Shown here piece after piece: positions 1 through 64,000 of a stretch of DNA of 64,000 nt (position 1 is its first letter; each line of letters starts with the position of its first letter). The DNA comes from Lysobacterales bacterium (GTDB taxonomy: Bacteria; Pseudomonadota; Gammaproteobacteria; Xanthomonadales; SZUA-5): assembly GCA_022844165.1 (NCBI GenBank), contig JALHMH010000014.1:1-64000 (forward strand), in the 5' to 3' direction. The notes beneath the pieces were generated by a model, which was not told where the DNA came from, did no database searches, and was given only the letters and a program-made list of their open reading frames with translations. The position numbers were made by a program, and so were the translations under genes.

Positions 1-245
1 TGCTCGAAGACGTGCCCCATCCAGGTGCCTTCTTGCATGCGCTTTAAGAACCCGCCGGCCTCGCCATAGGAGCAGCCGTGGTCCGCCAGCGACGGTACCG
101 CCTTCACCAGGCCGTTGATGAAGTCATCGCCGAGTTTATCGGTCGGCCACTGCTCGAGCTCTTCGAGATCGACCACGTGCGAGATGCACGGGAAGTGGGC
201 AAAGCGGTTTGGGCCGCCGTAAACATCGGTCGATAGAATCCGCAT
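1..245 (-). CDS. cphA: Cyanophycin synthetase, N-terminal part (cut by window edge)
   Basis: This is the first 81 codons of a minus-strand gene that runs off the left edge. The translation begins MRILSTDVYGGPN and continues with AHFPCISHVVDLEELEQWP, then HGCSYGEAGGF and GTWMGHVFE. This pattern (a short strand, a conserved Asp/Glu-Leu region, then MGHV-E) matches the amino-terminal domain of CphA. That family polymerises aspartate and arginine into the storage polymer cyanophycin, using ATP in two steps. The ATP-grasp and Mur-ligase-like domains would lie outside the window. The ATG at 245 has GGGGAG about six bases upstream. Whether this is the main enzyme or a second paralogue (CphA') cannot be decided from the fragment. 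Confidence 0.8.
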   Translation of the reverse strand, partial: MRILSTDVYGGPNRFAHFPCISHVVDLEELEQWPTDKLGDDFINGLVKAVPSLADHGCSYGEAGGFLKRMQEGTWMGHVFE

Positions 246-412
246 CTCGCACTCCCCAGTGGTGATCCGATGTCACCAAGGATGCCGTTTTTGCAAAGAA
301 AGGCAAGCGGGTCTTTGATTCAACTCGGCGGTCGATCGTCCAGAATGGTGCACGCCAGACATTCGGCCGCTCGGCAGCGGGTTTCCCCGATTCTCGGAGG
401 CGCTCACGCTCC

Positions 413-550
413 TGTAGATCGCGCTACAACGCGACGCTTTTGTCAGTTCCTGTCGGGTTTCCAGCACACTCGTAGAGTGACGCGAGTGCTCCAAGATTGC
501 TGGAGGCTGGTGGGAACAGCTAAAAGCGTCGCGCTTTAGCGCGATCCACA
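413..550. repeat. REP-like inverted pair A (BIME-like element)
   Basis: Two arms of about 38 bases face each other. The left arm (413-450) starts TGTAGATCGCGCTACAACGC and ends in GTCAGTTCC. The right arm (512-550), read on the other strand, starts TGTGGATCGCGCTAAAGCGC and ends in AGCTGTTCCC. Each arm contains its own GC-rich palindrome next to a conserved tail, as in bacterial REP sequences arranged as inverted pairs. It fills most of the 371-base gap between the cyanophycin synthetase start and the pyrC stop, where I see no gene. A related pair sits at 3462-3663. Confidence 0.75.
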
Positions 551-590
551 AATGCGAGTGCGGCACACTCAGGACGCCGCGGCTGCTTCG

Positions 591-624
591 AAATTGCTGG
601 AGTCTGGCAGGAACAGCTAAAACG
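591..624. repeat. Partial direct copy of the REP tail, overlapping the pyrC stop
   Basis: The stretch starting AAATTGCTGGAGTCTGGCAG repeats, with a few changes, the stretch at 492-527 (starting AGATTGCTGGAGGCTGGTGG) and continues with GAACAGCTAAAACG. The pyrC stop codon (617-619, TAG on the minus strand) lies inside this copy, so the end of pyrC is built from repeat-derived sequence. Confidence 0.6.
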
Positions 625-1711
625 CAAAAGCGCGTTCGTCGACGATCCGCCATGCCAGAGTACTGCCGGCATGGAATGGCACGACTTCCGTCGCCGCTGC
701 ATTGATTCGCGTTGGCACGACTTGCGGTACCCGTTCGAGTACGATGCGCGCCTCGTTGAGCGGCAGCCCATAGAAACGCGGTCCATTCTCTGACGCAAAA
801 GCCTCCAGGCGGTCGAGTGCGTTCTCCTCCTCGAAGGTTTTTGCGTAACTTTCGAGGGCGTGTGGTGCGTTGAAGATGCCGGCGCAACCACACGCGGACT
901 CTTTGGCACCAACCGCATGCGGCGCTGAATCGGTGCCAAGGAAGAACCTGGGTGAACCTGAGGTGGCCACGCGACGCAGGGCCAGGCGATGCGGTTCGCG
1001 TTTGGCGACCGGCAGGCAATAAAAGTGCGGACGAATGCCGCCCTCGAACATCGCGTTGCGGTTGATGTCGAGATGGTGCGGCGTGATGGTGGCGGCCAAC
1101 GTTGCCGGGCCGCTCTCGACAAACGTCACGGCTTCGGCAGTCGTGATGTGTTCGAACACCACTTTGAGCGCTGGGAAATCCTGGATCAGCTTTGTCAGGA
1201 TCCGATCGATGAACACCGCTTCGCGATCGAAAATATCGACATGTTTGTCGGTGACTTCGCCATGCACCAACAACGGCATGCCGATTCGCTGCAAGGTTTC
1301 CAACACGGAATAGATGTTGCGAATATCAGTGACGCCGAAGCTGGAGTTCGTCGTGGCATGCGCCGGATAGAGCTTGCATGCGGTGAATATGCCTGCCTTG
1401 AACCCGAGTTCGATTTCTTTGGCATCGATGCTGTCGGTGAGGTAGCAGGTCATCAGTGGGGTAAATTGAGTGCCTGGGTCGAGTGCCGCGAGGATGCGGT
1501 TGCGATATGCATCGGCGGCCGCCGCCGTTGTGACAGGTGGGCTCAGATTGGGCATCACGATGGCCCGTGCGAATTGGCGCGCGGTGTAGCCGACGACCGA
1601 AGCCAGCATTGCGCCATCGCGTAAATGCACATGCCAGTCGTCCGGCCGGCGGATTGTGAGGCGCGTTTCGATGCCACCGGTGCGTGCGGCGGCAAGAGCT
1701 TGGGAGGCCAA
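617..1711 (-). CDS. pyrC: Dihydroorotase
   Basis: Cytosolic zinc enzyme that cyclises N-carbamoyl-aspartate to dihydroorotate in pyrimidine synthesis. At 364 residues it aligns along its whole length with E. coli PyrC. Visible motifs are [13 protein letters not shown] (metal ligands His27 and His29), the KLYPA lysine (Lys113) that is carbamylated in the family, the metal-binding histidines in LLVHGEVTD (His149) and VFEHITT (His187), and LGTDSAPHA with catalytic Asp260. The [10 protein letters not shown] stretch is also typical of this group. The start is a TTG at 1711; no ATG or GTG is available before the homology begins, and the ribosome binding site is weak, so the start is less certain than the identity. 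The gene is transcribed away from zwf. Its 3' end overlaps a repeat copy. Confidence 0.95.
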
Positions 1712-1983
1712 GGGGCGATTCTCGCTGGAGCGATCCCTAAATGTAGCGCAAGGCTGCGACGGGTTCGAGACCGCTGCTGCACATTGCTCAGCCGCGATTG
1801 ATGTTGGATCGGTGGCGCCGGCCGCCAGATTCAGACTGCATCAGGCGCGCACAGATCGCGGCTCTGTTCCGAAGTGCAGTCACACAAACGAATTCGGTGC
1901 GAAGTCTCATTCTGTAATCGTATACACGGCATTCGTCATCGGGAGCAGGCGATACTCGCGCGATTGCGATCGACCTTTGGCCT
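1712..1983. promoter_or_regulatory. Divergent pyrC/zwf intergenic region with a HexR-like palindrome
   Basis: This 272-base region separates two genes that point away from each other, so both promoters should lie here. At 1913-1926 there is an imperfect palindrome, TGTAATCGTATACA, 57 bases before the zwf start. Its ends (TGTA...TACA) resemble the operator of HexR, which controls central carbon genes including zwf and edd in many gammaproteobacteria. It is one base shorter than the usual 15-base site and the centre does not match, so the assignment is weak. No clear -35/-10 pair stands out. Confidence 0.3.
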
Positions 1984-3441
1984 ATGACCACACACGCTGC
2001 TCAACTGCTGGTGATCTTCGGTGTCACCGGCGATCTGGCGCAACGCATGTTGCTGCCTTCTCTCTATGGTCTGCAACGCGACGGATTGCTGCCGGCCGGG
2101 CTGGTGGTATTGGGCACTGGGCGGACAACGCTGGATGGCGCCGCTTTCGCGCAGCTGGTGCGTGAGGCGATTGAGCGGCGAGTGCCGTCGAACGAGCGCG
2201 ATCCGGTGCATATCGATGCATTGTGCGCGCGGCTGAACTACCAGGCTGCAGGCCTTGATCACGCGGAACAGTTAGGGGCACTGTACGAGCGCATCCGTGA
2301 GCTGCGGCGGGGTGATGTGGTGTTCCATTTGTCCACCGCGCCGCGTTGGTACAGCACCATTTGCCGTGCCCTTGGGCAAGCGGGGTTGAGCGGTACAGGT
2401 ACGCGTGTGATGCTGGAAAAACCCATCGGTCATGATCTTGCGACAGCTGTCGAGATCAATACCGGCGTCGGGCAAATTTTCGACGAAGAGAGGATTTATC
2501 GCGTCGACCACTATCTGGGTAAGGAAGGCGTTCAGAACCTGCTTGCGCTGCGCTTCGGTAACGCGCTGTTCGAGCCGCTCTGGAATGCGCGGCATATCGC
2601 TCAGGTTCAAATCACTGTGGCGGAAACGGTGGGCGTTGAAGGTCGGGGCGACTACTACGACGAATCTGGCGCGATGCGCGACATGGTGCAAAACCACCTG
2701 CTGCAGTTATTGTGTCTGACGGCGATGGAACCGCCCAGCGACTTCGATCCGGCCGCGGTGCGCAACGAAAAGATCAAGGTGCTGCGTAGTTTGCGGCCGA
2801 TCGCTGACGACGATATCGGCAGCCATAGCGTGGCTGGTCAATACACGGCCGGCGCGATTGATGGCGTCGCCGTGCCGGGATATCGCGACGAATTGGGACG
2901 CGCCAGCCACACCGAGACCTTTGTTGCGCTGCGCGCGCACATCGACAACTGGCGTTGGTCGGGTGTGCCGTTTTATTTGCGTACCGGCAAACGTATGCCG
3001 CGCCGTGCGACGGAAATCTATTTGCAGTTTCGGGCCGTGCCACACTCGATTTTTGGCGGTGCGTTGATTGAGCCCAATGCCCTGGTGATCCAGTTGCAGC
3101 CCGAAGAACGCATTTCGCTGATGCTGATGAGCAAGACGCCGGGATTGGATCGTAGTGGACTGAAGTTCACGCAGGTCGCATTGGATCTGGACCTGCACGA
3201 GACCTTCGAAACGGTGCGCAAGCGTCTCGCGTACGAGCGGCTTTATCTGGATGCATTGGAGGGTAATGGCACGCTATTCGTGCGTCGCGACGAGACCGAG
3301 GTCGCGTGGCAGTGGGTCGATGGGATTTTCGCCGGTTGGAAGAAGGCGGGTGTGGCGCCAAAAAGCTATCCAGCCGGTACCTGGGGCCCCGCGAGCGCGG
3401 TTGGGTTGATCGAGCGCAATGGGTTTAGTTGGCGCGAGTAG
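1984..3441 (+). CDS. zwf: Glucose-6-phosphate 1-dehydrogenase
   Basis: Oxidises glucose 6-phosphate to 6-phosphogluconolactone with NADP or NAD in the cytosol, the entry to the pentose phosphate and Entner-Doudoroff routes. The 485-residue product has the usual family length. It shows the dinucleotide site near the start (VIFGVTGDLAQR, residues 10-21), the substrate/catalytic motif RVDHYLGK (173-180), and the conserved EKPIGHD stretch before it. It is the first gene of a zwf-pgl-edd-glk cluster. The ATG at 1984 fits the family start, although no strong ribosome binding site precedes it. A REP pair separates it from pgl, which may affect mRNA stability between the two. Confidence 0.96.
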   Translation: MTTHAAQLLVIFGVTGDLAQRMLLPSLYGLQRDGLLPAGLVVLGTGRTTLDGAAFAQLVREAIERRVPSNERDPVHIDALCARLNYQAAGLDHAEQLGALYERIRELRRGDVVFHLSTAPRWYSTICRALGQAGLSGTGTRVMLEKPIGHDLATAVEINTGVGQIFDEERIYRVDHYLGKEGVQNLLALRFGNALFEPLWNARHIAQVQITVAETVGVEGRGDYYDESGAMRDMVQNHLLQLLCLTAMEPPSDFDPAAVRNEKIKVLRSLRPIADDDIGSHSVAGQYTAGAIDGVAVPGYRDELGRASHTETFVALRAHIDNWRWSGVPFYLRTGKRMPRRATEIYLQFRAVPHSIFGGALIEPNALVIQLQPEERISLMLMSKTPGLDRSGLKFTQVALDLDLHETFETVRKRLAYERLYLDALEGNGTLFVRRDETEVAWQWVDGIFAGWKKAGVAPKSYPAGTWGPASAVGLIERNGFSWRE

Positions 3442-3461
3442 TACGAATGGCAGTGACGGCC

Positions 3462-3663
3462 TGTAGGTCGCGCTATAGCGCGACGTTCTTGTCGGTTCCG
3501 AGCACGAGAAACAGTGCGTCGAATGCGGTGGCGGCTCAGGCGAGTCAGACACGTCGCTCACAATGGATGCTCGGGCTATCGAAACTCGACAACAGCGTCG
3601 CGCCATGACGTGATTGGGGCTGCGGGGAACAGATAACAGCGTCGCGCTATAGCGCGACCCACA
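3462..3663. repeat. REP-like inverted pair B between zwf and pgl
   Basis: The left arm (3462-3499) starts TGTAGGTCGCGCTATAGCGC and ends in CTTGTCGGTTCC. The right arm (3625-3663), read on the minus strand, starts TGTGGGTCGCGCTATAGCGC and ends in ATCTGTTCCC. Each arm contains the perfect palindrome GTCGCGCTATAGCGCGAC, which can fold as a strong hairpin. The arms match those of pair A at 413-550. The element occupies nearly all of the 233-base zwf-pgl gap and ends about a dozen bases before the pgl start. Confidence 0.8.
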
Positions 3664-3674
3664 AGGGGCGGAGA

Positions 3675-4349
3675 GTGCGGTTTACGACAAGTACGGACCT
3701 TTTTGCGGAACTTGCAGAGCGTCTCGAAGCATCGATCGCCGCGGCGCTCGACGCGCGCGGTGCCGCTTGGTTGGCGTTGGCGGGCGGGCGCACGGCACCG
3801 CCGGTGTTTCAGCGCTTGAGTTCGCGGATCCATGATTGGTCGAAGGTCCGTGCGGTGCCGACGGATGAGCGCTGGGTGGCGCATTCGCATCCAGACTGCA
3901 ATCTGAGCGCCGCCAAAGCGGCATTCGCTTCTGCCCGTGGTTTGAGCTGGGTGGCGTTGACGCCGTCTGCTCCAGGCGGCGAGGCGAGCGCCGCGTTCGC
4001 CGCAAAAGCCCTCGGTGTATTTCCAGAGCCCTTCGATGCGGTGCTGCTAGGGATGGGGGCGGATGGTCATTTTGCCTCGTTGTTCCCGGGCGCCGTGGGA
4101 CTCAGCGATGCGCTGGATCCGGCGCAGCGAGCGGCCGCGATGGCGCTCGTTCCAAATCCCATGCCCAGCGCAGGGCCACATGCCAGAATTACCTTGACGT
4201 TGTCGCGCCTGCTTAACAGTCGTCGCGTTATGTTGGCGATCAGTGGCGACGACAAACGTGCGACGCTTGAGCGCGCCCACAAAGATCGACTCCCGGTGGC
4301 CGCATTGCTAGATCATTGTCCAACGCTCGAGGTGGTTTGGTCGCGCTGA
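3675..4349 (+). CDS. pgl: 6-phosphogluconolactonase (DevB type)
   Basis: Hydrolyses 6-phosphogluconolactone to 6-phosphogluconate, the step between Zwf and Edd. The 224-residue protein shows the family motifs in order: [13 protein letters not shown] near residue 35 (glycine-rich phosphate site), PTDERWV near residue 60, and [16 protein letters not shown] near residue 120. This is the glucosamine-6-phosphate isomerase-like fold, not the YbhE beta-propeller type. The start is GTG at 3675 with a good AAGGGGCGGAGA just upstream, which overlaps the end of the REP pair. It is followed by edd after 79 bases. Confidence 0.93.
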
Positions 4350-4428
4350 AAAGCGAGTTTGCACTTGCAAGCGTGGTATCCAAGCGACTCGATTTGCTTC
4401 GTCCAATTACAAGCAACAACAACAGAAA

Positions 4429-6249
4429 ATGCACCCAACCATCCAGCGCGCCACCGACCGCATCGCTCACCGCTCGCGCGCCACCCGCGATGCCTACCTG
4501 CAACGCATCGCCAACGCGCGATTCGATGGTCCCGCGCGACAGCGCTTGAGCTGCGGCAATCTTGCGCACGGATTTGCGGCTTCGGGCGCCGATAAGTCGC
4601 AGCTGCGTGGTCATCGTGGCGTAAACCTGGGCATTGTCAGCGCCTACAACGACATGCTTAGTGCGCACCAGCCGCTGGAGAACTACCCGGCGCTCATCAA
4701 AATGGCGGCACGTAACGCTGGCGCCACCGCGCAGTTCGCAGGCGGCGTGCCGGCGATGTGCGACGGCGTGACGCAGGGTCGCACGTCGATGGAACTCAGT
4801 TTGTTCTCGCGCGATGCGATCGCGATGGCCACCGGCATTGCACTCTCGCACGAAATGTTCGATGCGGCGCTGCTGCTCGGTGTGTGCGACAAAATCGTGC
4901 CGGGACTGCTGATTGGTGCGCTCGCATTTGGCCATTTGCCGGTGATTTTTGTGCCCGCCGGCCCAATGACATCGGGGCTCCCGAACAATGAAAAGGCGCG
5001 TATTCGACAGGCGTACGCCGAAGGCAAAGCCACCCGTGAGGAACTCCTCGATGCCGAAGCCGCCAGTTACCATGGTCCAGGAACGTGCACGTTTTATGGT
5101 ACAGCCAACAGCAATCAGATGCTGCTGGAGATGATGGGTTTGCACATGCCCGGCACCGCGTTCGTCAATCCGGGTACGGCGCTGCGCGATGCGTTGACGG
5201 TGGCGGCGACGGAGCGTGCCTGCGCAATCACGCACCTTGGTCACGAGTACACGCCAATCGGGGTGTTGGTCGATGAGCGCGCTATCGTCAACGCGATGGT
5301 TGGATTGGCGGCGACTGGTGGCTCAACCAATCACGCCATTCACCTGGTCGCGATCGCGCGTGCCGCCGGCATCCTCATTGATTGGTCCGACCTGGACGAA
5401 ATCTCGCGCGCGACCCCGTTGCTGACGCGCATCTATCCGAACGGCGGCGCCGACGTTAATCACTTTCATGCCGCCGGTGGCATGGGTTTTGTAATTCGTG
5501 AGCTATTGGCTGCCGGTTTGGCGCACAACCTGCGCTGTGTGCACGGCGGCGATCTGCACGCGCAGGGTACGGAGCCGTTTCTCGACGGTCTGCAATTGTG
5601 TTGGCGCGCGCCGCCAGAGCGCAGCCTGGATGAGGACGTGCTGCGCGGAACCGCGCACCCGTTCGATAGTGAGGGTGGTTTGCGCTGCTTGACGGGCAAC
5701 CTCGGCCGCGCGGTCGTCAAGGTGTCGGCAGTCGCTCCGGCGTATCGCAAGATCGCTGCACCAGCGAAGGTGTTCGATTCGCAGGATGCGTTGCTGTTTG
5801 CGTTCAAAGCGGGTGAGCTCACTGGCGATTTCGTCGCCGTGATTCGTGGCCAGGGTCCGCGCGCCAATGGCATGCCGGAGCTGCATAAACTGACGCCTAC
5901 GCTGGCCGTGCTGCAAGATCGCGGTCAGCGTGTCGCATTGCTGACCGATGGCCGCATGTCCGGTGCCAGCGGCAAGGTGCTTGCGGCAATCCACGTCTCG
6001 CCAGAGGCATACGCAGGCGGCGCGATTGCGAAGATTCGCGAGGGCGATCTGATGATCATCGACGGCGATGCGGGCACGATGGATGCACAAGTCGATGCGC
6101 TTACCTGGGCGGCGCGTCCGCCGGCGCAGATCGATGTCGCCGGCAATCAACAGGGTGTGGGGCGCGAGTTGTTCGCGCTGATGCGCCAGCATGCGGCCAG
6201 CGCCGAGGAGGGCGGATCGGGTCTGGGCGAAACTCGGGTGGAGCAGTGA
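4429..6249 (+). CDS. edd: Phosphogluconate dehydratase
   Basis: Dehydrates 6-phosphogluconate to 2-keto-3-deoxy-6-phosphogluconate (KDPG), the defining step of the Entner-Doudoroff route. At 606 residues it is the usual length of Edd in the IlvD/Edd iron-sulphur dehydratase family. Family motifs are [55 protein letters not shown] and [12 protein letters not shown], which include the cysteines expected to hold the [4Fe-4S] cluster. The ATG at 4429 matches the family start ([12 protein letters not shown]), although no clear ribosome binding site precedes it. Its stop overlaps the glk start by four bases (GTGA), so the two are probably translationally coupled. No KDPG aldolase (eda) gene follows in the window. 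Confidence 0.96.
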
Positions 6250-7235
6250 ACGCCCTGATTGCCGATATCGGCGGCACCAACGCGCGCTTTGCGCTGACGC
6301 CCTTGGACGGCGAGCCGCAGTTGATCGAGCAGCGTTCATTGCCGGCTGCTGAGTTCGCATCTTTGCAGCACGCTGCAGAACACTATTTGTCGCAGGTCGG
6401 CGTACGTCCCGCACAAGCGGCTTTCGCCGTCGCCTGTCCGGTTTCCGGCGACGAAGTTCGATTGACCAATCGCGCCTGGTCTTTTTCTGTCGCCGAGTTG
6501 CAGCACAACTTGAGGCTCGAACGCCTGACCGTGCTCAACGATTTCGGTGCGGTCGCGCATGCGGTTCCGGGGTTGCGTCGTGAGGAGGCGATCAGCTTGC
6601 ACGGCAGTCACGAGTTGCCTCCGGCCGGCCCGGTGACCGTGCTCGGGCCTGGCACCGGTTTGGGAATTGCGCTCCTGACCGGTGATGCGGTGAGTGGCTG
6701 GCGCGTCATTGAAACGGAAGGCGGCCACATCAGTTTTGCGCCACAGGGCGAGGAAGAGTGGCGCATCGCACGCTGGCTGGACGCGCGCTTCGGCCGCACG
6801 TCCAACGAGCGCTTGTTGTGTGGCGCGGGCTTGAGCCATATCGATGCGGCGTTGGCGGCGGGCGAAGAGACCGCAGTGCCGCACGATTGGGCAAAACACC
6901 TGCGCGATCCTGCCGCTATCGTCGCTGCGGCACTGGACGGCCATGACTTGATCGCAAGGCGTTCGCTCGCGCGATTTTGCGCGGTACTGGGCAGTGTCGC
7001 TGGCGATGCCGCCCTGATTCACGGTGCAAGGACTGTGATGGTGGCGGGTGGCATCGTGCCACGTTTCGTACCGTTCCTGAGGTCCAGCGCATTTCGCGAA
7101 CGGTTTCTCGCCAAAGGTCGCTTTGCGGCTTATCTTGAAGGCGTCTCCGTTCGGCTCATCGTTCATCCGCAGCCCGGACTGCTGGGCGCGGCAATGGTGG
7201 TTCGTCAAGCCTGGCCAGCGGGACGTTCAGTCTGA
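6246..7235 (+). CDS. glk: Glucokinase
   Basis: Phosphorylates free glucose with ATP to glucose 6-phosphate, feeding Zwf in the same cluster. The 329-residue protein belongs to the bacterial Glk group: [10 protein letters not shown] near the start is the first phosphate motif, [13 protein letters not shown] carries the catalytic Asp, [11 protein letters not shown] is the second glycine-rich motif, and [11 protein letters not shown] follows. The start is a GTG overlapping the edd stop. A cytosolic glucokinase here suggests that glucose can enter through a non-PTS transporter, but no transporter is visible nearby. Confidence 0.94.
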
Positions 7236-7236
7236 A

Positions 7237-7269
7237 ACGTGCAAGCGAGCACGTGCAGCTTCTTGCTGC
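7237..7269. terminator. Tandem hairpins between convergent glk and SDR gene
   Basis: Two small inverted repeats sit in the 58-base convergent gap: ACGTGC/GCACGT (7237-7254) and GCAGC/GCTGC (7255-7269). Either could end transcription from both sides, but no T-run follows, so this is a position-based guess. Confidence 0.3.
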
Positions 7270-7293
7270 GCTCGATCAACGCCAGTCAGCCCG

Positions 7294-8094
7294 CTACGTA
7301 GCGCGCTGTCTCTGCTTTTGAACGTACTTCAAGATTTCACGAAAGTAGTACTCAGGGAACCAGCGCTTTAATCGCCAGCGCCAGCGAGTTTCTTTGTGGG
7401 GCAACAGCATAAACACGCCGCGTTCGGATTGCTCGATGGCAAATCGCGCGACGTCCGCGGCGTTGATGTCGCTTTTTTCCATCAGGTGCCTGGCCATCGT
7501 TGCCAGCATGGATTTAGGATCGCCATCGTAGGACTGCATCAAGTTGGTTTTGAAGAAGCTTGGGCAGAGTACGCTCACACCAACGCCTTTGGGTCGCAGT
7601 TCCGCGCGCAGACTTTCGCTCAGCGCCACGACCGCAGCTTTGGCCACGCCGTAGGCGCCCAATCCAGGCGCGCCAGCGAGGCCGGCAAACGAGGCGACAT
7701 TGATCACATGTCCGCGCTTTTGCGCTTCCAGCAGTGGAACAAACTCGCGTACGCCGCGAACGACCCCCAGCAAGTTGATGTTGATCGAGCGCTGCCAATC
7801 GGCGGCTGAACTATGCGCAATTTCGCCGCCGCAAGCGATGCCTGCATTGTTGATCAACATATCGATGCCGTTCCACGCGGCAAGAACCTGCGCCCTCAAC
7901 TCGGCGATTGATGCGTCGCTGCCCACGTCCGCCTGCAGCGCCAGATGCCCGTTCTCTGGCAGCATCTTTTGTGTTTCGTCGGCGCGCGCCGCATGGATAT
8001 CGACGCATGCAACCCGGTCGCCGCGCGCTGCCAGGAACTCCGCAAAAGCGCGGCCCAGGCCGCTTCCAGCGCCGGTGATCAATACTCTTTGCAT
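7294..8094 (-). CDS. Short-chain dehydrogenase/reductase
   Basis: A classical NAD(P)-dependent SDR oxidoreductase, 266 residues from the ATG at 8094. The cofactor motif TGAGSGLG lies at residues 8-15, NNAG near 82, and the catalytic Ser135-Tyr148-x3-Lys152 set in NVASFAGL and YGVAK. The substrate cannot be named from the sequence. The C-terminal extension, rich in Arg, Lys and Trp (RWRWRLKRWFPEYYFREIL), resembles SDRs that associate with membranes or act on lipids, but this is only suggestive. The ATG at 8094 is preferred because the cofactor strand starts directly after it; the open frame continues upstream to 8157 without similarity. It follows the DUF72 gene by 56 bases and may share a transcript. 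Confidence 0.85.
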   Translation of the reverse strand: MQRVLITGAGSGLGRAFAEFLAARGDRVACVDIHAARADETQKMLPENGHLALQADVGSDASIAELRAQVLAAWNGIDMLINNAGIACGGEIAHSSAADWQRSININLLGVVRGVREFVPLLEAQKRGHVINVASFAGLAGAPGLGAYGVAKAAVVALSESLRAELRPKGVGVSVLCPSFFKTNLMQSYDGDPKSMLATMARHLMEKSDINAADVARFAIEQSERGVFMLLPHKETRWRWRLKRWFPEYYFREILKYVQKQRQRAT

Positions 8095-8150
8095 CGGTTG
8101 GGTCCGCTCAAGGTGTACTGAGAAGCATGCGATGTATCGGTACGGATTTG

Positions 8151-9017
8151 CTACCACAGCGATAGTTGCGAATGTGCAGCTTCTCCAGGGAATGCCGGCA
8201 GTGGCGGCAACTTCAGCTGTTCGCGGACGCGGTCGTAGAACCAGCGGGCCAGGAGTGGCGCCTCTTTGTCATCTGGCGTGTGCATGAAAAAGTGCAAGTC
8301 GCGACCCTCCGTCAGCCATGCAACGGCGATGTCGAGCCACTCATGCAGAAAGGTGTGGGCGGCAGTGGCCTGGTTTTCGCCGACAAATCGCAACATTGGT
8401 CGATGGCCGATGGCGAGTCTGCGTAGTGGTATCGACGGTTTCCTGGCTTGCGCCGCGACGGTGTTCGCATCGGCCGCGGTCGCCGCATGAATGCACCGCG
8501 TATCCATGACAGCACGGTCGACCTCGAACTCGCGAAGGCATTCGTGGAGTGCCGCTTCGAATGGTCCGCCATCAAAATAGTCGGGATGGCGGACTTCTAC
8601 GGCGTATTGAAATTCGCTGCTCAGTTGACTCAGGAATGATCGAAGCGTACCCAGTCGCGTTGCGCCGAATTTTGGGCCGAGCTGGATCAAGAACGGACCA
8701 AGATTCGCGGCCAATGGCGACATGAGCTTCAAGAAGGCATCCCGTTCGCGCCCCGCACCCAGGAGCATTCGTTTGTGGGTGATGTCCGATGGGAACTTAA
8801 AGCAGAACCGGAATCCTGGTGGCACCTCATCACGCCAACGGCTCACAGCGCCTGGGGTCGGAAGCGCGTAGAACGTAGAGTTGCCTTCCACGGTGCTGAA
8901 AACCTGAGCATATTGTGCCAAGAAGTCCTTTCGTTCCGCGCCCGGCGTAAAAAGGCTGCCGCGCCATTCGGCACAGGCCCAGACCGGACAGCCAATTCGA
9001 AACGCCCCGATTGACAG
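8151..9017 (-). CDS. DUF72 / YecE-family protein
   Basis: Family of unknown biochemical role with a TIM-barrel-like fold. It aligns with E. coli YecE: FSTVEGNSTFYALP, FRFCFKFPSDITH, FQYAVEVRHPDYF, MLRFVGENQ and FFMHTPDD occur in order. Clear homology extends upstream of any ATG or GTG, into FRIGCPVWACAEWRG encoded around 8955-9002. No standard start codon lies in frame before that. A CTG at 9017, a few bases after GGTGGTG, is my best guess; the first in-frame TTG (8921) would delete about 30 conserved residues. A frameshift just upstream is the alternative, because a GTG-led frame joins the homology after a one-base shift. The family identity is firm; the start is not. Confidence 0.8.
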   Translation of the reverse strand: MSIGAFRIGCPVWACAEWRGSLFTPGAERKDFLAQYAQVFSTVEGNSTFYALPTPGAVSRWRDEVPPGFRFCFKFPSDITHKRMLLGAGRERDAFLKLMSPLAANLGPFLIQLGPKFGATRLGTLRSFLSQLSSEFQYAVEVRHPDYFDGGPFEAALHECLREFEVDRAVMDTRCIHAATAADANTVAAQARKPSIPLRRLAIGHRPMLRFVGENQATAAHTFLHEWLDIAVAWLTEGRDLHFFMHTPDDKEAPLLARWFYDRVREQLKLPPLPAFPGEAAHSQLSLW

Positions 9018-9129
9018 ATGGCACCACCGTTGCTGTTGTCGATCACCTTCTACGCGCTGTCGAATCGGCTGTCCATGGTTGCACAGCCGATCGCGAACTG
9101 ATTTAGCAAAGACCGGTTCAGGCCACCAG

Positions 9130-9702
9130 CTAACAACGCCGATGACGCGGCAGATGGCCTTTCAAGAAGTCCATCTGGTCGGCCAGGATGTGCCTGTTGG
9201 ACAGAATCAGATGCTCCACCCAGCTGGGGCGAAATGGAATCGCCAGCAGCGGCATGTTGGCTTGCTGCGGCGTTCTGCAGCCCTTGCGTACGTTACACGT
9301 CAAACAGGCCGTGACCACATTTTCCCAGATGTCGCGGCCACCTCGAGAGACTGGGATGACGTGATCACGCGTCAGATCGCCACGGGTAAAGGTCTGCCCA
9401 CAGTACATGCAAATATTTCGATCGCGCGTAAACAGCGCATGGTTCGTGAGCGCAGGTGCTGGGTCCCCATGCATGCACTTCGCGCGCGAACGACTGGCGA
9501 CAATTGGGTGCAGGTGGATCAGGCTCTGCTCGCCACTGCGGCGCGAGCGTCCGCCATGCACGGTGACGCAAGGATCGCCCAAGGTCCACGCGACGGCATC
9601 GCGCACATACAAACATACGGCATCCTGCCAGGAGATCCAGTCCAGAATTCGACCGCCGCTGTCCAGCGACAGCACGCGTGTCGTTTGCAAATCAGCGAAC
9701 AT
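9130..9702 (-). CDS. HNH endonuclease-family protein
   Basis: A 190-residue protein with a C-terminal HNH domain. The zinc/HNH pattern is visible: CMYCGQ (first Cys pair), LTRDHVIPVSRGG (the His of the ββα-metal fold), then WENVVTACLTCNVRKG (second Cys pair and the Asn/Lys end). The N-terminal half carries no motif I recognise. The ATG at 9702 has GGAGAG six bases upstream and is preferred over the slightly longer frame. Proteins of this type are widespread single chromosomal genes in proteobacteria with unknown role; nothing here marks it as part of a homing element or a restriction system. Confidence 0.85.
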   Translation of the reverse strand: MFADLQTTRVLSLDSGGRILDWISWQDAVCLYVRDAVAWTLGDPCVTVHGGRSRRSGEQSLIHLHPIVASRSRAKCMHGDPAPALTNHALFTRDRNICMYCGQTFTRGDLTRDHVIPVSRGGRDIWENVVTACLTCNVRKGCRTPQQANMPLLAIPFRPSWVEHLILSNRHILADQMDFLKGHLPRHRRC

Positions 9703-9740
9703 CTGACTCTCCAAGACCGATCGTGGGCCGATCGTTGTTC

Positions 9741-9771
9741 TTGTGGGCGACGTCCTTGTCGTTGATCGCCC
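9741..9771. repeat. Degenerate REP remnant between pip and the HNH gene
   Basis: GCGACGTCCTTGTCGTTG matches the REP tail GCGACGTTCTTGTCGGTT of pair B (3479-3496) at nearly every position, and is preceded by TTGTGG as in the intact arms. The interior palindrome appears lost. GGGCGA and TCGCCC at the ends still form an inverted repeat that might act as a terminator for pip. Confidence 0.4.
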
Positions 9772-9866
9772 GAGGCCTTTCGAGCGCGCGGAGTGTAGCT
9801 GAAGTTTGTGACCGCCAGAACCCCGGGTTTGTCAGGGCCGGGCGAATGCCGAAGGTCGAACCGATC

Positions 9867-10820
9867 CTACGCCGAGAATCGGTCCGTCGCGCGGATCAAC
9901 GCATCTGCGATGCCCGGTTCGAAAGCCGAATGGCCTGCGTCCGGCACGATTTCCAGGGTTGCCGCCGGCCAGGCCTGATGCAGGTCCCACGCCGATCGCA
10001 TCGGGCACACGACATCGTAGCGACCTTGAACGATGACGGCCGGAATGCCGTGCAAGCGATACACATTGGCCAGCAGCTGATCGTCGCGATCGAAAAAGCC
10101 GCCGTTCACGAAGTAGTGGCATTCGATCCGCGCGAAGGCCAGCGCAAATTGGTCGGCACCAACGCCTTCCACGTAGTGCGGATCCTGAATCAGGAAACTG
10201 GTGCGTCCTTCCCAGATCGACCATGCTCGCGCCGCATTCAGTTGCGATGTCGGATCGCTACCCGTCAGGCGCCGATGGTAAGCGCTCATCAAGTCCGCGC
10301 GTTCGACGGTGGGAATCGCCGCGAGAAACTGTTCGAACGCATCGGGAAACAACGCATCGGCGCCAGTTTGATAGAACCACTCGAGTTCCCAGCGGCGCAG
10401 CATAAAAATGCCGCGCAGAACCAATTCAGTGACGCGTTCGGGGTGAGTTTGAGCGTATGCGAGCGCCAGGGTTGAGCCCCACGAACCACCGAAGACTTGC
10501 CAGCGGTCAATGCCAAGATGGATCCGTAGTCGCTCGATATCGGCGACGAGGTGCCATGTGGTGTTCGATTCCAGACTCGCGTGAGGCAGCGAGCGGCCGG
10601 CGCCGCGTTGATCGAATAAGACGATTCGGTAACGAGTGGGATCAAAAAAGCGTCGAGACCTGGTGCTACAGCCTGCGCCCGGTCCGCCGTGCAAGAACAC
10701 CACAGGCTTGCCGTCGGGGTTGCCGCATTGTTCGTAATAGAGCGTGTGCCCATCGCCGACCGGCAACATGCCGGATTCGAAGGGCTCGATTTCTGGATAA
10801 AGACCGCGGCGTGCCGACAT
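9867..10820 (-). CDS. pip: Proline iminopeptidase
   Basis: Cytosolic alpha/beta-hydrolase peptidase (family S33) that releases N-terminal proline from peptides. The 317-residue protein shows the oxyanion motif HGGPGAG, DQRGAGRS, the nucleophile elbow GGSWGS (Ser113), the acid in QGRYDVVCP (Asp269) and the histidine in DAGHSAFEP (His297). The ATG at 10820 has AGGAG six bases upstream. It lies 49 bases downstream of tRNA-Pro on the same strand, so the two may be co-transcribed; a functional link through proline is tempting but unproven. Confidence 0.95.
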   Translation of the reverse strand: MSARRGLYPEIEPFESGMLPVGDGHTLYYEQCGNPDGKPVVFLHGGPGAGCSTRSRRFFDPTRYRIVLFDQRGAGRSLPHASLESNTTWHLVADIERLRIHLGIDRWQVFGGSWGSTLALAYAQTHPERVTELVLRGIFMLRRWELEWFYQTGADALFPDAFEQFLAAIPTVERADLMSAYHRRLTGSDPTSQLNAARAWSIWEGRTSFLIQDPHYVEGVGADQFALAFARIECHYFVNGGFFDRDDQLLANVYRLHGIPAVIVQGRYDVVCPMRSAWDLHQAWPAATLEIVPDAGHSAFEPGIADALIRATDRFSA

Positions 10821-10869
10821 TCATCGCTCCTGGAAGGCGACGAGGCGCTGCGCGAGTCCTGAGATGAAT

Positions 10870-10946
10870 TGGTCGGGGCGGAGAGATTCGAACTCTCGAC
10901 CCCCACAACCCCATTGTGGTGCGCTACCAGGCTGCGCTACGCCCCG
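10870..10946 (-). tRNA. tRNA-Pro (anticodon GGG)
   Basis: On the minus strand the sequence folds as a complete cloverleaf: acceptor CGGGGCG/CGCCCCG, D arm GCGC...GCGC, anticodon stem CCACA/TGTGG around loop ATGGGGT (anticodon GGG), T arm GAGAG-TTCGAAT-CTCTC, discriminator A and an encoded CCA. It reads proline codons CCC and CCU. Confidence 0.95.
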
Positions 10947-11087
10947 ACCGAAGACTGCGGAGGCTACACGAGAACAGGCGCCGCGCGAAAGGAGCAGAAG
11001 ACATCCCATAACGCATCGAAATGTCACGTTAAGGCGTACTATAGCGGCGCGAGCATGATCGTCATGCTCAAATTCGGGAGTCCGGCT

Positions 11088-12521
11088 ATGCGCTACTGTG
11101 TGCGTCTATTGGCTTTGTTTCTTGCGTCGAGTGCCTTCGCTGCCGATCATCGTGATGCTCCTTCCGCGACGGCGGACCCAGCGGCGGACATCAACGATGT
11201 CTACACGTTTGTGAACCCAAACAATCCGGCAGAGGTCATCATCGCGGTCACGGTCGTGCCGTTTGCAAACTACAACTCGCGGTTTTCCGATGCCGTCGAC
11301 TACCAGATCAACATCGATAACGGCGCGGTGAATACGCGAATTTCGTGCCGTTTCACCAATCAATCGAACAATGTTGCCTGTTCCGGAGGTGGGCTGTCGG
11401 CCAGTGGCGGCATAGAGCGCACGCTTCAGGGAACGGGCATGCGGCTTTGGGCGGGTTTGCGCGACGATCCTTTTTTCTTCGATCTGAATGCATTCAACGC
11501 AACGCGCGCCGCACTCGCACCGCGCTTTACAAACCCCGGCAGCAATTTCTTTAGCGGCAACACACTATCGATCGTTCTTGCAGTGGAGCGAGCTCGCCTC
11601 AACAATAATGGCGCGAACAACGTTTGGCGGATTTGGTCGGCAACGAATCGGCTGGGTGAGGTTGGAATCAGTCCTGGCTTTACAGGGCTTTGGTATGACG
11701 CCGCTCGTCCAGGATTTGGGGCACATATCGAAGTGCTCGCTCCAGCAACGGCTGGTGGACCGGATCAGGTGGTATTCGCGTGGTACGTGTACAACGCGAC
11801 GGGACAGCAGCGATGGATCACAGGTGTGGGTTCGATCAACGGTGCAACAGCGACCATCCCGAATGCGTTTTACACGACAGGCGGTCTGTTTCCGCCGGCG
11901 TTTAATCCAGCCCAGGTCACGAACCGACCCTTCGGCAACGTCAGTTTCCGCTTCACTGGTTGTAATGCAGGTGTTCTGACGTATTCCACGACGGACCCGG
12001 ACTTTGGCAGCATCGGGACGGGCGAAATTGCAATCACACGGCTGACGTCGATCAAAGATCAGCCCTGTACGTTTTTCAGCGCTGGGCAGATCGATCGGAA
12101 CGGTCGCCCAGCGATCAATCCGGCATTGATCAACGTGTTGCCGAATACCGGTACCGCTTTGAAGGAAGCCTACAATCGCAATGGCGACCAGAGCACTTGG
12201 GCCGCGCAGTTCACTTCAGAGATTCAGAGCAACCTGGCGGCATTGGACACGCTTGATGGCATCGTTGGCAATGCGGTCCTGCCGCCAGCACCGTTGGCGG
12301 GTGTGTTGGTCGACGATCGCCTGATCATCGATACCTCTCGACCGACCTGTGATGCCTATCTGGCGATTGAGCTCGGCGCTGCTGGCTGTGGCGGACGCAC
12401 TCTTGCGCGCGACGTGATCGACGATTCGTTCGGCGCGTTGATCGGTCCTGGGGTGAGTGATAACGTAGCCAACGACAGCGTGTTTATCACCGACTTCCCG
12501 TTTCTCGGCAGGCCCCTATAG
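11088..12521 (+). CDS. Secreted DUF4331 protein with an inserted GLWYD-type domain
   Basis: A 477-residue exported protein. The start at 11088 has GGGAG seven bases upstream and opens a signal peptide (MRYCVRLLALFLASSAFA) ending just before ADHRDAPS. DHRDAP, DINDVYTFVNP, GLRDDPFFFDL, IWSATNR and QIDRNGRPAINP are signatures of the DUF4331 family, whose function is unknown. Between IWSATNR and QIDRNGRP, about residues 197-331 (bases 11676-12078), sits extra sequence with GLWYDAARPGFGAHIE, FAWYVYNATGQQRWITG and VSFRFTGCNAGVLTY. It resembles a small beta-rich domain seen in secreted proteins of this bacterial group. The following TPR lipoprotein gene is probably a partner. Confidence 0.8.
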   Translation: MRYCVRLLALFLASSAFAADHRDAPSATADPAADINDVYTFVNPNNPAEVIIAVTVVPFANYNSRFSDAVDYQINIDNGAVNTRISCRFTNQSNNVACSGGGLSASGGIERTLQGTGMRLWAGLRDDPFFFDLNAFNATRAALAPRFTNPGSNFFSGNTLSIVLAVERARLNNNGANNVWRIWSATNRLGEVGISPGFTGLWYDAARPGFGAHIEVLAPATAGGPDQVVFAWYVYNATGQQRWITGVGSINGATATIPNAFYTTGGLFPPAFNPAQVTNRPFGNVSFRFTGCNAGVLTYSTTDPDFGSIGTGEIAITRLTSIKDQPCTFFSAGQIDRNGRPAINPALINVLPNTGTALKEAYNRNGDQSTWAAQFTSEIQSNLAALDTLDGIVGNAVLPPAPLAGVLVDDRLIIDTSRPTCDAYLAIELGAAGCGGRTLARDVIDDSFGALIGPGVSDNVANDSVFITDFPFLGRPL

Positions 12522-12805
12522 CCGTTTCTCCCAGATCGAGTCTTGATGTTGGCGTTGACATTCGGTGTCCCCTTGCGGCCATAGGGGGCATCGAGCATGT
12601 TGACCATCAGACTTGCGAAGGGCAGAGCGAAGAACCAAACCACAGCGAAGTTCAGAGCGAACGTATTGAGCGTTGGCGGGCTGTTGAGAATCCGCCGGCC
12701 GGTGCTAACCCGGATGGTTTGTACTTGGATCAATCCGGACAGTGATTGATCCATCGAGAGCGAGCCTGGATCTTTGTGTCTTAACAACGTGCTGTTCAGG
12801 GCAAT
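12522..12805. other. Intergenic region with no confident gene
   Basis: This 284-base stretch separates the DUF4331 and TPR genes. The minus strand stays open from 12787 back into the DUF4331 gene, with a hydrophobic run (FAVVWFFALPFASLMVNML, around bases 12590-12650) and the stretch DAPYGRKGTPNVNANIKTR. I do not recognise it, and its end is antisense to a real gene, so I do not call it coding. It could be a decayed gene or a structured RNA. Confidence 0.3.
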
Positions 12806-14017
12806 ATGATGAGACTGACCTGGCTGTTAACGACGTTGATCTTCGTTGCATGCGCCGCGCCGCGCGGTCAAGCGCCGAGCGTGGGCTCAGTGATGATGGC
12901 CAACTATCCGATCGCGAAGAGCATCCGACCGACCACCTCCGAGCAAATTTTTCTAGGCAACCTCAACGCAAACATCGAGGAGCTTGAACAACGCCTCGAA
13001 TCGGGGGATGCCGCAACTGCGGCATTGGCGTCCTCGTTGTTGTTGCGTTTTCGTATCGTTGGTCGTTTGGACGATGGCGAACGTGCGCTTGCCCTGGTGA
13101 TGTCGTCGGACACTTCGCCGTTGGCTGTGCTGACCAGAGCAGCCGCGCAATTGACGTTTCACGATTTCGCAGGCGCTGATGCGTCGATTGCTGAGCTCGG
13201 CGCGTTTCCGGAGTTTGCTGTCCAGGCCGGCGCGCTAAAGCGAGATCTACAGATGGCGCGTGGCGACTATGCAGCGCTAGAAGCGGATTTCAGGCAATCG
13301 AATCAACCGTCGAACGATTTCTTCGAAATGGCGCACCGCGCGGATATCCGGCTCATGCTAGGCGATCTGGATGGTGCCACCGCATGGTATCGCGCAGCAC
13401 AGGATCTGTATGGTGATGTGAGCCCTTTTCCCTTGGCCTGGTTGTATACCCAGCAAGGGATCGCCATTCTGCGCTACGGCGATTTCGCATCGGCCAGATG
13501 GTTCTTCGCCGCCGCAGTGGAGCGGCTGCCGAGTTACTACCTGGCTATCGAGCATCTTGCCGAGTGTGAGATGGAGCTGGGCGACCTGGACGGCGCGCGC
13601 AAGCGCTACCTGGGAGTGATTGAACAGACCGATAACCCGGAGTTCTTTGCGGCGCTCGCCGATCTTGAGACGCGTGCCGGAAACCGTGCGGCTGCAGCTC
13701 GCGCCTTAGAGCAGGCCCGGATTGGATATGACGACTTGCTCGCTCGGCACCGGCTTGCCTATGCGCAACACGCGGCCGAATTTTTCCTTGAAGACGGACA
13801 AGCTGCCCGTGGCCTGACGCTTGCACGCGAGAACATCGTGATGCGCAACGACATCGGGAGTTGGATCTTGCTGGCTTCGGCCGCGGATGCAAATGGTGAT
13901 CGAACCTTGGCGTGCGAAGCGACCCGGATCGCGGTCGCAACTGGTCTGAATCCACCAGAGATGGCAGATCTCGTGGAGCTGCGGAGGATCTGTGCGGATT
14001 TGGCATCTTCTGATTGA
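12806..14017 (+). CDS. TPR-repeat lipoprotein
   Basis: A 403-residue protein beginning MMRLTWLLTTLIFVACAAP. The cysteine after FVA looks like a lipobox, suggesting an outer- or inner-membrane lipoprotein facing the periplasm. The rest is alpha-helical with tetratricopeptide-like repeats, for example around WLYTQQGIAILRYGDFASA, AIEHLAECEMELGDLDGA and FFAALADLETRAGNRAAA. TPR arrays usually bind partner proteins. Its place directly after a DUF4331 gene suggests that the two work together, but the process is unknown. Two consecutive ATGs (12806, 12809) are possible starts, with a weak AGGG upstream. Confidence 0.8.
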   Translation: MMRLTWLLTTLIFVACAAPRGQAPSVGSVMMANYPIAKSIRPTTSEQIFLGNLNANIEELEQRLESGDAATAALASSLLLRFRIVGRLDDGERALALVMSSDTSPLAVLTRAAAQLTFHDFAGADASIAELGAFPEFAVQAGALKRDLQMARGDYAALEADFRQSNQPSNDFFEMAHRADIRLMLGDLDGATAWYRAAQDLYGDVSPFPLAWLYTQQGIAILRYGDFASARWFFAAAVERLPSYYLAIEHLAECEMELGDLDGARKRYLGVIEQTDNPEFFAALADLETRAGNRAAAARALEQARIGYDDLLARHRLAYAQHAAEFFLEDGQAARGLTLARENIVMRNDIGSWILLASAADANGDRTLACEATRIAVATGLNPPEMADLVELRRICADLASSD

Positions 14018-14073
14018 CTTGACGCATGGAAACAGGCTCTATTGGAGGCTGAGATTCGACCTCGACGCTGGCC

Positions 14074-14913
14074 TTGAATTATCGACACGCCTTCCATGCG
14101 GGTAATTTCGCTGACGTGCTCAAACACGCGGTGCTGGTGGCATTGATCGAGTCGTTCAAGCAGAAGTCTTCACCGTTTTCGATCCTCGATACGCACGCAG
14201 GCAGCGCGCGATATTTGCTGAACTCCACCGAATCTGAGAAAACCCGCGAATTTGCCGCCGGAATCAAGCCGCTGCTGTCGGTCGCTCAGATGCCATCGAT
14301 CCTGCATGTTTACTTGAACATAGTTCGCTCATTCAATCCTGGCGGCGCGCTGCAAACCTATCCGGGTTCGCCGTTGATTGCAGCTTCATTACTGCGTGCC
14401 AACGACACGCTTGTCGCTTGCGAGTTGCAAGTCGACGAGGCGGTCAGGCTGAAGGCGGAATTTCAGCGCGATGCGCGCGTCAGTTGCCATCAGCGCGATG
14501 GCTACGAGGCACTGCGTGCGCTGCTGCCCCCCAAGCCCAAGCGCGGACTGGTCCTGATCGACCCGCCGTTCGAGGCGCAGTTCGAGGAATACAACCAAAT
14601 CCTGTTCGCTCTCAAACAAGCTCATCAGCGATGGCCTACAGGTACTTATGCCGTGTGGTTTCCGATCAAGTTGCGACAGGACGCTGAAGCCTTCTATCGC
14701 CATATCGCGCAGCTACCCTTTGCCAAAGCGCTGCTCGTCGAGTTGTTATTGCATCCAGCAAACTCTGCGCTGCGTCTCAACGGCTGCGGCGTTGTCGTGT
14801 TGAATCCGCCCTATCGCATTGAGCACACGTTTTCCGAGATTTTGCCGGTGTTGGCGCGCGCACTTGAGCAAAGTCGATACGGCTCGCACGAGGTTCGTTT
14901 CTTGAAGCGTTGA
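14074..14913 (+). CDS. rlmJ: 23S rRNA A2030 N6-methyltransferase
   Basis: Methylates adenine 2030 in 23S rRNA using S-adenosylmethionine. The 279-residue protein aligns along its length with E. coli RlmJ: NYRHAFHAGNFADVLKH at the start, LDTHAGSARY, YPGSPLIA, and the catalytic LIDPPFE (a DPPF variant of the N6-adenine methyltransferase motif). The start is TTG at 14074; it aligns with the YRH start of the family and no ATG is available nearby. The stop overlaps an open frame upstream of ggt, but the likely ggt start lies 35 bases downstream. Confidence 0.93.
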   Translation: MNYRHAFHAGNFADVLKHAVLVALIESFKQKSSPFSILDTHAGSARYLLNSTESEKTREFAAGIKPLLSVAQMPSILHVYLNIVRSFNPGGALQTYPGSPLIAASLLRANDTLVACELQVDEAVRLKAEFQRDARVSCHQRDGYEALRALLPPKPKRGLVLIDPPFEAQFEEYNQILFALKQAHQRWPTGTYAVWFPIKLRQDAEAFYRHIAQLPFAKALLVELLLHPANSALRLNGCGVVVLNPPYRIEHTFSEILPVLARALEQSRYGSHEVRFLKR

Positions 14914-14948
14914 GTAGGTTCGTCGGGCGCAATCGGGAGTGTCCATAT

Positions 14949-16643
14949 ATGAGGTCCATTGTCTGGTTGATGCTTGTGCTGGCCGCGCCGATCATGGCGG
15001 CTGATCGAGTCACAGGACTTGCCTTTGCGACGCGCTCGCCAGTGCATGCGACGCAGGGGATGGCTGCAACCAGTCATCCGCTGGCAACGCAGATTGCGCT
15101 GGATACGTTGAAGGCAGGCGGCAGCGCTGTCGACGCGGCGATTGCCGCAAATGCGGCGCTCGGATTGATGGAACCGACGGGTTGCGGGATCGGCGGCGAC
15201 TTGTTCGCTATTGTGTGGGATCCGAAATCGCGCAAGCTGTTTGGCTATAACGGCTCCGGTCGCTCGCCGCAATCGCTGACGAGACAATGGTTCACCGATA
15301 ACGGTTATCAGGCGATTCCGCCATTCGGCCCGCTACCCGTGACCGTGCCCGGTGCTGTCGACGGCTGGTTTGCGTTGCACGGACGCTTTGGCAAGTTGTC
15401 GATGCGGAAAATCCTCGCGCCCGCGATTGGCTATGCGCGGGAAGGACATCCGGTGCATGAAACTATCGCGTACTACTGGGCGAGGTCCGTGCCCCGATTG
15501 CGCCAGTACCCTGGTTTTGTAGAGCAATTCACGATCGATGGTCGCGCACCGCGCAATGGCGAGATCTGGAAGAACCACAATCTTGCCCGCACTTACGAAT
15601 TGATCGCCAAGAACGGTCGGGATGGCTTTTACTCGGGGAGCGTGGCGGCGACCATCGATGCGTACTTTAAGGCCAACGGGGGCTTTCTGACTGCCGCTGA
15701 CTTGAAAGCGCATCGCGGCGAATGGGTGGATCCGGTGAGCGTGGATTACCGTGGCTATACCGTATGGGAGTTGCCGCCGAGCGGGCAGGGGATTGCGGCC
15801 TTGCAGATGCTCAGGATTCTGGAGGGCTTCGATTTGCGCTCTTATGGGTTTGCCAGTCCCGAACATGTGCATTTGATGGTTGAAGCCAAGAAGCTGGCAT
15901 TTGCAGATCGGGCACGATGGTATGCCGATCCAGCGTTCCATCCGGCTCCGTTGGAGTTTTTACTGAGCGGCGGCTACGCAGACCAGCGCCGGGCACAGAT
16001 ATCGATGGAGCGTGCGATGCTCAGTGCGGAAGCTGGCAGCGCGCCTGTTCAAGAAGGCGATACGATATATCTGACGACAGCGGACGCCAACGGCATGATG
16101 GTGTCGCTGATTCAATCGAATTTCCGTGGAATGGGTTCGGGTATGGCAGCACCTGGCCTGGGATTCATTTTTCAGGATCGTGGCGAACAGTTCGCGCTGA
16201 CTGACGATCATCCCAATCGGTTTGAACCGAACAAGCGGCCATTTCACACCATCATCCCCGCCTTCGTGACCAAAGATGGTGCGCCATGGTTGAGTTTTGG
16301 CGTCATGGGCGGTGCTATGCAGCCGCAGGGTCATGTGCAGATTCTGGTCAATCTGATCGACTTTGGGATGAACCTTCAGGAAGCCGGCGATGCGCCGCGG
16401 ATCCATCATGATGGATCGACGGAGCCCGCCGCATTCGTGCAGCCGATGGTTGACGGTGGCGTAGTGCAGCTCGAATCGGGTTTCCCCATCGACACCATTC
16501 GCGCGCTGATGCGCAAGGGACACAAGGTCGAATTCGCCGACGGGCCCTATGGTGGTTATCAGGCGATTGCGGTTGATCAGGCAACCGGGGTTTACACTGG
16601 CGCGTCGGAATCGCGAAAGGATGGCCACGCGGCCGGTTATTGA
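14949..16643 (+). CDS. ggt: Gamma-glutamyltransferase (periplasmic)
   Basis: Cleaves and transfers gamma-glutamyl groups, chiefly from glutathione. The 564-residue precursor starts at 14949, with GGGAG nine bases upstream and a signal peptide ending near PIMAADRV. A longer frame begins at 14910 but lacks a signal at its end. Family features are AATSHPLAT, GGSAVDAAIAA, GIGGDLF, PGAVDGW, and the autoprocessing region GDTIYLTTAD, in which the Thr before IYL should become the N-terminal nucleophile of the small subunit. MGSGMAAPG and RPFHTIIPA follow, then GVMGGAMQPQGH. It could equally be a cephalosporin-acylase-like member, since substrate specificity is not visible. Confidence 0.9.
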   Translation: MRSIVWLMLVLAAPIMAADRVTGLAFATRSPVHATQGMAATSHPLATQIALDTLKAGGSAVDAAIAANAALGLMEPTGCGIGGDLFAIVWDPKSRKLFGYNGSGRSPQSLTRQWFTDNGYQAIPPFGPLPVTVPGAVDGWFALHGRFGKLSMRKILAPAIGYAREGHPVHETIAYYWARSVPRLRQYPGFVEQFTIDGRAPRNGEIWKNHNLARTYELIAKNGRDGFYSGSVAATIDAYFKANGGFLTAADLKAHRGEWVDPVSVDYRGYTVWELPPSGQGIAALQMLRILEGFDLRSYGFASPEHVHLMVEAKKLAFADRARWYADPAFHPAPLEFLLSGGYADQRRAQISMERAMLSAEAGSAPVQEGDTIYLTTADANGMMVSLIQSNFRGMGSGMAAPGLGFIFQDRGEQFALTDDHPNRFEPNKRPFHTIIPAFVTKDGAPWLSFGVMGGAMQPQGHVQILVNLIDFGMNLQEAGDAPRIHHDGSTEPAAFVQPMVDGGVVQLESGFPIDTIRALMRKGHKVEFADGPYGGYQAIAVDQATGVYTGASESRKDGHAAGY

Positions 16644-16647
16644 GCGA

Positions 16648-16668
16648 CGGCGGCAAAGTGCGCCGCCG
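16648..16668. terminator. Hairpin between convergent ggt and membrane-protein genes
   Basis: CGGCGGC and GCCGCCG form a 7-base stem around a 7-base loop in the 55-base convergent gap. There is no T-run, so termination is a guess from position and stem strength. Confidence 0.35.
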
Positions 16669-16698
16669 AGCGAAGCCAATGCTCGGGGCGAAGGCACA

Positions 16699-17451
16699 CT
16701 AGTTCGTGCTGAGTATCTTTCGAGTATTGACCGCAGCATACGCAATGAGGCCAAACCCGACGATCCAGCCGGCATCGATCCAGGAGCCACTTGCATAGCT
16801 TTCTTGAGCGACAAGGTAGGCGTAAGTTTGATTCGCCGCAAAGAACAAGGTTACGCCTGCAACCACATACCACCATGCTTCCGCGACAACGCCGGCGCGC
16901 AGCGCTGACGCCATCATAACGGTGGTTGCCATCAAGATCGGATCGAAGAGGATGTACCCTAAAGACGCGAGTTTGGTTGCTGTGTCGCCCTCGATCAGAC
17001 TCTGCGAGTTAGCGAGATAGGCCCACGCGCCAGCGAGCAACAGCACGGCCACCGCAGCGATTTTGCCCCAGGGCGGAACACTCAGCTCAGTCGCCTGTTT
17101 GAAATACAACAGGCCTGCAACAATCAGCGGACCGGCAGCCAGATAGCCGAAGTCCGAGTAGTACGGATACGGTGTTTCCTGACCGACATTGACCAGCGGA
17201 TAAATCGCGTAAATCGTCGCGCCGATTCCCCATGCGAGCAAGCCCGCGCCGATCAGACCCCACGCCAGGCCCAGTGGACTGCCTGCTGGGAACGCGGTGT
17301 AGGTGCGAAAACACAAAGCCGCGCCGAACAATGCGCTGAGCGACTGCAAGGCAATAGACCAATAGAAGCGAAACTGGTCGGCATATCCGACCAACGCCAG
17401 CGCAACCAGTACGAAAGCGACTGCGATCCATGCGCCAAATACGACTTTCAT
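16699..17451 (-). CDS. Seven-helix membrane protein of the signalling island
   Basis: A 250-residue protein with about seven transmembrane helices and no soluble output domain. A loop with PYPYYSDFGYLAAGPLIVAG resembles the YPYPS-x-aDvfyL motif found in membrane sensor modules that precede GGDEF, PAS or kinase domains. It is therefore probably a stand-alone member of such a sensory-membrane family, but the ligand and output are unknown. It is the last gene of the chemosensory set on this strand, 47 bases after the preceding gene, which suggests a link with that system. Confidence 0.6.
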   Translation of the reverse strand: MKVVFGAWIAVAFVLVALALVGYADQFRFYWSIALQSLSALFGAALCFRTYTAFPAGSPLGLAWGLIGAGLLAWGIGATIYAIYPLVNVGQETPYPYYSDFGYLAAGPLIVAGLLYFKQATELSVPPWGKIAAVAVLLLAGAWAYLANSQSLIEGDTATKLASLGYILFDPILMATTVMMASALRAGVVAEAWWYVVAGVTLFFAANQTYAYLVAQESYASGSWIDAGWIVGFGLIAYAAVNTRKILSTN

Positions 17452-17498
17452 CGACCTTCTCCTTCAACAGCACTTTCAAGTTCAACGGTGGGCGATCG

Positions 17499-18089
17499 TC
17501 ATTGCGAAACGCTTACGTACAGCGGTTCAAAGAGCTTTCGAGCCTTGTCTGGCCCAACCATCATGGACAGATGCTTGCAGCAAGCATCCAAGAATTGTCT
17601 CGGTTGGCTTTGGATCGGATGCGTCTGGGCGGCTGCGGCGACTTTGCCTTCGGCAGAAGAGCCGTAAAACTGCGCCAGCACCGCGCTTGCCGCTTTCGAC
17701 AGCGCCAGGGCCTGAACGTCGCCCAGTGTCCCGGGCGACATCTGGCCGGACGCATGGGTTGTGGCGCTCCTGCTGGCAGCAACGACGCCACCCGGGGTCG
17801 TCAATCGGTTGAGTACCTCCTCGACCGGCCGAAGCGCGTTTTTCGTCGACTTGGCGTCACCTGGCATGAACAAAATCTTCGTAAACGTCAGGCTGATGAT
17901 CTCTGCCAAGGCGTCTGACTCGGCCTGGCCGGCGAAGTCCACAGCGCACATTCGATTGACGTCGACAGCGAAGTAACCAAAGCGCATTGGACCGCTCCGA
18001 TTCGCCTGAGCGTAGAAATAGACGCGCCCAGACTTCCCCGACGCGGCAAGCTCAGAAATAGCCTTCTTCAGGTCGGCAAGCTCAGGCAT
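17499..18089 (-). CDS. Protein of unknown function, downstream of cheA hybrid
   Basis: A 196-residue soluble protein with no motif I can name. The N-terminal half (RVYFYAQANRSGPMRFGYF, then CAVDFAGQAESDALAEIISL) looks like a small alpha/beta domain. A low-complexity linker follows (residues about 95-160, rich in Ala, Ser, Thr, Gln). The C-terminal helix pair FLDACCKHLSMMVGPDKARKLFE resembles the small helical domain that ends some proteins encoded near chemosensory kinases. It starts 53 bases after the cheA hybrid stop, so it is probably in the same operon. An adaptor or readout role is inference only. Confidence 0.6.
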   Translation of the reverse strand: MPELADLKKAISELAASGKSGRVYFYAQANRSGPMRFGYFAVDVNRMCAVDFAGQAESDALAEIISLTFTKILFMPGDAKSTKNALRPVEEVLNRLTTPGGVVAASRSATTHASGQMSPGTLGDVQALALSKAASAVLAQFYGSSAEGKVAAAAQTHPIQSQPRQFLDACCKHLSMMVGPDKARKLFEPLYVSVSQ

Positions 18090-18142
18090 TGGGGCTATTC
18101 TTGCTGATCAAAGAAGCACACATGATCGTGATTCTGGACTCA

Positions 18143-21100
18143 TCACGCGGTTGCCCTGGTCAGCAGGCCAATGACATCCTCATCGGAATAGGGTTTGCCC
18201 AATAGTGCGCTGACGCCTGCCTGAGTCGCGAGATCGCGATGTTTATCCGAAGATCGCGAGGTGATCATGACGATCGGCAGCGCCGCGAAGCGTTCGGATT
18301 GGCGCAGATGCTGCGTGAGTTCGAGCCCATTCATGCGCGGCATTTCCAGGTCGACGAGCAGCGCGCTGGGGTTCGAACGCTCAATGGCAATCAGTGCCTC
18401 CAGGCCATCTCGCGCCAGTTCAACGCGAAAACCGGTGTCGATCAGAAGTTCGCTCAGCGATTGTCGGATCGTGAGCGAGTCGTCGGCGACTACGATCAAT
18501 GGTGCGTTGAACTCGGCCTGCATTGTTGCCGCGGTTGCAATCGTCTCAGCGCCGATGAGTTCGCGCAAGTCAACAACCGGCGCGACGCTGCCGTCGCCAA
18601 GCAGTGTTGCGCCGCGGATGCCCATGATCGTTGGTAGATAGTCGCTTAGAGGCTTGATCACGATCGTTGCCAGCGACTCGACCTCAGGAAGCAGCATGAC
18701 CGAGACGACGCCATCGCTTCCGCGAAGGAGCGCAGCAACCGGCCGCGTTGGGGATGCATTGCCACCAACAACAGCTGAAACATCAATGGCCGTATGCCAC
18801 TGGCCATCGATCAGCACTTCACGCTGTTCGGTGCCGCGTTGATCATCCGAGGTGAGCGCAACCAGGCGTTCGATACTATCGGCCGCAAAGCAATAACGCT
18901 GTTGGCCAATGCGGATGATTGCCACCTGCAGGTTTCCGATGCTCAAGGGCAGCGCAAGCGAAAAACCTGTCCCTGCATTTTCTTCCGATTCGATGTTCAG
19001 AGTGCCGCCGAGGCGTTGGACACGTGCCGCAACGATGTCCAGGCCAACGCCTCGACCAGAGGTTTGAGTGACTTCGTTACGTGTTGTGAATCCGGGCAGC
19101 AGCAGATAGCGTCGCAATGTTGCGGCATCGGCTTCTGACGCCCCCGCAATTCCCAAAGCCAGCGCTCGTTGCCGCACGCGAGCATGATCGATGCCACCAC
19201 CGTCGTCGCGAAGTCTCACGAGCAGACTCTGACCTCGCACGCTGTAACTCAGTTCAAGCTGCCCGGCTGGGGGTTTACCGCGTTCCGACCGCAAAGCGGG
19301 TTCTTCAACTCCGTGATCGATCGCATTGCGGATCAGGTGCATGAGTGGCTCGACCAGACCTTCAAGCACCGTCTTGTCGATCGCAATCTCATCGCCAACG
19401 ACGCGGAAATCGATGCTCTTGGAGAGCTGCCGTGCCGTCTGCCTCGCGGCACGTTGGAAGCGAGCGGTCAGTTCCGACAGACGGACCAGGCGGGCCTGGC
19501 GCACGGTCGACTGGACCAGTTCATCGCCAACTTGTTTGCGACGGGCGAGTGTCTCGATTTGCACTCGCGCCACGGCAAACTGATGGCAGCGAGCTTGCAA
19601 GTCCGCCTGGACCTCTGTCACGCGCCGATTCAGCATGTCCAGTTCGTTGTAATTGTCCAACTCCAGAGCGTCGATTTCTTCGTTTCGTCTGCGTTGGGCG
19701 TCCAATGCACCGGCACGAAGTGTGACTTGCTCATCGAGCGCCTGGGCGACGGTCCTGAAAGCACTGAGTTCACTGCGAAGCTCAGATTCGGCGCGCTCCA
19801 GTTGACTCAGCGTATCGCCCATTTGGTTCGACAAAGCGACAGACTCAGCACTCTGTTCCAGCAAACGATCGAGAAGCCGACGGCTGATCGTCACCTGTTC
19901 ATCGCTCGGTTCCGGCACTTCCGCGGCCGTCTCGGAGACAATTTCAGGGCGCTTCTCGGGCACGTTTCCATCGGACAACTGATGCGCTTCAACGAGCGCC
20001 TGCTGCGCGGCCGAGGCAAGACCCGTGGTGTCACCGACATCGTCGTCGGCAACCATCAGCTCCGAAACGTCCTCGTCAATGGGTTCGCCACGTTCCAAAG
20101 CATCGGCGACGCGATACACGTTTGCCAGCACATCGCCTGCCTCGGGCGATTCACCTCGTCCGAGCACGGCATCGGACATCGCAGCAACGGTGTCAGCCGC
20201 CTCACTGAGCAAGTTGAGTACCGCATGCGGCACGTCATCCTGTTTGGTTAAGGCAACCAGAATGTCTTCGAGCGCATGCGTCAGATTGGCGAGGCCGCGA
20301 ATGCCGACCGTATTGGCATCGCCCTTGAGCGTATGAGCGAACCGTCTTGCATCGGTCAGCACTTCTCCACGTTCGCCAGCACGCAAACGCTCCACTGCGC
20401 TGGCCAGGCCATCGGCGTTTTGCGGAAGTTCCTGAAGCATGCCTCTGAGCACGCTTGGGATCACGTCTTCGGCCGGTGTCAGATCGAGATCGCCTTCATT
20501 GACAGCGCGACGCGGTCGCTCGGTATAGCTTGGGTCGATTGCAATACGCACACGGGCACACTCGGCTGCCAGCTGCGCGTCGATTTCCAAAACCGTAGCC
20601 AGAGACGCACCCGATTCCGCGGCCTGATCGATCGAGCCTTCGCTGGCTTGCAACAACTCACCCATTTGCACGAGCCAGTCGGCGAGCAACGCCAACGCAT
20701 CGTCGCTAAGGTCGCCGCGTTCCAGGTGCTCCGTCGCGCCCTTGAGTACACGTGCACTGTGCTCCAGGCCTAGCACATCAAATGCGTTGCCCTGTGCCTG
20801 CAACAAAAACATCAAGCTGATGCTGGGTTCGCGTGGCGCGGCGCTGATCGAAAATTCGACCAGACCTGGCAGTAGTTCGCCATGCAACGACTCGAGCAGC
20901 ATCTGGCTCTCTTCCGGCGCGATGTAAATCGGCCCATCGGCCGTCGACAGTTGCGGCTCAATCTCAGCATCCGTCGTCGCTGCCTCGGTCATGACAACCG
21001 GCGAAAACGCATCCGCAGCTACGGGGTCTGATTCAAGCTCGATTCCTGACAGCAGCGAGTCATTTCCTTCCGCTACCAGATCCGCAGGTTCGGCCGTTGC

Positions 21101-21505
21101 GATGCTCTGAGTGACCTGTGTCGATTCGGCCGCCGATGTTCTGCTGTCTTGAGCTTCTTCCATCAAGCGCGACAACCATGCTTCGCGCCGATCGGCGATA
21201 CCACTGACGACCAGTACATGGTCGATCGCGTTCTCGAGGCCCAAAGCCAGCGGGTTATCGCCGCCGGCCCAGGTTGCAGCTGCCAGCAAGGCTTCGCTCA
21301 AGATATCCGCTGGTACATCGCCTTGGGCTGTATCGATCCAGCGGGCGAGCAGCGAAAGCCATGCTCTCAGCGCATGGCGATCGGCCATTTCCGGTGTCCG
21401 TGCGCGCAGGGCAGCAACCAACAAAGTACGCTGCTCTGAATCCGACAAGTCAGCAGTCACTGACTCGGCTACAAGACCGTTCAGCGCATCGGCGAGTGAA
21501 CTCAT
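18143..21505 (-). CDS. Hybrid chemosensory histidine kinase (CheA/PilL-like) with receiver domain
   Basis: A 1120-residue cytosolic kinase. In order: an N-terminal region with Hpt/FimL-like helices but no phosphorylatable His motif (residues 1-340); an Hpt domain with AHTLKGDANTVG (His391); a long helical linker/dimerisation region (540-660); an HATPase with HLIRNAIDHGVE (N box), RDDGGGID and GRGVGLDIVA (680-855); a CheW-like domain (856-990); and a receiver domain (1002-1118) with VVADDS, the phosphoacceptor in LLVDLEMPRMNG (Asp1052) and GKPY (Lys1104). This layout is like ChpA/PilL of type IV pilus-type systems but with one intact Hpt. It follows the chemoreceptor gene after 6 bases, on the same strand. 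All catalytic residues are present. Confidence 0.9.
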   Translation of the reverse strand: MSSLADALNGLVAESVTADLSDSEQRTLLVAALRARTPEMADRHALRAWLSLLARWIDTAQGDVPADILSEALLAAATWAGGDNPLALGLENAIDHVLVVSGIADRREAWLSRLMEEAQDSRTSAAESTQVTQSIATAEPADLVAEGNDSLLSGIELESDPVAADAFSPVVMTEAATTDAEIEPQLSTADGPIYIAPEESQMLLESLHGELLPGLVEFSISAAPREPSISLMFLLQAQGNAFDVLGLEHSARVLKGATEHLERGDLSDDALALLADWLVQMGELLQASEGSIDQAAESGASLATVLEIDAQLAAECARVRIAIDPSYTERPRRAVNEGDLDLTPAEDVIPSVLRGMLQELPQNADGLASAVERLRAGERGEVLTDARRFAHTLKGDANTVGIRGLANLTHALEDILVALTKQDDVPHAVLNLLSEAADTVAAMSDAVLGRGESPEAGDVLANVYRVADALERGEPIDEDVSELMVADDDVGDTTGLASAAQQALVEAHQLSDGNVPEKRPEIVSETAAEVPEPSDEQVTISRRLLDRLLEQSAESVALSNQMGDTLSQLERAESELRSELSAFRTVAQALDEQVTLRAGALDAQRRRNEEIDALELDNYNELDMLNRRVTEVQADLQARCHQFAVARVQIETLARRKQVGDELVQSTVRQARLVRLSELTARFQRAARQTARQLSKSIDFRVVGDEIAIDKTVLEGLVEPLMHLIRNAIDHGVEEPALRSERGKPPAGQLELSYSVRGQSLLVRLRDDGGGIDHARVRQRALALGIAGASEADAATLRRYLLLPGFTTRNEVTQTSGRGVGLDIVAARVQRLGGTLNIESEENAGTGFSLALPLSIGNLQVAIIRIGQQRYCFAADSIERLVALTSDDQRGTEQREVLIDGQWHTAIDVSAVVGGNASPTRPVAALLRGSDGVVSVMLLPEVESLATIVIKPLSDYLPTIMGIRGATLLGDGSVAPVVDLRELIGAETIATAATMQAEFNAPLIVVADDSLTIRQSLSELLIDTGFRVELARDGLEALIAIERSNPSALLVDLEMPRMNGLELTQHLRQSERFAALPIVMITSRSSDKHRDLATQAGVSALLGKPYSDEDVIGLLTRATA

Positions 21506-21511
21506 GGCCGT

Positions 21512-24028
21512 TTAACTCGGCAACTTGAATACGCGCACGGTATCGATCAGGCTCTTGGCTTGCACTAACAGCGCCTGGACGTTGTCGCGCTGCAGCTGGA
21601 GTTCTTTCAGCACGTTACGCGTCGATGCGTCGATGCGCCCGGCGCGCTCGACCAGCGTGTCGGAGATCGTGGCCTGCTCGCCACTGGTTTCGGCAATCTG
21701 GCGAACGGCTTCGGTCAACGCATCGGTTGCGGTCATCGAAGTCTGCACCTCTTCCCCAGCTTGTTCGGCCAGGCGGTTGATCTCGACGAAGCGACTGAGC
21801 GCTTCGTTCATGGAGCGCATTGTGTCCGAGGCGTCGGCCTGAATGCCGGAGACCAGGGTGGTAATCTGGCTGGTCGCACCACGTGCACTATCGGCCAGTC
21901 GTTTCACTTCGTCCGCAACCACCGCAAAACCGCGGCCGGCATCGCCCGCAGCCGCAGCCTGCATGCCTGCGTTCAGCGCCAGAATCGCCGTGCGTTCGGC
22001 GATCTGATTGATGATGTTGATCACGCCGGAAATTTCGTTCGAACGTTCCGCAAGTCGTTTAACGCGTTTTTCCGTTTCACGGATCTGTTCTCGAGATGCC
22101 GCGACGCCAGCGACGGTGTCGCTCACGATGGCCAGACCTTGTGCGGAAGCGCGGAGCGCATCTTCTGCTTTGCCGCGTGCGCCAGCGGCATCGCGAGCGA
22201 CGGTGGCGAGCGCGGTTGCAGCGGCTTTCAACTCATTCGACGCGCTCGTCACTTCGCGTTCCGAGTCCTGCGCAGACTCGTACACTGTGGCGGTGCGAGT
22301 GCGCAGCGCAATCGACGACTGAGCGACTTGATTTGCCACGCCGGTCACGTTGCGCAGCGCGCTCGACGTTTCTTGCACCAGCAGATTGATGGCGTCCGAA
22401 ACGGTGCCGGTCACGTCAGGGGTCACGGGCACGCGGACCGTCAGATCGTTCTGTGCGAGTTGCGATACCGATTGCATGATGGTGATGACCGACTCGTTCA
22501 ATTGGTCATTCTCGCGTTCGGCAGCGGCCATCGTTGCGACGCGTTCGTCGAGCAGTTTATCGAAGGCATTTCCCAGATCCGACAACTCGTCCGAACCTTT
22601 CAATCCGGCTCGTGCATCCATGTTGCCAGCCGTAAGCAGGCCGACCGTCGAGGATAATTGTTCGATGGGCGTATTGATGCCGCGCGCCAGGCGCGTTGCG
22701 ATCAGACTCGCCAACAACGCGAGAATCAGTGCGGTAATCGCGGCCGCGATAAGCATGCGCTGCAACAGATCCTCAACCGGTCGCAGGGCTTCGGCCTCGT
22801 CGATTTCTGCGGTAATCGCCCAGTTCAAGCCGAGCAATGGAAACGGCGCAAAAGCACCGATCACCGGCGTGCCGAACTTGTTTTTGTAGGTCTCGACGCC
22901 GTTCTCGCCGTTCAATGCCCTGGTAACGCCATCGGTAGCGACTTCGACAAGTCCGATGGTGTTCTTGCGCGCTTCAATGCCCGCAACTGCCGCAGCATCG
23001 GCGCCGCTGCCACGCAGCGCGGCGATATACGCGTTTGTGTCCTGTTGGATACCACGCGCGTTGCTGCGCAGCAATCGGTCAGACCCGACCAAAGAGACCT
23101 CACCGGTTTGGCCCAATCCGGCATTTCCCCATTGGCCCTGGAACGAGACGATAGCGTGGAACCGATCGACAGGAACCTGCGCTGCAAAAATGCCGACGAC
23201 CTGACCGTTGCGCAACAACGGGATCGAGAAGAACGCGGCGCCATCGTCATAGGACGGCAGGTATTTCTCGAAGTCGGTGATTTGCGGTTCAGTGGATGTG
23301 CCCAGCGCAGCTGCGCGTTCCCACGCCTTGGCCAGACCACTGCCAGCAAACGGACCGGTCTTCAGCGAGGTCGCAAAATCCAGTTCCTTGTAGTAGGTAT
23401 ACACGACATCGCCGGTTGCCGCGTCGATCAAAAAGACGTCATAGAACCCGTATTGTTCCACCAGCGACGCGCCGACCGGGTGCACTTTTTGGTGTAAGTC
23501 ATGGTAGGGGCCAGTGACATTCGGCGCGCGGTCCATCAAGCCCTTCTGACCCAGTGGATTCGGATTTGCGGTGATGTACAAATACTGCATTGCGACCGCG
23601 ACATCGGACAGTTGGGAGATCCGATCGGTAATATCGATCGTTGAGCCCGGGTTCTTGACAGAGTACTGTTGCGCAAAGTCGCCAGCGTAGTAGGCTCTCA
23701 GCGCGGCGCGCTGTTCATCGATACTGACCGGAACATCTGTGGCGACCGAGGGCATCGCATCGCGCAGCGCGATCATCGAGTCGACAATGGTTGGATTGGC
23801 AGCGGCCACACGCACGGTGCTCTGCAACAGACCGAAATATCCGGAAACTTCGTCGCGCTTGATCGATTGAATCGACGTGAGTTGCGCCTGTGCGCGTTCG
23901 ACCAGCGATTCGCGTGCATCGCGATAAGCGAGTGTCGAAATGACCGCTGCAGCGACGAGCAAAGGCAATAGCGCCACCGCCGTCACACCGTAGAGCAATC
24001 GTGCTCGAATGCTGCCAAAGCCTTTCAT
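21512..24028 (-). CDS. Methyl-accepting chemotaxis-type receptor (PilJ-like tip)
   Basis: An 838-residue membrane receptor. TM1 is at about 13-33 and TM2 at about 424-447, enclosing a large periplasmic domain of nearly 390 residues that looks like a Cache-type sensor (YGFYDVFLIDAATGDVVYT; GAFAPFPLLGLNWAITAEID before TM2). A HAMP domain follows (448-500) and a second HAMP-like segment (515-560), then the signalling hairpin. The tip, IAERTAILALNAGMQAAAAG then DAGRGFAVVADEVKRLA (about 676-713), follows the PilJ pattern with Gln-Ala-Ala instead of the common Glu-Ala-Ala-Arg. There is no C-terminal NWETF-like tether, in keeping with the absence of cheR and cheB nearby. The ligand is unknown. Confidence 0.9.
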   Translation of the reverse strand: MKGFGSIRARLLYGVTAVALLPLLVAAAVISTLAYRDARESLVERAQAQLTSIQSIKRDEVSGYFGLLQSTVRVAAANPTIVDSMIALRDAMPSVATDVPVSIDEQRAALRAYYAGDFAQQYSVKNPGSTIDITDRISQLSDVAVAMQYLYITANPNPLGQKGLMDRAPNVTGPYHDLHQKVHPVGASLVEQYGFYDVFLIDAATGDVVYTYYKELDFATSLKTGPFAGSGLAKAWERAAALGTSTEPQITDFEKYLPSYDDGAAFFSIPLLRNGQVVGIFAAQVPVDRFHAIVSFQGQWGNAGLGQTGEVSLVGSDRLLRSNARGIQQDTNAYIAALRGSGADAAAVAGIEARKNTIGLVEVATDGVTRALNGENGVETYKNKFGTPVIGAFAPFPLLGLNWAITAEIDEAEALRPVEDLLQRMLIAAAITALILALLASLIATRLARGINTPIEQLSSTVGLLTAGNMDARAGLKGSDELSDLGNAFDKLLDERVATMAAAERENDQLNESVITIMQSVSQLAQNDLTVRVPVTPDVTGTVSDAINLLVQETSSALRNVTGVANQVAQSSIALRTRTATVYESAQDSEREVTSASNELKAAATALATVARDAAGARGKAEDALRASAQGLAIVSDTVAGVAASREQIRETEKRVKRLAERSNEISGVINIINQIAERTAILALNAGMQAAAAGDAGRGFAVVADEVKRLADSARGATSQITTLVSGIQADASDTMRSMNEALSRFVEINRLAEQAGEEVQTSMTATDALTEAVRQIAETSGEQATISDTLVERAGRIDASTRNVLKELQLQRDNVQALLVQAKSLIDTVRVFKLPS

Positions 24029-24079
24029 TGTCTTCCCCTTTTCTCTGCATTCATTTGATCAATCACAGCGGATTCGCCG

Positions 24080-24529
24080 CTAACCGCGGTAGCGCCGTTC
24101 CCGGCCCCAGCGCATCACATCGAACTCCACGCCGGCAAGCCCGCTTTCGCCCACAACACAGCGGCGACCGCAGTACCCATCGAATGCGCTACCCATATCG
24201 ACGGTTGCAGCGTCGCTCGTGTAGCGCACTCGGTCGAAGTTGATTTGTCCGTCACTGCTCACCGCAAACGACTCGCGTGCGAAGCGAAAGCTGATCAGCA
24301 CAGAGTTTTTCGCCGCGGTTTGCGGGTCCCACGGGTTATCGAACGCCAGTACAGGCAGAACGTCACCACGAACGCTCACCAACCCTTTCACCCAATCCGG
24401 CGCTCTGGGCAACGGAGCGACAGGGGTATCGAGCAGCACCTCCCCAAGTACACCTTGTGGTAGAACTAAGGCGACGGCGGCCCCGGCGAAGCGCAGCGTC
24501 ACGCGAAAATCGCCCCCGAAATCGCTCAT
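24080..24529 (-). CDS. CheW-like coupling protein (PilI-like)
   Basis: A 149-residue single-domain protein with the CheW fold pattern: LRFAGAAVALVLPQGVLGEV at the start, then LPRAPDWVKGLVSVRGDVLPVL, the region that in the family forms the receptor/kinase-binding face. CheW proteins bridge chemoreceptors and CheA. It sits immediately upstream of the receptor gene, with one base separating it from the preceding receiver gene. The C-terminal part is less conserved and ends in a basic tail (WGRERRYRG). Confidence 0.8.
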   Translation of the reverse strand: MSDFGGDFRVTLRFAGAAVALVLPQGVLGEVLLDTPVAPLPRAPDWVKGLVSVRGDVLPVLAFDNPWDPQTAAKNSVLISFRFARESFAVSSDGQINFDRVRYTSDAATVDMGSAFDGYCGRRCVVGESGLAGVEFDVMRWGRERRYRG

Positions 24530-24530
24530 G

Positions 24531-24893
24531 TCACGCGAACGCCTTCACGGCCGCCAACACGTCTTCCTTCTTCGGTGGTTTTCCGATGAGTTGTTTGGCG
24601 CCTTGCATAGATGCCCAAAGCTGGTCAGCCTTTTGGCTCTTGCTGGAGACGATGACGATCGGGATCCCTTTGGTCGATGCGTTGGCACGCAGCTGTCGGC
24701 AAGCTTCGTAACCGTCCGTCTCGGGCATGACGACGTCCATAAAAATAATTGCCGGGAGCTCTGCGATTGCTTTGGCGACGCCTTCTTTGCCGTTGCTGGC
24801 AGTGGATGTGTCGTAACCTGCCTCATGCAACCAACTGCGAAGCTGCATCAGTTCCGCTGCCGAGTCGTCGACGATCAAAATTTTCTTGCCCAT
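24531..24893 (-). CDS. Single-domain response regulator (PilH-like)
   Basis: A 120-residue stand-alone receiver domain. It has the acidic pocket in ILIVDDSAAE, the phosphoacceptor in IIFMDVVMPETDG, the Ser in VIVSSKS, and Lys in IGKPPKKED. No output domain is present, so it probably binds a partner or acts as a phosphate sink, as PilH/CheY-type proteins do. The ATG at 24893 has GGAG six bases upstream and is preferred over the longer frame from 24944, which overlaps the preceding gene. Confidence 0.87.
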   Translation of the reverse strand: MGKKILIVDDSAAELMQLRSWLHEAGYDTSTASNGKEGVAKAIAELPAIIFMDVVMPETDGYEACRQLRANASTKGIPIVIVSSKSQKADQLWASMQGAKQLIGKPPKKEDVLAAVKAFA

Positions 24894-24906
24894 TCCTTGC
24901 TCCAAG

Positions 24907-25740
24907 TCAGCCCAGACGTTTGTAGCCGCGCGCGGCCAGTTCATCGATGGTGTATCGCTTTGTCAGGTTCTTATGCACGGCTGCATAGAAGTCCTTGACG
25001 GTCACAGGTTTCGTGAGATACGTGTCGCATCCTGCCAACGCACCTCGAGCGCGATCGAACGGCGAAGAGCGCGAGGTCAACATGACAACGGACACATGTC
25101 GACCCGTTGGAATCTGGCGGATTTCACGACAGAGCTCGTAGCCATTAATGCCCGGCATGACAACGTCGAGAAAGATCAGGTCGTAAACGCGTGCTTGAAC
25201 CAGCGCTCGAGCTTCTTCGCCGTTCGCTGCCAGATCCACCTTCAGGCCGCAGCGGCCCAGCGTGACTTCAAGTTGCGTCCGAACCGTATTGCTGTCGTCG
25301 ACCACAAGGCCGTTCAGAATCAACGGTGCGGCCGGTTGTGAAGGTTCTTGCGCAGGGGCGCTGGCCACAGGTGGCGGCGGCGCACGTTCCATGTGCCCGG
25401 CAACGTTGCCCTTGAGTTTCATGTCAGCGATATTTTCGAGCACTCGAAAGCACTGCAGAACCAGGCTTTTCTTTGGGATTTTGTAGTTGCTCTCGCCGAG
25501 CGATCCCGATTCCGATATGTAGACCTCGATCATGTCGGGCGACTCGGATCGAAGGCGTTGAAGGTCCACGCGACTATCGCGTTGATCGGCATCAATGATC
25601 GCAATGTCCGCGAAGCCAGCGGCAGCGCTGTCGACGAGCTTGAATTCGAATCTGCGGTTGGGCGCGCGGCTCAGGACGATGTCGAGCAATCGTGCATCTT
25701 TCGGCTGAAGCGAGCATATGGCAACGATAAATCCGCTCAT
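24907..25740 (-). CDS. Two-part response regulator (PilG-like) with degenerate N-terminal receiver-like domain
   Basis: A 277-residue protein. The C-terminal half (about residues 140-265) is a normal receiver: GLVVDDSNTVR, the acceptor in LIFLDVVMPGINGYEL, MLTSRSS and LTKPVTVKD. The N-terminal half (1-110) alternates strands and helices like a receiver (FIVAICSLQ, ADIAIIDADQ, and a KK pair in IPKKSLVL) but lacks the double acidic pocket, so it is probably a pseudo-receiver. The two are joined by a Pro/Ala-rich linker near residues 115-138. Its start overlaps the stop of the next receiver gene by four bases, which suggests translational coupling. Confidence 0.8.
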   Translation of the reverse strand: MSGFIVAICSLQPKDARLLDIVLSRAPNRRFEFKLVDSAAAGFADIAIIDADQRDSRVDLQRLRSESPDMIEVYISESGSLGESNYKIPKKSLVLQCFRVLENIADMKLKGNVAGHMERAPPPPVASAPAQEPSQPAAPLILNGLVVDDSNTVRTQLEVTLGRCGLKVDLAANGEEARALVQARVYDLIFLDVVMPGINGYELCREIRQIPTGRHVSVVMLTSRSSPFDRARGALAGCDTYLTKPVTVKDFYAAVHKNLTKRYTIDELAARGYKRLG

Positions 25741-26156
25741 TCGTCTGCTCCTGAGGTATCGATGCCGATCGAAGTCGATTGATTTGGCAGGGCTTCTGAC
25801 ATCGCCTCAAGCAAGCCATCGACCCAGAACGGCTTCTGCAGGGTCGCCGCCACGCGCAGACCGAGCGCACGCATGTTGTTTGCCATGCGTTCGCGTGTTG
25901 CTTCATCCGAAGCACTCATAAGGATGATCGGCGTCTTTGGGATTTCCTCCGACATGTATGCCGCGATCCGAATGCACAACTGATCGGGCATGATCATGTC
26001 TAGAAGAACTGCCGACGGATGGCGTTCCAGCTGTGTTTTTGCCTCAACGAAATTGTGGCAGGTCGCCGACGCGTAACCGGCGAGACGTGCGATCTCGGTG
26101 ATCAGCAGACGCGCGTCTTCGTCGTCGTCGACGATGAGTACGAACTCCTCGGACAT
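25737..26156 (-). CDS. Single-domain response regulator
   Basis: A 139-residue receiver-domain protein, first of the tightly packed chemosensory genes. It has IVDDDEDAR (acidic pocket), LLDMIMPDQ (phosphoacceptor Asp), ILMSAS and LQKPFWVDG (conserved Lys). The tail after residue 125 is polar and of no known type. Its stop codon overlaps the PilG-like gene start. With three stand-alone receiver proteins plus one receiver on the kinase, this system has several competing phosphoryl acceptors. Confidence 0.85.
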   Translation of the reverse strand: MSEEFVLIVDDDEDARLLITEIARLAGYASATCHNFVEAKTQLERHPSAVLLDMIMPDQLCIRIAAYMSEEIPKTPIILMSASDEATRERMANNMRALGLRVAATLQKPFWVDGLLEAMSEALPNQSTSIGIDTSGADE

Positions 26157-26247
26157 GTTGCTCTCCTTTGCGGTGAGCGAACACTAACCAAAGACAAGCG
26201 CGCTGCGACGCCTCAGCTTGTGAATTCTGTCATCAATGTCAGAATGT

Positions 26248-26955
26248 TCAGGCTGTGGCGGAAAGTGTCTGAGCCGCTTCGATGCGATAGCCGTGCAGAT
26301 AGATGGTCTTGAGCTGCCATCCGTTCCGCCCGTCGAGCCCCAGCTTACGGCGCAATCGGCTGATATAGGTATCCACAGAACGCGATGGGACATCCGGAGA
26401 CATGCGCCAGACTTCGCGCTGGATGCTGTCGCGACTGACCATCAGGTCGACACGGCGAAACAAATAGGCAGCCAAATCGAACTCGCGGTCGGTCACCGCT
26501 ATGCGTGTGCCGTTCAGAGCAATCGTTCGAGCTCGAAGATCGACCACAAATGGGGGTACCTCAACAATGCCGTCAAGCGCCGTCTCCACCCCGCTGCGGC
26601 GCAAAAGTGCCCGCAATCTGGCAATCAAGATTGCCGCATTGGGCGGCTTGCTCAGGTAGTCGTCAGCGCCAGCGTCCAGAGCAGCAACGGTGTCGGCATC
26701 CTGGTCCTTTGCGGTCAGAATCAGCACTGGCAGTGCGCTGTGTACGGAGTTGCGCAGCCAATGAACCAACTCAATGCCATTCTGATCAGGCAACATCCAG
26801 TCGAGAATGAGCGCATCAAGCGATCGCACCGCCAAACGTCGCCGAAATTCTGCGGCGTTACCATAGACTTCCGCATGATGGCCGGCACGTACCACGACCT
26901 CGCGCAGCCATGCGCTCTGATCTGCGTCGTCCTCAACGATGCCCACATTCGCCAT
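26248..26955 (-). CDS. OmpR/PhoB-type response regulator
   Basis: A 235-residue DNA-binding regulator. The receiver domain (1-115) has GIVEDDADQ, the acceptor in LILDWMLPDQNG, ILTAKD and LSKPP. The winged-helix domain (130-225) has ITVTDREFDLAAYLF-like sequence (IAVTDREFDLAAYLFRR), RSVDTYISRLRRKLG and TIYLHGYRIE, the recognition helix and wing of the OmpR class. No histidine kinase gene adjoins it. It lies 91 bases upstream of the receiver gene that begins the chemosensory set, on the same strand, so it may be autoregulated and may control the set, or be phosphorylated by the CheA hybrid; neither is shown by the sequence. Confidence 0.9.
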   Translation of the reverse strand: MANVGIVEDDADQSAWLREVVVRAGHHAEVYGNAAEFRRRLAVRSLDALILDWMLPDQNGIELVHWLRNSVHSALPVLILTAKDQDADTVAALDAGADDYLSKPPNAAILIARLRALLRRSGVETALDGIVEVPPFVVDLRARTIALNGTRIAVTDREFDLAAYLFRRVDLMVSRDSIQREVWRMSPDVPSRSVDTYISRLRRKLGLDGRNGWQLKTIYLHGYRIEAAQTLSATA

Positions 26956-27293
26956 GCGATCTCCATGTTCCGCCGTCAGCGCCGGGATAATGTTAACAAC
27001 AATTCACGCCGGCGCACGCATTGCCCGTGGTTTCGTGTTGAAACGCACCGCCGTGATACGTATCAGCCCGGGACTTATGGCGACAAGTAGCCACTGAGTC
27101 CTTGATGCAGCCGGATCTTCTCAGGCCAGCTATGTATGCTCGCTCGTTTTAGCCAAACCTCGCTGGCTCGCAGGTGTTGGAAGGCGAGGCGGATCGTCTG
27201 TTAATTCGATCGATTGGACAAATTCCGCGCCATCACCGCGAAACGGAGCCACAAATATCCTGGCTGAACGATGTACCGAACCAAGGAGGATGA
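26956..27293. promoter_or_regulatory. Divergent regulator/tpiA intergenic region with a perfect 12-base palindrome
   Basis: This 338-base region holds no gene that I can see. TGATACGTATCA at 27054-27065 is a perfect palindrome and could be an operator. TTGAAA (27038-27043) lies 17 bases before TATCAG, a weak promoter-like pair that overlaps the palindrome. A strong AAGGAGG (27283-27289) sits before the tpiA start at 27294. Confidence 0.3.
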
Positions 27294-28052
27294 ATGCGAC
27301 GCAAACTGGTGATCGGGAATTGGAAGATGAACGGCGCGAAGGCAGACATTGGAGCGTGGTTGGAGGGTGCGAACATTCTGGCGCGAAACCTGGCAATTCA
27401 AGTCGGAATTGCGCCGGCCGCACTGCATGCAAATTCAATACTGACAGGTCGGCAAGCACCTTTGCTTGTGGGAGGTCAGGATTGTTCGGCTGTGAGCAAC
27501 GGGGCGCGAACGGGAGAGGTCAGTGCGGCCATGCTGGCGGATGCAGGGTGCGATTTTGTCCTGGTAGGCCACTCGGAGCGTCGCCAGCATTGGGGCGAGT
27601 CGTCGGCGTTGGTGGCCCAAAAGTTCTTCCAGGCGCTTGATGCCGGATTGACGCCAGTACTCTGTGTCGGCGAAACGCGCGAGGAGCGAGCGCAAGGCGT
27701 GACCCGTAAGGTCTTGGCGGATCAAATTGGCGCGGTCATCGCCGCATGTGGTGTCGCTTCCTTCGCCTCCGCTATCGTCGCCTATGAGCCGGTGTGGGCG
27801 ATTGGAACCGGGCTGACTGCATCGCCTGAACAGGCGCAAGAGATTCATGCCTTCATCCGTGGCGAAATTTTTGCCGATGCTGCTATGCTTGCCAGCTCGC
27901 TGCTGCTGCTTTATGGCGGCAGCGTCAAGGGTAGCAATGCGAAGGATCTCTTCGCGCAAAAGGACATCGATGGCGGGCTCATTGGCGGCGCATCGTTGAT
28001 CCCCGAGGAGTTTGCTGCAATTTGCCGCGCGGCGGCAGCTACGGAAAGCTAA
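27294..28052 (+). CDS. tpiA: Triose-phosphate isomerase
   Basis: Interconverts dihydroxyacetone phosphate and glyceraldehyde 3-phosphate in glycolysis and gluconeogenesis. The 252-residue protein has all catalytic motifs: NWKMNG (Lys11), LVGHSERR (His93), AYEPVWAIGTG (Glu165) and the phosphate-gripping LYGGSVKGSN and GGLIGGASL. The strong AAGGAGG four bases upstream fixes the start. secG follows after 16 bases, a gene order common in proteobacteria. Confidence 0.97.
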   Translation: MRRKLVIGNWKMNGAKADIGAWLEGANILARNLAIQVGIAPAALHANSILTGRQAPLLVGGQDCSAVSNGARTGEVSAAMLADAGCDFVLVGHSERRQHWGESSALVAQKFFQALDAGLTPVLCVGETREERAQGVTRKVLADQIGAVIAACGVASFASAIVAYEPVWAIGTGLTASPEQAQEIHAFIRGEIFADAAMLASSLLLLYGGSVKGSNAKDLFAQKDIDGGLIGGASLIPEEFAAICRAAAATES

Positions 28053-28068
28053 AAGTCGAGTCGATGGA

Positions 28069-28554
28069 ATGAAAATTGCGCTAATTGTCTTTTATCTGGT
28101 CATCGCGATTGCGATGATCACCTTTATCATGATGCAGCGCGGCTCGGGTGCGACCGCAGGGTCGGGCTTTGGTGCCGGTGCCTCGGGTACAGTTTTTGGC
28201 GCCCGAGGGTCGGCGAACTTTCTCTCGTCCAGCACCAAGTGGCTGGCGATCTTGTTCTTTTCGCTCAGTATGGGGATGGCGGTGTACGAGAACCGTACCG
28301 GTACCGCGCGTGCCCAGCAGGAAGACCTGGGCGTCATGGGGCAGCTTCCGACAACGCCGGAGACGCCGGCACCGAGTGAGATTCCGGCAGCGCCGTCAAG
28401 CGAGCAGTCGCCGGCAGGTGCCGAAGTGCCGCCAGCGCCTGGTTCGGAGGCGGCGTCAGCGTCCGACGCTCCTGAAGCGGGTGCCGCAGCTGCTGCTACG
28501 ACATCGGAAACAAGTGACACGACTGGCGACAAGCCAGCAGAAAAAACGCCATAA
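28069..28554 (+). CDS. secG: Preprotein translocase subunit SecG
   Basis: Small inner-membrane subunit of the SecYEG export channel. From the ATG at 28069 it is 161 residues. Two transmembrane helices are visible, KIALIVFYLVIAIAMITFIM and LAILFFSLSMGMAVY, separated by the conserved Gly-rich loop QRGSGATAGSGFG and FGARGSANFL. After residue 85 it continues with a long Ala/Pro/Ser/Glu-rich tail that is not part of the core family; E. coli SecG ends near residue 110. Low-complexity tails of this kind occur in SecG of many proteobacteria. tRNA-Leu and nuoA follow on the same strand. Confidence 0.93.
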   Translation: MKIALIVFYLVIAIAMITFIMMQRGSGATAGSGFGAGASGTVFGARGSANFLSSSTKWLAILFFSLSMGMAVYENRTGTARAQQEDLGVMGQLPTTPETPAPSEIPAAPSSEQSPAGAEVPPAPGSEAASASDAPEAGAAAAATTSETSDTTGDKPAEKTP

Positions 28555-28570
28555 TCAATCGCTGAACCGT

Positions 28571-28655
28571 GCCGACGTGGTGGAATTGGTAGACACGCTA
28601 CTTTGAGGTGGTAGTGGGGCAACCCGTGACAGTTCGAGTCTGTCCGCCGGCACCA
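28571..28655 (+). tRNA. tRNA-Leu (anticodon GAG)
   Basis: An 85-base tRNA with a long variable arm (around TGGGGCAACCCGT), typical of leucine. The anticodon stem CTACT/GGTAG encloses TTGAGGT, giving anticodon GAG (28605-28607), which reads CUC and CUU. The T arm is GACAG-TTCGAGT-CTGTC, then CGCCGGC, A and encoded CCA. The acceptor pair 5-68 is A-C rather than Watson-Crick. It lies between secG and nuoA. Confidence 0.93.
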
Positions 28656-28759
28656 ACTTTTTCGCAACACCCCTGATTTTGCCAAGCTCTCGTGCTCGCT
28701 CGGAGTTGCATCCGAGCACTGACTGCGGGCTCAGCACAAAACCGGAGCGCCCGTCGCCT

Positions 28760-29119
28760 ATGGATCTCGCTCAATATCTGCCCATCGCGATTTTCTTGCT
28801 GGTGGCGACTGTCATCGGTGTCGCGTTGTTGTCGCTCGGCTCGATACTTGGCCCTAGCCAATCGAGCGCGCAGAAGCTGTCGCCCTATGAATGCGGCTTT
28901 GAGGCATTCGAAGACGCACGCATGAAGTTCGATGTGCGCTACTACCTTGTCGCCATTCTTTTCATCATCTTCGATCTGGAAATCGCGTTCCTGTTCCCCT
29001 GGGCTACCGTGCTGGACGAGTTGGGCTGGGCAACAATGGCTGCAATGGCTGTCTTCCTGGGGCTGTTGGTGGTTGGCTTCATCTACGAGTGGAAGAAAGG
29101 AGCGCTGGAATGGGAGTAA
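28760..29119 (+). CDS. nuoA: NADH-quinone oxidoreductase subunit A
   Basis: Membrane subunit of complex I, 119 residues from the ATG at 28760. It has three helices: [20 protein letters not shown], then [20 protein letters not shown] and [19 protein letters not shown]. The conserved LSPYECGFE motif sits in the loop that contacts the quinone-site region; the Glu in IFDLEIAF is also conserved. It opens the 14-gene nuo operon, in the canonical order A, B, C, D, E, F, G, H, I, J, K, L, M, N. The longer open frame upstream overlaps the tRNA end and shows no similarity, which supports this start. It overlaps nuoB by 10 bases. Confidence 0.95.
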
Positions 29120-29652
29120 GCGAGATTTTCCATAACCCGGTGCCGTTGGGTTCTGTCGATGACATTCTGCGACCCCACGCAGACAATCCTGTGCTGCAAC
29201 GTGGGTTTGCAACCACGAGCGCCGATGCTCTGATCAATTGGGCGCGCACGGGATCGATGTGGCCTATGACATTCGGTCTGGCCTGCTGCGCGGTCGAGAT
29301 GATGCATGCCGGCGCCTCGCGCCTGGATCTTGATCGATATGGAGTGGTCTTCCGTCCGAGCCCGAGACAGTCGGATGTGATGATTGTTGCCGGTACGCTG
29401 GTCAACAAGATGGCGCCCGCTTTGCGCAAAGTCTTCGACCAGATGCCGGAGCCCAAGTGGGTGATTTCGATGGGAAGTTGCGCGAACGGTGGTGGTTATT
29501 ACCACTACTCTTACTCAGTGGTTCGCGGCTGTGATCGCATCGTCCCGGTGGATATCTATGTGCCGGGTTGTCCGCCTACGGCGGAAGCACTGATCTACGG
29601 AATTCTGCAGCTGCAGAAGAAAATTCGTCGTACCAATACCATTTCGCGTTGA
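29110..29652 (+). CDS. nuoB: NADH-quinone oxidoreductase subunit B
   Basis: Peripheral-arm subunit that carries iron-sulphur cluster N2, the last carrier before quinone. The 180-residue protein has the paired cysteines in [11 protein letters not shown], then MGSCANGGG and [11 protein letters not shown], which together supply the four ligands. The start at 29110 follows AAAGGAG by six bases and overlaps the end of nuoA, which supports coupled translation. The N-terminal 30 residues are of ordinary length for this family. Confidence 0.97.
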
Positions 29653-29658
29653 GCCCCA

Positions 29659-30375
29659 ATGTCCGAATCGCCTGTACTGATCGATGCGCTTAAGTCACGC
29701 TTTGGCGACCAACTTCTGTCGACGACAGTCTGCTGCAACCAATTTACGATCGAAGTCGCTGCCGATCAGGCACTGGATGTGCTGCGGGCCTTACGCGACG
29801 AAAGCGGCTTTCGGTTCACGCAGATGATCGACCTTTGCGGCGTCGACTATCTTTCTTACGGCATCAGCGAATGGGAGACCGAAGCCGTTACCGATACAGG
29901 GTTCTCTCGCGGCGTGGATGGGGAAGGTCCCGGACGTTTCGACTGGGCCGGCAGGCCGCAGCAGAGCCCTGGCGCGAGGCGCTATGCGGCTGTCGTGCAC
30001 TTGTTGAGCATCGAACTGAACCAGCGGTTGCGTGTGCGCTACTTCGCGCCCGACGACGCGCTCCCGATTGTGCCGTCCCTGGTGGAGATTTGGAATTCGG
30101 CAAACTGGTTCGAACGAGAGGCCTTTGATTTGTTTGGGATCGTTTTTGAAGGGCACCCGGACTTGCGTCGCTTGCTCACGGACTACGGCTTCATCGGCCA
30201 CCCTTTCCGCAAGGACTTTCCGCTCATCGGTAACGTCGAAGTGCGTTACGACCCAGACAAGGGCCGCGTCGTTTATGAGCCAGTGACGATTGAGCCGCGC
30301 GTCGGGGTTCCGCGAGTCGTGCGCGAGGATTCACGCTATTTGCAGGCGCAGAACGAACTGGCGCAGAAGGGCTGA
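29659..30375 (+). CDS. nuoC: NADH-quinone oxidoreductase subunit C
   Basis: Peripheral-arm subunit (30 kDa type), 238 residues, encoded separately from nuoD, unlike the nuoCD fusion of E. coli. The family signature [20 protein letters not shown] lies near residue 150, followed by RRLLTDYGF and [10 protein letters not shown] loop of about 30 residues between ISEWETEAV and [10 protein letters not shown] ([20 protein letters not shown], about residues 80-105) lengthens the N-terminal domain, as seen in some gammaproteobacteria. The start ATG at 29659 lies 6 bases after nuoB. Confidence 0.95.
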
Positions 30376-30379
30376 AGCT

Positions 30380-31633
30380 GTGGCAGAAATTCGCAACTAC
30401 ACAATGAACTTCGGCCCGCAACATCCTGCGGCGCATGGCGTTTTGCGGCTGGTGCTGGAACTCGATGGTGAGACCATTGTTCGTGCCGACCCTCACGTAG
30501 GGCTCTTGCATCGCGGAACTGAGAAGCTCGCGGAAAGCAAACCGTATAACCAGTCGATCGGCTACATGGATCGCCTGGACTACGTTTCGATGATGTGCAA
30601 CGAACACGCTTACGTTCGGGCCATCGAACGCTTGCTGGGTGTGGATCCGCCAGCACGTGCGCAGGTCATTCGCACGATGTTCGACGAGATCACACGAATT
30701 CTCAATCATCTGATGTGGCTGGGCTCAAACGCGCTCGACCTGGGCGCGATGACTTTGTTCCTGTACGCATTTCGCGAGCGCGAAGAACTGATGGACTGTT
30801 ACGAGGCAGTCTCTGGGGCACGTTTGCACGCGACCTACTATCGCCCCGGCGGCGTGTATCGCGATCTGCCTGAGCAGATGCCGCAATACAAAGAAAGCCC
30901 GTGGACCAAGGGTGCTGACCTCAAGCGGCGCAACGACTGGCGCCAGGGTTCGATGCTTGATTTTCTTGACGCCTTTTGCGCGGATTTCCCAAAGCGTGTC
31001 GATGAGTACGAGACCCTGCTGACTGACAATCGCATCTGGAAACAACGGACGGTGAACATCGGTGTGATTTCACCCGAGATGGCGCTGCGCTGGGGCATGA
31101 CGGGCCCGATGTTGCGCGGCTCTGGCGTGGCCTGGGATCTGCGAAAAAAACAGCCGTATGCGGCTTACAACCGATTCGAATTTGACATTCCGGTCGGCGT
31201 CAATGGCGATTGTTACGACCGCTACCTGGTGCGCGTCGAGGAAATGCGTCAGAGCAATCGCATCGTCAAGCAATGCGTCGACTGGCTGCGCGGTAACCCC
31301 GGTGAAGTGATGGTACGCAACTTTAAAGTGGCGCCGCCGTCGCGCGTGGAGATGAAGGACGACATGGAAGCCTTGATCCATCACTTCAAACTGTTTACCG
31401 AAGGCTATTGCGTTCCGGCTGGCGAAGTGTATTGCGCGGTGGAAGCGCCGAAAGGTGAATTCGGTGCGTACCTGATTTCCGATGGGGCCAACAAACCGTT
31501 TCGCGTCAAGTTGCGTGCGCCGGGATTTGCGCATCTGTCGGCTATGGACGAGATCGTCCGCGGCCACATGTTGCCCGACGTCGTAGCTGTGATAGGCACG
31601 TTGGACATCGTGTTTGGAGAGATCGATCGATGA
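30380..31633 (+). CDS. nuoD: NADH-quinone oxidoreductase subunit D
   Basis: 49-kDa-type subunit that forms much of the quinone-binding pocket with NuoB. From a GTG at 30380 it has 417 residues. Markers are [15 protein letters not shown] near residue 10, [19 protein letters not shown], the [12 protein letters not shown]-like stretch ([13 protein letters not shown]), and the C-terminal [20 protein letters not shown] with DIVFGEIDR. The GTG start places the conserved [11 protein letters not shown] region directly behind it and lies 4 bases after the nuoC stop. The stop overlaps the nuoE start (ATGA). Confidence 0.96.
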
Positions 31634-32157
31634 AGGCCCGACACTTGCACGCTGTGCCGGTCAATGCAGACCCTCTTCTGCTGCTGACGGACGCTTCGCG
31701 TAGCGAACTGGATCGCTGGATCGCAAAGTATCCGGCGGATCGCAAGCGCAGCGCCTTGCTGGCAGGTTTGCGCATCGCGCAGAAGCAAAACCAAGGTCAT
31801 TTGACCGACGATTTCATTGCGGCGGTTGCCAACTACCTGGGCCTGCCAGCGACTCAAGCGTACGAAGTGGCGACGTTCTATTCCCTGTTCCACATTGGCG
31901 GTTGCGGACGCAATAAGGTATCGATCTGCACCAACATCTCGTGCTGGCTAAACGGTGCAGATGAAATTGTCGAGCACACGACCAGGAGGCTCGGCATTGG
32001 CCTTGGCGAATCCACGCCAGACGGTCGCATTCACTTGATCGAAGAGGAAGAGTGTTTGGCCGGTTGTGTGCGTGCGCCGATGATGTGGGTCAACGGCGAG
32101 TACCACGAACACCTCACACCAGAGAAAGTGGACGAGATTTTGGAGGCTTTGCGCTGA
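31630..32157 (+). CDS. nuoE: NADH-quinone oxidoreductase subunit E
   Basis: 24-kDa-type subunit of the NADH-oxidising module, 175 residues. It is a thioredoxin-like [2Fe-2S] protein holding cluster N1a: the ligands are in [13 protein letters not shown] (Cys-x4-Cys) and [11 protein letters not shown] (Cys-x3-Cys). The N-terminal helical part includes [17 protein letters not shown] and [13 protein letters not shown], both usual. It overlaps nuoD by four bases and shares one base with the nuoF start (TGATG), so all three are probably translated in a coupled way. Confidence 0.96.
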
Positions 32158-33482
32158 TGGCACAGATGAACCCATTAGGTCTCGTTCCAGGGGCGCACAA
32201 TGTGTGCTTTACCACGTTGCACTTTGATGTGCCGTGGAGCTATGACAGCTACTTGAAATCCGGTGGTTATCAGGCGCTGCGAAAAATCCTCGAAGAAAAG
32301 TGGACGCGCGAACAAGTCATCGACATGGTCAAGGCGAGCGCGCTGCGCGGCCGCGGTGGCGCTGGCTTTCCAACGGGTTTGAAGTGGAGCTTCATGCCAC
32401 GTAACGCGCCAGGCACGAAGTACATTTTGTGCAATTCCGATGAGTCCGAACCCGGTACGTGCCACGACCGCGACATTCTGCGTTACAACCCACACGCCGT
32501 GATCGAGGGCATGATCATCGGTGGATTTGCGATGGGCGCCGCCGTTGGTTACAACTACATGCGCGGTGAGTTCCAGAACGAGCCGTTCGAGCATTTCGAG
32601 CAGGCGCTCCTGGATGCCTATCGCCACGGTTGGTTGGGCAAAAACATTCTCGGCTCGGGTTTCGATTTCGATCTCTACGCCAGTCTGGGTGCTGGGGCGT
32701 ACATCTGCGGCGAAGAGACGGCGCTGATGGAGTCGCTCGAGGGCAAGAAGGGCCAGCCGAGGTTCAAGCCACCATTTCCAGCTAATTTCGGGTTGTATGG
32801 CAAGCCCACGACCATCAACAACACGGAGACCTTCGCTTCGGTTCCGGCGATCATCCGCAATGGCGCCGAGTGGTTTTTGAACCTTGGCAAGCCCAACAAT
32901 GGCGGGCCTAAGTGTTTCTCGATTTCCGGGCATGTGCAGAAGCCGGGAAACTACGAGCTTCCGCTTGGCATACCGTTTAAGGACATGTTGCAGGTTGCCG
33001 GCGGGATACGTCCAGGCCGCACGCTGAAAGCGGTCATTCCGGGTGGGTCTTCCATGCCCGTTTTGCCGGCGAGCACGATGTTGGACATTACGATGGACTT
33101 CGACGCGCTGCAGAAAGCGGGGTCCGGCCTGGGCTCAGGCGCAGTGATCATCATGGATGACAGTACCTGCATGGTAAAGGCGCTCACCCGCATCTCGCGA
33201 TTTTATTACCACGAAAGTTGTGGGCAGTGCACGCCGTGCCGCGAAGGGACTGGCTGGATGTATCGGATGTTGGAGCGCATTTCTCATGGTAAAGGACGGG
33301 AAGAGGATTTGCCGCTCTTGAAAAGCGCGGCAGGCCAGATCGAAGGCCATACCATTTGCGCGTTCGGTGAGGCAGCAGCGTGGCCAGTACAGGGAATGCT
33401 GCGGCACTTCTATCCGGAGTTCGAATACTACGTTCGCCATGGACGCTCCATGGTTGATGATCAATTGAAGGTGGCGGCATGA
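32157..33482 (+). CDS. nuoF: NADH-quinone oxidoreductase subunit F
   Basis: 51-kDa-type subunit that binds NADH and FMN and cluster N3. The 441-residue protein has [18 protein letters not shown] (dinucleotide site), [15 protein letters not shown] (FMN region), [19 protein letters not shown], and the [4Fe-4S] motif [15 protein letters not shown] with a distant Cys in [14 protein letters not shown]. The start at 32157 has GGAGG ten bases upstream within the end of nuoE. The open frame upstream of this ATG lies inside nuoE and is not coding. The stop overlaps nuoG (ATGA). Confidence 0.97.
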
Positions 33483-35794
33483 GCGCGCAGCCGATTGCGG
33501 GCGCCGCGCCCGATACGGTCAGCATTGAGATTGATGGCGAAAAACTCGTCGCGCCCAAGGGTTCGATGATTATTCAAGCCGCCGACAAAGCCGGCATTTC
33601 AATACCAAGATTCTGCTACCACGAGAAGCTGGCCATCGCTGCCAACTGTCGTATGTGCCTGGTCGATGTGGAGAAATCGCCCAAACCGCTGCCCGCGTGC
33701 GCCACACCGGTCATGGAAGGCATGAAGGTCACCACACGCAGTAAGCGAGCACTCGATGCACAGCGTAATGTGATGGAGTTTCTTCTGGTCAATCATCCGC
33801 TCGACTGCCCGATCTGCGACCAGGGTGGCGAATGCGAGTTGCAAGACGTGGCGATCGGTTATGGGCGCTCGGTGTCGCGCTTTCAGGAACGCAAACGTGT
33901 TGTCGCGGATGAAGACTTGGGACCGCTCGTCGCTACCGAGATGACGCGCTGTATCCATTGCACGCGCTGCGTACGATTCATGGACGACATCGCCGGTACC
34001 ACCGAGTTGGGCGGCATGTTCCGCGGCGAGCACACCGAAATCGGCACGTACATCGGACGATCTCTGGAGTCGGAGCTCTCCGGCAACATCATCGATTTGT
34101 GCCCGGTCGGTGCGCTCACCAATAAAGTGTTCCGTTTCCGCGCGCGTCCCTGGGAGCTGGTCGCGCGTCCGCATCTCGGTTATCACGACGCTTTAGGCAG
34201 CAACTTGTATTTGCATTTGCGCCGCGGTGAGGTGCTGCGCGTGGTGCCACGCGACAATGAAGCGATCAACGAAAACTGGCTTAGCGATCGCGATCGCTAC
34301 AGCCATCAGGCATTGACTCACGACGATCGACTGACGTCGCCGCGAATCCGACAAAACGGGCATTGGGTCGATGCCAGCTGGGAGCAGGCCCTCACGGTTG
34401 CTGCCGATGCGCTCAAGGGTGTCGTGGCCAGACACGGTGCCTCGGCGTTGAGCACTCTGATTGCTCCCAATGTCAGTGCTGAAGAAATGTACCTGGCGGC
34501 GAAACTGACGCGCGCCCTGGGCTCAGATGCTGTCGAGCATCGGCTGCAGCAAATCGACTTTAGCGGCGAACAGTCTGAGCCGGCTTTTGCGACGCCGCTC
34601 GCCGAGTACGCGCATGCCCGATCGATTCTTTTGATCGGCAGTCACCCGCGACATGACGCACCGTTGCTCGGCCATCGCATTCGCTGCGCGTGGCGAGCGG
34701 GTGCGCAAGTGCATGCGATCAACCCGTTCTCGACGCGTCAGGTATTCGAGTTGAGTCAGTCGCTTTTCGGCTCGCCGGACCAGCAGTTGGCGGATTTGGC
34801 TGCTGTGGCGCGTGCAGCAGGTGGCAGCGCTTTCCCGGCACAATGGGCAGCGTTGGCAGATGCCTCGCGGCATGGCAATGCGGCCGCGGCCATATCGAGG
34901 TCGCTCGCCGAATCCAGCACGAGTAGAGTGTTGTTCGGTGCCGCTGCTGCCAGTCACCCGCGTGCGTCGCTGCTTCGCCAGTTGGCTCGTTTTGTCGCGC
35001 AAGTGACCGAGAGTTCTTTCGATGAGTTGCCACAAGGTGCAAACGCCAAAGCGGCTTGGCGCGTTGGTGCGGTGAGCACCTCTGCTTACGGTTCGAGCAG
35101 AGCTTATGTTTTGTATGGCGCTGAGGCGCCGCAGGACTTTGCCCATGGGCAGATGATTGTCGATGCGCTGAAAGGTGCCGAGGCTGTCATTGCATTCTCG
35201 GCCTTCGCACACCCGACTTTAGCCAGTTCGGCCTCCGTGATTTTTCCGATCGGGCTCCCCCCTGAGGTCGATGGTTCCTACGTCAACGTTGACGGTCTGG
35301 TTCAATCGTTTGCTGGTGCCGCGAAACCGCCGGGTGAGGCCAGGGCAGGGTGGCGCGTGTTGCGGGCTCTAGGCGAAAAGCTGGGTTTGCCTGAATTTCA
35401 CTTCACGGATTTTGCAAGCTTGAGCGGCCAGGTTGTTCCTCTGCTGGCATCGCCGGCTGCGGCACTGCAGGGTCGGGATGCCGCCGTACCGACGGTGGGG
35501 GAGGGGTTCATCGTGCAGCGCGTGATGCCGATCTACAACGTCGATAGCGTGGTACGACGTTCGCCATCCCTGCAAGGTACGGTCATTGCGGACGATGGGT
35601 CTTTGGGATTTCATCCGGAAGACGCTTTGGCGCTCGGTATCGGACAAGGCGGAACGGCCAGTATCGAGGGCATGCGTTACACCGCAGTTGCCTCGAACGA
35701 AGTGCCCAGGGGCGTGGTTCGCGTGCCGAGCGGGACGATCGCAACCATGAAGTTGCCAGTGACCGGCGGAACGGTGCAGGTGAGCCATGGATGA
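33479..35794 (+). CDS. nuoG: NADH-quinone oxidoreductase subunit G
   Basis: 75-kDa-type subunit, 771 residues, carrying several clusters. In order: a ferredoxin-like [2Fe-2S] domain ([20 protein letters not shown] with CATPV), the His/Cys cluster region ([18 protein letters not shown]), a [4Fe-4S] pair ([14 protein letters not shown] and [10 protein letters not shown]), then the molybdopterin-oxidoreductase-like domain that has lost its cofactor in complex I. An extra N-terminal cluster site outside the core (N7) was not seen in this reading. Its C-terminal half is the least conserved of the complex. It overlaps nuoF by four bases and nuoH by eight. Confidence 0.95.
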
Positions 35795-36806
35795 TCTCGT
35801 GCTGGTCGCCTGGACTCTGCTCAAAGTTCTGTTGGTAACGGTTCCGCTCATTCTGTGCGTGGCGTTTTACACATTGGCCGAGCGCCGCGTGATTGGCTAC
35901 ATGCAAGTCAGGCTGGGGCCCATGCATATCGGGCCTTGGGGACTGCTGCAGCCGTTCGCCGATGTTTTCAAGATGTTGTTCAAGGAACTGGTGATTCCGA
36001 GCAACGCCGATCGTTTTTTATACGTGATCGCGCCATTGCTGGCGCTGGCACCCGCTTTCGCCGCCTGGGCGGTTGTGCCGTTTTCTGAGGGCGTCGCGCT
36101 TTCGCAGATTGATGCCGGGCTCCTGTATTTGCTGGCGATGACCTCACTGGGTGTGTACGGTGTCATCCTGGCTGGGTGGGCGTCCAACTCGAAGTATGCC
36201 TTTCTCGGCGCGATGCGCTCAGCGGCGCAGATCGTCAGCTATGAAATTGCGATGGGCTTTGCACTGGTTGGTGTGTTGATCGCGGCCGGTAGCCTGAATC
36301 TCGAGAAGATCGTCTTGGCTCAGGCAGGTAACCTGGGTTTTCTGGAGTGGTTCTGGCTGCCGCTGTTGCCGTTGTTCCTGGTGTACCTGATTTCGGGTGT
36401 TGCTGAAACCAATCGAGCGCCCTTCGACGTCGCCGAAGGTGAGTCCGAAATTGTTGCCGGGTTCCACGTTGAATATTCGGGGTCCGCGTTCGCAGTGTTC
36501 TTCCTTGCCGAATACGCGAACATGATCTTGATCAGCTTCCTGACGGCGCTGCTTTTCATGGGTGGATGGTTGAGCCCGTTTCAGGGTCTCATTGGCGGAC
36601 CTTTGGGTGCACCAAGCCCGGTCTGGTTGCTTGCCAAAGCGGCATTCTTCATGTTCTGTTTCTTGTGGTTTCGTGCGACGTTTCCGCGGTACCGCTACGA
36701 TCAGATCATGCGTTTGGGATGGAAGATCTTCATCCCGATCACCATCGTTTGGATCGCTGTCGCGGCTGTATTGGTTGTGACCGGTGTATTGGAGCGCGGA
36801 ACTTAA
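35787..36806 (+). CDS. nuoH: NADH-quinone oxidoreductase subunit H
   Basis: Membrane subunit (ND1 type) that joins the two arms and forms the quinone entrance. The 339-residue protein has about eight helices. Conserved loops are [45 protein letters not shown], and the acidic [20 protein letters not shown], which lies near the quinone cavity. The ATG at 35787 follows AGGTGA inside the end of nuoG. nuoI follows after an 81-base gap, the largest inside the operon apart from the tRNA region. Confidence 0.96.
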
Positions 36807-36887
36807 CTTCGGCGCTGGATGGCTGGGCTCGTGGATCACGCGCGAAGACCTGGAAATCGAAAAGCCGAATGCTGTGAGGAGTCACCG

Positions 36888-37376
36888 ATGGGTGCGATAA
36901 CGCATTACTTGAAGAGCCTGATGCTCAAAGAGTTGCTGGTGGGCTTGTCGCTCACCGGGCGCTACTTCTTTCGGCCCAAATACACGTTGCGGTACCCAGA
37001 AGAAAAGACACCCAAAAGCAACCGATTTCGCGGGCTGCATGCGCTCAGGCGGTACCCGAATGGCGAAGAGCGCTGTATCGCATGCAAGTTGTGTGAAGCA
37101 GTTTGTCCCGCTCTGGCGATCACCATCGATTCGGAACAGCGCGGCGACGGTACGCGTCGCACGACACGTTACGATATCGACCTGTTCAAGTGCATTTTCT
37201 GCGGGTTCTGCGAAGAGTCGTGCCCGGTAGACTCGATCGTAGAGACCGACATCCATGAGTATTACTTCGAACAGCGCGGCGAGAACGTCGTCAACAAGAA
37301 GCAGTTGCTCGCCATCGGAGATCGCTTCGAGGCAGAGATTGCGGCTGCGCGTGCGCTAGACGCGCCTTACCGATAA
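36888..37376 (+). CDS. nuoI: NADH-quinone oxidoreductase subunit I
   Basis: 23-kDa-type (TYKY) ferredoxin-like subunit with clusters N6a and N6b. The 162-residue protein has two [4Fe-4S] motifs, [15 protein letters not shown] and [18 protein letters not shown], preceded by the usual [16 protein letters not shown]. The start at 36888 has GAGGAG nearby and is preferred over the longer open frame from 36819, which overlaps nothing conserved. nuoJ follows after 10 bases. Confidence 0.96.
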
Positions 37377-37386
37377 GGATTCACCG

Positions 37387-38001
37387 ATGGTGGTCGAACA
37401 AGTTCTGTTTTTCGCGCTTGGCGGCATGCTGCTTCTGGCTGGCCTGGGCGTTGTGACACTCAAGAATCCGGTGCATGCCGCGATGAGTCTGGTGCTGACC
37501 TTTTTCACCAGTTCGATGCTTTGGATCCTGCTGCGCGCCGAATTTCTTGGCATCGTTCTGATTCTGGTGTACGTCGGCGCGGTCATGGTGCTGTTTTTGT
37601 TCGTCGTCATGATGCTCGATATCAATGTCACGCCATTGCGTGAGGGATTCGCGCGCTTCCTGCCAGTGGGTGCGACGGTCGCTGCGTTGATGGCCGTTCA
37701 GATGATCATGGTGCTATCGAGCAAACATTTCGGATTCGACCAGTTTGCGCAACCCGCAGCCGTCACTGAAGGCAGTAATACCGAGGCGCTCGGGCTGGAG
37801 CTCTACACAAACTACGTTTATCCATTCGAGATCGCGGCAGTCATCTTGCTGGTCGCGATCGTTGCTGCGATCACGCTGACGCATCGCAAGCGTGAAGGCG
37901 GCAAAACACAGAACATCGATAAACAGGTACAGGTGCGCCGCGACGATCGCTTGCGAATCGTCAAAGTCGCATCGGAATCCAATGAGGGTGGCGGCACATG
38001 A
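37387..38001 (+). CDS. nuoJ: NADH-quinone oxidoreductase subunit J
   Basis: Membrane subunit (ND6 type), 204 residues with five predicted helices. Markers are [20 protein letters not shown] and the helix [21 protein letters not shown], whose bulge region is conserved in the family. It ends in a charged cytoplasmic tail rich in Lys, Arg and Gln (about 38 residues). AAGGA lies seven bases before the ATG at 37387. The stop overlaps the nuoK start (ATGA). Confidence 0.94.
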
Positions 38002-38303
38002 TTCCGTTGAACTGGTGGCTCATTCTCGCCGCACTGCTGTTCTGTATCAGTGTCGCCGGCATCTTCATCAATCGAAAGAATTTAATCGTTCTGCTTATGG
38101 CGATCGAGTTGATGTTGCTGAGCGTCAACATGAATTTTGTTGCTTTCTCGCGCTACCTCGACGATATGGCCGGGCAGGTGTTCGTCTTTTTCATACTGAC
38201 GGTTGCGGCTGCAGAGGCTGCCATCGGGCTGGCGATTCTGGTTGTGCTGTTCCGCAATCGCCGCACGATCAACGTCGGCGAAATCGATTCGCTGCGGGGC
38301 TAG
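37998..38303 (+). CDS. nuoK: NADH-quinone oxidoreductase subunit K
   Basis: Membrane subunit (ND4L type) of 101 residues with three helices. It carries the two conserved membrane glutamates: one in [14 protein letters not shown], the other in [13 protein letters not shown], which take part in proton transfer toward the antiporter-like subunits. NFVAFSR follows the first. It overlaps nuoJ by four bases and precedes nuoL by three. Confidence 0.96.
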
Positions 38304-38306
38304 CAA

Positions 38307-40325
38307 ATGATCACATCCTCATTGTTACTGACCATCGCGCTATCGCCGCTCGTCGGCGCCGTCGTCGCTGGCCTTCTCGGCAAGCAAGTGGGACGCGCCG
38401 GAGCGCATACCGTCACCATTCTGGGTGTGGCGATCAGCGCCGTGCTTAGCCTTTACGTTTTGAAGCTGATTGCAATCGACGGTCACCCGGCAGTTAACCT
38501 GTCAATCTATACCTGGTTCGAAATTGGCTCAATCAAGGCCGAGGTCGGATTCCTCGTCGATTCGTTGAGCGCGCTGATGATGTGCGTGGTCACCAGCGTG
38601 TCCTTGATGGTGCACATCTACACCATCGGCTACATGAAGGACGATCCAGGGTATCAGCGATTCTTTGCCTACATTTCGCTGTTCACCTTCGCAATGTTGA
38701 TGCTGGTGATGAGCAACAACTTTATGCAGCTGTTCTTTGGCTGGGAAGCGGTTGGGTTGGTGTCGTATCTGCTGATCGGGTTCTGGTACAAGCGCCCGAC
38801 TGCGATCTTTGCGAACCTCAAAGCCTTTCTCGTCAATCGTGTTGGCGACTTCGGCTTCTTGCTCGGCATCGGCATGTTGCTCGCTTATCTGGGCACGCTC
38901 GACTACGCGACGGCTTTCGCGCGCGCGCCTGAACTGGTAGGGCAAACGTTTACGCCTTGGGGCACGACTGAGTGGGCAGTGCCGACGGTCATCTGCATCC
39001 TGCTGTTCATCGGTGCGATGGGCAAGAGCGCCCAGGTGCCACTGCATGTGTGGCTGCCCGATTCGATGGAAGGCCCGACGCCGATTTCGGCGTTAATTCA
39101 TGCCGCTACCATGGTCACAGCGGGCATTTTTATGGTTGCGCGCATGTCGCCACTGTACGAGCTCAGCGAAACGGCGCTGTCGTTTATTCTCGTGATCGGC
39201 GCGATCACGGCGTTGTTCATGGGCCTGATCGGTGTTGTTCAGAACGACATCAAGCGTGTCGTCGCCTATTCGACGTTATCGCAGTTGGGTTACATGACAG
39301 TCGCACTAGGCGCCTCGGCCTACTCGGCCGCGATTTTTCATCTGATGACGCATGCATTCTTCAAAGCGCTGCTCTTCCTTGGCGCAGGTTCGGTCATCAT
39401 TGCGTTGCACCATGAGCAGGATCTGCGGCGCATGGGTGGGCTCTCCAAGTACATGCGCATTACCTGGATCACGGCCTGGGCCGGCACCCTGGCGCTGATT
39501 GGCTTTCCGGGCACCAGCGGATTTTTCTCCAAAGATGCGATTCTGATCGCCGTACAGCATGCCGATCGGCCCGGCGCGACCTTCGCCTATATTTGTGTGC
39601 TTCTGGGCGTTGCGATCACCGCGTTTTACAGCTTCCGCATGTTGTACCTGGCGTTCCATGGCCAGGAACGTTTTGAGCACGGCGGCGTTCATGACGAACA
39701 TCACAATGACCATGGTACGCACGATGACCACGGTCATCACAGCGGCCGACCGCACGAGTCGCCCTGGGTCGTCACCTTGCCGCTGATTCTGCTGGCCATT
39801 CCCTCACTATTGATAGGCGCCTTCACCGCAGGCCCATTGCTTTTCGGCAGCTTCTTCGATGGCGCGATTTTCGTCGCCGATGGGCGTGAGCCGCTGGCGG
39901 AAATGGCGCATCACTTCGAACACGGCGCACTCGCCTTCACGCTGCATGGTTTCGTGACCTTGCCGGTATGGCTGGCGCTCGGTGGCTTCGCGCTTGCGAG
40001 CTATATCTATCTGCTCAATCCCGCGGTCGCCGAGAAGGCCAGTCAAGTCCTCGCGCCCATTCATCGCATCCTGGAGAAAAAATATGGATTCGATGAGTTG
40101 TATCAGGCGCTGTTTGCCAGAGGCAGCGTCGGGATGGGTAAGCTGTTCTGGCAGGCAGGCGATCAGGCGATCATCGATGGCGCACTGGTCAATGGCACGG
40201 CGGGACTGGTTGCACGTACGGCCTTCGCCATCCGGCGTTTGCAATCGGGATTTCTCTACCACTACGCCTTCATGATGATCTTGGGTTTGATCGTCGTGAT
40301 CGGCGCCTTTGCGTTGTTGCAGTGA
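38307..40325 (+). CDS. nuoL: NADH-quinone oxidoreductase subunit L
   Basis: Largest antiporter-like membrane subunit (ND5 type), 672 residues with the long lateral helix near the C-terminus. Markers are FFGWEAVGLVSYLLIGFWY (conserved Glu), FIGAMGKSAQVPLHVWLPDS (conserved Lys), PTPISALIHAATMVTAG, and the second-half IAYSTLSQLGYM-like region (VVAYSTLSQLGYM). A loop of about 26 residues around 39678-39756 is extremely His/Asp-rich (GGVHDEHHNDHGTHDDHGHH). Such loops occur in NuoL of several proteobacteria. The start ATG at 38307 lies 3 bases after the nuoK stop. Confidence 0.96.
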   Translation: MITSSLLLTIALSPLVGAVVAGLLGKQVGRAGAHTVTILGVAISAVLSLYVLKLIAIDGHPAVNLSIYTWFEIGSIKAEVGFLVDSLSALMMCVVTSVSLMVHIYTIGYMKDDPGYQRFFAYISLFTFAMLMLVMSNNFMQLFFGWEAVGLVSYLLIGFWYKRPTAIFANLKAFLVNRVGDFGFLLGIGMLLAYLGTLDYATAFARAPELVGQTFTPWGTTEWAVPTVICILLFIGAMGKSAQVPLHVWLPDSMEGPTPISALIHAATMVTAGIFMVARMSPLYELSETALSFILVIGAITALFMGLIGVVQNDIKRVVAYSTLSQLGYMTVALGASAYSAAIFHLMTHAFFKALLFLGAGSVIIALHHEQDLRRMGGLSKYMRITWITAWAGTLALIGFPGTSGFFSKDAILIAVQHADRPGATFAYICVLLGVAITAFYSFRMLYLAFHGQERFEHGGVHDEHHNDHGTHDDHGHHSGRPHESPWVVTLPLILLAIPSLLIGAFTAGPLLFGSFFDGAIFVADGREPLAEMAHHFEHGALAFTLHGFVTLPVWLALGGFALASYIYLLNPAVAEKASQVLAPIHRILEKKYGFDELYQALFARGSVGMGKLFWQAGDQAIIDGALVNGTAGLVARTAFAIRRLQSGFLYHYAFMMILGLIVVIGAFALLQ

Positions 40326-40334
40326 GTGCCCAGC

Positions 40335-41849
40335 ATGTTTGACGTCATTTTATCGTTGCTGATCTGGGTACCGATTGCCGGCGGTGTTGCCGTGCTCACG
40401 ACGGGTGAGCGGGCCGCTAACGGGGGGAAGTGGCTGGCACTCTTGGTCGCGCTCTTCACTTTGGGCCTGTGCGTGCCGCTGTGGATGAGCTTCGACACCA
40501 CGACAGCCAACTTGCAGTTCGTCGAACGCGTGGCGTGGATCCGCACGTTCGATATCGAGTACTACCTGGGTATCGATGGCTTCAGTCTGCCGCTGATCGT
40601 TCTGACCTGCATTATTACGGTGCTGGTCCTGGTGAGTGCGTGGGAAGTCATCGAGTACAAGGCTACACAGTACTACGCCGCATTCCTGATGCTTGCCGGC
40701 ATGATGAACGGCGTGTTCGCCGCGCAGGACGCAATCCTGTTTTACGTGTTCTTCGAGGCGATGCTCATTCCGATGTTCGTGATCATCGGTGTCTGGGGCG
40801 GCCCGAAACGCGTCTATGCCACCTTCAAATTCTTCCTGTACACGTTCCTGGGCTCGGTATTCATGCTGATCGGGCTGGTGTACTTGTATTTGAAGGGCCA
40901 GAGCTTCCAGCTGATCGATCTGCAATCGATGACGCTGAATATGACCGAGCAGACGTGGTTGTTCTTTGCTTTCCTTGTTGCATTTGCGGTCAAGATTCCG
41001 ATGTTCCCGGTCCACACGTGGCTGCCAGACGCGCACGTCGAAGCGCCGACGGGCGGATCGATGGTACTGGCCGCTGTCATGCTGAAGATCGGCGGCTATG
41101 GATTCTTGCGTTTCTCAATGCCGATTGCGCCTGATGCTTCAGCCGCTTACGCATGGCTGATCATTACGCTGTCACTGATTGCGGTCGTGTACATTGGTTT
41201 TGTGGCACTGGCGCAGCAGGATATGAAAAAGCTGATCGCGTACTCGTCGATCAGCCACATGGGTTTCGTGACACTGGGCCTGTTCATCGCCTTTGCACTG
41301 GTGCTTGAGGGGAACGCTCCAGACACAGCAGCGCTCGCAGTGCAGGGCGCGATGGTGCAGATGATCTCGCATGGGTTCATCTCGGCGGCGATGTTCGGTG
41401 CTGTGGGTGTGCTTTACGATCGCGTGCACAGCCGACAAATCGCCGATTACGGCGGCGTGATGAACACCATGCCTTGGTTCGGCGCCTTCATGGTGCTGTT
41501 CGCTATGGCCAACTGCGGTTTGCCCGGCACCAGTGGTTTCGTTGGCGAGTTCATGGTCATTCTTGCTGCCGTTAAGGCCAATTTCTGGATCGCATTCGCG
41601 GCCGCGCTGACACTCATCATTGGGGCGGCCTACACCTTGTGGCTGGTCAAGCGCGTGATTTTCGGTGATGTTGCGAACTCGAATGTTGCGGAGTTGCAAG
41701 ATCTCAATAGCCGTGAGTGGATCGTCATGGGTGTGCTCGCGTTTTTTGTGCTGCTGATTGGTTTGTGGCCAGCGCCGCTGATCGACGTCATGCAGCCAAG
41801 CGTCGAGGCATTGCTCAAACATTTGGCGCAGACGAAGTTGATTGGGTAG
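40335..41849 (+). CDS. nuoM: NADH-quinone oxidoreductase subunit M
   Basis: Antiporter-like membrane subunit (ND4 type), 504 residues from the ATG at 40335 (a GTG three codons earlier is also possible). Markers are GIDGFSLPLIVLT, FYVFFEAMLIPMFVIIGVWGG (conserved Glu), FAVKIPMFPVHTWLPDAHVE (conserved Lys), EAPTGGSMVLAAVMLKIGGYG and KLIAYSSISHMGFV, all in the expected order for the proton-pumping module. nuoN follows after nine bases. Confidence 0.95.
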   Translation: MFDVILSLLIWVPIAGGVAVLTTGERAANGGKWLALLVALFTLGLCVPLWMSFDTTTANLQFVERVAWIRTFDIEYYLGIDGFSLPLIVLTCIITVLVLVSAWEVIEYKATQYYAAFLMLAGMMNGVFAAQDAILFYVFFEAMLIPMFVIIGVWGGPKRVYATFKFFLYTFLGSVFMLIGLVYLYLKGQSFQLIDLQSMTLNMTEQTWLFFAFLVAFAVKIPMFPVHTWLPDAHVEAPTGGSMVLAAVMLKIGGYGFLRFSMPIAPDASAAYAWLIITLSLIAVVYIGFVALAQQDMKKLIAYSSISHMGFVTLGLFIAFALVLEGNAPDTAALAVQGAMVQMISHGFISAAMFGAVGVLYDRVHSRQIADYGGVMNTMPWFGAFMVLFAMANCGLPGTSGFVGEFMVILAAVKANFWIAFAAALTLIIGAAYTLWLVKRVIFGDVANSNVAELQDLNSREWIVMGVLAFFVLLIGLWPAPLIDVMQPSVEALLKHLAQTKLIG

Positions 41850-41858
41850 AGAAACGGC

Positions 41859-43298
41859 ATGATTGAAACTTGGTCTGATTTGATTCCGCTGCTGCCCGAG
41901 CTCTTTTTGCTTGGGATGATCAACATCATCTTGATCGCAGGGCTTTTCATCGACGAGAAGCGTCGCGGCATCGTGCATTTTCTGGCGATCCTGACTTTGG
42001 TGTTTACCGCCATCATCACGATGCGTGATTTCAATGTGCTGCAGCGCTACACGGCGCTCGGCGGCATGTTTGTACGCGACGGCGTGAGCGATGTACTGAA
42101 GCTGTTTATCTATCTCACGACGGCCGTCGTGTTCGTGTACGCCAAGCACTCGCTACGTGTCAGCAAGTTGTTTGTCGCGGAGTACTACACGCTGGTTCTG
42201 TTCGCGGTCCTGGGCATGTGTATCCTGGTTTCAGGTGGCAACTTGCTGACGATCTATCTGGGGCTGGAGTTGTTGGCACTTTCCAGTTACGCACTGGTTG
42301 CGCTCGATCGCGATTCGCCTTCAGCCTCTGAATCCGCCATGAAGTATTTCGTACTCGGAGCGCTGGCTTCGGGTCTGCTTTTGTACGGTATGTCCATGCT
42401 CTACGGCCTTACCGGAAGCTTGGAACTGGCCGTTATTGCGAAGAAACTTGCGAGCGGCGATTTGCCACCGATCCTGATGGCCTTTACGATTACCTTTATC
42501 GTCGTTGGCATCGCCTTTAAGTTTGGCGCTGCGCCATTCCATATGTGGGTTCCAGACGTTTATCACGGGGCTCCGACTGCAGTGACCCTGTTCATCTCAT
42601 CGGCGCCAAAACTCGCCGCCGCTGGAATGGCTTTCCGCGTATTGGCGGAAGGATTGGAACCACGCGTGCAGGATTGGGCGCAGATGCTGGGTTTTTTAGC
42701 TCTGTTATCGCTGGTGATCGGCAACCTGGCAGCGATCGCGCAGACCAACTTGAAGCGCATGTTGGCGTATTCAACGATTTCGCATGTGGGCTTCATTTTG
42801 CTCGGTATTCTCGCCGGCGACGAGGCAGGTATGGCCGCCGCAATGTTCTACGTCATCGTGTACGCGCTGATGAGTACCGCTGCGTTTGGGCTCATTATCG
42901 CGCTCTCCCGAGCTGGCTTCGATGCCGAGCGTATCGAGGACTTCAAGGGCTTGAACCAGCGCCACCCCTGGTTTGCGTTCCTGATGCTGGTGACCATGGC
43001 GTCAATGGCTGGATTTCCACCAACGATCGGGTTTTTTGCCAAGCTGTATGTCCTGCAAGCGGCGGTTGATGCGGGTTGGTTGTGGTTGGCGATCACGTCT
43101 GTGGTCTTTGCCGTGATCGGCGCGTATTACTACTTGCGGGTTATCAAGGTGATGTACTTTGACGAACCCGAAGTCGATCACAAGATCAGTGTGCCTGGCG
43201 ACGTACGCTCGGTATTGGCGGTGAATGTTGTGATGCTTCTTGTGCTCACGATCATGGCCGGCCCGCTGACGCGTCTGTGCGAGCAGGCCTGGTACTGA
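41859..43298 (+). CDS. nuoN: NADH-quinone oxidoreductase subunit N
   Basis: Antiporter-like membrane subunit (ND2 type), 479 residues, last gene of the complex I operon. Markers are YLGLELLALSSYALVALDR (conserved Glu), KYFVLGALASGLLLYGMSML, FKFGAAPFHMWVPDVYHGAP (conserved Lys), TNLKRMLAYSTISHVGFI and GFPPTIGFFAKLYV. The set of 14 genes is complete, so the product should be an ordinary proton-pumping NADH dehydrogenase. A hairpin CGTGTT-GG-AACACG lies downstream at 43417-43430. Confidence 0.96.
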   Translation: MIETWSDLIPLLPELFLLGMINIILIAGLFIDEKRRGIVHFLAILTLVFTAIITMRDFNVLQRYTALGGMFVRDGVSDVLKLFIYLTTAVVFVYAKHSLRVSKLFVAEYYTLVLFAVLGMCILVSGGNLLTIYLGLELLALSSYALVALDRDSPSASESAMKYFVLGALASGLLLYGMSMLYGLTGSLELAVIAKKLASGDLPPILMAFTITFIVVGIAFKFGAAPFHMWVPDVYHGAPTAVTLFISSAPKLAAAGMAFRVLAEGLEPRVQDWAQMLGFLALLSLVIGNLAAIAQTNLKRMLAYSTISHVGFILLGILAGDEAGMAAAMFYVIVYALMSTAAFGLIIALSRAGFDAERIEDFKGLNQRHPWFAFLMLVTMASMAGFPPTIGFFAKLYVLQAAVDAGWLWLAITSVVFAVIGAYYYLRVIKVMYFDEPEVDHKISVPGDVRSVLAVNVVMLLVLTIMAGPLTRLCEQAWY

Positions 43299-43471
43299 AC
43301 TGGGGCCTGCGCCTTTGCTGCACTGGCTCCGATCTCATCGCTTGTGATGCGAATTCCGGAACAGCTTATTGTTGAGCACGATGTGGTTTTTTCCGAACCA
43401 ATCGGCCTTTCTTCCGCGTGTTGGAACACGTAGCCTTGACGCCTGAATCGGGGCAAAAAAAGGGGGAATCT

Positions 43472-44167
43472 GTGAGCGAGGAGAAAAAGCCGTTTGATGT
43501 ATTTGAGCTGGCGGCCGCGATACTGCTGGGCTTGGGTGCGATCGGCGCATCGGTGGCAGGACATCAGGGGAATTTGTGGGGTGGTCAGAGTGTTGAAGCC
43601 TATGGTGAGTCAGCTGCGCTGACGACGAAGGCGTCAACAACTTATAACGATGAACTGACCACATACATGCAGGATGTTCAGGCCGACGTGCGCTCCAAGG
43701 AGTTGATCTGGGAAGCGATCGAGTCTGATGATGAAGTGGCGAGTGAACGTCAGTTGGGTATGGCCAGCTGGCTGTTAACGTCGCAACTGTCGGATTCGGC
43801 CTACGCATTTCTCGGACTGCCGGAAGCCAAGCGCACGGAATACCAGGAAGGCGATGAGGCGGTCGTCCTTTCCATGGAAGACTTGGAAAAGGCCCTTAAT
43901 ACAGACCTCAATGACGATTACGTCGACGAAGTGTTTTCGACCAGTGCGGGCGAGTTTGAGTCCGCAGACAAGCGCTTCCTTGAAGGCCGGAATGCAAACA
44001 ACATTGGTGATGAGTTTTCGCTGGCAACCGTGATCTTGACGGTGGCGTTGTTCTTCGGCGGTTTGTCGCTTGTGTTCAAGTCGGGAATTCGCTGGGGCTT
44101 TTTGTCCCTGGGTTTCGCAATACTCGTTTTCGGCGTGGGTTATATGACGACTTTGACCTGGGCCTGA
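43472..44167 (+). CDS. Membrane protein of unknown function
   Basis: A 231-residue protein that I do not recognise with confidence. It has an N-terminal helix (FELAAAILLGLGAIGASVAG), a middle acidic soluble part of about 130 residues facing one side of the membrane (many Glu, Asp, Ser), and two C-terminal helices (ATVILTVALFFGGLSLVF and GFLSLGFAILVFGVGYM). The pattern is like the DUF4337-type membrane proteins, but this is tentative. The GTG at 43472 follows GGGGGA closely; a frame from 43418 would add 18 residues of no obvious kind. It stands alone between nuoN and the lyase gene. Confidence 0.6.
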   Translation: MSEEKKPFDVFELAAAILLGLGAIGASVAGHQGNLWGGQSVEAYGESAALTTKASTTYNDELTTYMQDVQADVRSKELIWEAIESDDEVASERQLGMASWLLTSQLSDSAYAFLGLPEAKRTEYQEGDEAVVLSMEDLEKALNTDLNDDYVDEVFSTSAGEFESADKRFLEGRNANNIGDEFSLATVILTVALFFGGLSLVFKSGIRWGFLSLGFAILVFGVGYMTTLTWA

Positions 44168-44234
44168 GCGGGTTGATGGTTGATTTCAAACCTCGCCGCG
44201 CATCCAGCTCACTTGGTGTCCCGAAAGTAGGGTG

Positions 44235-44263
44235 AACCAGGCTGTTAAGAAACAGCCTGGGTT
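44235..44263. terminator. Strong hairpin before the lyase gene
   Basis: AACC-AGGCTGTT and AACAGCCT-GGGTT pair around a 3-base loop (AAG) in the 197-base gap. It probably ends transcription of the upstream gene, but no T-run follows, so an attenuator or other structure is also possible. Confidence 0.45.
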
Positions 44264-44364
44264 ACCATTGAACCTCGGTCGTACGGCGACACCTATGCAC
44301 GAAGTCGAACCGGATCGCGCGTTGTCGCTATCCTTCGGCGTTTCATCTTCTTTGGGGGAGCACC

Positions 44365-45252
44365 ATGTCGCATCACTCTGCTGGCGCCCGTCTGCGTGAG
44401 GCGATGGTTGCCGAAAGACCGCTGCAGTTGCCTGGCGTGATCAATGCGTATGCTGCAATGCAGGCAGAACGCGCTGGATTCAGGTCGCTCTATGTGTCTG
44501 GTGCGGGCATTGCCAATGCGAGCTACGGTTTGCCCGATTTAGGCATGACCAGTCTGGACAACGTATGTGAAGACATCCGTCGTATCAGTGGCGCGACCCA
44601 GTTGCCCTTGCTGGTCGATGCGGACACGGGCTGGGGCGCGGTGTTTAACATCCAGCGGACTGTCAAAGAGTTCATTCGCGCCGGTGCCGCGGCCTGCCAT
44701 ATTGAAGATCAGGTGCAGGCCAAACGCTGCGGTCATCGTCCCGGCAAGGCCGTGGTCGCCAAGGAAGATTTTGCCGATCGCATCAAGGCTGCTGTCGACG
44801 GTCGCAACGACCCAGATTTTGTGATTGTTGCGCGCACCGACGCTCTCGCCGTCGAGGGCATCGATTCGGCGATCGAGCGTGCTGTGCTGGCACAAAATGC
44901 TGGCGCCGATGTGATCTTTGCTGAAGCCTGCACCACACTGCCGGAGTACCAGCGCTTTATCTCAGCGCTCAAGATTCCGGTGCTCGCCAATCTGACCGAG
45001 TTCGGCAAGACGCCGTACTTCACGGCAGACGAATTGGGCTCTATCGGCATCGCCATGATCATCTATCCGCTAAGTGCGTTTCGCGCCATGGCGAAGGCTG
45101 CCGAGGGCATCTACGCTGAGATCCGCCAGCAGCGCACGCAGAAGGAGGTTGTCGAGCGCATGCAGACGCGTATGGAATTGTACGATGTGCTCGGGTACCA
45201 CGCCTATGAGCGAAAGATCGATACCCTGTTCGGGAAAGGCGAGGGTGGATGA
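44365..45252 (+). CDS. prpB: Methylisocitrate lyase-family protein
   Basis: A 295-residue member of the isocitrate-lyase superfamily. The active-site signature is present: [10 protein letters not shown] (metal-binding Asp85, Asp87), then CHIEDQ and KRCGHRPGK (catalytic Cys122). The PrpB group cleaves 2-methylisocitrate to pyruvate and succinate in propionate breakdown. The neighbouring prpC and prpD genes of a normal cluster are absent here, so the assignment to methylisocitrate rather than a related substrate rests on the KRCGHRPGK form alone. An AT-poor leader with GGGGGAG precedes the start at 44365. Confidence 0.85.
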
Positions 45253-45320
45253 CCTCATGCACTGTTCGGGACGAGCGAATCGCCACAATGTGACAGCGAC
45301 CTGCAACGCTGAGCAGAACG

Positions 45321-45557
45321 ATGGACTTGCTTGATCTACCGGCGAACGTTTTGCGCTTTTTGTGGTGGTTGATTCAAGATTGCTTCTTCTCGTTGGCCTG
45401 TTGGTGCGTGGGCTGGCTGGTTTGCCGAACTTTGACGTTGAACCGATACCCCAAAGAACGATTCACCGAGTTCAATGACCAACACTTGACGGTCAATCTC
45501 GTTGGACTTGTGACGCTGATTGCGGTGTTTGTTCTGGTGATCCTGGTCGTGTCTTGA
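45321..45557 (+). CDS. Small membrane protein of unknown function
   Basis: A 78-residue protein with two helices: one N-terminal (FLWWLIQDCFFSLACWCVGWL) and one C-terminal (VNLVGLVTLIAVFVLVILVV), separated by a basic/polar loop (RTLTLNRYPKERFTEFNDQH). No family is recognised. It starts 68 bases after the lyase gene, with no strong ribosome binding site, and ends about 100 bases before the esterase gene. Two clear helices support it as real, but it could still be a chance frame. Confidence 0.55.
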   Translation: MDLLDLPANVLRFLWWLIQDCFFSLACWCVGWLVCRTLTLNRYPKERFTEFNDQHLTVNLVGLVTLIAVFVLVILVVS

Positions 45558-45655
45558 AGTCGATCAAGCCGCTCCGCAGTTGACCGTTCGTACACTACTG
45601 TCAGCGATGACCGAATGCTCAAATCCTACCCAGCTTGCAAGTCTTGGGAGGAGAC

Positions 45656-48508
45656 ATGAGAGCTTTGTTCAGTGCTGCCCTGCTACTTGCGAATGGTTCG
45701 CTTTTCGCGCAGGTGACACAAGTTGCAGGTTTTGGTTCAAACCCCGGCGCCCTGGCAATGTACAAATACGTGCCGAGCGGCCTGCCAGCCAACGCGCCGC
45801 TGGTCGTCGCGCTGCACGGTTGCGTGCAATCGGCTGGCGCTTACGATGGTGAGTCTGGCTGGGTTTTGCTCGCCGATCGCTATAAGTTCGCACTGGCGCT
45901 TGCCGAACAATCCTTCTCCAACAACTCGGCGCGTTGCTTCAATTGGTTCGAAAGCGGCGATGTCACGCGCGGCAGCGGTGAGGCGTTGTCGATCAAGCAA
46001 ATGGTCGACAAAATGAAGTCCGACCACACAATCGATCCGGCACGCGTGTATGTCACTGGCCTGTCTGCAGGCGGCGCAATGACCGCCGTGATGTTGGCGA
46101 CTTACCCGGATGTATTCGCCGGCGGCGCGGTCATCGCTGGCGTCGCTTACGACTGCGGCCGTGGATCCAGCGCGGCGTTTAATTGCATGGATCCTGGGCT
46201 CAATCTTTCGCCAGCGCAATGGGGCAACAAGGTACGCGCGGCATCCTCACACGGCGGCCCGTGGCCGATCGTCAGCATATGGCACGGCAGTAGTGATCCG
46301 ACTGTCAAACCCGTCAATGCCCAGGAGTTGATCGATCAATGGACCAATGTCCATGGCATCGATCAAATCGCGGATGTGGAGGATACGATCGCGGGATATC
46401 CGCACAAGGTGTTTCGCAACAGTGCCGGACAGGCGCTCATCGAGAGTTATACGATCACGGGCATGGGGCACGGAACTCCGGTCGACCCCGGCAGTGGCGA
46501 ACGCCAATGTGGTACAGCTGGCGCCTACCTCCTTGACGCCAATATTTGTTCGAGCTGGTACATCGCACGGTTTTTCGGACTCGACAACATCGACAATATT
46601 CCGCCAGACGTGACGCTCGCCGCGCCGAGTAATGGCGCCGCCGTGAGCGGAATTGTGAACATTGCAGCCATTGCGACCGATAACATTGGTGTCACCCGCG
46701 TGGAATTCCTGATCGACAGTGTCCTGTTGGGCAGCGATAGCAGCGCGCCGTTTGGGTTTGCCTGGGATACCACCAGCGCCAGCAACGGGCCGCGTGCAAT
46801 TCGTGCTCGTGCTTTCGATGTGGCCGGAAACTGGGCAACGTCCGGTGAGGTTCTGGTGACTGTCAGTGGCGGTGTCGAAGACCAAAGCCCGCCGCAAGTG
46901 AACGTGAGTTTTCCCAGCAACGGTTCAACGGTTTCGGGCACCATCACTCTTGCGGCGGCAGCCAGCGACGATACCGGCGTGGCCAGTGTCGAGTTTTTCG
47001 TCGATGGCGTATCCGTGGGTTTCGGCAACCAGAGTGGCGGAGCCGGACCGTGGACTCTCGCCTGGAACTCGACTTCAGTGGCCGACGGCCTGCATGCCAT
47101 CGCCGCAACAGCGCGTGATGCGCAAGGCAATCAGAGCACCGACAACGACACAAACATCATGGTCAATCAAACGACGCTGGCCGTCGACGAGAGCTTCTCC
47201 AATCTCGATGGCAATGGCGATGTTTATGATCACGGCGGTTGGAGCGGCGACTTTGTGGCGGACGCTGACAATGCAACCGTCGGCGCGGGCAGTAGTCAAT
47301 CCGTCTATGGTTACGCAACGTCCGGCGTGGGATGTCTGGGTGGTTGGAAGACCCGGTTCCTGCAGCGCAGCGTCACCTTGTCCACAGCGCCGAGATTGTC
47401 GTTTGCCCGAAAACTCGACCTGAAAGCACAGATCAATTCGTTGACCAGCGCGCGGTTCCGCGTGTTAGTGAATGGCACGATCGTCCATGAGCGTTCTGTC
47501 AGCAACGCGAACTACATCGAAAGTACCTGGCAGCGATTCGAAAACATCGATCTGACAACCTACGCAAGCCAAACCGTAACGCTGCGATTTGAGGCTGGTG
47601 CCAACAGCAACGTCTGCATTGAGGCTTTCGCCAAGGTGCGAATCGACGATGTGCGAATCGCCAATCTGAGCGCAAGCACGGACAGCGTGCCGCCCAGCGT
47701 CAACCTGGTGTCTCCCGTGAATGGCACCACTTTGTCGGGCAGCGTGGACCTTCTGGCCAACGCATCGGACAACGTTAGTGTCAGCAAAGTGGAGTTCTAT
47801 GCCAACGGAACCCTGCTGGGACAGGATCTCAGCGCGCCTTATGCGATCACCTGGGACACCAGTAGTGTTGCTAACGGCGGTTACTCACTGCTGGTCAAGG
47901 CCTACGATGTCGCCGGAAACGTTGCGAACGATGACGACACGGCGATTCATGTCGCCAATGGTGCCAGCTCGCCAGTCACGGTAAGCTTCTCAAGCGAAGG
48001 CGCGAATGACGGCTACATTAAAGCGAACTCGGATGCCAGCGCGCCTGCCATCGGCACCCTCGAAGGCAGTTTTGGTTTGGCGCTGGGCCGCGGCAGCGAC
48101 AGCAAGTTTAATCGTGCAATCCTGTCTTTCGACACCAGCTCTATTCCAGATGGAGCCACAATCACAGACGCTGTCTTGGTCGTCACATACAACAGCGCTT
48201 CCGGCAACCCCTGGAGCAGTCCGGCTGGAAACACGCTGATCGCCGATGTGCAAAACGGCTGCTTTGGTAACTGCTTTCTGGAAACCGGTGACTTTTCGGC
48301 AGCAGCGACATCGACTGCGGTTGCGAACATCGTTCGCTTCACGAGTGGCACGCAAAGCGCAGTGTTCAATGCAGCCGGCCTTTCTGCCGTCAGCAAATCC
48401 GCGCGCACGCAGATCCGCCTTCGGTTCTCGGGCAACCCAACTGCGACACACTACGTTTGGATTGGCGGCGGTATGGCGGCGACGCTGCGAGTGACCTACC
48501 TGCCCTGA
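45656..48508 (+). CDS. Secreted PHB-depolymerase-like esterase with Ig-like and C-terminal binding domains
   Basis: A 950-residue exported protein. The start at 45656 follows GGGAGGAG and opens a signal peptide ending near SLFA-QVTQ. The first 310 residues are an alpha/beta hydrolase of the PHB-depolymerase/esterase type: VALHGC (oxyanion), GLSAGG nucleophile elbow (Ser137), Asp214 in GSSDPTVKP and His272 in MGHGTP. Ig-like repeats follow at about 315-404, 411-503 and 679-766, each with SNGxxVSG and VEFxxDGxxxG-like strands. Between the second and third lies a beta-sandwich-like segment (510-670). A C-terminal domain (775-950) starts VSFSSEGANDGYIK. The design suggests an extracellular polymer-degrading enzyme; the polymer is not shown. 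Confidence 0.8.
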   Translation: MRALFSAALLLANGSLFAQVTQVAGFGSNPGALAMYKYVPSGLPANAPLVVALHGCVQSAGAYDGESGWVLLADRYKFALALAEQSFSNNSARCFNWFESGDVTRGSGEALSIKQMVDKMKSDHTIDPARVYVTGLSAGGAMTAVMLATYPDVFAGGAVIAGVAYDCGRGSSAAFNCMDPGLNLSPAQWGNKVRAASSHGGPWPIVSIWHGSSDPTVKPVNAQELIDQWTNVHGIDQIADVEDTIAGYPHKVFRNSAGQALIESYTITGMGHGTPVDPGSGERQCGTAGAYLLDANICSSWYIARFFGLDNIDNIPPDVTLAAPSNGAAVSGIVNIAAIATDNIGVTRVEFLIDSVLLGSDSSAPFGFAWDTTSASNGPRAIRARAFDVAGNWATSGEVLVTVSGGVEDQSPPQVNVSFPSNGSTVSGTITLAAAASDDTGVASVEFFVDGVSVGFGNQSGGAGPWTLAWNSTSVADGLHAIAATARDAQGNQSTDNDTNIMVNQTTLAVDESFSNLDGNGDVYDHGGWSGDFVADADNATVGAGSSQSVYGYATSGVGCLGGWKTRFLQRSVTLSTAPRLSFARKLDLKAQINSLTSARFRVLVNGTIVHERSVSNANYIESTWQRFENIDLTTYASQTVTLRFEAGANSNVCIEAFAKVRIDDVRIANLSASTDSVPPSVNLVSPVNGTTLSGSVDLLANASDNVSVSKVEFYANGTLLGQDLSAPYAITWDTSSVANGGYSLLVKAYDVAGNVANDDDTAIHVANGASSPVTVSFSSEGANDGYIKANSDASAPAIGTLEGSFGLALGRGSDSKFNRAILSFDTSSIPDGATITDAVLVVTYNSASGNPWSSPAGNTLIADVQNGCFGNCFLETGDFSAAATSTAVANIVRFTSGTQSAVFNAAGLSAVSKSARTQIRLRFSGNPTATHYVWIGGGMAATLRVTYLP

Positions 48509-48633
48509 AGACAGAGGGGCGAAAAGGAGACCACGGAGCGCCGATCGTTGCATCGATTGCGCCTTGCGCTTGTCCTCACCATTCGTTAACTTCCCATTAG
48601 GCAAAGTTGAATAATCACTAATGGAGAACTGCC

Positions 48634-51072
48634 ATGACGCGCAAGCTGCTGACATTTGCAATCGCCGCCATTCTTGCGACGCCGGTCGTGGCACAAGATG
48701 AACCGTCCGACGAAACCGGGGCGTCCGAGGCCGAGATGCTCGATGTGGTAATCACCACCGGAACGCGTCGTCAGGATCGTACGGTCAAAGAATCTCTGTC
48801 GGCCATCGACGTCATTCAGTCCGATGAGCTGGAGAACGCCGGCACCACGGAATTACAGGCGGTACTGACACGCACTGTACCCTCGTTCAATTTTCCGCGC
48901 ACGTCGATCACCGATGCCTCCGATCATGTGCGCCCCGCACAACTGCGTGGCCTGGCACCCGATCAGACCTTGGTTCTGATCAACGGCAAGCGCCGGCACC
49001 GCACCGCGATCATCAACGTCAATGGCACCGTCGGCCGCGGCTCTTCGCCGGTCGATCTGAATGCGATTCCGACAGCGGCCATCCAGCGCGTTGAAGTGCT
49101 GCGGGATGGCGCCAGCGCGCAGTACGGATCCGATGCGATCGCTGGTGTGATTAACGTTGTCCTCAAAGACGCCAGCGACGGCGGCAATATCGATCTGCGC
49201 CTCGGGCAGTATGACGAAGGCGATGGCGATCTTTTCCAGATCACAGGCAATGCCGGGTTGGCATTGGGCGAAGAGGGTTTCGTCAACTTTACGATGGAGT
49301 GGCGCGACAAAGGCGACACCAACCGTTCGGCGCCCGATCGTCGTCAGCAGTATCCATTGGTGGGTGGCCGTCCCGATCCCCGCGAGGCGACCTTCGATCG
49401 ATTAAATCATCGCTTTGGTGACGCCGATACGACCGATCGCTCGTTGACGATGAACATGGAAGTTCCGTTCGTTACCGATTCGAGCTTCTACGCGTTTGGC
49501 ACGCTCAACGACCGCGACGGCGAGAGTGCTGGTTTTTATCGCCGGGCACTCGATGCGCGCAACGTGCCAGCGATTTACCCAAACGGTTTCCTGCCGTTGA
49601 TCGTTTCCGATGTGCAAGATCGCGCGGGTGTTGCCGGTGTGCGTGGCAGTCTCGATAGCGGCATGACCTACGATGTGTCGTTCAATGCGGGTAAGTCGAC
49701 GTTCGATTTCACCATCGACAATTCGGTGAATACCAACCTCGGTGCAACCAGCCCGACCAGGTTTTACGCCGGCTCGCTCGAATCCGGGCAGTCGCAGGTG
49801 AACTTCGATATCGGCTACGGTTTTGTTGTCGACGCGCTGGCCAGCCCGTTGAATCTGGCCGCCGGTGTGGAATACCGCGAAGAGAGTTTCTCCATCGGCT
49901 CGGGTGATCCGAGTTCGTTTTTCGGCACCGGTTCGCAGGTTTTCCCAGGCTTTCGACCCAGCGATGCTGGCGAGCAAGACCGCGACAGTTATTCGGTCTA
50001 CGGCGATCTTGAGGCGGACATGACCGATCGGCTGACCCTCGGCGCCGCGATACGCTACGAGGATTATTCGGATTTCGGGAGCGAGTCGAGCGGTAAAGTT
50101 TCCGGCCGATTCGCCTTCACCGATCGCTACGCGATGCGCGCCACGTACAGCACTGGTTTTCGCGCACCCAATCTGCAGCAGCAGTTCTATTCGACCACCG
50201 CCACCAACTTCATCAATGGTGTGCCCTTCGATATTCGCACCTTTGCTGTGACCAACCCGGTGGCCATCGCGCTGGGCGCCGAACCACTCAAAGCCGAACA
50301 ATCAGAGAGTTACAGCGTGGGCTTCGTCGCAGAGCCGGTCGATAACTGGTCAGTCACGCTCGACTTCTACCGCATCGACATCGAAGACCGCGTCATTTTG
50401 TCGGAAAATCTGACCGGCGCTGCGGTGCGCACCTTCCTCGCCGGGCGCGGCTTTCCTGGCGTGGATGGTGGTCGTTACTTCACCAATGCAATCGACACAC
50501 AAACTGACGGCTTCGACTTCATCACGCGCTACAACTTCGACTTCGGCGACGCCGGTTCGTTGGTGACCACGTTTGCTTACAACAACTCCGATACCGATGT
50601 CACCGCGATTGCCCCCAATCCAGCCGCACTCACGCAAGGTGGGTTGAATCTGCAGCGTATCGGTCGCGTCGAACGAGGCCGCGTCGAGCAGGCCTCACCA
50701 CGCGACAAGATCATCATCGGCACCGACTACTTCGTTGGCGACTTTTCCGCCAAGCTCACGAGTACGCGGTACGGCGAGTACCGGTTGCTTGCAACAAATC
50801 CCATTCAGGACGAAAGTTTCGATCCCGAGTGGGTACTGGATTTGGTGTTGAGCTACACTTGGCAAGACACCACCTTTAGCCTGGGCGTCGAGAATTTGAC
50901 CGACAATTACCCACGGCAATTGACTGAAGATCTGATCGTCGATCCCAATGGCTTTGTCAGCTCTGGTCCGCGCGACAACAGTTTTGCCGGAATCCTGCCC
51001 TACGCGCGGGGCGAGGCGCCGTTTGGTTTCAACGGCAGGTTCTACTTTATGCGTGTGAATTACGCTTGGTAA
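48634..51072 (+). CDS. TonB-dependent outer-membrane receptor
   Basis: An 812-residue outer-membrane protein. A signal peptide (MTRKLLTFAIAAILATPVVA) precedes a TonB-box-like MLDVVITTGTRRQD. The plug domain follows, with QLRGLAPDQTLVLINGKRRH and VLRDGASAQYGSDAIAGVIN, then a 22-strand barrel region that ends in the terminal aromatic pattern FMRVNYAW. GERGTG-like or siderophore-specific marks are absent, so the substrate is unknown. GGAGA lies nine bases before the ATG. It follows the secreted esterase gene by 125 bases and might import products of its action, but this is inference from position. Confidence 0.9.
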   Translation: MTRKLLTFAIAAILATPVVAQDEPSDETGASEAEMLDVVITTGTRRQDRTVKESLSAIDVIQSDELENAGTTELQAVLTRTVPSFNFPRTSITDASDHVRPAQLRGLAPDQTLVLINGKRRHRTAIINVNGTVGRGSSPVDLNAIPTAAIQRVEVLRDGASAQYGSDAIAGVINVVLKDASDGGNIDLRLGQYDEGDGDLFQITGNAGLALGEEGFVNFTMEWRDKGDTNRSAPDRRQQYPLVGGRPDPREATFDRLNHRFGDADTTDRSLTMNMEVPFVTDSSFYAFGTLNDRDGESAGFYRRALDARNVPAIYPNGFLPLIVSDVQDRAGVAGVRGSLDSGMTYDVSFNAGKSTFDFTIDNSVNTNLGATSPTRFYAGSLESGQSQVNFDIGYGFVVDALASPLNLAAGVEYREESFSIGSGDPSSFFGTGSQVFPGFRPSDAGEQDRDSYSVYGDLEADMTDRLTLGAAIRYEDYSDFGSESSGKVSGRFAFTDRYAMRATYSTGFRAPNLQQQFYSTTATNFINGVPFDIRTFAVTNPVAIALGAEPLKAEQSESYSVGFVAEPVDNWSVTLDFYRIDIEDRVILSENLTGAAVRTFLAGRGFPGVDGGRYFTNAIDTQTDGFDFITRYNFDFGDAGSLVTTFAYNNSDTDVTAIAPNPAALTQGGLNLQRIGRVERGRVEQASPRDKIIIGTDYFVGDFSAKLTSTRYGEYRLLATNPIQDESFDPEWVLDLVLSYTWQDTTFSLGVENLTDNYPRQLTEDLIVDPNGFVSSGPRDNSFAGILPYARGEAPFGFNGRFYFMRVNYAW

Positions 51073-51093
51073 GTCATCCGGCCACGTCCCAAC

Positions 51094-51120
51094 GCTGCTC
51101 TTGATCGCATCGGGAGCAGC
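51094..51120. terminator. Hairpin after the TonB-dependent receptor gene
   Basis: GCTGCTC (51094-51100) and GAGCAGC (51114-51120) pair around a 13-base loop, within the 181-base gap before pspF. No T-run follows; termination is likely from position but not certain. Confidence 0.4.
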
Positions 51121-51253
51121 GAGCGTTCGGGAGAGTACGCCGCCTGTCCCGCGAGTATCGGTAGCGACAGTTCGATACCTGCCATCGGTCGTGGTCGTAG
51201 CGATCGGATGGGGCGTTTAGAATCTCTTCCATCGTTTCCAAGAGAAGGTTGAC

Positions 51254-52282
51254 ATGCCGGGCAGTGATCCGAACGATCTGTCGCTGTTGGGCGCGGCGCC
51301 GAGTTTCGCTGCTGTGCTCGACCATGTTTCGCGCGCAGCGCCGCTGGATCGACCGGTGTTGGTGATCGGTGAACGCGGTACTGGCAAGGAGTTGATTGCA
51401 GCGCGCCTGCACTATCTGAGCAAGCGGTGGGATCGGCCGTTGGTGAAGCTGAACTGCGCCGCGTTGGCCGAAACGCTGCTGGAGACTGAGCTTTTTGGCC
51501 ACGAGGCTGGCTCATTCACCGGCGCCACACGGCGGCATCTGGGGCGCTTCGAGATGGCCAACGAGGGCACGCTTTTCCTGGATGAGCTGGCGACTGCATC
51601 GTTACGTATCCAGGAGAAGATCCTGCGGGTCATCGAATACGGCGAATTCGAGCGTGTCGGCGGACGCGAGACGATTCGCTCGAACGTGCGACTCATTGCC
51701 GCCACGAATCTGGACTTGCCGGCCGAAGCGGCGGCCGGGCGCTTCCGTGAGGATTTGCTCGATCGCCTTGCGTTCGATGTCATCACGCTGCCACCGCTGC
51801 GCGCGCGCAGCGACGACATCTTGCCGCTCGCCGAACACTTCGCGACAAAAATGAGCCAGGAGTTGCGGCGCGACTTGTTCGCTGGATTTACACCCGATGC
51901 GCGGCAGCGCTTGTTGAGTCACCCGTGGCCGGGAAACGTACGTGAGTTGCGCAATGTCATCGAGCGTGCCGTGTATCGGCACGACGATCTCGATGAGCCG
52001 ATCGACGAGATTCAGTTCAATCCTTTCGATTCGCCCTGGCGGCCTCAAAACAAGATAGCAATCCAAAACCTGCCGTCCTCGAACTCAGTCAGCGCTACGC
52101 CGATCTTACCGATGGACTTTCGCAGCGCGGTCGAAGAGACGGAGATCGCCTGGTTGCAGGCGGCGATGCAGCACGCAAAATTCAATCAGCGCAAAGCGGC
52201 AGAGTTGTTGGCATTGACTTACCACCAGTTGCGCGGTTACTTGCGCAAGTACCGGCTCGTTGGTGGCGAAGACGACGATTGA
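51254..52282 (+). CDS. pspF: Phage-shock-protein regulator PspF-like sigma-54 activator
   Basis: A 342-residue AAA+ activator of sigma-54 promoters with no N-terminal sensory domain, as in PspF, which is held inactive by PspA. It aligns with E. coli PspF: Walker A GERGTGKE (39-46), GTLFLDELATA (Walker B), NVRLIAATNLDLP, and a C-terminal Fis-like DNA-binding helix pair (QRKAAELLALTYHQLRGYL). The loop that contacts sigma-54 reads GSFTGA (86-91) rather than the canonical GAFTGA. No pspA, pspB or pspC gene lies near it. The start at 51254 has GAAGG upstream. Confidence 0.88.
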   Translation: MPGSDPNDLSLLGAAPSFAAVLDHVSRAAPLDRPVLVIGERGTGKELIAARLHYLSKRWDRPLVKLNCAALAETLLETELFGHEAGSFTGATRRHLGRFEMANEGTLFLDELATASLRIQEKILRVIEYGEFERVGGRETIRSNVRLIAATNLDLPAEAAAGRFREDLLDRLAFDVITLPPLRARSDDILPLAEHFATKMSQELRRDLFAGFTPDARQRLLSHPWPGNVRELRNVIERAVYRHDDLDEPIDEIQFNPFDSPWRPQNKIAIQNLPSSNSVSATPILPMDFRSAVEETEIAWLQAAMQHAKFNQRKAAELLALTYHQLRGYLRKYRLVGGEDDD

Positions 52283-52306
52283 GCGCCCGATCACGGCTGG
52301 CAATCT

Positions 52307-52570
52307 TCAGTCGGCTGACACAAACCCCTGCGGTTTTGCCGAACCTTCGCCGAAGAAGTACTTCTCCAGCTCATGGGCGAGGAATTGCCTTGCTTTTGGA
52401 TCGAGCGGCGACAGTCGGTTCTCATTGATCAGCATGGTCTGGTGGGCGAGCCACTCAGACCACGCCTTGCGGCCGACCGACGCAAGAATGCGCTGTCCCA
52501 GCTCCCCAGGGATCGGCGCGCGAGTCAGTGCTTCTTGATCGGCGCCGTAACGGACGCAATGGATGTTCAT
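52307..52570 (-). CDS. yggX: Iron-trafficking protein YggX family
   Basis: An 87-residue cytosolic protein linked to iron-sulphur cluster maintenance and oxidative-stress resistance. It aligns with E. coli YggX: MNIHCVRYGADQEAL at the start, PIPGELGQRI, the SEWLAHQTMLINENRL core and KARQFLAHELEKYFFGE. The single conserved Cys near residue 5 is present. The ATG at 52570 has AAGAAG upstream and fits the family start exactly; a much longer open frame upstream is not part of the gene. It is encoded 17 bases after rapA and probably co-transcribed. Confidence 0.93.
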   Translation of the reverse strand: MNIHCVRYGADQEALTRAPIPGELGQRILASVGRKAWSEWLAHQTMLINENRLSPLDPKARQFLAHELEKYFFGEGSAKPQGFVSAD

Positions 52571-52587
52571 TCTTCTTGATCCCTCAT

Positions 52588-55494
52588 TCAGGCGCTCAGG
52601 CGAAGGAAGTCGGCGCTGACCGCAAGTCGTATCGCATCGAGACGTACGCGCGCGCCGGGAATAGCCGCTCTCAGTGCGGAGAGGGTTTGGGCAAAAGCGT
52701 CGATTTCGCTGTCGCGGATGCCCGGATTGACGCGCTTGAGAGCTCTGAGGCGTTCGAACTCTGCGCCAAGTTCGGTCTCTAGCCGTTCGCTGGCATTGGC
52801 GATCAGCGCCTGAGCCCGCGTACTGGCGATTTCTTCGGCGGCTTTTTTCATCGGTGGCACTAACGCGGTCAATATCGGCCGAAAGCGCGCCAAATCGACG
52901 GGTTTGTCGTCGCTGCGCGAAATGACCTGGGGCAAGGCGGTGTAATCGCGCGGCGCAAGTTTCGAATCGACGCTCACGGTGATGGGCGTCGGTGGCAGGT
53001 AACGTTCGACGTCGAGCCTGCGATCGGCAACACATTCGAGCAAGAACACCCCCGTGATCCAGGCAGAGCGTGCCGGCAAGGTCGGATCGACAAGAAAAGC
53101 CGCATTGCCGGTCTCGCCGCTGATCAGCAATTCCAATGCACCCGCGACCATCGGCTGATCGAGGCGCAACAGCGGCAGATCTTCGCGAGAGAGCGCAGTG
53201 TTACGATCGAATGTTGCCGTGATCGGTCCATCCGCCGGCCACGGGAATTCCTCGCTGGACAAGTACTCAGGATCAAGGCGATGCGTGCGTTGGCCGATAT
53301 CGTCGGTTTCGATGCCGAATTGTTCAAACAGCTTCAGCACAAAATCGTCGCAGGTCTGATCGGCGTCGGTTGATCCCAGCGCCGCCCGAAGCGAGGCACC
53401 TCGATCGCCAAAACGTGTTGCCAGTTCCAGTAAACGGTCGCGGCCACCGGCGATGGCGCGACTGAGCGATTGATGCGCTTCTCGCGTGTCTTCGATTAAC
53501 TGATCGAGTTGCGCCTTCGTTGAATCACCATCGGCATGGGCGCCCGCCAGATCGATCAGCCTTGGACCAAACCGCTTGTACAACTCGCGGCCATCGGCCG
53601 GGCTGGTTCGCAGCGCGTCGAGCGCCTCAACATACCAACGAGCAAGCACCTGCTGCGCCGTGCCCGGCAACACCGCATGGTGAATCGCAACATCCGTCGT
53701 TTGACCAATCCGATCGAGTCGGCCGATGCGCTGTTCAAGTACGTCAGGGTCGGCAGGTAAATCCCATAGCACCAGATGATGGGCGAACTGAAAGTTGCGT
53801 CCTTCAGATCCAATCTCCGACGCGAGCAATACGCGCGCACCATCTTCCTGGCTGAAGTACGCTGCGTTTCGGTCGCGTTGCGCCAAGGTCAGCCCTTCAT
53901 GGAACCGAGCTACACGCGCGCCACTCTTGAGCCGCAGCGCAGCCTCGAGCAGTTCGACTTTGGCCCGGGTACGGCAAATCAGCAAGATCTTCGCGGGTGC
54001 CAGCGAGTCGATCAGTGCCACCAGCCAAAGGAGGCGCGGGTCGCGCGTGAGCGCCAATACGGCCGGATGCACGGTCTCGGCCACTTCGTCGCTGTTGGTT
54101 GGCGAACTTGACAGCGGCACGGGAGCCGGGCGCAACCCAACATCGCTCTCGAATTCAGTGCGAAGTTCTGCCAAATATTTGTCTTGATCTTCGTGCGGCA
54201 GGTGCAGTGTCTCGATCATCGGCACGCGTTTTGGAAAGCCGCCGACGCTGATGCGCCGATTGCGATACATCACCCGCCCGGTACCGTGGCGATCGATGAG
54301 CGCTGCGAGCAATTTCTGACGGGTCGCTGTGTCGGGCTCGGCAACGATGGCCCTCGCTAATTCTGGCTCATCGCCAAGGGTCTTGCGCAAACTCGTGACC
54401 GTCTTGCCTGGAAGCGATGCCGCATCCAGCAATGCTTCAGCCAGATCGGAGATGCGCGCAAAGCTCTGCGATTCCTGTTCAAAACTCGCCAGGTCGTTGT
54501 ACCGGGCAGGATCCAATAGGCGCAAGCGCGCGAAGTGACCGCTGCGGCCCAATTGTTCCGGTGTTGCCGTGAGCAAAACTACGCTGGAGGCTTTGAAAGC
54601 GAGTTGTTCGACAAGCGCGTATTCAGGACTGATGTCATCCGACGACCACGCCAGATGGTGCGCCTCATCGACGATCAGCAGATCCCAATCGACATCGACC
54701 AGCTGCTGTGCACGTTTGCGGTTTTTGGTGAGAAAACCCAGATCCGTCAGCACCAGTTGATCGTCCTCAAACGGGTTGCGCTCGGCGCCGGCCTGATCGA
54801 TCGAGTCGGCACGCTCGGCATCGTAGATCGCAAACTTCAGATTGAAGCGGCGCAAAAGTTCGACAAACCACTGATAGACCAGCGCTTCTGGCACCAGAAC
54901 CAACGCACGCTGAGCGCGGCCGGTGGCGACCATGCGCGCAAGAATCAGACCTGCTTCTATGGTCTTTCCAAGGCCCACTTCGTCGGCCAACAGCACACGC
55001 GGTTGTGGTTGAGACAACGCTGCTTCGACTACCGCCAACTGGTGCTGCAGTAGCGAAATCCGCGCGCCGGCGATACCAAAGGCAGCACTGGAGCGCGCTG
55101 CGGCGCGACGACTGAGCGCTTCAACGCGTAGCGCAAATCGCGCATTGGTGTCGACCCGGCCGGCCGTCAGGCGCTCATCGGCTGCGCTGGCAGCTTGCAC
55201 GTCGTCCAACTGCGGTTCGGCGTACCAGGCATCGCCGCAGGCGTAATACATCAAACCTTCGCGCTCCTCGGCCGCTGTGACATCGAGCATTTTGCCCTCG
55301 ATGCTGATCTGGTCGCCAACCCGGAACTCCGCGCGCGAGAGCGGCGCGCTCGTCAAGGCGTAACGGCGCAACATGCCGGCTTTGGTGAACAGCAGTTCCA
55401 GTGAGCGTGCGTCGACTTTTTTGATCGTCCCCAGGCCCAGTTCGGGCTCGGCAGTGGAATACCAGCGTTGGCCGGCGACAAGTTTGAAGGCCAT
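52588..55494 (-). CDS. rapA: RNA polymerase-associated ATPase RapA
   Basis: A 968-residue SWI2/SNF2-type ATPase that binds RNA polymerase and helps its recycling after termination. The length matches E. coli RapA exactly. The N-terminal Tudor-like domains open with KLVAGQRWYSTAEPELGLG, followed by LADEVGLGKTIEAGLIL (Walker A, 171-178), VDEAHHL (DEAH box at 276-279), LLTATP, and the second RecA lobe with LLASEIGSEGRNFQFAHHLV and QRIGRLDRIGQT. The C-terminal part is typical of RapA. The start at 55494 (MAFKLVAGQ) matches the family; the longer frame to 55614 has no similarity. tadA lies upstream on the same strand. Confidence 0.96.
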   Translation of the reverse strand: MAFKLVAGQRWYSTAEPELGLGTIKKVDARSLELLFTKAGMLRRYALTSAPLSRAEFRVGDQISIEGKMLDVTAAEEREGLMYYACGDAWYAEPQLDDVQAASAADERLTAGRVDTNARFALRVEALSRRAAARSSAAFGIAGARISLLQHQLAVVEAALSQPQPRVLLADEVGLGKTIEAGLILARMVATGRAQRALVLVPEALVYQWFVELLRRFNLKFAIYDAERADSIDQAGAERNPFEDDQLVLTDLGFLTKNRKRAQQLVDVDWDLLIVDEAHHLAWSSDDISPEYALVEQLAFKASSVVLLTATPEQLGRSGHFARLRLLDPARYNDLASFEQESQSFARISDLAEALLDAASLPGKTVTSLRKTLGDEPELARAIVAEPDTATRQKLLAALIDRHGTGRVMYRNRRISVGGFPKRVPMIETLHLPHEDQDKYLAELRTEFESDVGLRPAPVPLSSSPTNSDEVAETVHPAVLALTRDPRLLWLVALIDSLAPAKILLICRTRAKVELLEAALRLKSGARVARFHEGLTLAQRDRNAAYFSQEDGARVLLASEIGSEGRNFQFAHHLVLWDLPADPDVLEQRIGRLDRIGQTTDVAIHHAVLPGTAQQVLARWYVEALDALRTSPADGRELYKRFGPRLIDLAGAHADGDSTKAQLDQLIEDTREAHQSLSRAIAGGRDRLLELATRFGDRGASLRAALGSTDADQTCDDFVLKLFEQFGIETDDIGQRTHRLDPEYLSSEEFPWPADGPITATFDRNTALSREDLPLLRLDQPMVAGALELLISGETGNAAFLVDPTLPARSAWITGVFLLECVADRRLDVERYLPPTPITVSVDSKLAPRDYTALPQVISRSDDKPVDLARFRPILTALVPPMKKAAEEIASTRAQALIANASERLETELGAEFERLRALKRVNPGIRDSEIDAFAQTLSALRAAIPGARVRLDAIRLAVSADFLRLSA

Positions 55495-55623
55495 TTTGGC
55501 GATCCGAAGAAGAGGGGGAGGATTATGCGGCTGGTTGGTACAGATTGTTGCTCCGCCAGGCGCCAGGCAAACCGCGTTGGACCGGCGTGCATGGTCCAGC
55601 CTCCCTGCGCTCATCGAGCTGCA

Positions 55624-56079
55624 TCAGTCGCGACCGCGGCGCGCGCGAAAGAACGTGCGCAGCTTCTCGCTGGCGATGTCGGCCAAAACGCCGACCTCTA
55701 CTTCGACCCGATGATTGTGGCGTGGATCAAGTAGTCCGTTAAAGACGCTATGCACTGCGCCGGTTTTAGGATCCGAAGCAGCGTAAACCAAGCGCCGGAC
55801 ACGCGCGTGGATCATCGCGCCGGTGCACATAAGGCATGGCTCCAATGTGCAATAGAGCGTGGCGTTAACCAACCGATGATTGCCAATCGCTCTACCGGCA
55901 GCGCGCATGGCGACAACCTCTGCATGAGCGCTCGGATCGTTATCGACGATGTTGCGATTGAATCCGCTGGCGACGAGTTCATCGCCTACAACAACCATTG
56001 CCGCGACCGGCACTTCGCCATGGCGTTCGGCTTCATCGGCAAGCGCCAGACAGCGCTGCATCCACTCGGTATCGGTCAT
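55624..56079 (-). CDS. tadA: tRNA-specific adenosine deaminase
   Basis: Converts adenosine-34 to inosine in tRNA-Arg (ACG). The 151-residue protein, from the ATG at 56079, carries the zinc/catalytic motifs SAHAEVVAM (His-Ala-Glu) and EPCLMCTGAMIHAR (the Cys-x2-Cys pair), plus GEVPVAAMVV, NHRLVNATLY and GAVHSV. These fit TadA rather than other deaminases of the family. The start follows the pattern of the family (MTDTEWMQRCLALADEA); a frame upstream to 56295 overlaps metH and is not supported. It lies 64 bases downstream of metH on the same strand. Confidence 0.94.
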   Translation of the reverse strand: MTDTEWMQRCLALADEAERHGEVPVAAMVVVGDELVASGFNRNIVDNDPSAHAEVVAMRAAGRAIGNHRLVNATLYCTLEPCLMCTGAMIHARVRRLVYAASDPKTGAVHSVFNGLLDPRHNHRVEVEVGVLADIASEKLRTFFRARRGRD

Positions 56080-56143
56080 CTGCGTATGTTGCGTCGCAAG
56101 GCTGCGGTTGGGCTCGAGCAGTGGCTGCTCATCAAGTGCGCAC

Positions 56144-59100
56144 TCAGGCCGGCTCATAGTCGAGCACGGGTGCCAGCCAACGTTCGGCTTCACGCAACGG
56201 TACTCCTTTGCGGCGCGCATAGTCTTCAACTTGATCTTGCTTGATGCGGCCGACCACGAAGTATTGGCTTTGCGGGTGCGCAAAGTACAAGCCACTCACG
56301 GCAGCCGCCGGGTACATGGCATAACTCTCGGTCAACTCGATGCCGGTGTGCTTCTCTGCCTGGAGCAAGTCGAAAATCACGCGCTTTTCGGTGTGATCTG
56401 GACACGCTGGATAACCGGGCGCCGGCCGGATGCCGCGGTAGGTTTCGTCGATCAGAGCGCCATTGTCCAGTGATTCGTCGGCCGCATACCCCCAGAACTC
56501 TCGACGCACTCGTTCGTGCAAGCGCTCGGCGAAGGCCTCAGCGAGACGGTCGGCGAGTGCCTTCAGGAGGATTGCATTGTAGTCGTCGTGTGCGGCTTCG
56601 AAAGCCGCAACATGTTGTTCGATACCGATGCCTGCCGTCACTGCGAATGCGCCCACAAAGTCGCGCACGCCGCTGTTCGCCGGAGCGATGAAATCGGCGA
56701 GGCTGAAGTTCGGGCGGCCCGGCGGTTTATCGGCCTGTTGGCGCAGGCAGCTCAAAGTTGCGCGCAGATGACCGTGATCGTCGAGCACTTCGATATCGTC
56801 GCCAATGCGTTGCGCCGGCCATAGGCCGATCACACCGCGCGCGGTCAACCAGCGCTCGGCGACGATTCGATCGAGCATACGATCGGCATCGGCTTTAAGC
56901 TTGCGTGCCTCGGCGCCTACGACAGCATCGTCGAGAATAGCCGGATAGCGGCCGGCGAGTTCCCAAGTGGCGAAAAACGGCGTCCAGTCGATGTAGCGCC
57001 GAAGTTCCGACAGATCGTAGCTGTCGAACGACATGAGGCCGGTGAACGAGGGCGGGCATGGTGTGTATTCGCGCCAGTTGCCATCAAAGGCATTGCTTCG
57101 AGCTTGCTGAAGCGACACCAGGCGCTTGCCTGGGCCACGATCTTTGTGCCGTTCGCGAACCTCTGCATATTCGGCTTTGATGCCGGCGACGAAGCGGTCA
57201 CGCTCACCCACGCTGACAAGGTTCTGGGCTACGCCCACGGCGCGCGACGCATCCTTCACCCAGATCACGGGCGCGCTATAGTGAGGTTCGATTCTTAGCG
57301 CGGTATGCGCGCGCGACGTCGTGGCGCCTCCGATCAGTAATGGTTGCGTATTGCCCAGGCGTTGCATCTCTTTTGCCACATGGTGCATTTCATCCAGCGA
57401 CGGTGTGATCAGACCCGACAGTCCGATGATGTCGGCGCCGACCGCCCTGGCGGTTTCCAGAATCTTCGCCGCTGGCACCATGACGCCCAGGTCGATCACC
57501 TCGAAGTTGTTGCACGCAAGCACGACGCCCACGATATTCTTGCCGATGTCATGCACATCGCCCTTGACTGTGGCAAGCAGAATTTTGCCGTTGTTCTTGG
57601 CGACGTCGCCGGACCGGCGTTTCTCCTCTTCGATATACGGAATCAAGTAGGCGACCGCTTTTTTCATCACACGCGCGCTCTTGACGACCTGCGGCAAGAA
57701 CATCTTACCGGCGCCGAACAGATCGCCAACGGCGTTCATGCCTGACATCAATGGCCCTTCGATGACTTCGAGCGGCTTGGCAACGCGCTGGCGAGCCTGT
57801 TCGGCATCGATTTCGACGAACTCGTCGATGCCATGCACCAGCGCGTGCTCCAGGCGTTTACTCACATCCCACGCGCGCCACTCGACGTTTTCACGAGCGC
57901 CGTTCGTGGCACCCTTGGCGCCACTATATTTTGGCGCCAGCGCGATCAGTCGTTCGGTAGCATCGGCGCGGCGATTGAGCACCACGTCCTCAACGTGCTC
58001 GCGAAGCTCGTTCGGCAGATCATCGTAAATCGCCAATGCCCCCGCGTTGACGATCCCCATGTCCATGCCAGCGCGAATCGCGTGGTACAAGAATACCGAG
58101 TGGATCGCTTCGCGCACCGGATTGTTGCCACGAAAGGCGAAGGATACGTTCGATACGCCGCCGGACACATGGACCAGGGGCATCTCCGCTTTGATCTGGC
58201 GCACCGCTTCGATAAATGCGACAGCATAGTTGTTGTGCTCGTCAATTCCGGTTGCGATCGCCAGGATGTTGGGATCAAAGATGATGTCTTCGGGAGGGAA
58301 CCCGGCACGATCGGTCAGCAGTTTGTAAGAGCGCCGAACGATTTCCAGCTTGCGCTCAACGGTATCGGCCTGACCGATTTCGTCGAAGGCCATCACAACG
58401 ACCGCTGCGCCGTACTCGCGAATTTTGTGCGCATGCTCCAGGAATGCTGTCTCGCCTTCCTTGAGGCTGATCGAATTGACGATCGCCTTTCCTTGCGTGC
58501 ATTTGAGCCCGGCTTCGATGACGCTCCATTTGGAACTGTCGATCATCAACGGCACACGCGCGATGTCGGGTTCCGCAGCAATCAAATTCACATAGCGCGC
58601 CATCGCCGCTTCAGAATCGAGCAGGCCTTCGTCCATGTTGATGTCGATGATCTGCGCGCCGTTCTGCACTTGCTGTCGCGCAACCTCAACCGCTTCATCG
58701 AATCGGTCGTCTTTGATCAGTTTCTTAAACTGCGCCGAACCGGTGACGTTGGTGCGTTCGCCGACGTTGACGAAGTTTAACTCCGGCGTGATGACCAGCG
58801 GCTCCAGGCCGGACAGCCTCGTATGCGGCGTGAGTGTTGGTACTTGGCGAGGCGGCAGTTTCGCCACCGCCTCGGCGATTGCCCGGATATGGTCAGGGGT
58901 GGTGCCGCAGCAACCGCCGACGATATTCAGAAGGCCCGATCCAGCGAACTCAGAAAGGGTTGCCGCCATTTCCTCGGGTGTTTCATCGTATTCGCCGAAT
59001 GCATTCGGCAGGCCCGCATTCGGGTGCGTGCTGATCAGCGCGTCGGTCGTGCGCGACAGATCCTCAATGTATGGCCGCAATTCGCTGGCGCCGAGCGCAC

Positions 59101-59860
59101 AGTTGAGGCCTACGCTGAAGGGCAGGGCGTGGCGAATCGAATAGGCAAAAGCCTCTGCTGTCTGACCCGACAATGTACGCCCGGAGCGATCGGTAATCGT
59201 GCCGGAGATCATCACCGGTAAACGCCAGCCACGGCGGGCAAACACCTCGTCGATCGCGAACAGTGCCGCTTTCGCATTGAGCGTGTCGAAAATGGTCTCA
59301 ACCATGATGACCTGTGCGCCACCATCGATCAGTCCCTCAGTCGCTTCGCGATATGCGCTCTTCAGCTCGTCGAAACTGATGGCACGAAAACCTGGGTTGT
59401 TGACGTCCGGCGATATCGAAGCCGTGCGATTGGTCGGTCCGAGTACGCCAACACAGTAACGCGGCTTGTCTGGGGTGTCGTCGGATTTTCTGTCGCACAA
59501 TTGCCGGACCAATTTGGCCGCTGCAACATTGATGTCGTAAGTTGCCGACTCCAGCGCGTAGTCCGCCTGGCTGATACGTGTGGCATTAAAGCTATTGGTC
59601 TCGATCAGGTCCGCACCGGCATCCAGATAGGCTTGATGCGCCGCGGCAACGATGTTCGGTTGCGTGAGTACCAGCAGATCGTTATTGCCCTTCAGGTCGT
59701 GACCGTGGTGTTTGAAGCGATCGCCCCGATATCCCGATTCGTCGAGTTGATAGCGCTGCAACAGCGTCCCCATGCCGCCATCGAGAATCAGGATGCGGCG
59801 CTGTGCATCGTCGATCAGGCGCTGGCTTTGAGCGGGATGGCGAAACGGCAATAAGAGCAT
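56144..59860 (-). CDS. metH: Cobalamin-dependent methionine synthase
   Basis: Transfers a methyl group from methyltetrahydrofolate to homocysteine through cobalamin. From the ATG at 59860 it is 1238 residues (E. coli MetH is 1227). Domains in order: homocysteine domain (to about 330) with zinc cysteines in GLNCALGA and [12 protein letters not shown]; folate domain (about 350-620) with [14 protein letters not shown]; cap (about 650-740); B12-binding domain with [15 protein letters not shown] (axial His near 770) and [16 protein letters not shown]; and the activation domain (about 900-1238) with [17 protein letters not shown] at 59866 is an alternative start. A hairpin AGCCGT-CTTT-ACGGCT at 59871-59886 lies just upstream. 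I see no known riboswitch. Confidence 0.96.
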
Positions 59861-59962
59861 CGGCACGAATAGCCGTCTTTACGGCTGTAGTAATAAAGTG
59901 CGGGGAGCATAGCCGGATTTGTGTCGAGTACGTGCATGGTCGTAGCGCTCGCGGATCGAGTG

Positions 59963-60388
59963 TTAGTCCGGCGCGTCGATGCCACGGCTGACTCGAAACA
60001 CGTGTCCGTCTGGATGCCGCAGGTGCATTTCACGCACGCCCCACTCCATATCCGTCGGTGGCCAGACGATGTCCAGACCCGCCTCAGTGCACGCTGCATA
60101 GACGGCGTCGACGTCGTCCACCCAAACCGACATCCACACGCCCTTGTCGGCGGCATCGTCGCCATCGGCACCAAAGGTGCTCGCGACACCACTGTTGCCG
60201 CGGCCACCCTGGCCATCAAGGCACAAGAAGATCTCGACATTTCCTGCGTACACGCTGCCAAAGCTCGGTGGTTCGCCCCAGCAGAAGCCACGTGCCCAGC
60301 CCCATTTCCCGAACCATACGAAACTGGTCCCAAGGTCCGAAACGTTCAGGATTGGAGTCGTTCGATGGACGACGATCTTACTGCTCAC
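59963..60388 (-). CDS. Glyoxalase/bleomycin-resistance-fold protein
   Basis: A 141-residue single-domain protein of the vicinal oxygen chelate superfamily. Features are TTPILNVSDLGTSFVWFGKW (first strand and helix), EIFLCLDGQGG, SVWVDDVDAVYAACTEAGL (start of the second half) and EWGVREMHLRHPDGHVFRV, the terminal metal/substrate part. The superfamily includes lyases, dioxygenases and antibiotic-binding proteins, so the substrate is unknown. The GTG at 60388 follows GAGGA; a longer frame to 60472 has no similarity. It lies 93 bases after the 2OG-oxygenase gene on the same strand and may share its transcript. Confidence 0.75.
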   Translation of the reverse strand: MSSKIVVHRTTPILNVSDLGTSFVWFGKWGWARGFCWGEPPSFGSVYAGNVEIFLCLDGQGGRGNSGVASTFGADGDDAADKGVWMSVWVDDVDAVYAACTEAGLDIVWPPTDMEWGVREMHLRHPDGHVFRVSRGIDAPD

Positions 60389-60481
60389 AGGCTTGTGTTC
60401 CTCATCGATACTGGCGTCGGGATTATGGCTGCAAGGGTTGAAGCGGTGCGCCGCGCAGGTCTCGCGGTGCACAGCGAGACC

Positions 60482-61072
60482 TCAGGGGTGCTGGCCGCGC
60501 CGGCGCATCCATCCGGCGATGCTGTAGCGATCAACCTGGGTCGGCAACACCTCGTGCTCAAGTTCGGCGCTCAGAAAGAGGATCAGGCGACCAGCAAGCG
60601 GTTCGATATCGATCGGATCGGCATTGGCCGGGAAAATTCGCAGTTCGCCGCCGTCGCCTTTCTTCCAGCACGGGTTCAAGTAAAGCACCGACGAGATGAT
60701 CCGCGCGTCGTCGTCGCGGAAACGATCCAGGTGGCGGTCATAGCCGCCACCAGGCGGGTAGTGCGAAAAATGCGCTTCGAGTTCTGCGATACCCAAAAAC
60801 CACTGCCGATTCAGCTCCGTGCGGATGCCCTGCATACGTTGGAAATAGGAGCGCACACTGGGTGTTGGATCGTCCGGCTCCAGCCACAAGATCTGATCAG
60901 ACCGAACACGTCGGGCCAGCTGGGCGCCGGCGCCGCGACCGACGCCGGCCGCCCGCAGTTCGTTACGCCGACCCGCTTCCAACGCACATTCGTGCAACGC
61001 GGCGATCGTCGACGCATCGAGAGCGCCGTCAAGAACGACGTGCTGATGCGCTTCAAGGTCCGTAAACCACAT
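60482..61072 (-). CDS. 2-oxoglutarate/Fe(II)-dependent dioxygenase (prolyl 4-hydroxylase-like)
   Basis: A 196-residue double-stranded beta-helix oxygenase. The iron triad is visible: YDRHLDRF (His114, Asp116) and EHEVLP (His173), with the 2-oxoglutarate-binding Arg182 in RYSIAGW. SHYPPGGGYD and SSVLYLNPCW are typical of the P4Hc group. The real substrate may be a protein, as for known YbiX-like members, but it is not visible. Its ATG at 61072 overlaps the Nudix gene stop (TGATG), so the two are translationally coupled. Confidence 0.88.
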   Translation of the reverse strand: MWFTDLEAHQHVVLDGALDASTIAALHECALEAGRRNELRAAGVGRGAGAQLARRVRSDQILWLEPDDPTPSVRSYFQRMQGIRTELNRQWFLGIAELEAHFSHYPPGGGYDRHLDRFRDDDARIISSVLYLNPCWKKGDGGELRIFPANADPIDIEPLAGRLILFLSAELEHEVLPTQVDRYSIAGWMRRRGQHP

Positions 61073-61644
61073 CAGGAATGTGGCTCGCCGAGCAGGTTGA
61101 ACTGCAAGAAGTACAAGCCAGCGTAGACTTTGGGGTCGATCGCGAATCCGGCGTGCATCTTTTCCAGCACGAATGCAGCAATCTCTGAACGCGGAACCTC
61201 GTGCACGGTGATGTTTTCCGTGCTGTCGCCGCCGCCCGCGTGTACACGTCGCAGGTCGCTCGCGCGCACGAAGTGCATGATTTCGGTGGTCATGCCGGCA
61301 CTGCTTGGCCCGGCCATGATGCTCTCAACACTTCGCGCTTCCCAGCCGGTTTCTTCCAGTAACTCGCGTCTGGCGCTATCGGACCACGACTCATCCGACG
61401 AGTCGACCAGATCGCCGACCAACCCGGCGGGAAACTCCAGAGTGCGAGCCTGAATCGGAATGCGATACTGCTCGACCATCAGGACCTTGTCTTCGGGCGT
61501 CAGCGCAATGATCACAACGGCACCTGCAGGATTGGTTCGCGCGGCGTATTCCCAACCGCCGCGGTGGTGCAGAGCAACGAAGCGGCCACGGTAAAGCGTT
61601 TCTTCCGCGGCAGCGTCTCGGGAACTAATGGGCTGAACAGTCAT
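61072..61644 (-). CDS. Nudix hydrolase (ADP-ribose pyrophosphatase-like)
   Basis: A 190-residue Nudix protein, probably acting on a nucleotide-sugar or ADP-ribose. It has the family lead-in VEQYRIPIQARTLEFPAG and then the Nudix box ending in SARRELLEETGW (about residues 90-101). Between the Gly of PAG and the first Glu there are about ten residues (LVGDLVDSSDE) instead of the usual five, so the box is longer than the consensus. The metal-binding REXXEE core is intact. It is the first gene of a minus-strand group with the 2OG oxygenase and the glyoxalase-like protein. Confidence 0.88.
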   Translation of the reverse strand: MTVQPISSRDAAAEETLYRGRFVALHHRGGWEYAARTNPAGAVVIIALTPEDKVLMVEQYRIPIQARTLEFPAGLVGDLVDSSDESWSDSARRELLEETGWEARSVESIMAGPSSAGMTTEIMHFVRASDLRRVHAGGGDSTENITVHEVPRSEIAAFVLEKMHAGFAIDPKVYAGLYFLQFNLLGEPHS

Positions 61645-61744
61645 CGTAGGCGGGCTGCCATTTGTTGCGTTGGATCGCGATAATGCCTGCTACCAAGGAC
61701 GCTGTGGTTTTGGCGCCGATCACTTCTTCGATAAATTTGCCCAT
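61625..61744 (-). CDS. Possible 39-residue protein, antisense to the propeller gene start
   Basis: A short frame encodes MGKFIEEVIGAKTTASLVAG followed by IIAIQRNKWQPAYDDCSAH. It runs into the Nudix start region, overlapping it by 20 bases. There is a hint of a helix, but the ribosome binding site is weak and the frame lies antisense to the start of the plus-strand gene. I list it as a candidate only. Confidence 0.25.
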   Translation of the reverse strand: MGKFIEEVIGAKTTASLVAGIIAIQRNKWQPAYDDCSAH

Positions 61745-63152
61745 GATGATCCGATCTTTGCTGACCGGCGCAATGTGTTTTACCGCATTGCTGCAACTCA
61801 ACACGCTCGGCGCGCAAGCTTTGCCCCGCGCTCCAAGCCCATTGCCCACCGACACTGAAGTCGAGCTCAGGAAGATCAACGATCTTGGTGTACTGATGCA
61901 GCGCGCTGAAAAGTGGCGATCAGAAGGCGATCTGCGGCGATACAGTTATGCGATCGAGCGGCTGGTGCAATTGCGCCCTTACAGCCCAAATTTCCAGTAC
62001 GCACTTGCCCAGGCGTATGCGCTGCGCGACGAAAAAACCAAAGCCTACGACACCCTGATCAAAATCCAGAAACAAGGCCTGGCGTTGAATCCCGACAAGG
62101 ACAGTGACTTTGACAAAGTCCGTACAACGCCGGTCTTCAAATACATCGTTGATAGCATCGTCGTCAACGAAACGCCTTGGGGCGAAGGCTCTGTCGTGAC
62201 CAATATTCAGAACGGTCCCGAACTGATCGAATCGGTGGTCTACGACAAGAAACGCGACCGTTTTCTGGCTGGGAGCGTGCGCACCGGTGCGGTTGTAGCG
62301 GTGGATCGCAGCGGTAAGACCACGCCGTTCGCCAGTCCTGCCACCACATCTGGCCTCAAGAGCGTGTTCGCGTTGGCGGTCGACGAGGCGCGCGGATTCT
62401 TGTGGGTAGGCACTGCCGGCGCACCGCAATTCAAGGGTTTTCGTCAAGTCGATCTTGGGACTGGCGCATTGCTCAAGTTTGAACTGGCCAGCGGTAAGCT
62501 GGTTGCGACGCACAAGCTGCCATTCACCGGCGTTCCCCGCGCTTTCGGGTCGATTGCAGTGGCAGGTGACGGCACCGTTTACGCCACTGATGCGATCAGC
62601 AACGTCGTCTACCAGGTCAAAGGCAATCTGTTTCGCGAGCTGTTTGCTGTCCCGGAGTCGACCAGCCTTCGTGGTTTGAGCGTCAGTCCCGATCATAAGT
62701 TCTTGTACTTCGCTGACTACGAACTCGGTCTGCGGGTTGCCGATCTGGGAAAGAGCGAAGTCCGTGAATTGTCGGTCGAAGGCCAGAATCTCGGTGGTAT
62801 CGACGGGTTGTACTATTTCGACAACCACTTGATTGCCATTCAAAACGGCACGGTGCCGACGCGTGTTATTCGCATCTCGGTCGACAAGGAAAAGGGCGTC
62901 CTGAAGGCGGTGCAGCCGCTGGAGGCAAACAAGGACCAAATGCCGTGGCCAACATTTGGTGCCGTCAGTGGCGACGACGTGTACTTCATTGCCAACAGTC
63001 AGCGCGATCTTTACGGTGCCGATGGGAAGCCCTTAGAGGGCACTTTCGTTGAGCCTCGCGCCATCTACAAGGTCAATGCGCGATTCGCGTGGGCCAAGGA
63101 TGAAGCGGGCGTTCACGCGCCTTTGATCAAAGACGCCGAACCTGCGGGCTGA
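61743..63152 (+). CDS. Secreted beta-propeller protein (SMP-30/gluconolactonase-like)
   Basis: A 469-residue exported protein from the ATG at 61743 (a second ATG follows at 61746). A signal peptide (MMIRSLLTGAMCFTALLQL) ends near GAQA. Residues 40-120 hold helical, TPR-like sequence (RRYSYAIERLVQLRPYSPNF). From about 150 to 430 it shows repeated strands of a propeller, for example RFLAGSVRTGAVVAVDRSG, FGSIAVAGDGTVYATDAIS and LYFADYELGLRVADLG. The fold resembles SMP-30/gluconolactonase or NHL propellers; the ligand is unknown. The stop overlaps the next gene (TGATG), so the two are coupled. Confidence 0.75.
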   Translation: MMIRSLLTGAMCFTALLQLNTLGAQALPRAPSPLPTDTEVELRKINDLGVLMQRAEKWRSEGDLRRYSYAIERLVQLRPYSPNFQYALAQAYALRDEKTKAYDTLIKIQKQGLALNPDKDSDFDKVRTTPVFKYIVDSIVVNETPWGEGSVVTNIQNGPELIESVVYDKKRDRFLAGSVRTGAVVAVDRSGKTTPFASPATTSGLKSVFALAVDEARGFLWVGTAGAPQFKGFRQVDLGTGALLKFELASGKLVATHKLPFTGVPRAFGSIAVAGDGTVYATDAISNVVYQVKGNLFRELFAVPESTSLRGLSVSPDHKFLYFADYELGLRVADLGKSEVRELSVEGQNLGGIDGLYYFDNHLIAIQNGTVPTRVIRISVDKEKGVLKAVQPLEANKDQMPWPTFGAVSGDDVYFIANSQRDLYGADGKPLEGTFVEPRAIYKVNARFAWAKDEAGVHAPLIKDAEPAG

Positions 63153-63958
63153 TGGAAGGGTTGCTTCAAACCTTGAAGGGAGCGCTCACTGTGTATGCGA
63201 TTATTGTCGCGTACACGGCTGCATTTACCGTGCTCGAAATGGTGGTGCCGGCAGAGAAGCAACAAGGATGGCGCCGTCGCGTCTTCAACTTGCACTATCT
63301 GCTCTATTACCAGGTGATTCTGGCGTTTACCATGCCCGCGCTGGTCTCACTGGTGGTTGGACAGTTGATGAGAACCTACCCACAGGCGTTTGGGGTGCTG
63401 GACGGCAATACCTGGCATTTGGCGCTCTTCGTATTGGTGTATTTCCTCGCGTACGATTTTTTTTATTACTGGTTCCATCGTTGGCAACACACGTGGCCGC
63501 TGCTGTGGCGCCAACACATGCTGCATCACAGCGAGACGGCGTTGAATGCCACAACAGCTGGACGCCATCACTGGCTGGAGGAGCCAATCCGGGTGTTCAC
63601 GATGACGCTGCCGCTGGCCATTTTGTTTCCCGGTGAGCCGGTCGTAGCCGGCATTGGCGGTTTGGTCATTGGAGCCTGGGTATTTTTTATTCATGCCAAT
63701 CTGCGACTCCATCTGGGTCCGCTGACGCCAGTGATTGTCGGCCCGCAGCTACATCGGATCCACCATAGCGATCAACCGCAACATACAGACAAGAATTTCG
63801 GCGCGTTTTTTCCGATTTGGGACGTCCTCTTTGGCACATACTATGGACCCGCCAAGAACGAGTTCCCGACGACCGGGTTGCATGATGGTCGTCGTGTCGA
63901 CTCGGTGATCGAAGCGCTGTTGATGCCCTTCGGATATCGCGCTCGGAAGAAATCTTGA
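63152..63958 (+). CDS. Sterol-desaturase / fatty-acid-hydroxylase family membrane protein
   Basis: A 268-residue membrane di-iron protein with four or five helices. The histidine clusters are WFHRWQH (HxxxH type), RQHMLHHSE (HxxxHH type) and LHRIHHSDQPQHTDKNFG, the pattern of the fatty-acid hydroxylase superfamily. The conserved FGAFFPIWDVLFGTYY follows the last cluster. These enzymes hydroxylate or desaturate lipids or carotenoid-like molecules; the substrate is unknown here. It is translationally coupled to the propeller gene upstream, which may supply a related function. The last 42 bases of the window hold nothing recognisable. Confidence 0.88.
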   Translation: MEGLLQTLKGALTVYAIIVAYTAAFTVLEMVVPAEKQQGWRRRVFNLHYLLYYQVILAFTMPALVSLVVGQLMRTYPQAFGVLDGNTWHLALFVLVYFLAYDFFYYWFHRWQHTWPLLWRQHMLHHSETALNATTAGRHHWLEEPIRVFTMTLPLAILFPGEPVVAGIGGLVIGAWVFFIHANLRLHLGPLTPVIVGPQLHRIHHSDQPQHTDKNFGAFFPIWDVLFGTYYGPAKNEFPTTGLHDGRRVDSVIEALLMPFGYRARKKS

Positions 63959-64000
63959 GTCAAGTACTGCCTTCCTTGAGCGGCTCTCGAGTTTTCGGAC

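Follow-up and report, generated by a model that had tools for sequence, protein, structure and literature searches.

How does a protein of a single Pfam family come to carry in its middle a folded domain that most of its relatives lack, and what might such a domain do there? The question is raised by a gene at 11088-12521 on the forward strand of the window, by which we mean the whole stretch of 64,000 nucleotides that was analysed. The ORF is in frame and open throughout, and its product passes the family cut-off of Pfam DUF4331 (PF14224, presumably the same family as IPR025566), with 90.1 bits against a cut-off of 27, spread over three stretches. The additional domain, a predicted barrel, lies outside these stretches, and positions 84-158 of the PF14224 model are also without a match in the protein. 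An in-frame ATG at 11055 is an alternative start, giving 488 residues. Just upstream, a tRNA-Pro (GGG) gene at 10870-10946 on the reverse strand overlaps the long N-terminal extension of the mechanically called ORF, and the start of the DUF4331 gene is therefore likely either 11055 or 11088. A preliminary description of this DNA had reported an extra segment of about 135 residues (11676-12078) between two DUF4331 motifs. Between the end of IWSATNR (residue 188) and the start of QIDRNGRP (residue 334) we indeed count 145 residues, 129 of which make up the barrel domain at 11682-12068. The features are:

11088..12521, forward: DUF4331 gene with inserted barrel domain, 477 residues (PF14224, E 2.3e-25)
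11088..11141, forward: putative signal peptide ending in AFA before ADHRDAP (read by eye, cleavage presumed)
11142..11651, forward: DUF4331 N module, beta-rich (alignment, profile boundaries, model)
11652..11681, forward: linker of 10 residues between N module and barrel
11682..12068, forward: predicted calycin-like eight-stranded barrel domain, 129 residues (homology searches, model, structure comparison)
11691..11693, forward: Trp of G-x-W, strand 1 (W in 88 of 105 copies, aromatic in 104)
11961..11963, forward: first Cys of a possible disulfide (both Cys in 79 of 105 copies)
12039..12041, forward: Arg of strand 8, the last one (R or K here in 96 of 105 copies)
12066..12068, forward: second Cys of the possible disulfide (Cys counts over the same 105 copies)
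12069..12086, forward: linker of 6 residues between barrel and C module
12087..12518, forward: DUF4331 C module, predicted as largely helical with low confidence (encoded by its own ORF in 57 of 80 related loci)
12806..14017, forward: TPR protein gene adjoining the DUF4331 gene (Pfam TPR_19)

Two DUF4331 modules and the site of the barrel

A single scan of genomes from bacteria and archaea gave 375 related loci, of which the 80 most like the host protein were kept. In 57 of them each module has its own ORF, the two lying next to each other, in nine both modules are fused without the barrel, and in 12 the N module, barrel and C module share one ORF; the remaining two could not be scored, L041 being another protein and L089 showing only the N module. 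Had the segment belonged to the family core, as the preliminary description allowed, most DUF4331 proteins should carry it, whereas 66 of the 80 loci lack it in their DUF4331 ORFs, as do both full-length DUF4331 paralogues in the same genome. The titles of the 12 barrel-bearing loci name Lysobacterales, its families or genera, or wider groups. A search with the C module through 299 genomes of the order gave 24 matches, 15 with the barrel (the gene of G007 probably lying in two contig pieces) and nine without.

Where the modules are split, the N-module ORF stops within a few residues of the site at which the linker to the barrel starts, and the C module is preceded in the following ORF by some 40 to 80 residues in most loci and by more in a few. 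Several of these C-module ORFs open, on reading, with lipoprotein-like leaders. The Pfam model extends over both halves: in a Flavobacterium pair, the match of the N gene to PF14224 ends at model position 236, and that of the C gene runs from 249 to 420. Furthermore, the alignment with insertion-lacking relatives that the preliminary description proposed shows two close, fused relatives, L037 and L038, with linkers of 14 and 10 residues at the site where the barrel stands here. The barrel is at the junction of two separable modules, as judged from gene splits and alignment, and not, as first supposed, in a loop of the host fold. We rely on these rather than on structure because the AlphaFold2 model of the full-length protein is poor (pLDDT 64.8); its outline is consistent with the junction, showing a beta-rich N part, the barrel at residues 198-318 and a helical C part. 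Structures matched across both modules, antibody chains for the most part and a single CBM74, reached a Z of about 6 from this poor model and were set aside. The single DUF4331 family of Pfam consists of two separable modules, and may deserve splitting. Loci with split genes include Bacteroidota, Gemmatimonadota and Myxococcota.

A predicted barrel family detected mainly in one bacterial order

With the barrel segment alone as query, a search of its own genome returned 24 matches at E<=1, or 23 besides itself; 18 of the 24 have E<1e-3, and the best other gene reaches 5.3e-23 at 48% identity, well above what chance would give. In the survey across genomes, 34 barrel matches were counted in the same genome at E<=1e-3 and 26 to 70 in four other members of its family, and the barrel is found at E<=1e-5 in 60 of 81 genomes drawn from the order. 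The 21 genomes that lack it are 11 of the 12 of family f2, nine of the 12 of f11 and one of f9. Draws reaching outside the order, which scored the best 16 to 19 candidates per genome and may thus miss distant relatives, yielded the barrel in 2 of 276 genomes across the class (the own genome being included in the draw), in 1 of 232 in a further draw (the own genome itself), and in 5 of 249 across the phylum, these five being the own genome, another genome of the order and three genomes from a single other family, whose forms are distant (E 7e-7 to 8e-9). The barrel family was detected almost only in one bacterial order.

Distant forms occur in another family of the class (f101; L215, L216, L217 and L219), mostly in N-terminal position; by eye they lack the conserved Cys, and they match about the first 95 of 121 profile positions. 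The window's own barrel copy had no match among 72,556 plasmid records. Among 50,697 phage records, one carries a barrel (PP438435.1, Dolichospermum phage Dfl-JY45; L221:3926-4819), in a stretch of 8.4 kb with 66% GC in which only hypothetical proteins are annotated, and we suspect that this record possibly contains bacterial DNA.

The proteins that carry the barrel were compared in 90 ORFs, distinct by their first domain sequence, 19 of which are DUF4331 proteins (L027 being counted among these). In the other 71, the barrel is C-terminal in 47 (followed by 0-11 residues), close to the N end in 19, internal in three and running off the locus in two, fractions that serve as a guide only, since the sample holds mainly best-scoring matches and positions were labelled by ORF and not by the true start codon. 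The 19 N-terminal cases include three distant f101 forms and one partial match (L180); of the internal ones, L017 has a second, weaker copy behind the first, and the start codons of L167 and L217 may lie later. Two copies, often in tandem, are present in 31 of the 71 ORFs. Ten hosts from the own genome were scanned with Pfam, and five of them have a family (plastocyanin-like, glucose/sorbosone dehydrogenase, cyclophilin, FG-GAP and DUF4397) and five have none. The preliminary description was right that the segment recurs at the ends of other secreted proteins, at the C end in 47 of 71 and near the N end in 19, with export judged from leader sequences by eye.

So what kind of domain is this? 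Pfam and NCBIfam, compared with 70 barrel copies, give no family, only weak scattered matches at E<=1, of which CBM_56 is the most repeated (4 of 70 copies, best E 0.024) and DUF4854 has the lowest E (0.003, in 2 of 70). An AlphaFold2 model of the barrel built from these 70 sequences (pLDDT 94.8, pTM 0.86) has eight strands, with a helical content by DSSP of short turns only. Foldseek with this model found nothing at E<1e-3, neither in its general search nor against viral models, with designed barrels, lipocalins and streptavidin as its top matches (E 0.01-0.06). By VIA-align, in which models lacking a clear match typically reach a Z of 7 to 8 and a Z near 9 exceeds this by little, the barrel is similar to a designed barrel (Z 10.1, rmsd 2.6, 97 aligned), to monomeric streptavidin (Z 9.7, rmsd 3.1, 103 aligned) and to part of quinohemoprotein amine dehydrogenase (Z 9.2, rmsd 3.1, 98 residues).

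According to PMC2954199, calycins are marked by a Trp of the first strand that stacks on a Lys or Arg of the last. Such a pair is present here as an aromatic residue with R or K in 95 of 105 copies and as Trp with R or K in 79, and the conserved Trp and Arg fall in predicted strands 1 and 8. These 105 copies are the near-complete ones with E under 1e-12, the shorter, weaker and distant f101 forms being left out. Both Cys are present in 79 of them, neither in 10 and one only in 16, which suggests a disulfide. The barrel is thus predicted to be an eight-stranded antiparallel closed barrel of the calycin or avidin-like kind, a separate domain that should fold independently outside the DUF4331 core, in agreement with the foreign beta-rich domain first proposed.

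With the calycins (avidins and streptavidin, PF01382, and lipocalins), the barrel shares eight predicted strands, the G-x-W of the first strand and the Arg of the last. Its sequence, in contrast, does not lead to them: searches of solved-structure sequences reached a best E of 0.48 and 0.17 with single sequences and 0.62 with the domain profile, with no calycin among the weak matches, while the host profile had no match. Avidin is likewise absent from the 16 families matched by any of the 70 copies at E<=1 and from the profile search of PDB sequences. A further difference from the calycins is that this barrel is amplified as a module on many proteins. By fold the domain is near a known kind, the calycins, and as a sequence family it is not found in the copies of Pfam and NCBIfam that were searched.

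Two other barrels may be compared. The barrel domain of Cap15 (7n34) resembles ours with Z 9.2 and an rmsd of 2.2 over 87 residues at 20% identity; Cap15 is a cyclic-dinucleotide receptor by its PDB title, whereas nothing hints at nucleotide signalling for this barrel. The DUF1842 barrel (8t1m, Q63NT7) matches the full-length host model with Z 9.5 and an rmsd of 3.8 over 104 aligned residues, at 15% identity. As described in PMC10994174, this eight-stranded barrel is linked to a helical domain, and of the two it is the helical DUF1843 part, and not the barrel, that recurs in paralogues. In the open-access library searched, no paper was found for DUF4331, PF14224 or IPR025566, whereas other DUF names used as a control did bring up papers, and a broader search gave, by title or abstract opening among the matches listed, no account of the barrel domain. 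Its use as an amplified, order-specific module is not found in the open-access literature searched.

Probable history and role of the barrel in DUF4331

We consider it reasonably probable that the barrel belongs to an order-specific, calycin-like family, that it joined DUF4331 early and was inherited vertically, and that it serves as a generic accessory module for binding or anchoring and, here, as a spacer of fixed length. The joining would have taken place early in the order, probably in one event, followed by vertical inheritance with perhaps a loss in a few lineages.

The spacing of the barrel within its host is nearly constant. Of 18 distinct proteins, 17 have an N-side linker of 10 residues (the exception, L193, has 24), and all have a C-side linker of six. 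Pairwise identities of domain and host are correlated (Mantel r 0.62, with 0 of 2000 permutations as high), and the barrel is the fastest-changing part, with a mean pairwise identity of 36% against 52% for the N module and 62% for the C module. In the domain tree, 15 of the 19 DUF4331 barrels form a supported clade (97/95), the two remaining pairs lying apart without support, and a constraint placing all 19 in one clade is better by 14.4 log units (AU p 0.678), which fits one origin in DUF4331 without proving it. Near-constant spacing, correlated divergence and a domain tree that one origin fits make the barrel look old and vertically inherited in DUF4331, and not recently mobile. The preliminary description had called it a mobile domain; this holds for the domain family, and within DUF4331 it does not. 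Composition neither shows nor excludes a recent transfer: the GC of the insert (0.566) is between those of the N module (0.562) and the C module (0.590), and its third-position GC is somewhat lower, at 0.583 compared to 0.645 and 0.681.

The host tree places the barrel-less close relatives L037 and L038 within the clade of barrel-bearing proteins, a position that would imply loss of the barrel in their lineage. The alternative topology is not rejected, as a single clade of all 18 barrel-bearing hosts is worse by 34.6 log units (AU p 0.063) and a clade of the 16 closer ones by 19.8 (p 0.207).

The chief rival view of its origin is that no insertion took place: the barrel would have been terminal on one of two adjacent DUF4331 genes, either C-terminal on the N-module gene or N-terminal on the C-module gene, and a later fusion of the genes would have made it their joint. 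This is well conceivable, if short of probable. The modules are neighbouring ORFs split precisely at the barrel site in the 57 loci given above, and the barrel is terminal in 66 of the 71 ORFs of other hosts. Moreover, other DUF4331 proteins of the order that are fused but carry no barrel group in a clade of their own, to which a split form is sister (100/98). However, no gene among the loci examined joins the barrel to an N or C module that stands alone, support for the deep branches of the host tree is low (78/20 or less), and the two close relatives that are fused without a barrel require a loss. Somewhat less likely still is a wider combination in which the order-restricted barrels are ligand-binding, form a general-purpose accessory module of the exported proteome, and were also the joint at which two DUF4331 genes fused.

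On our preferred reading, early joining followed by vertical inheritance, what would the barrel contribute? Its predicted fold and its promiscuity suggest a binding or anchoring role. After export it would fold on its own, possibly closed by the disulfide, and confer a generic extracytoplasmic property on exported proteins, most likely either the binding of small or surface ligands at the barrel mouth or anchoring. Such a generic module would explain why the barrel is used on unrelated exported proteins. In DUF4331 it may additionally hold the two modules a set distance apart.

The chief rival view of its function, in which a ligand-free barrel is tolerated at the module boundary as a neutral passenger or simple spacer, appears rather unlikely. 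It agrees with the barrel being the part that changes fastest, and with L037 and L038 managing with short linkers in its place. Conversely, the Trp, Gly, Arg and Cys positions are kept in most of the 105 copies, the linker lengths scarcely drift, and the amplification of the domain on proteins of unrelated kinds speaks for a use.

In type IX secretion, the C-terminal domains are beta domains confined to a lineage and found on numerous exported proteins, and the barrel could by analogy be a sorting or secretion signal, being mostly found at the extreme C end of varied proteins. We regard this as improbable, as the barrel, unlike those domains, also occurs close to the N end (19 of 71), as tandem copies and, in DUF4331, internally, where a C-terminal signal could not act without cleavage. 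Finally, the reading of the segment as part of the DUF4331 core is ruled out by its absence from 66 of 80 related loci and from both paralogues of the own genome, and we found no point in its favour.

With up to 70 matches per genome and no Pfam-A or NCBIfam entry found, the barrel leaves the architecture of many exported proteins hidden. Naming it would let annotators separate enzyme from accessory parts in the exported proteins of this order, and its ligand would inform on many host proteins at once. For DUF4331, a Pfam family that comprises two modules and often two genes provides a clear test of how modules are joined.

Predicted mature N-terminus and neighbouring genes

At the putative cleavage site, A, S or G followed by X-X-H is present in 96 of 97 distinct DUF4331 N modules (here at 11142-11150), the exception being L193. 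The predicted mature N-termini read A-D-H in 80, S-D-H in 10 and S-S-H in six. An NH2-X-X-His start has the form of the copper- and nickel-binding ATCUN motif, and the predicted termini offer a lead towards a possible metal-binding role for DUF4331.

The TPR gene downstream of the DUF4331 gene (12806-14017) has counterparts in L025-L030, L032-L035, L037-L040 and L042, including Myxococcota loci with split genes, and TPR genes also follow DUF4331 in a Flavobacterium and a Holophagae locus. DUF4331 and TPR look like one conserved unit. The Holophagae pair adjoins a sigma-70 gene and a ChrR-like cupin gene (L101:5293-6593), which perhaps regulate it.
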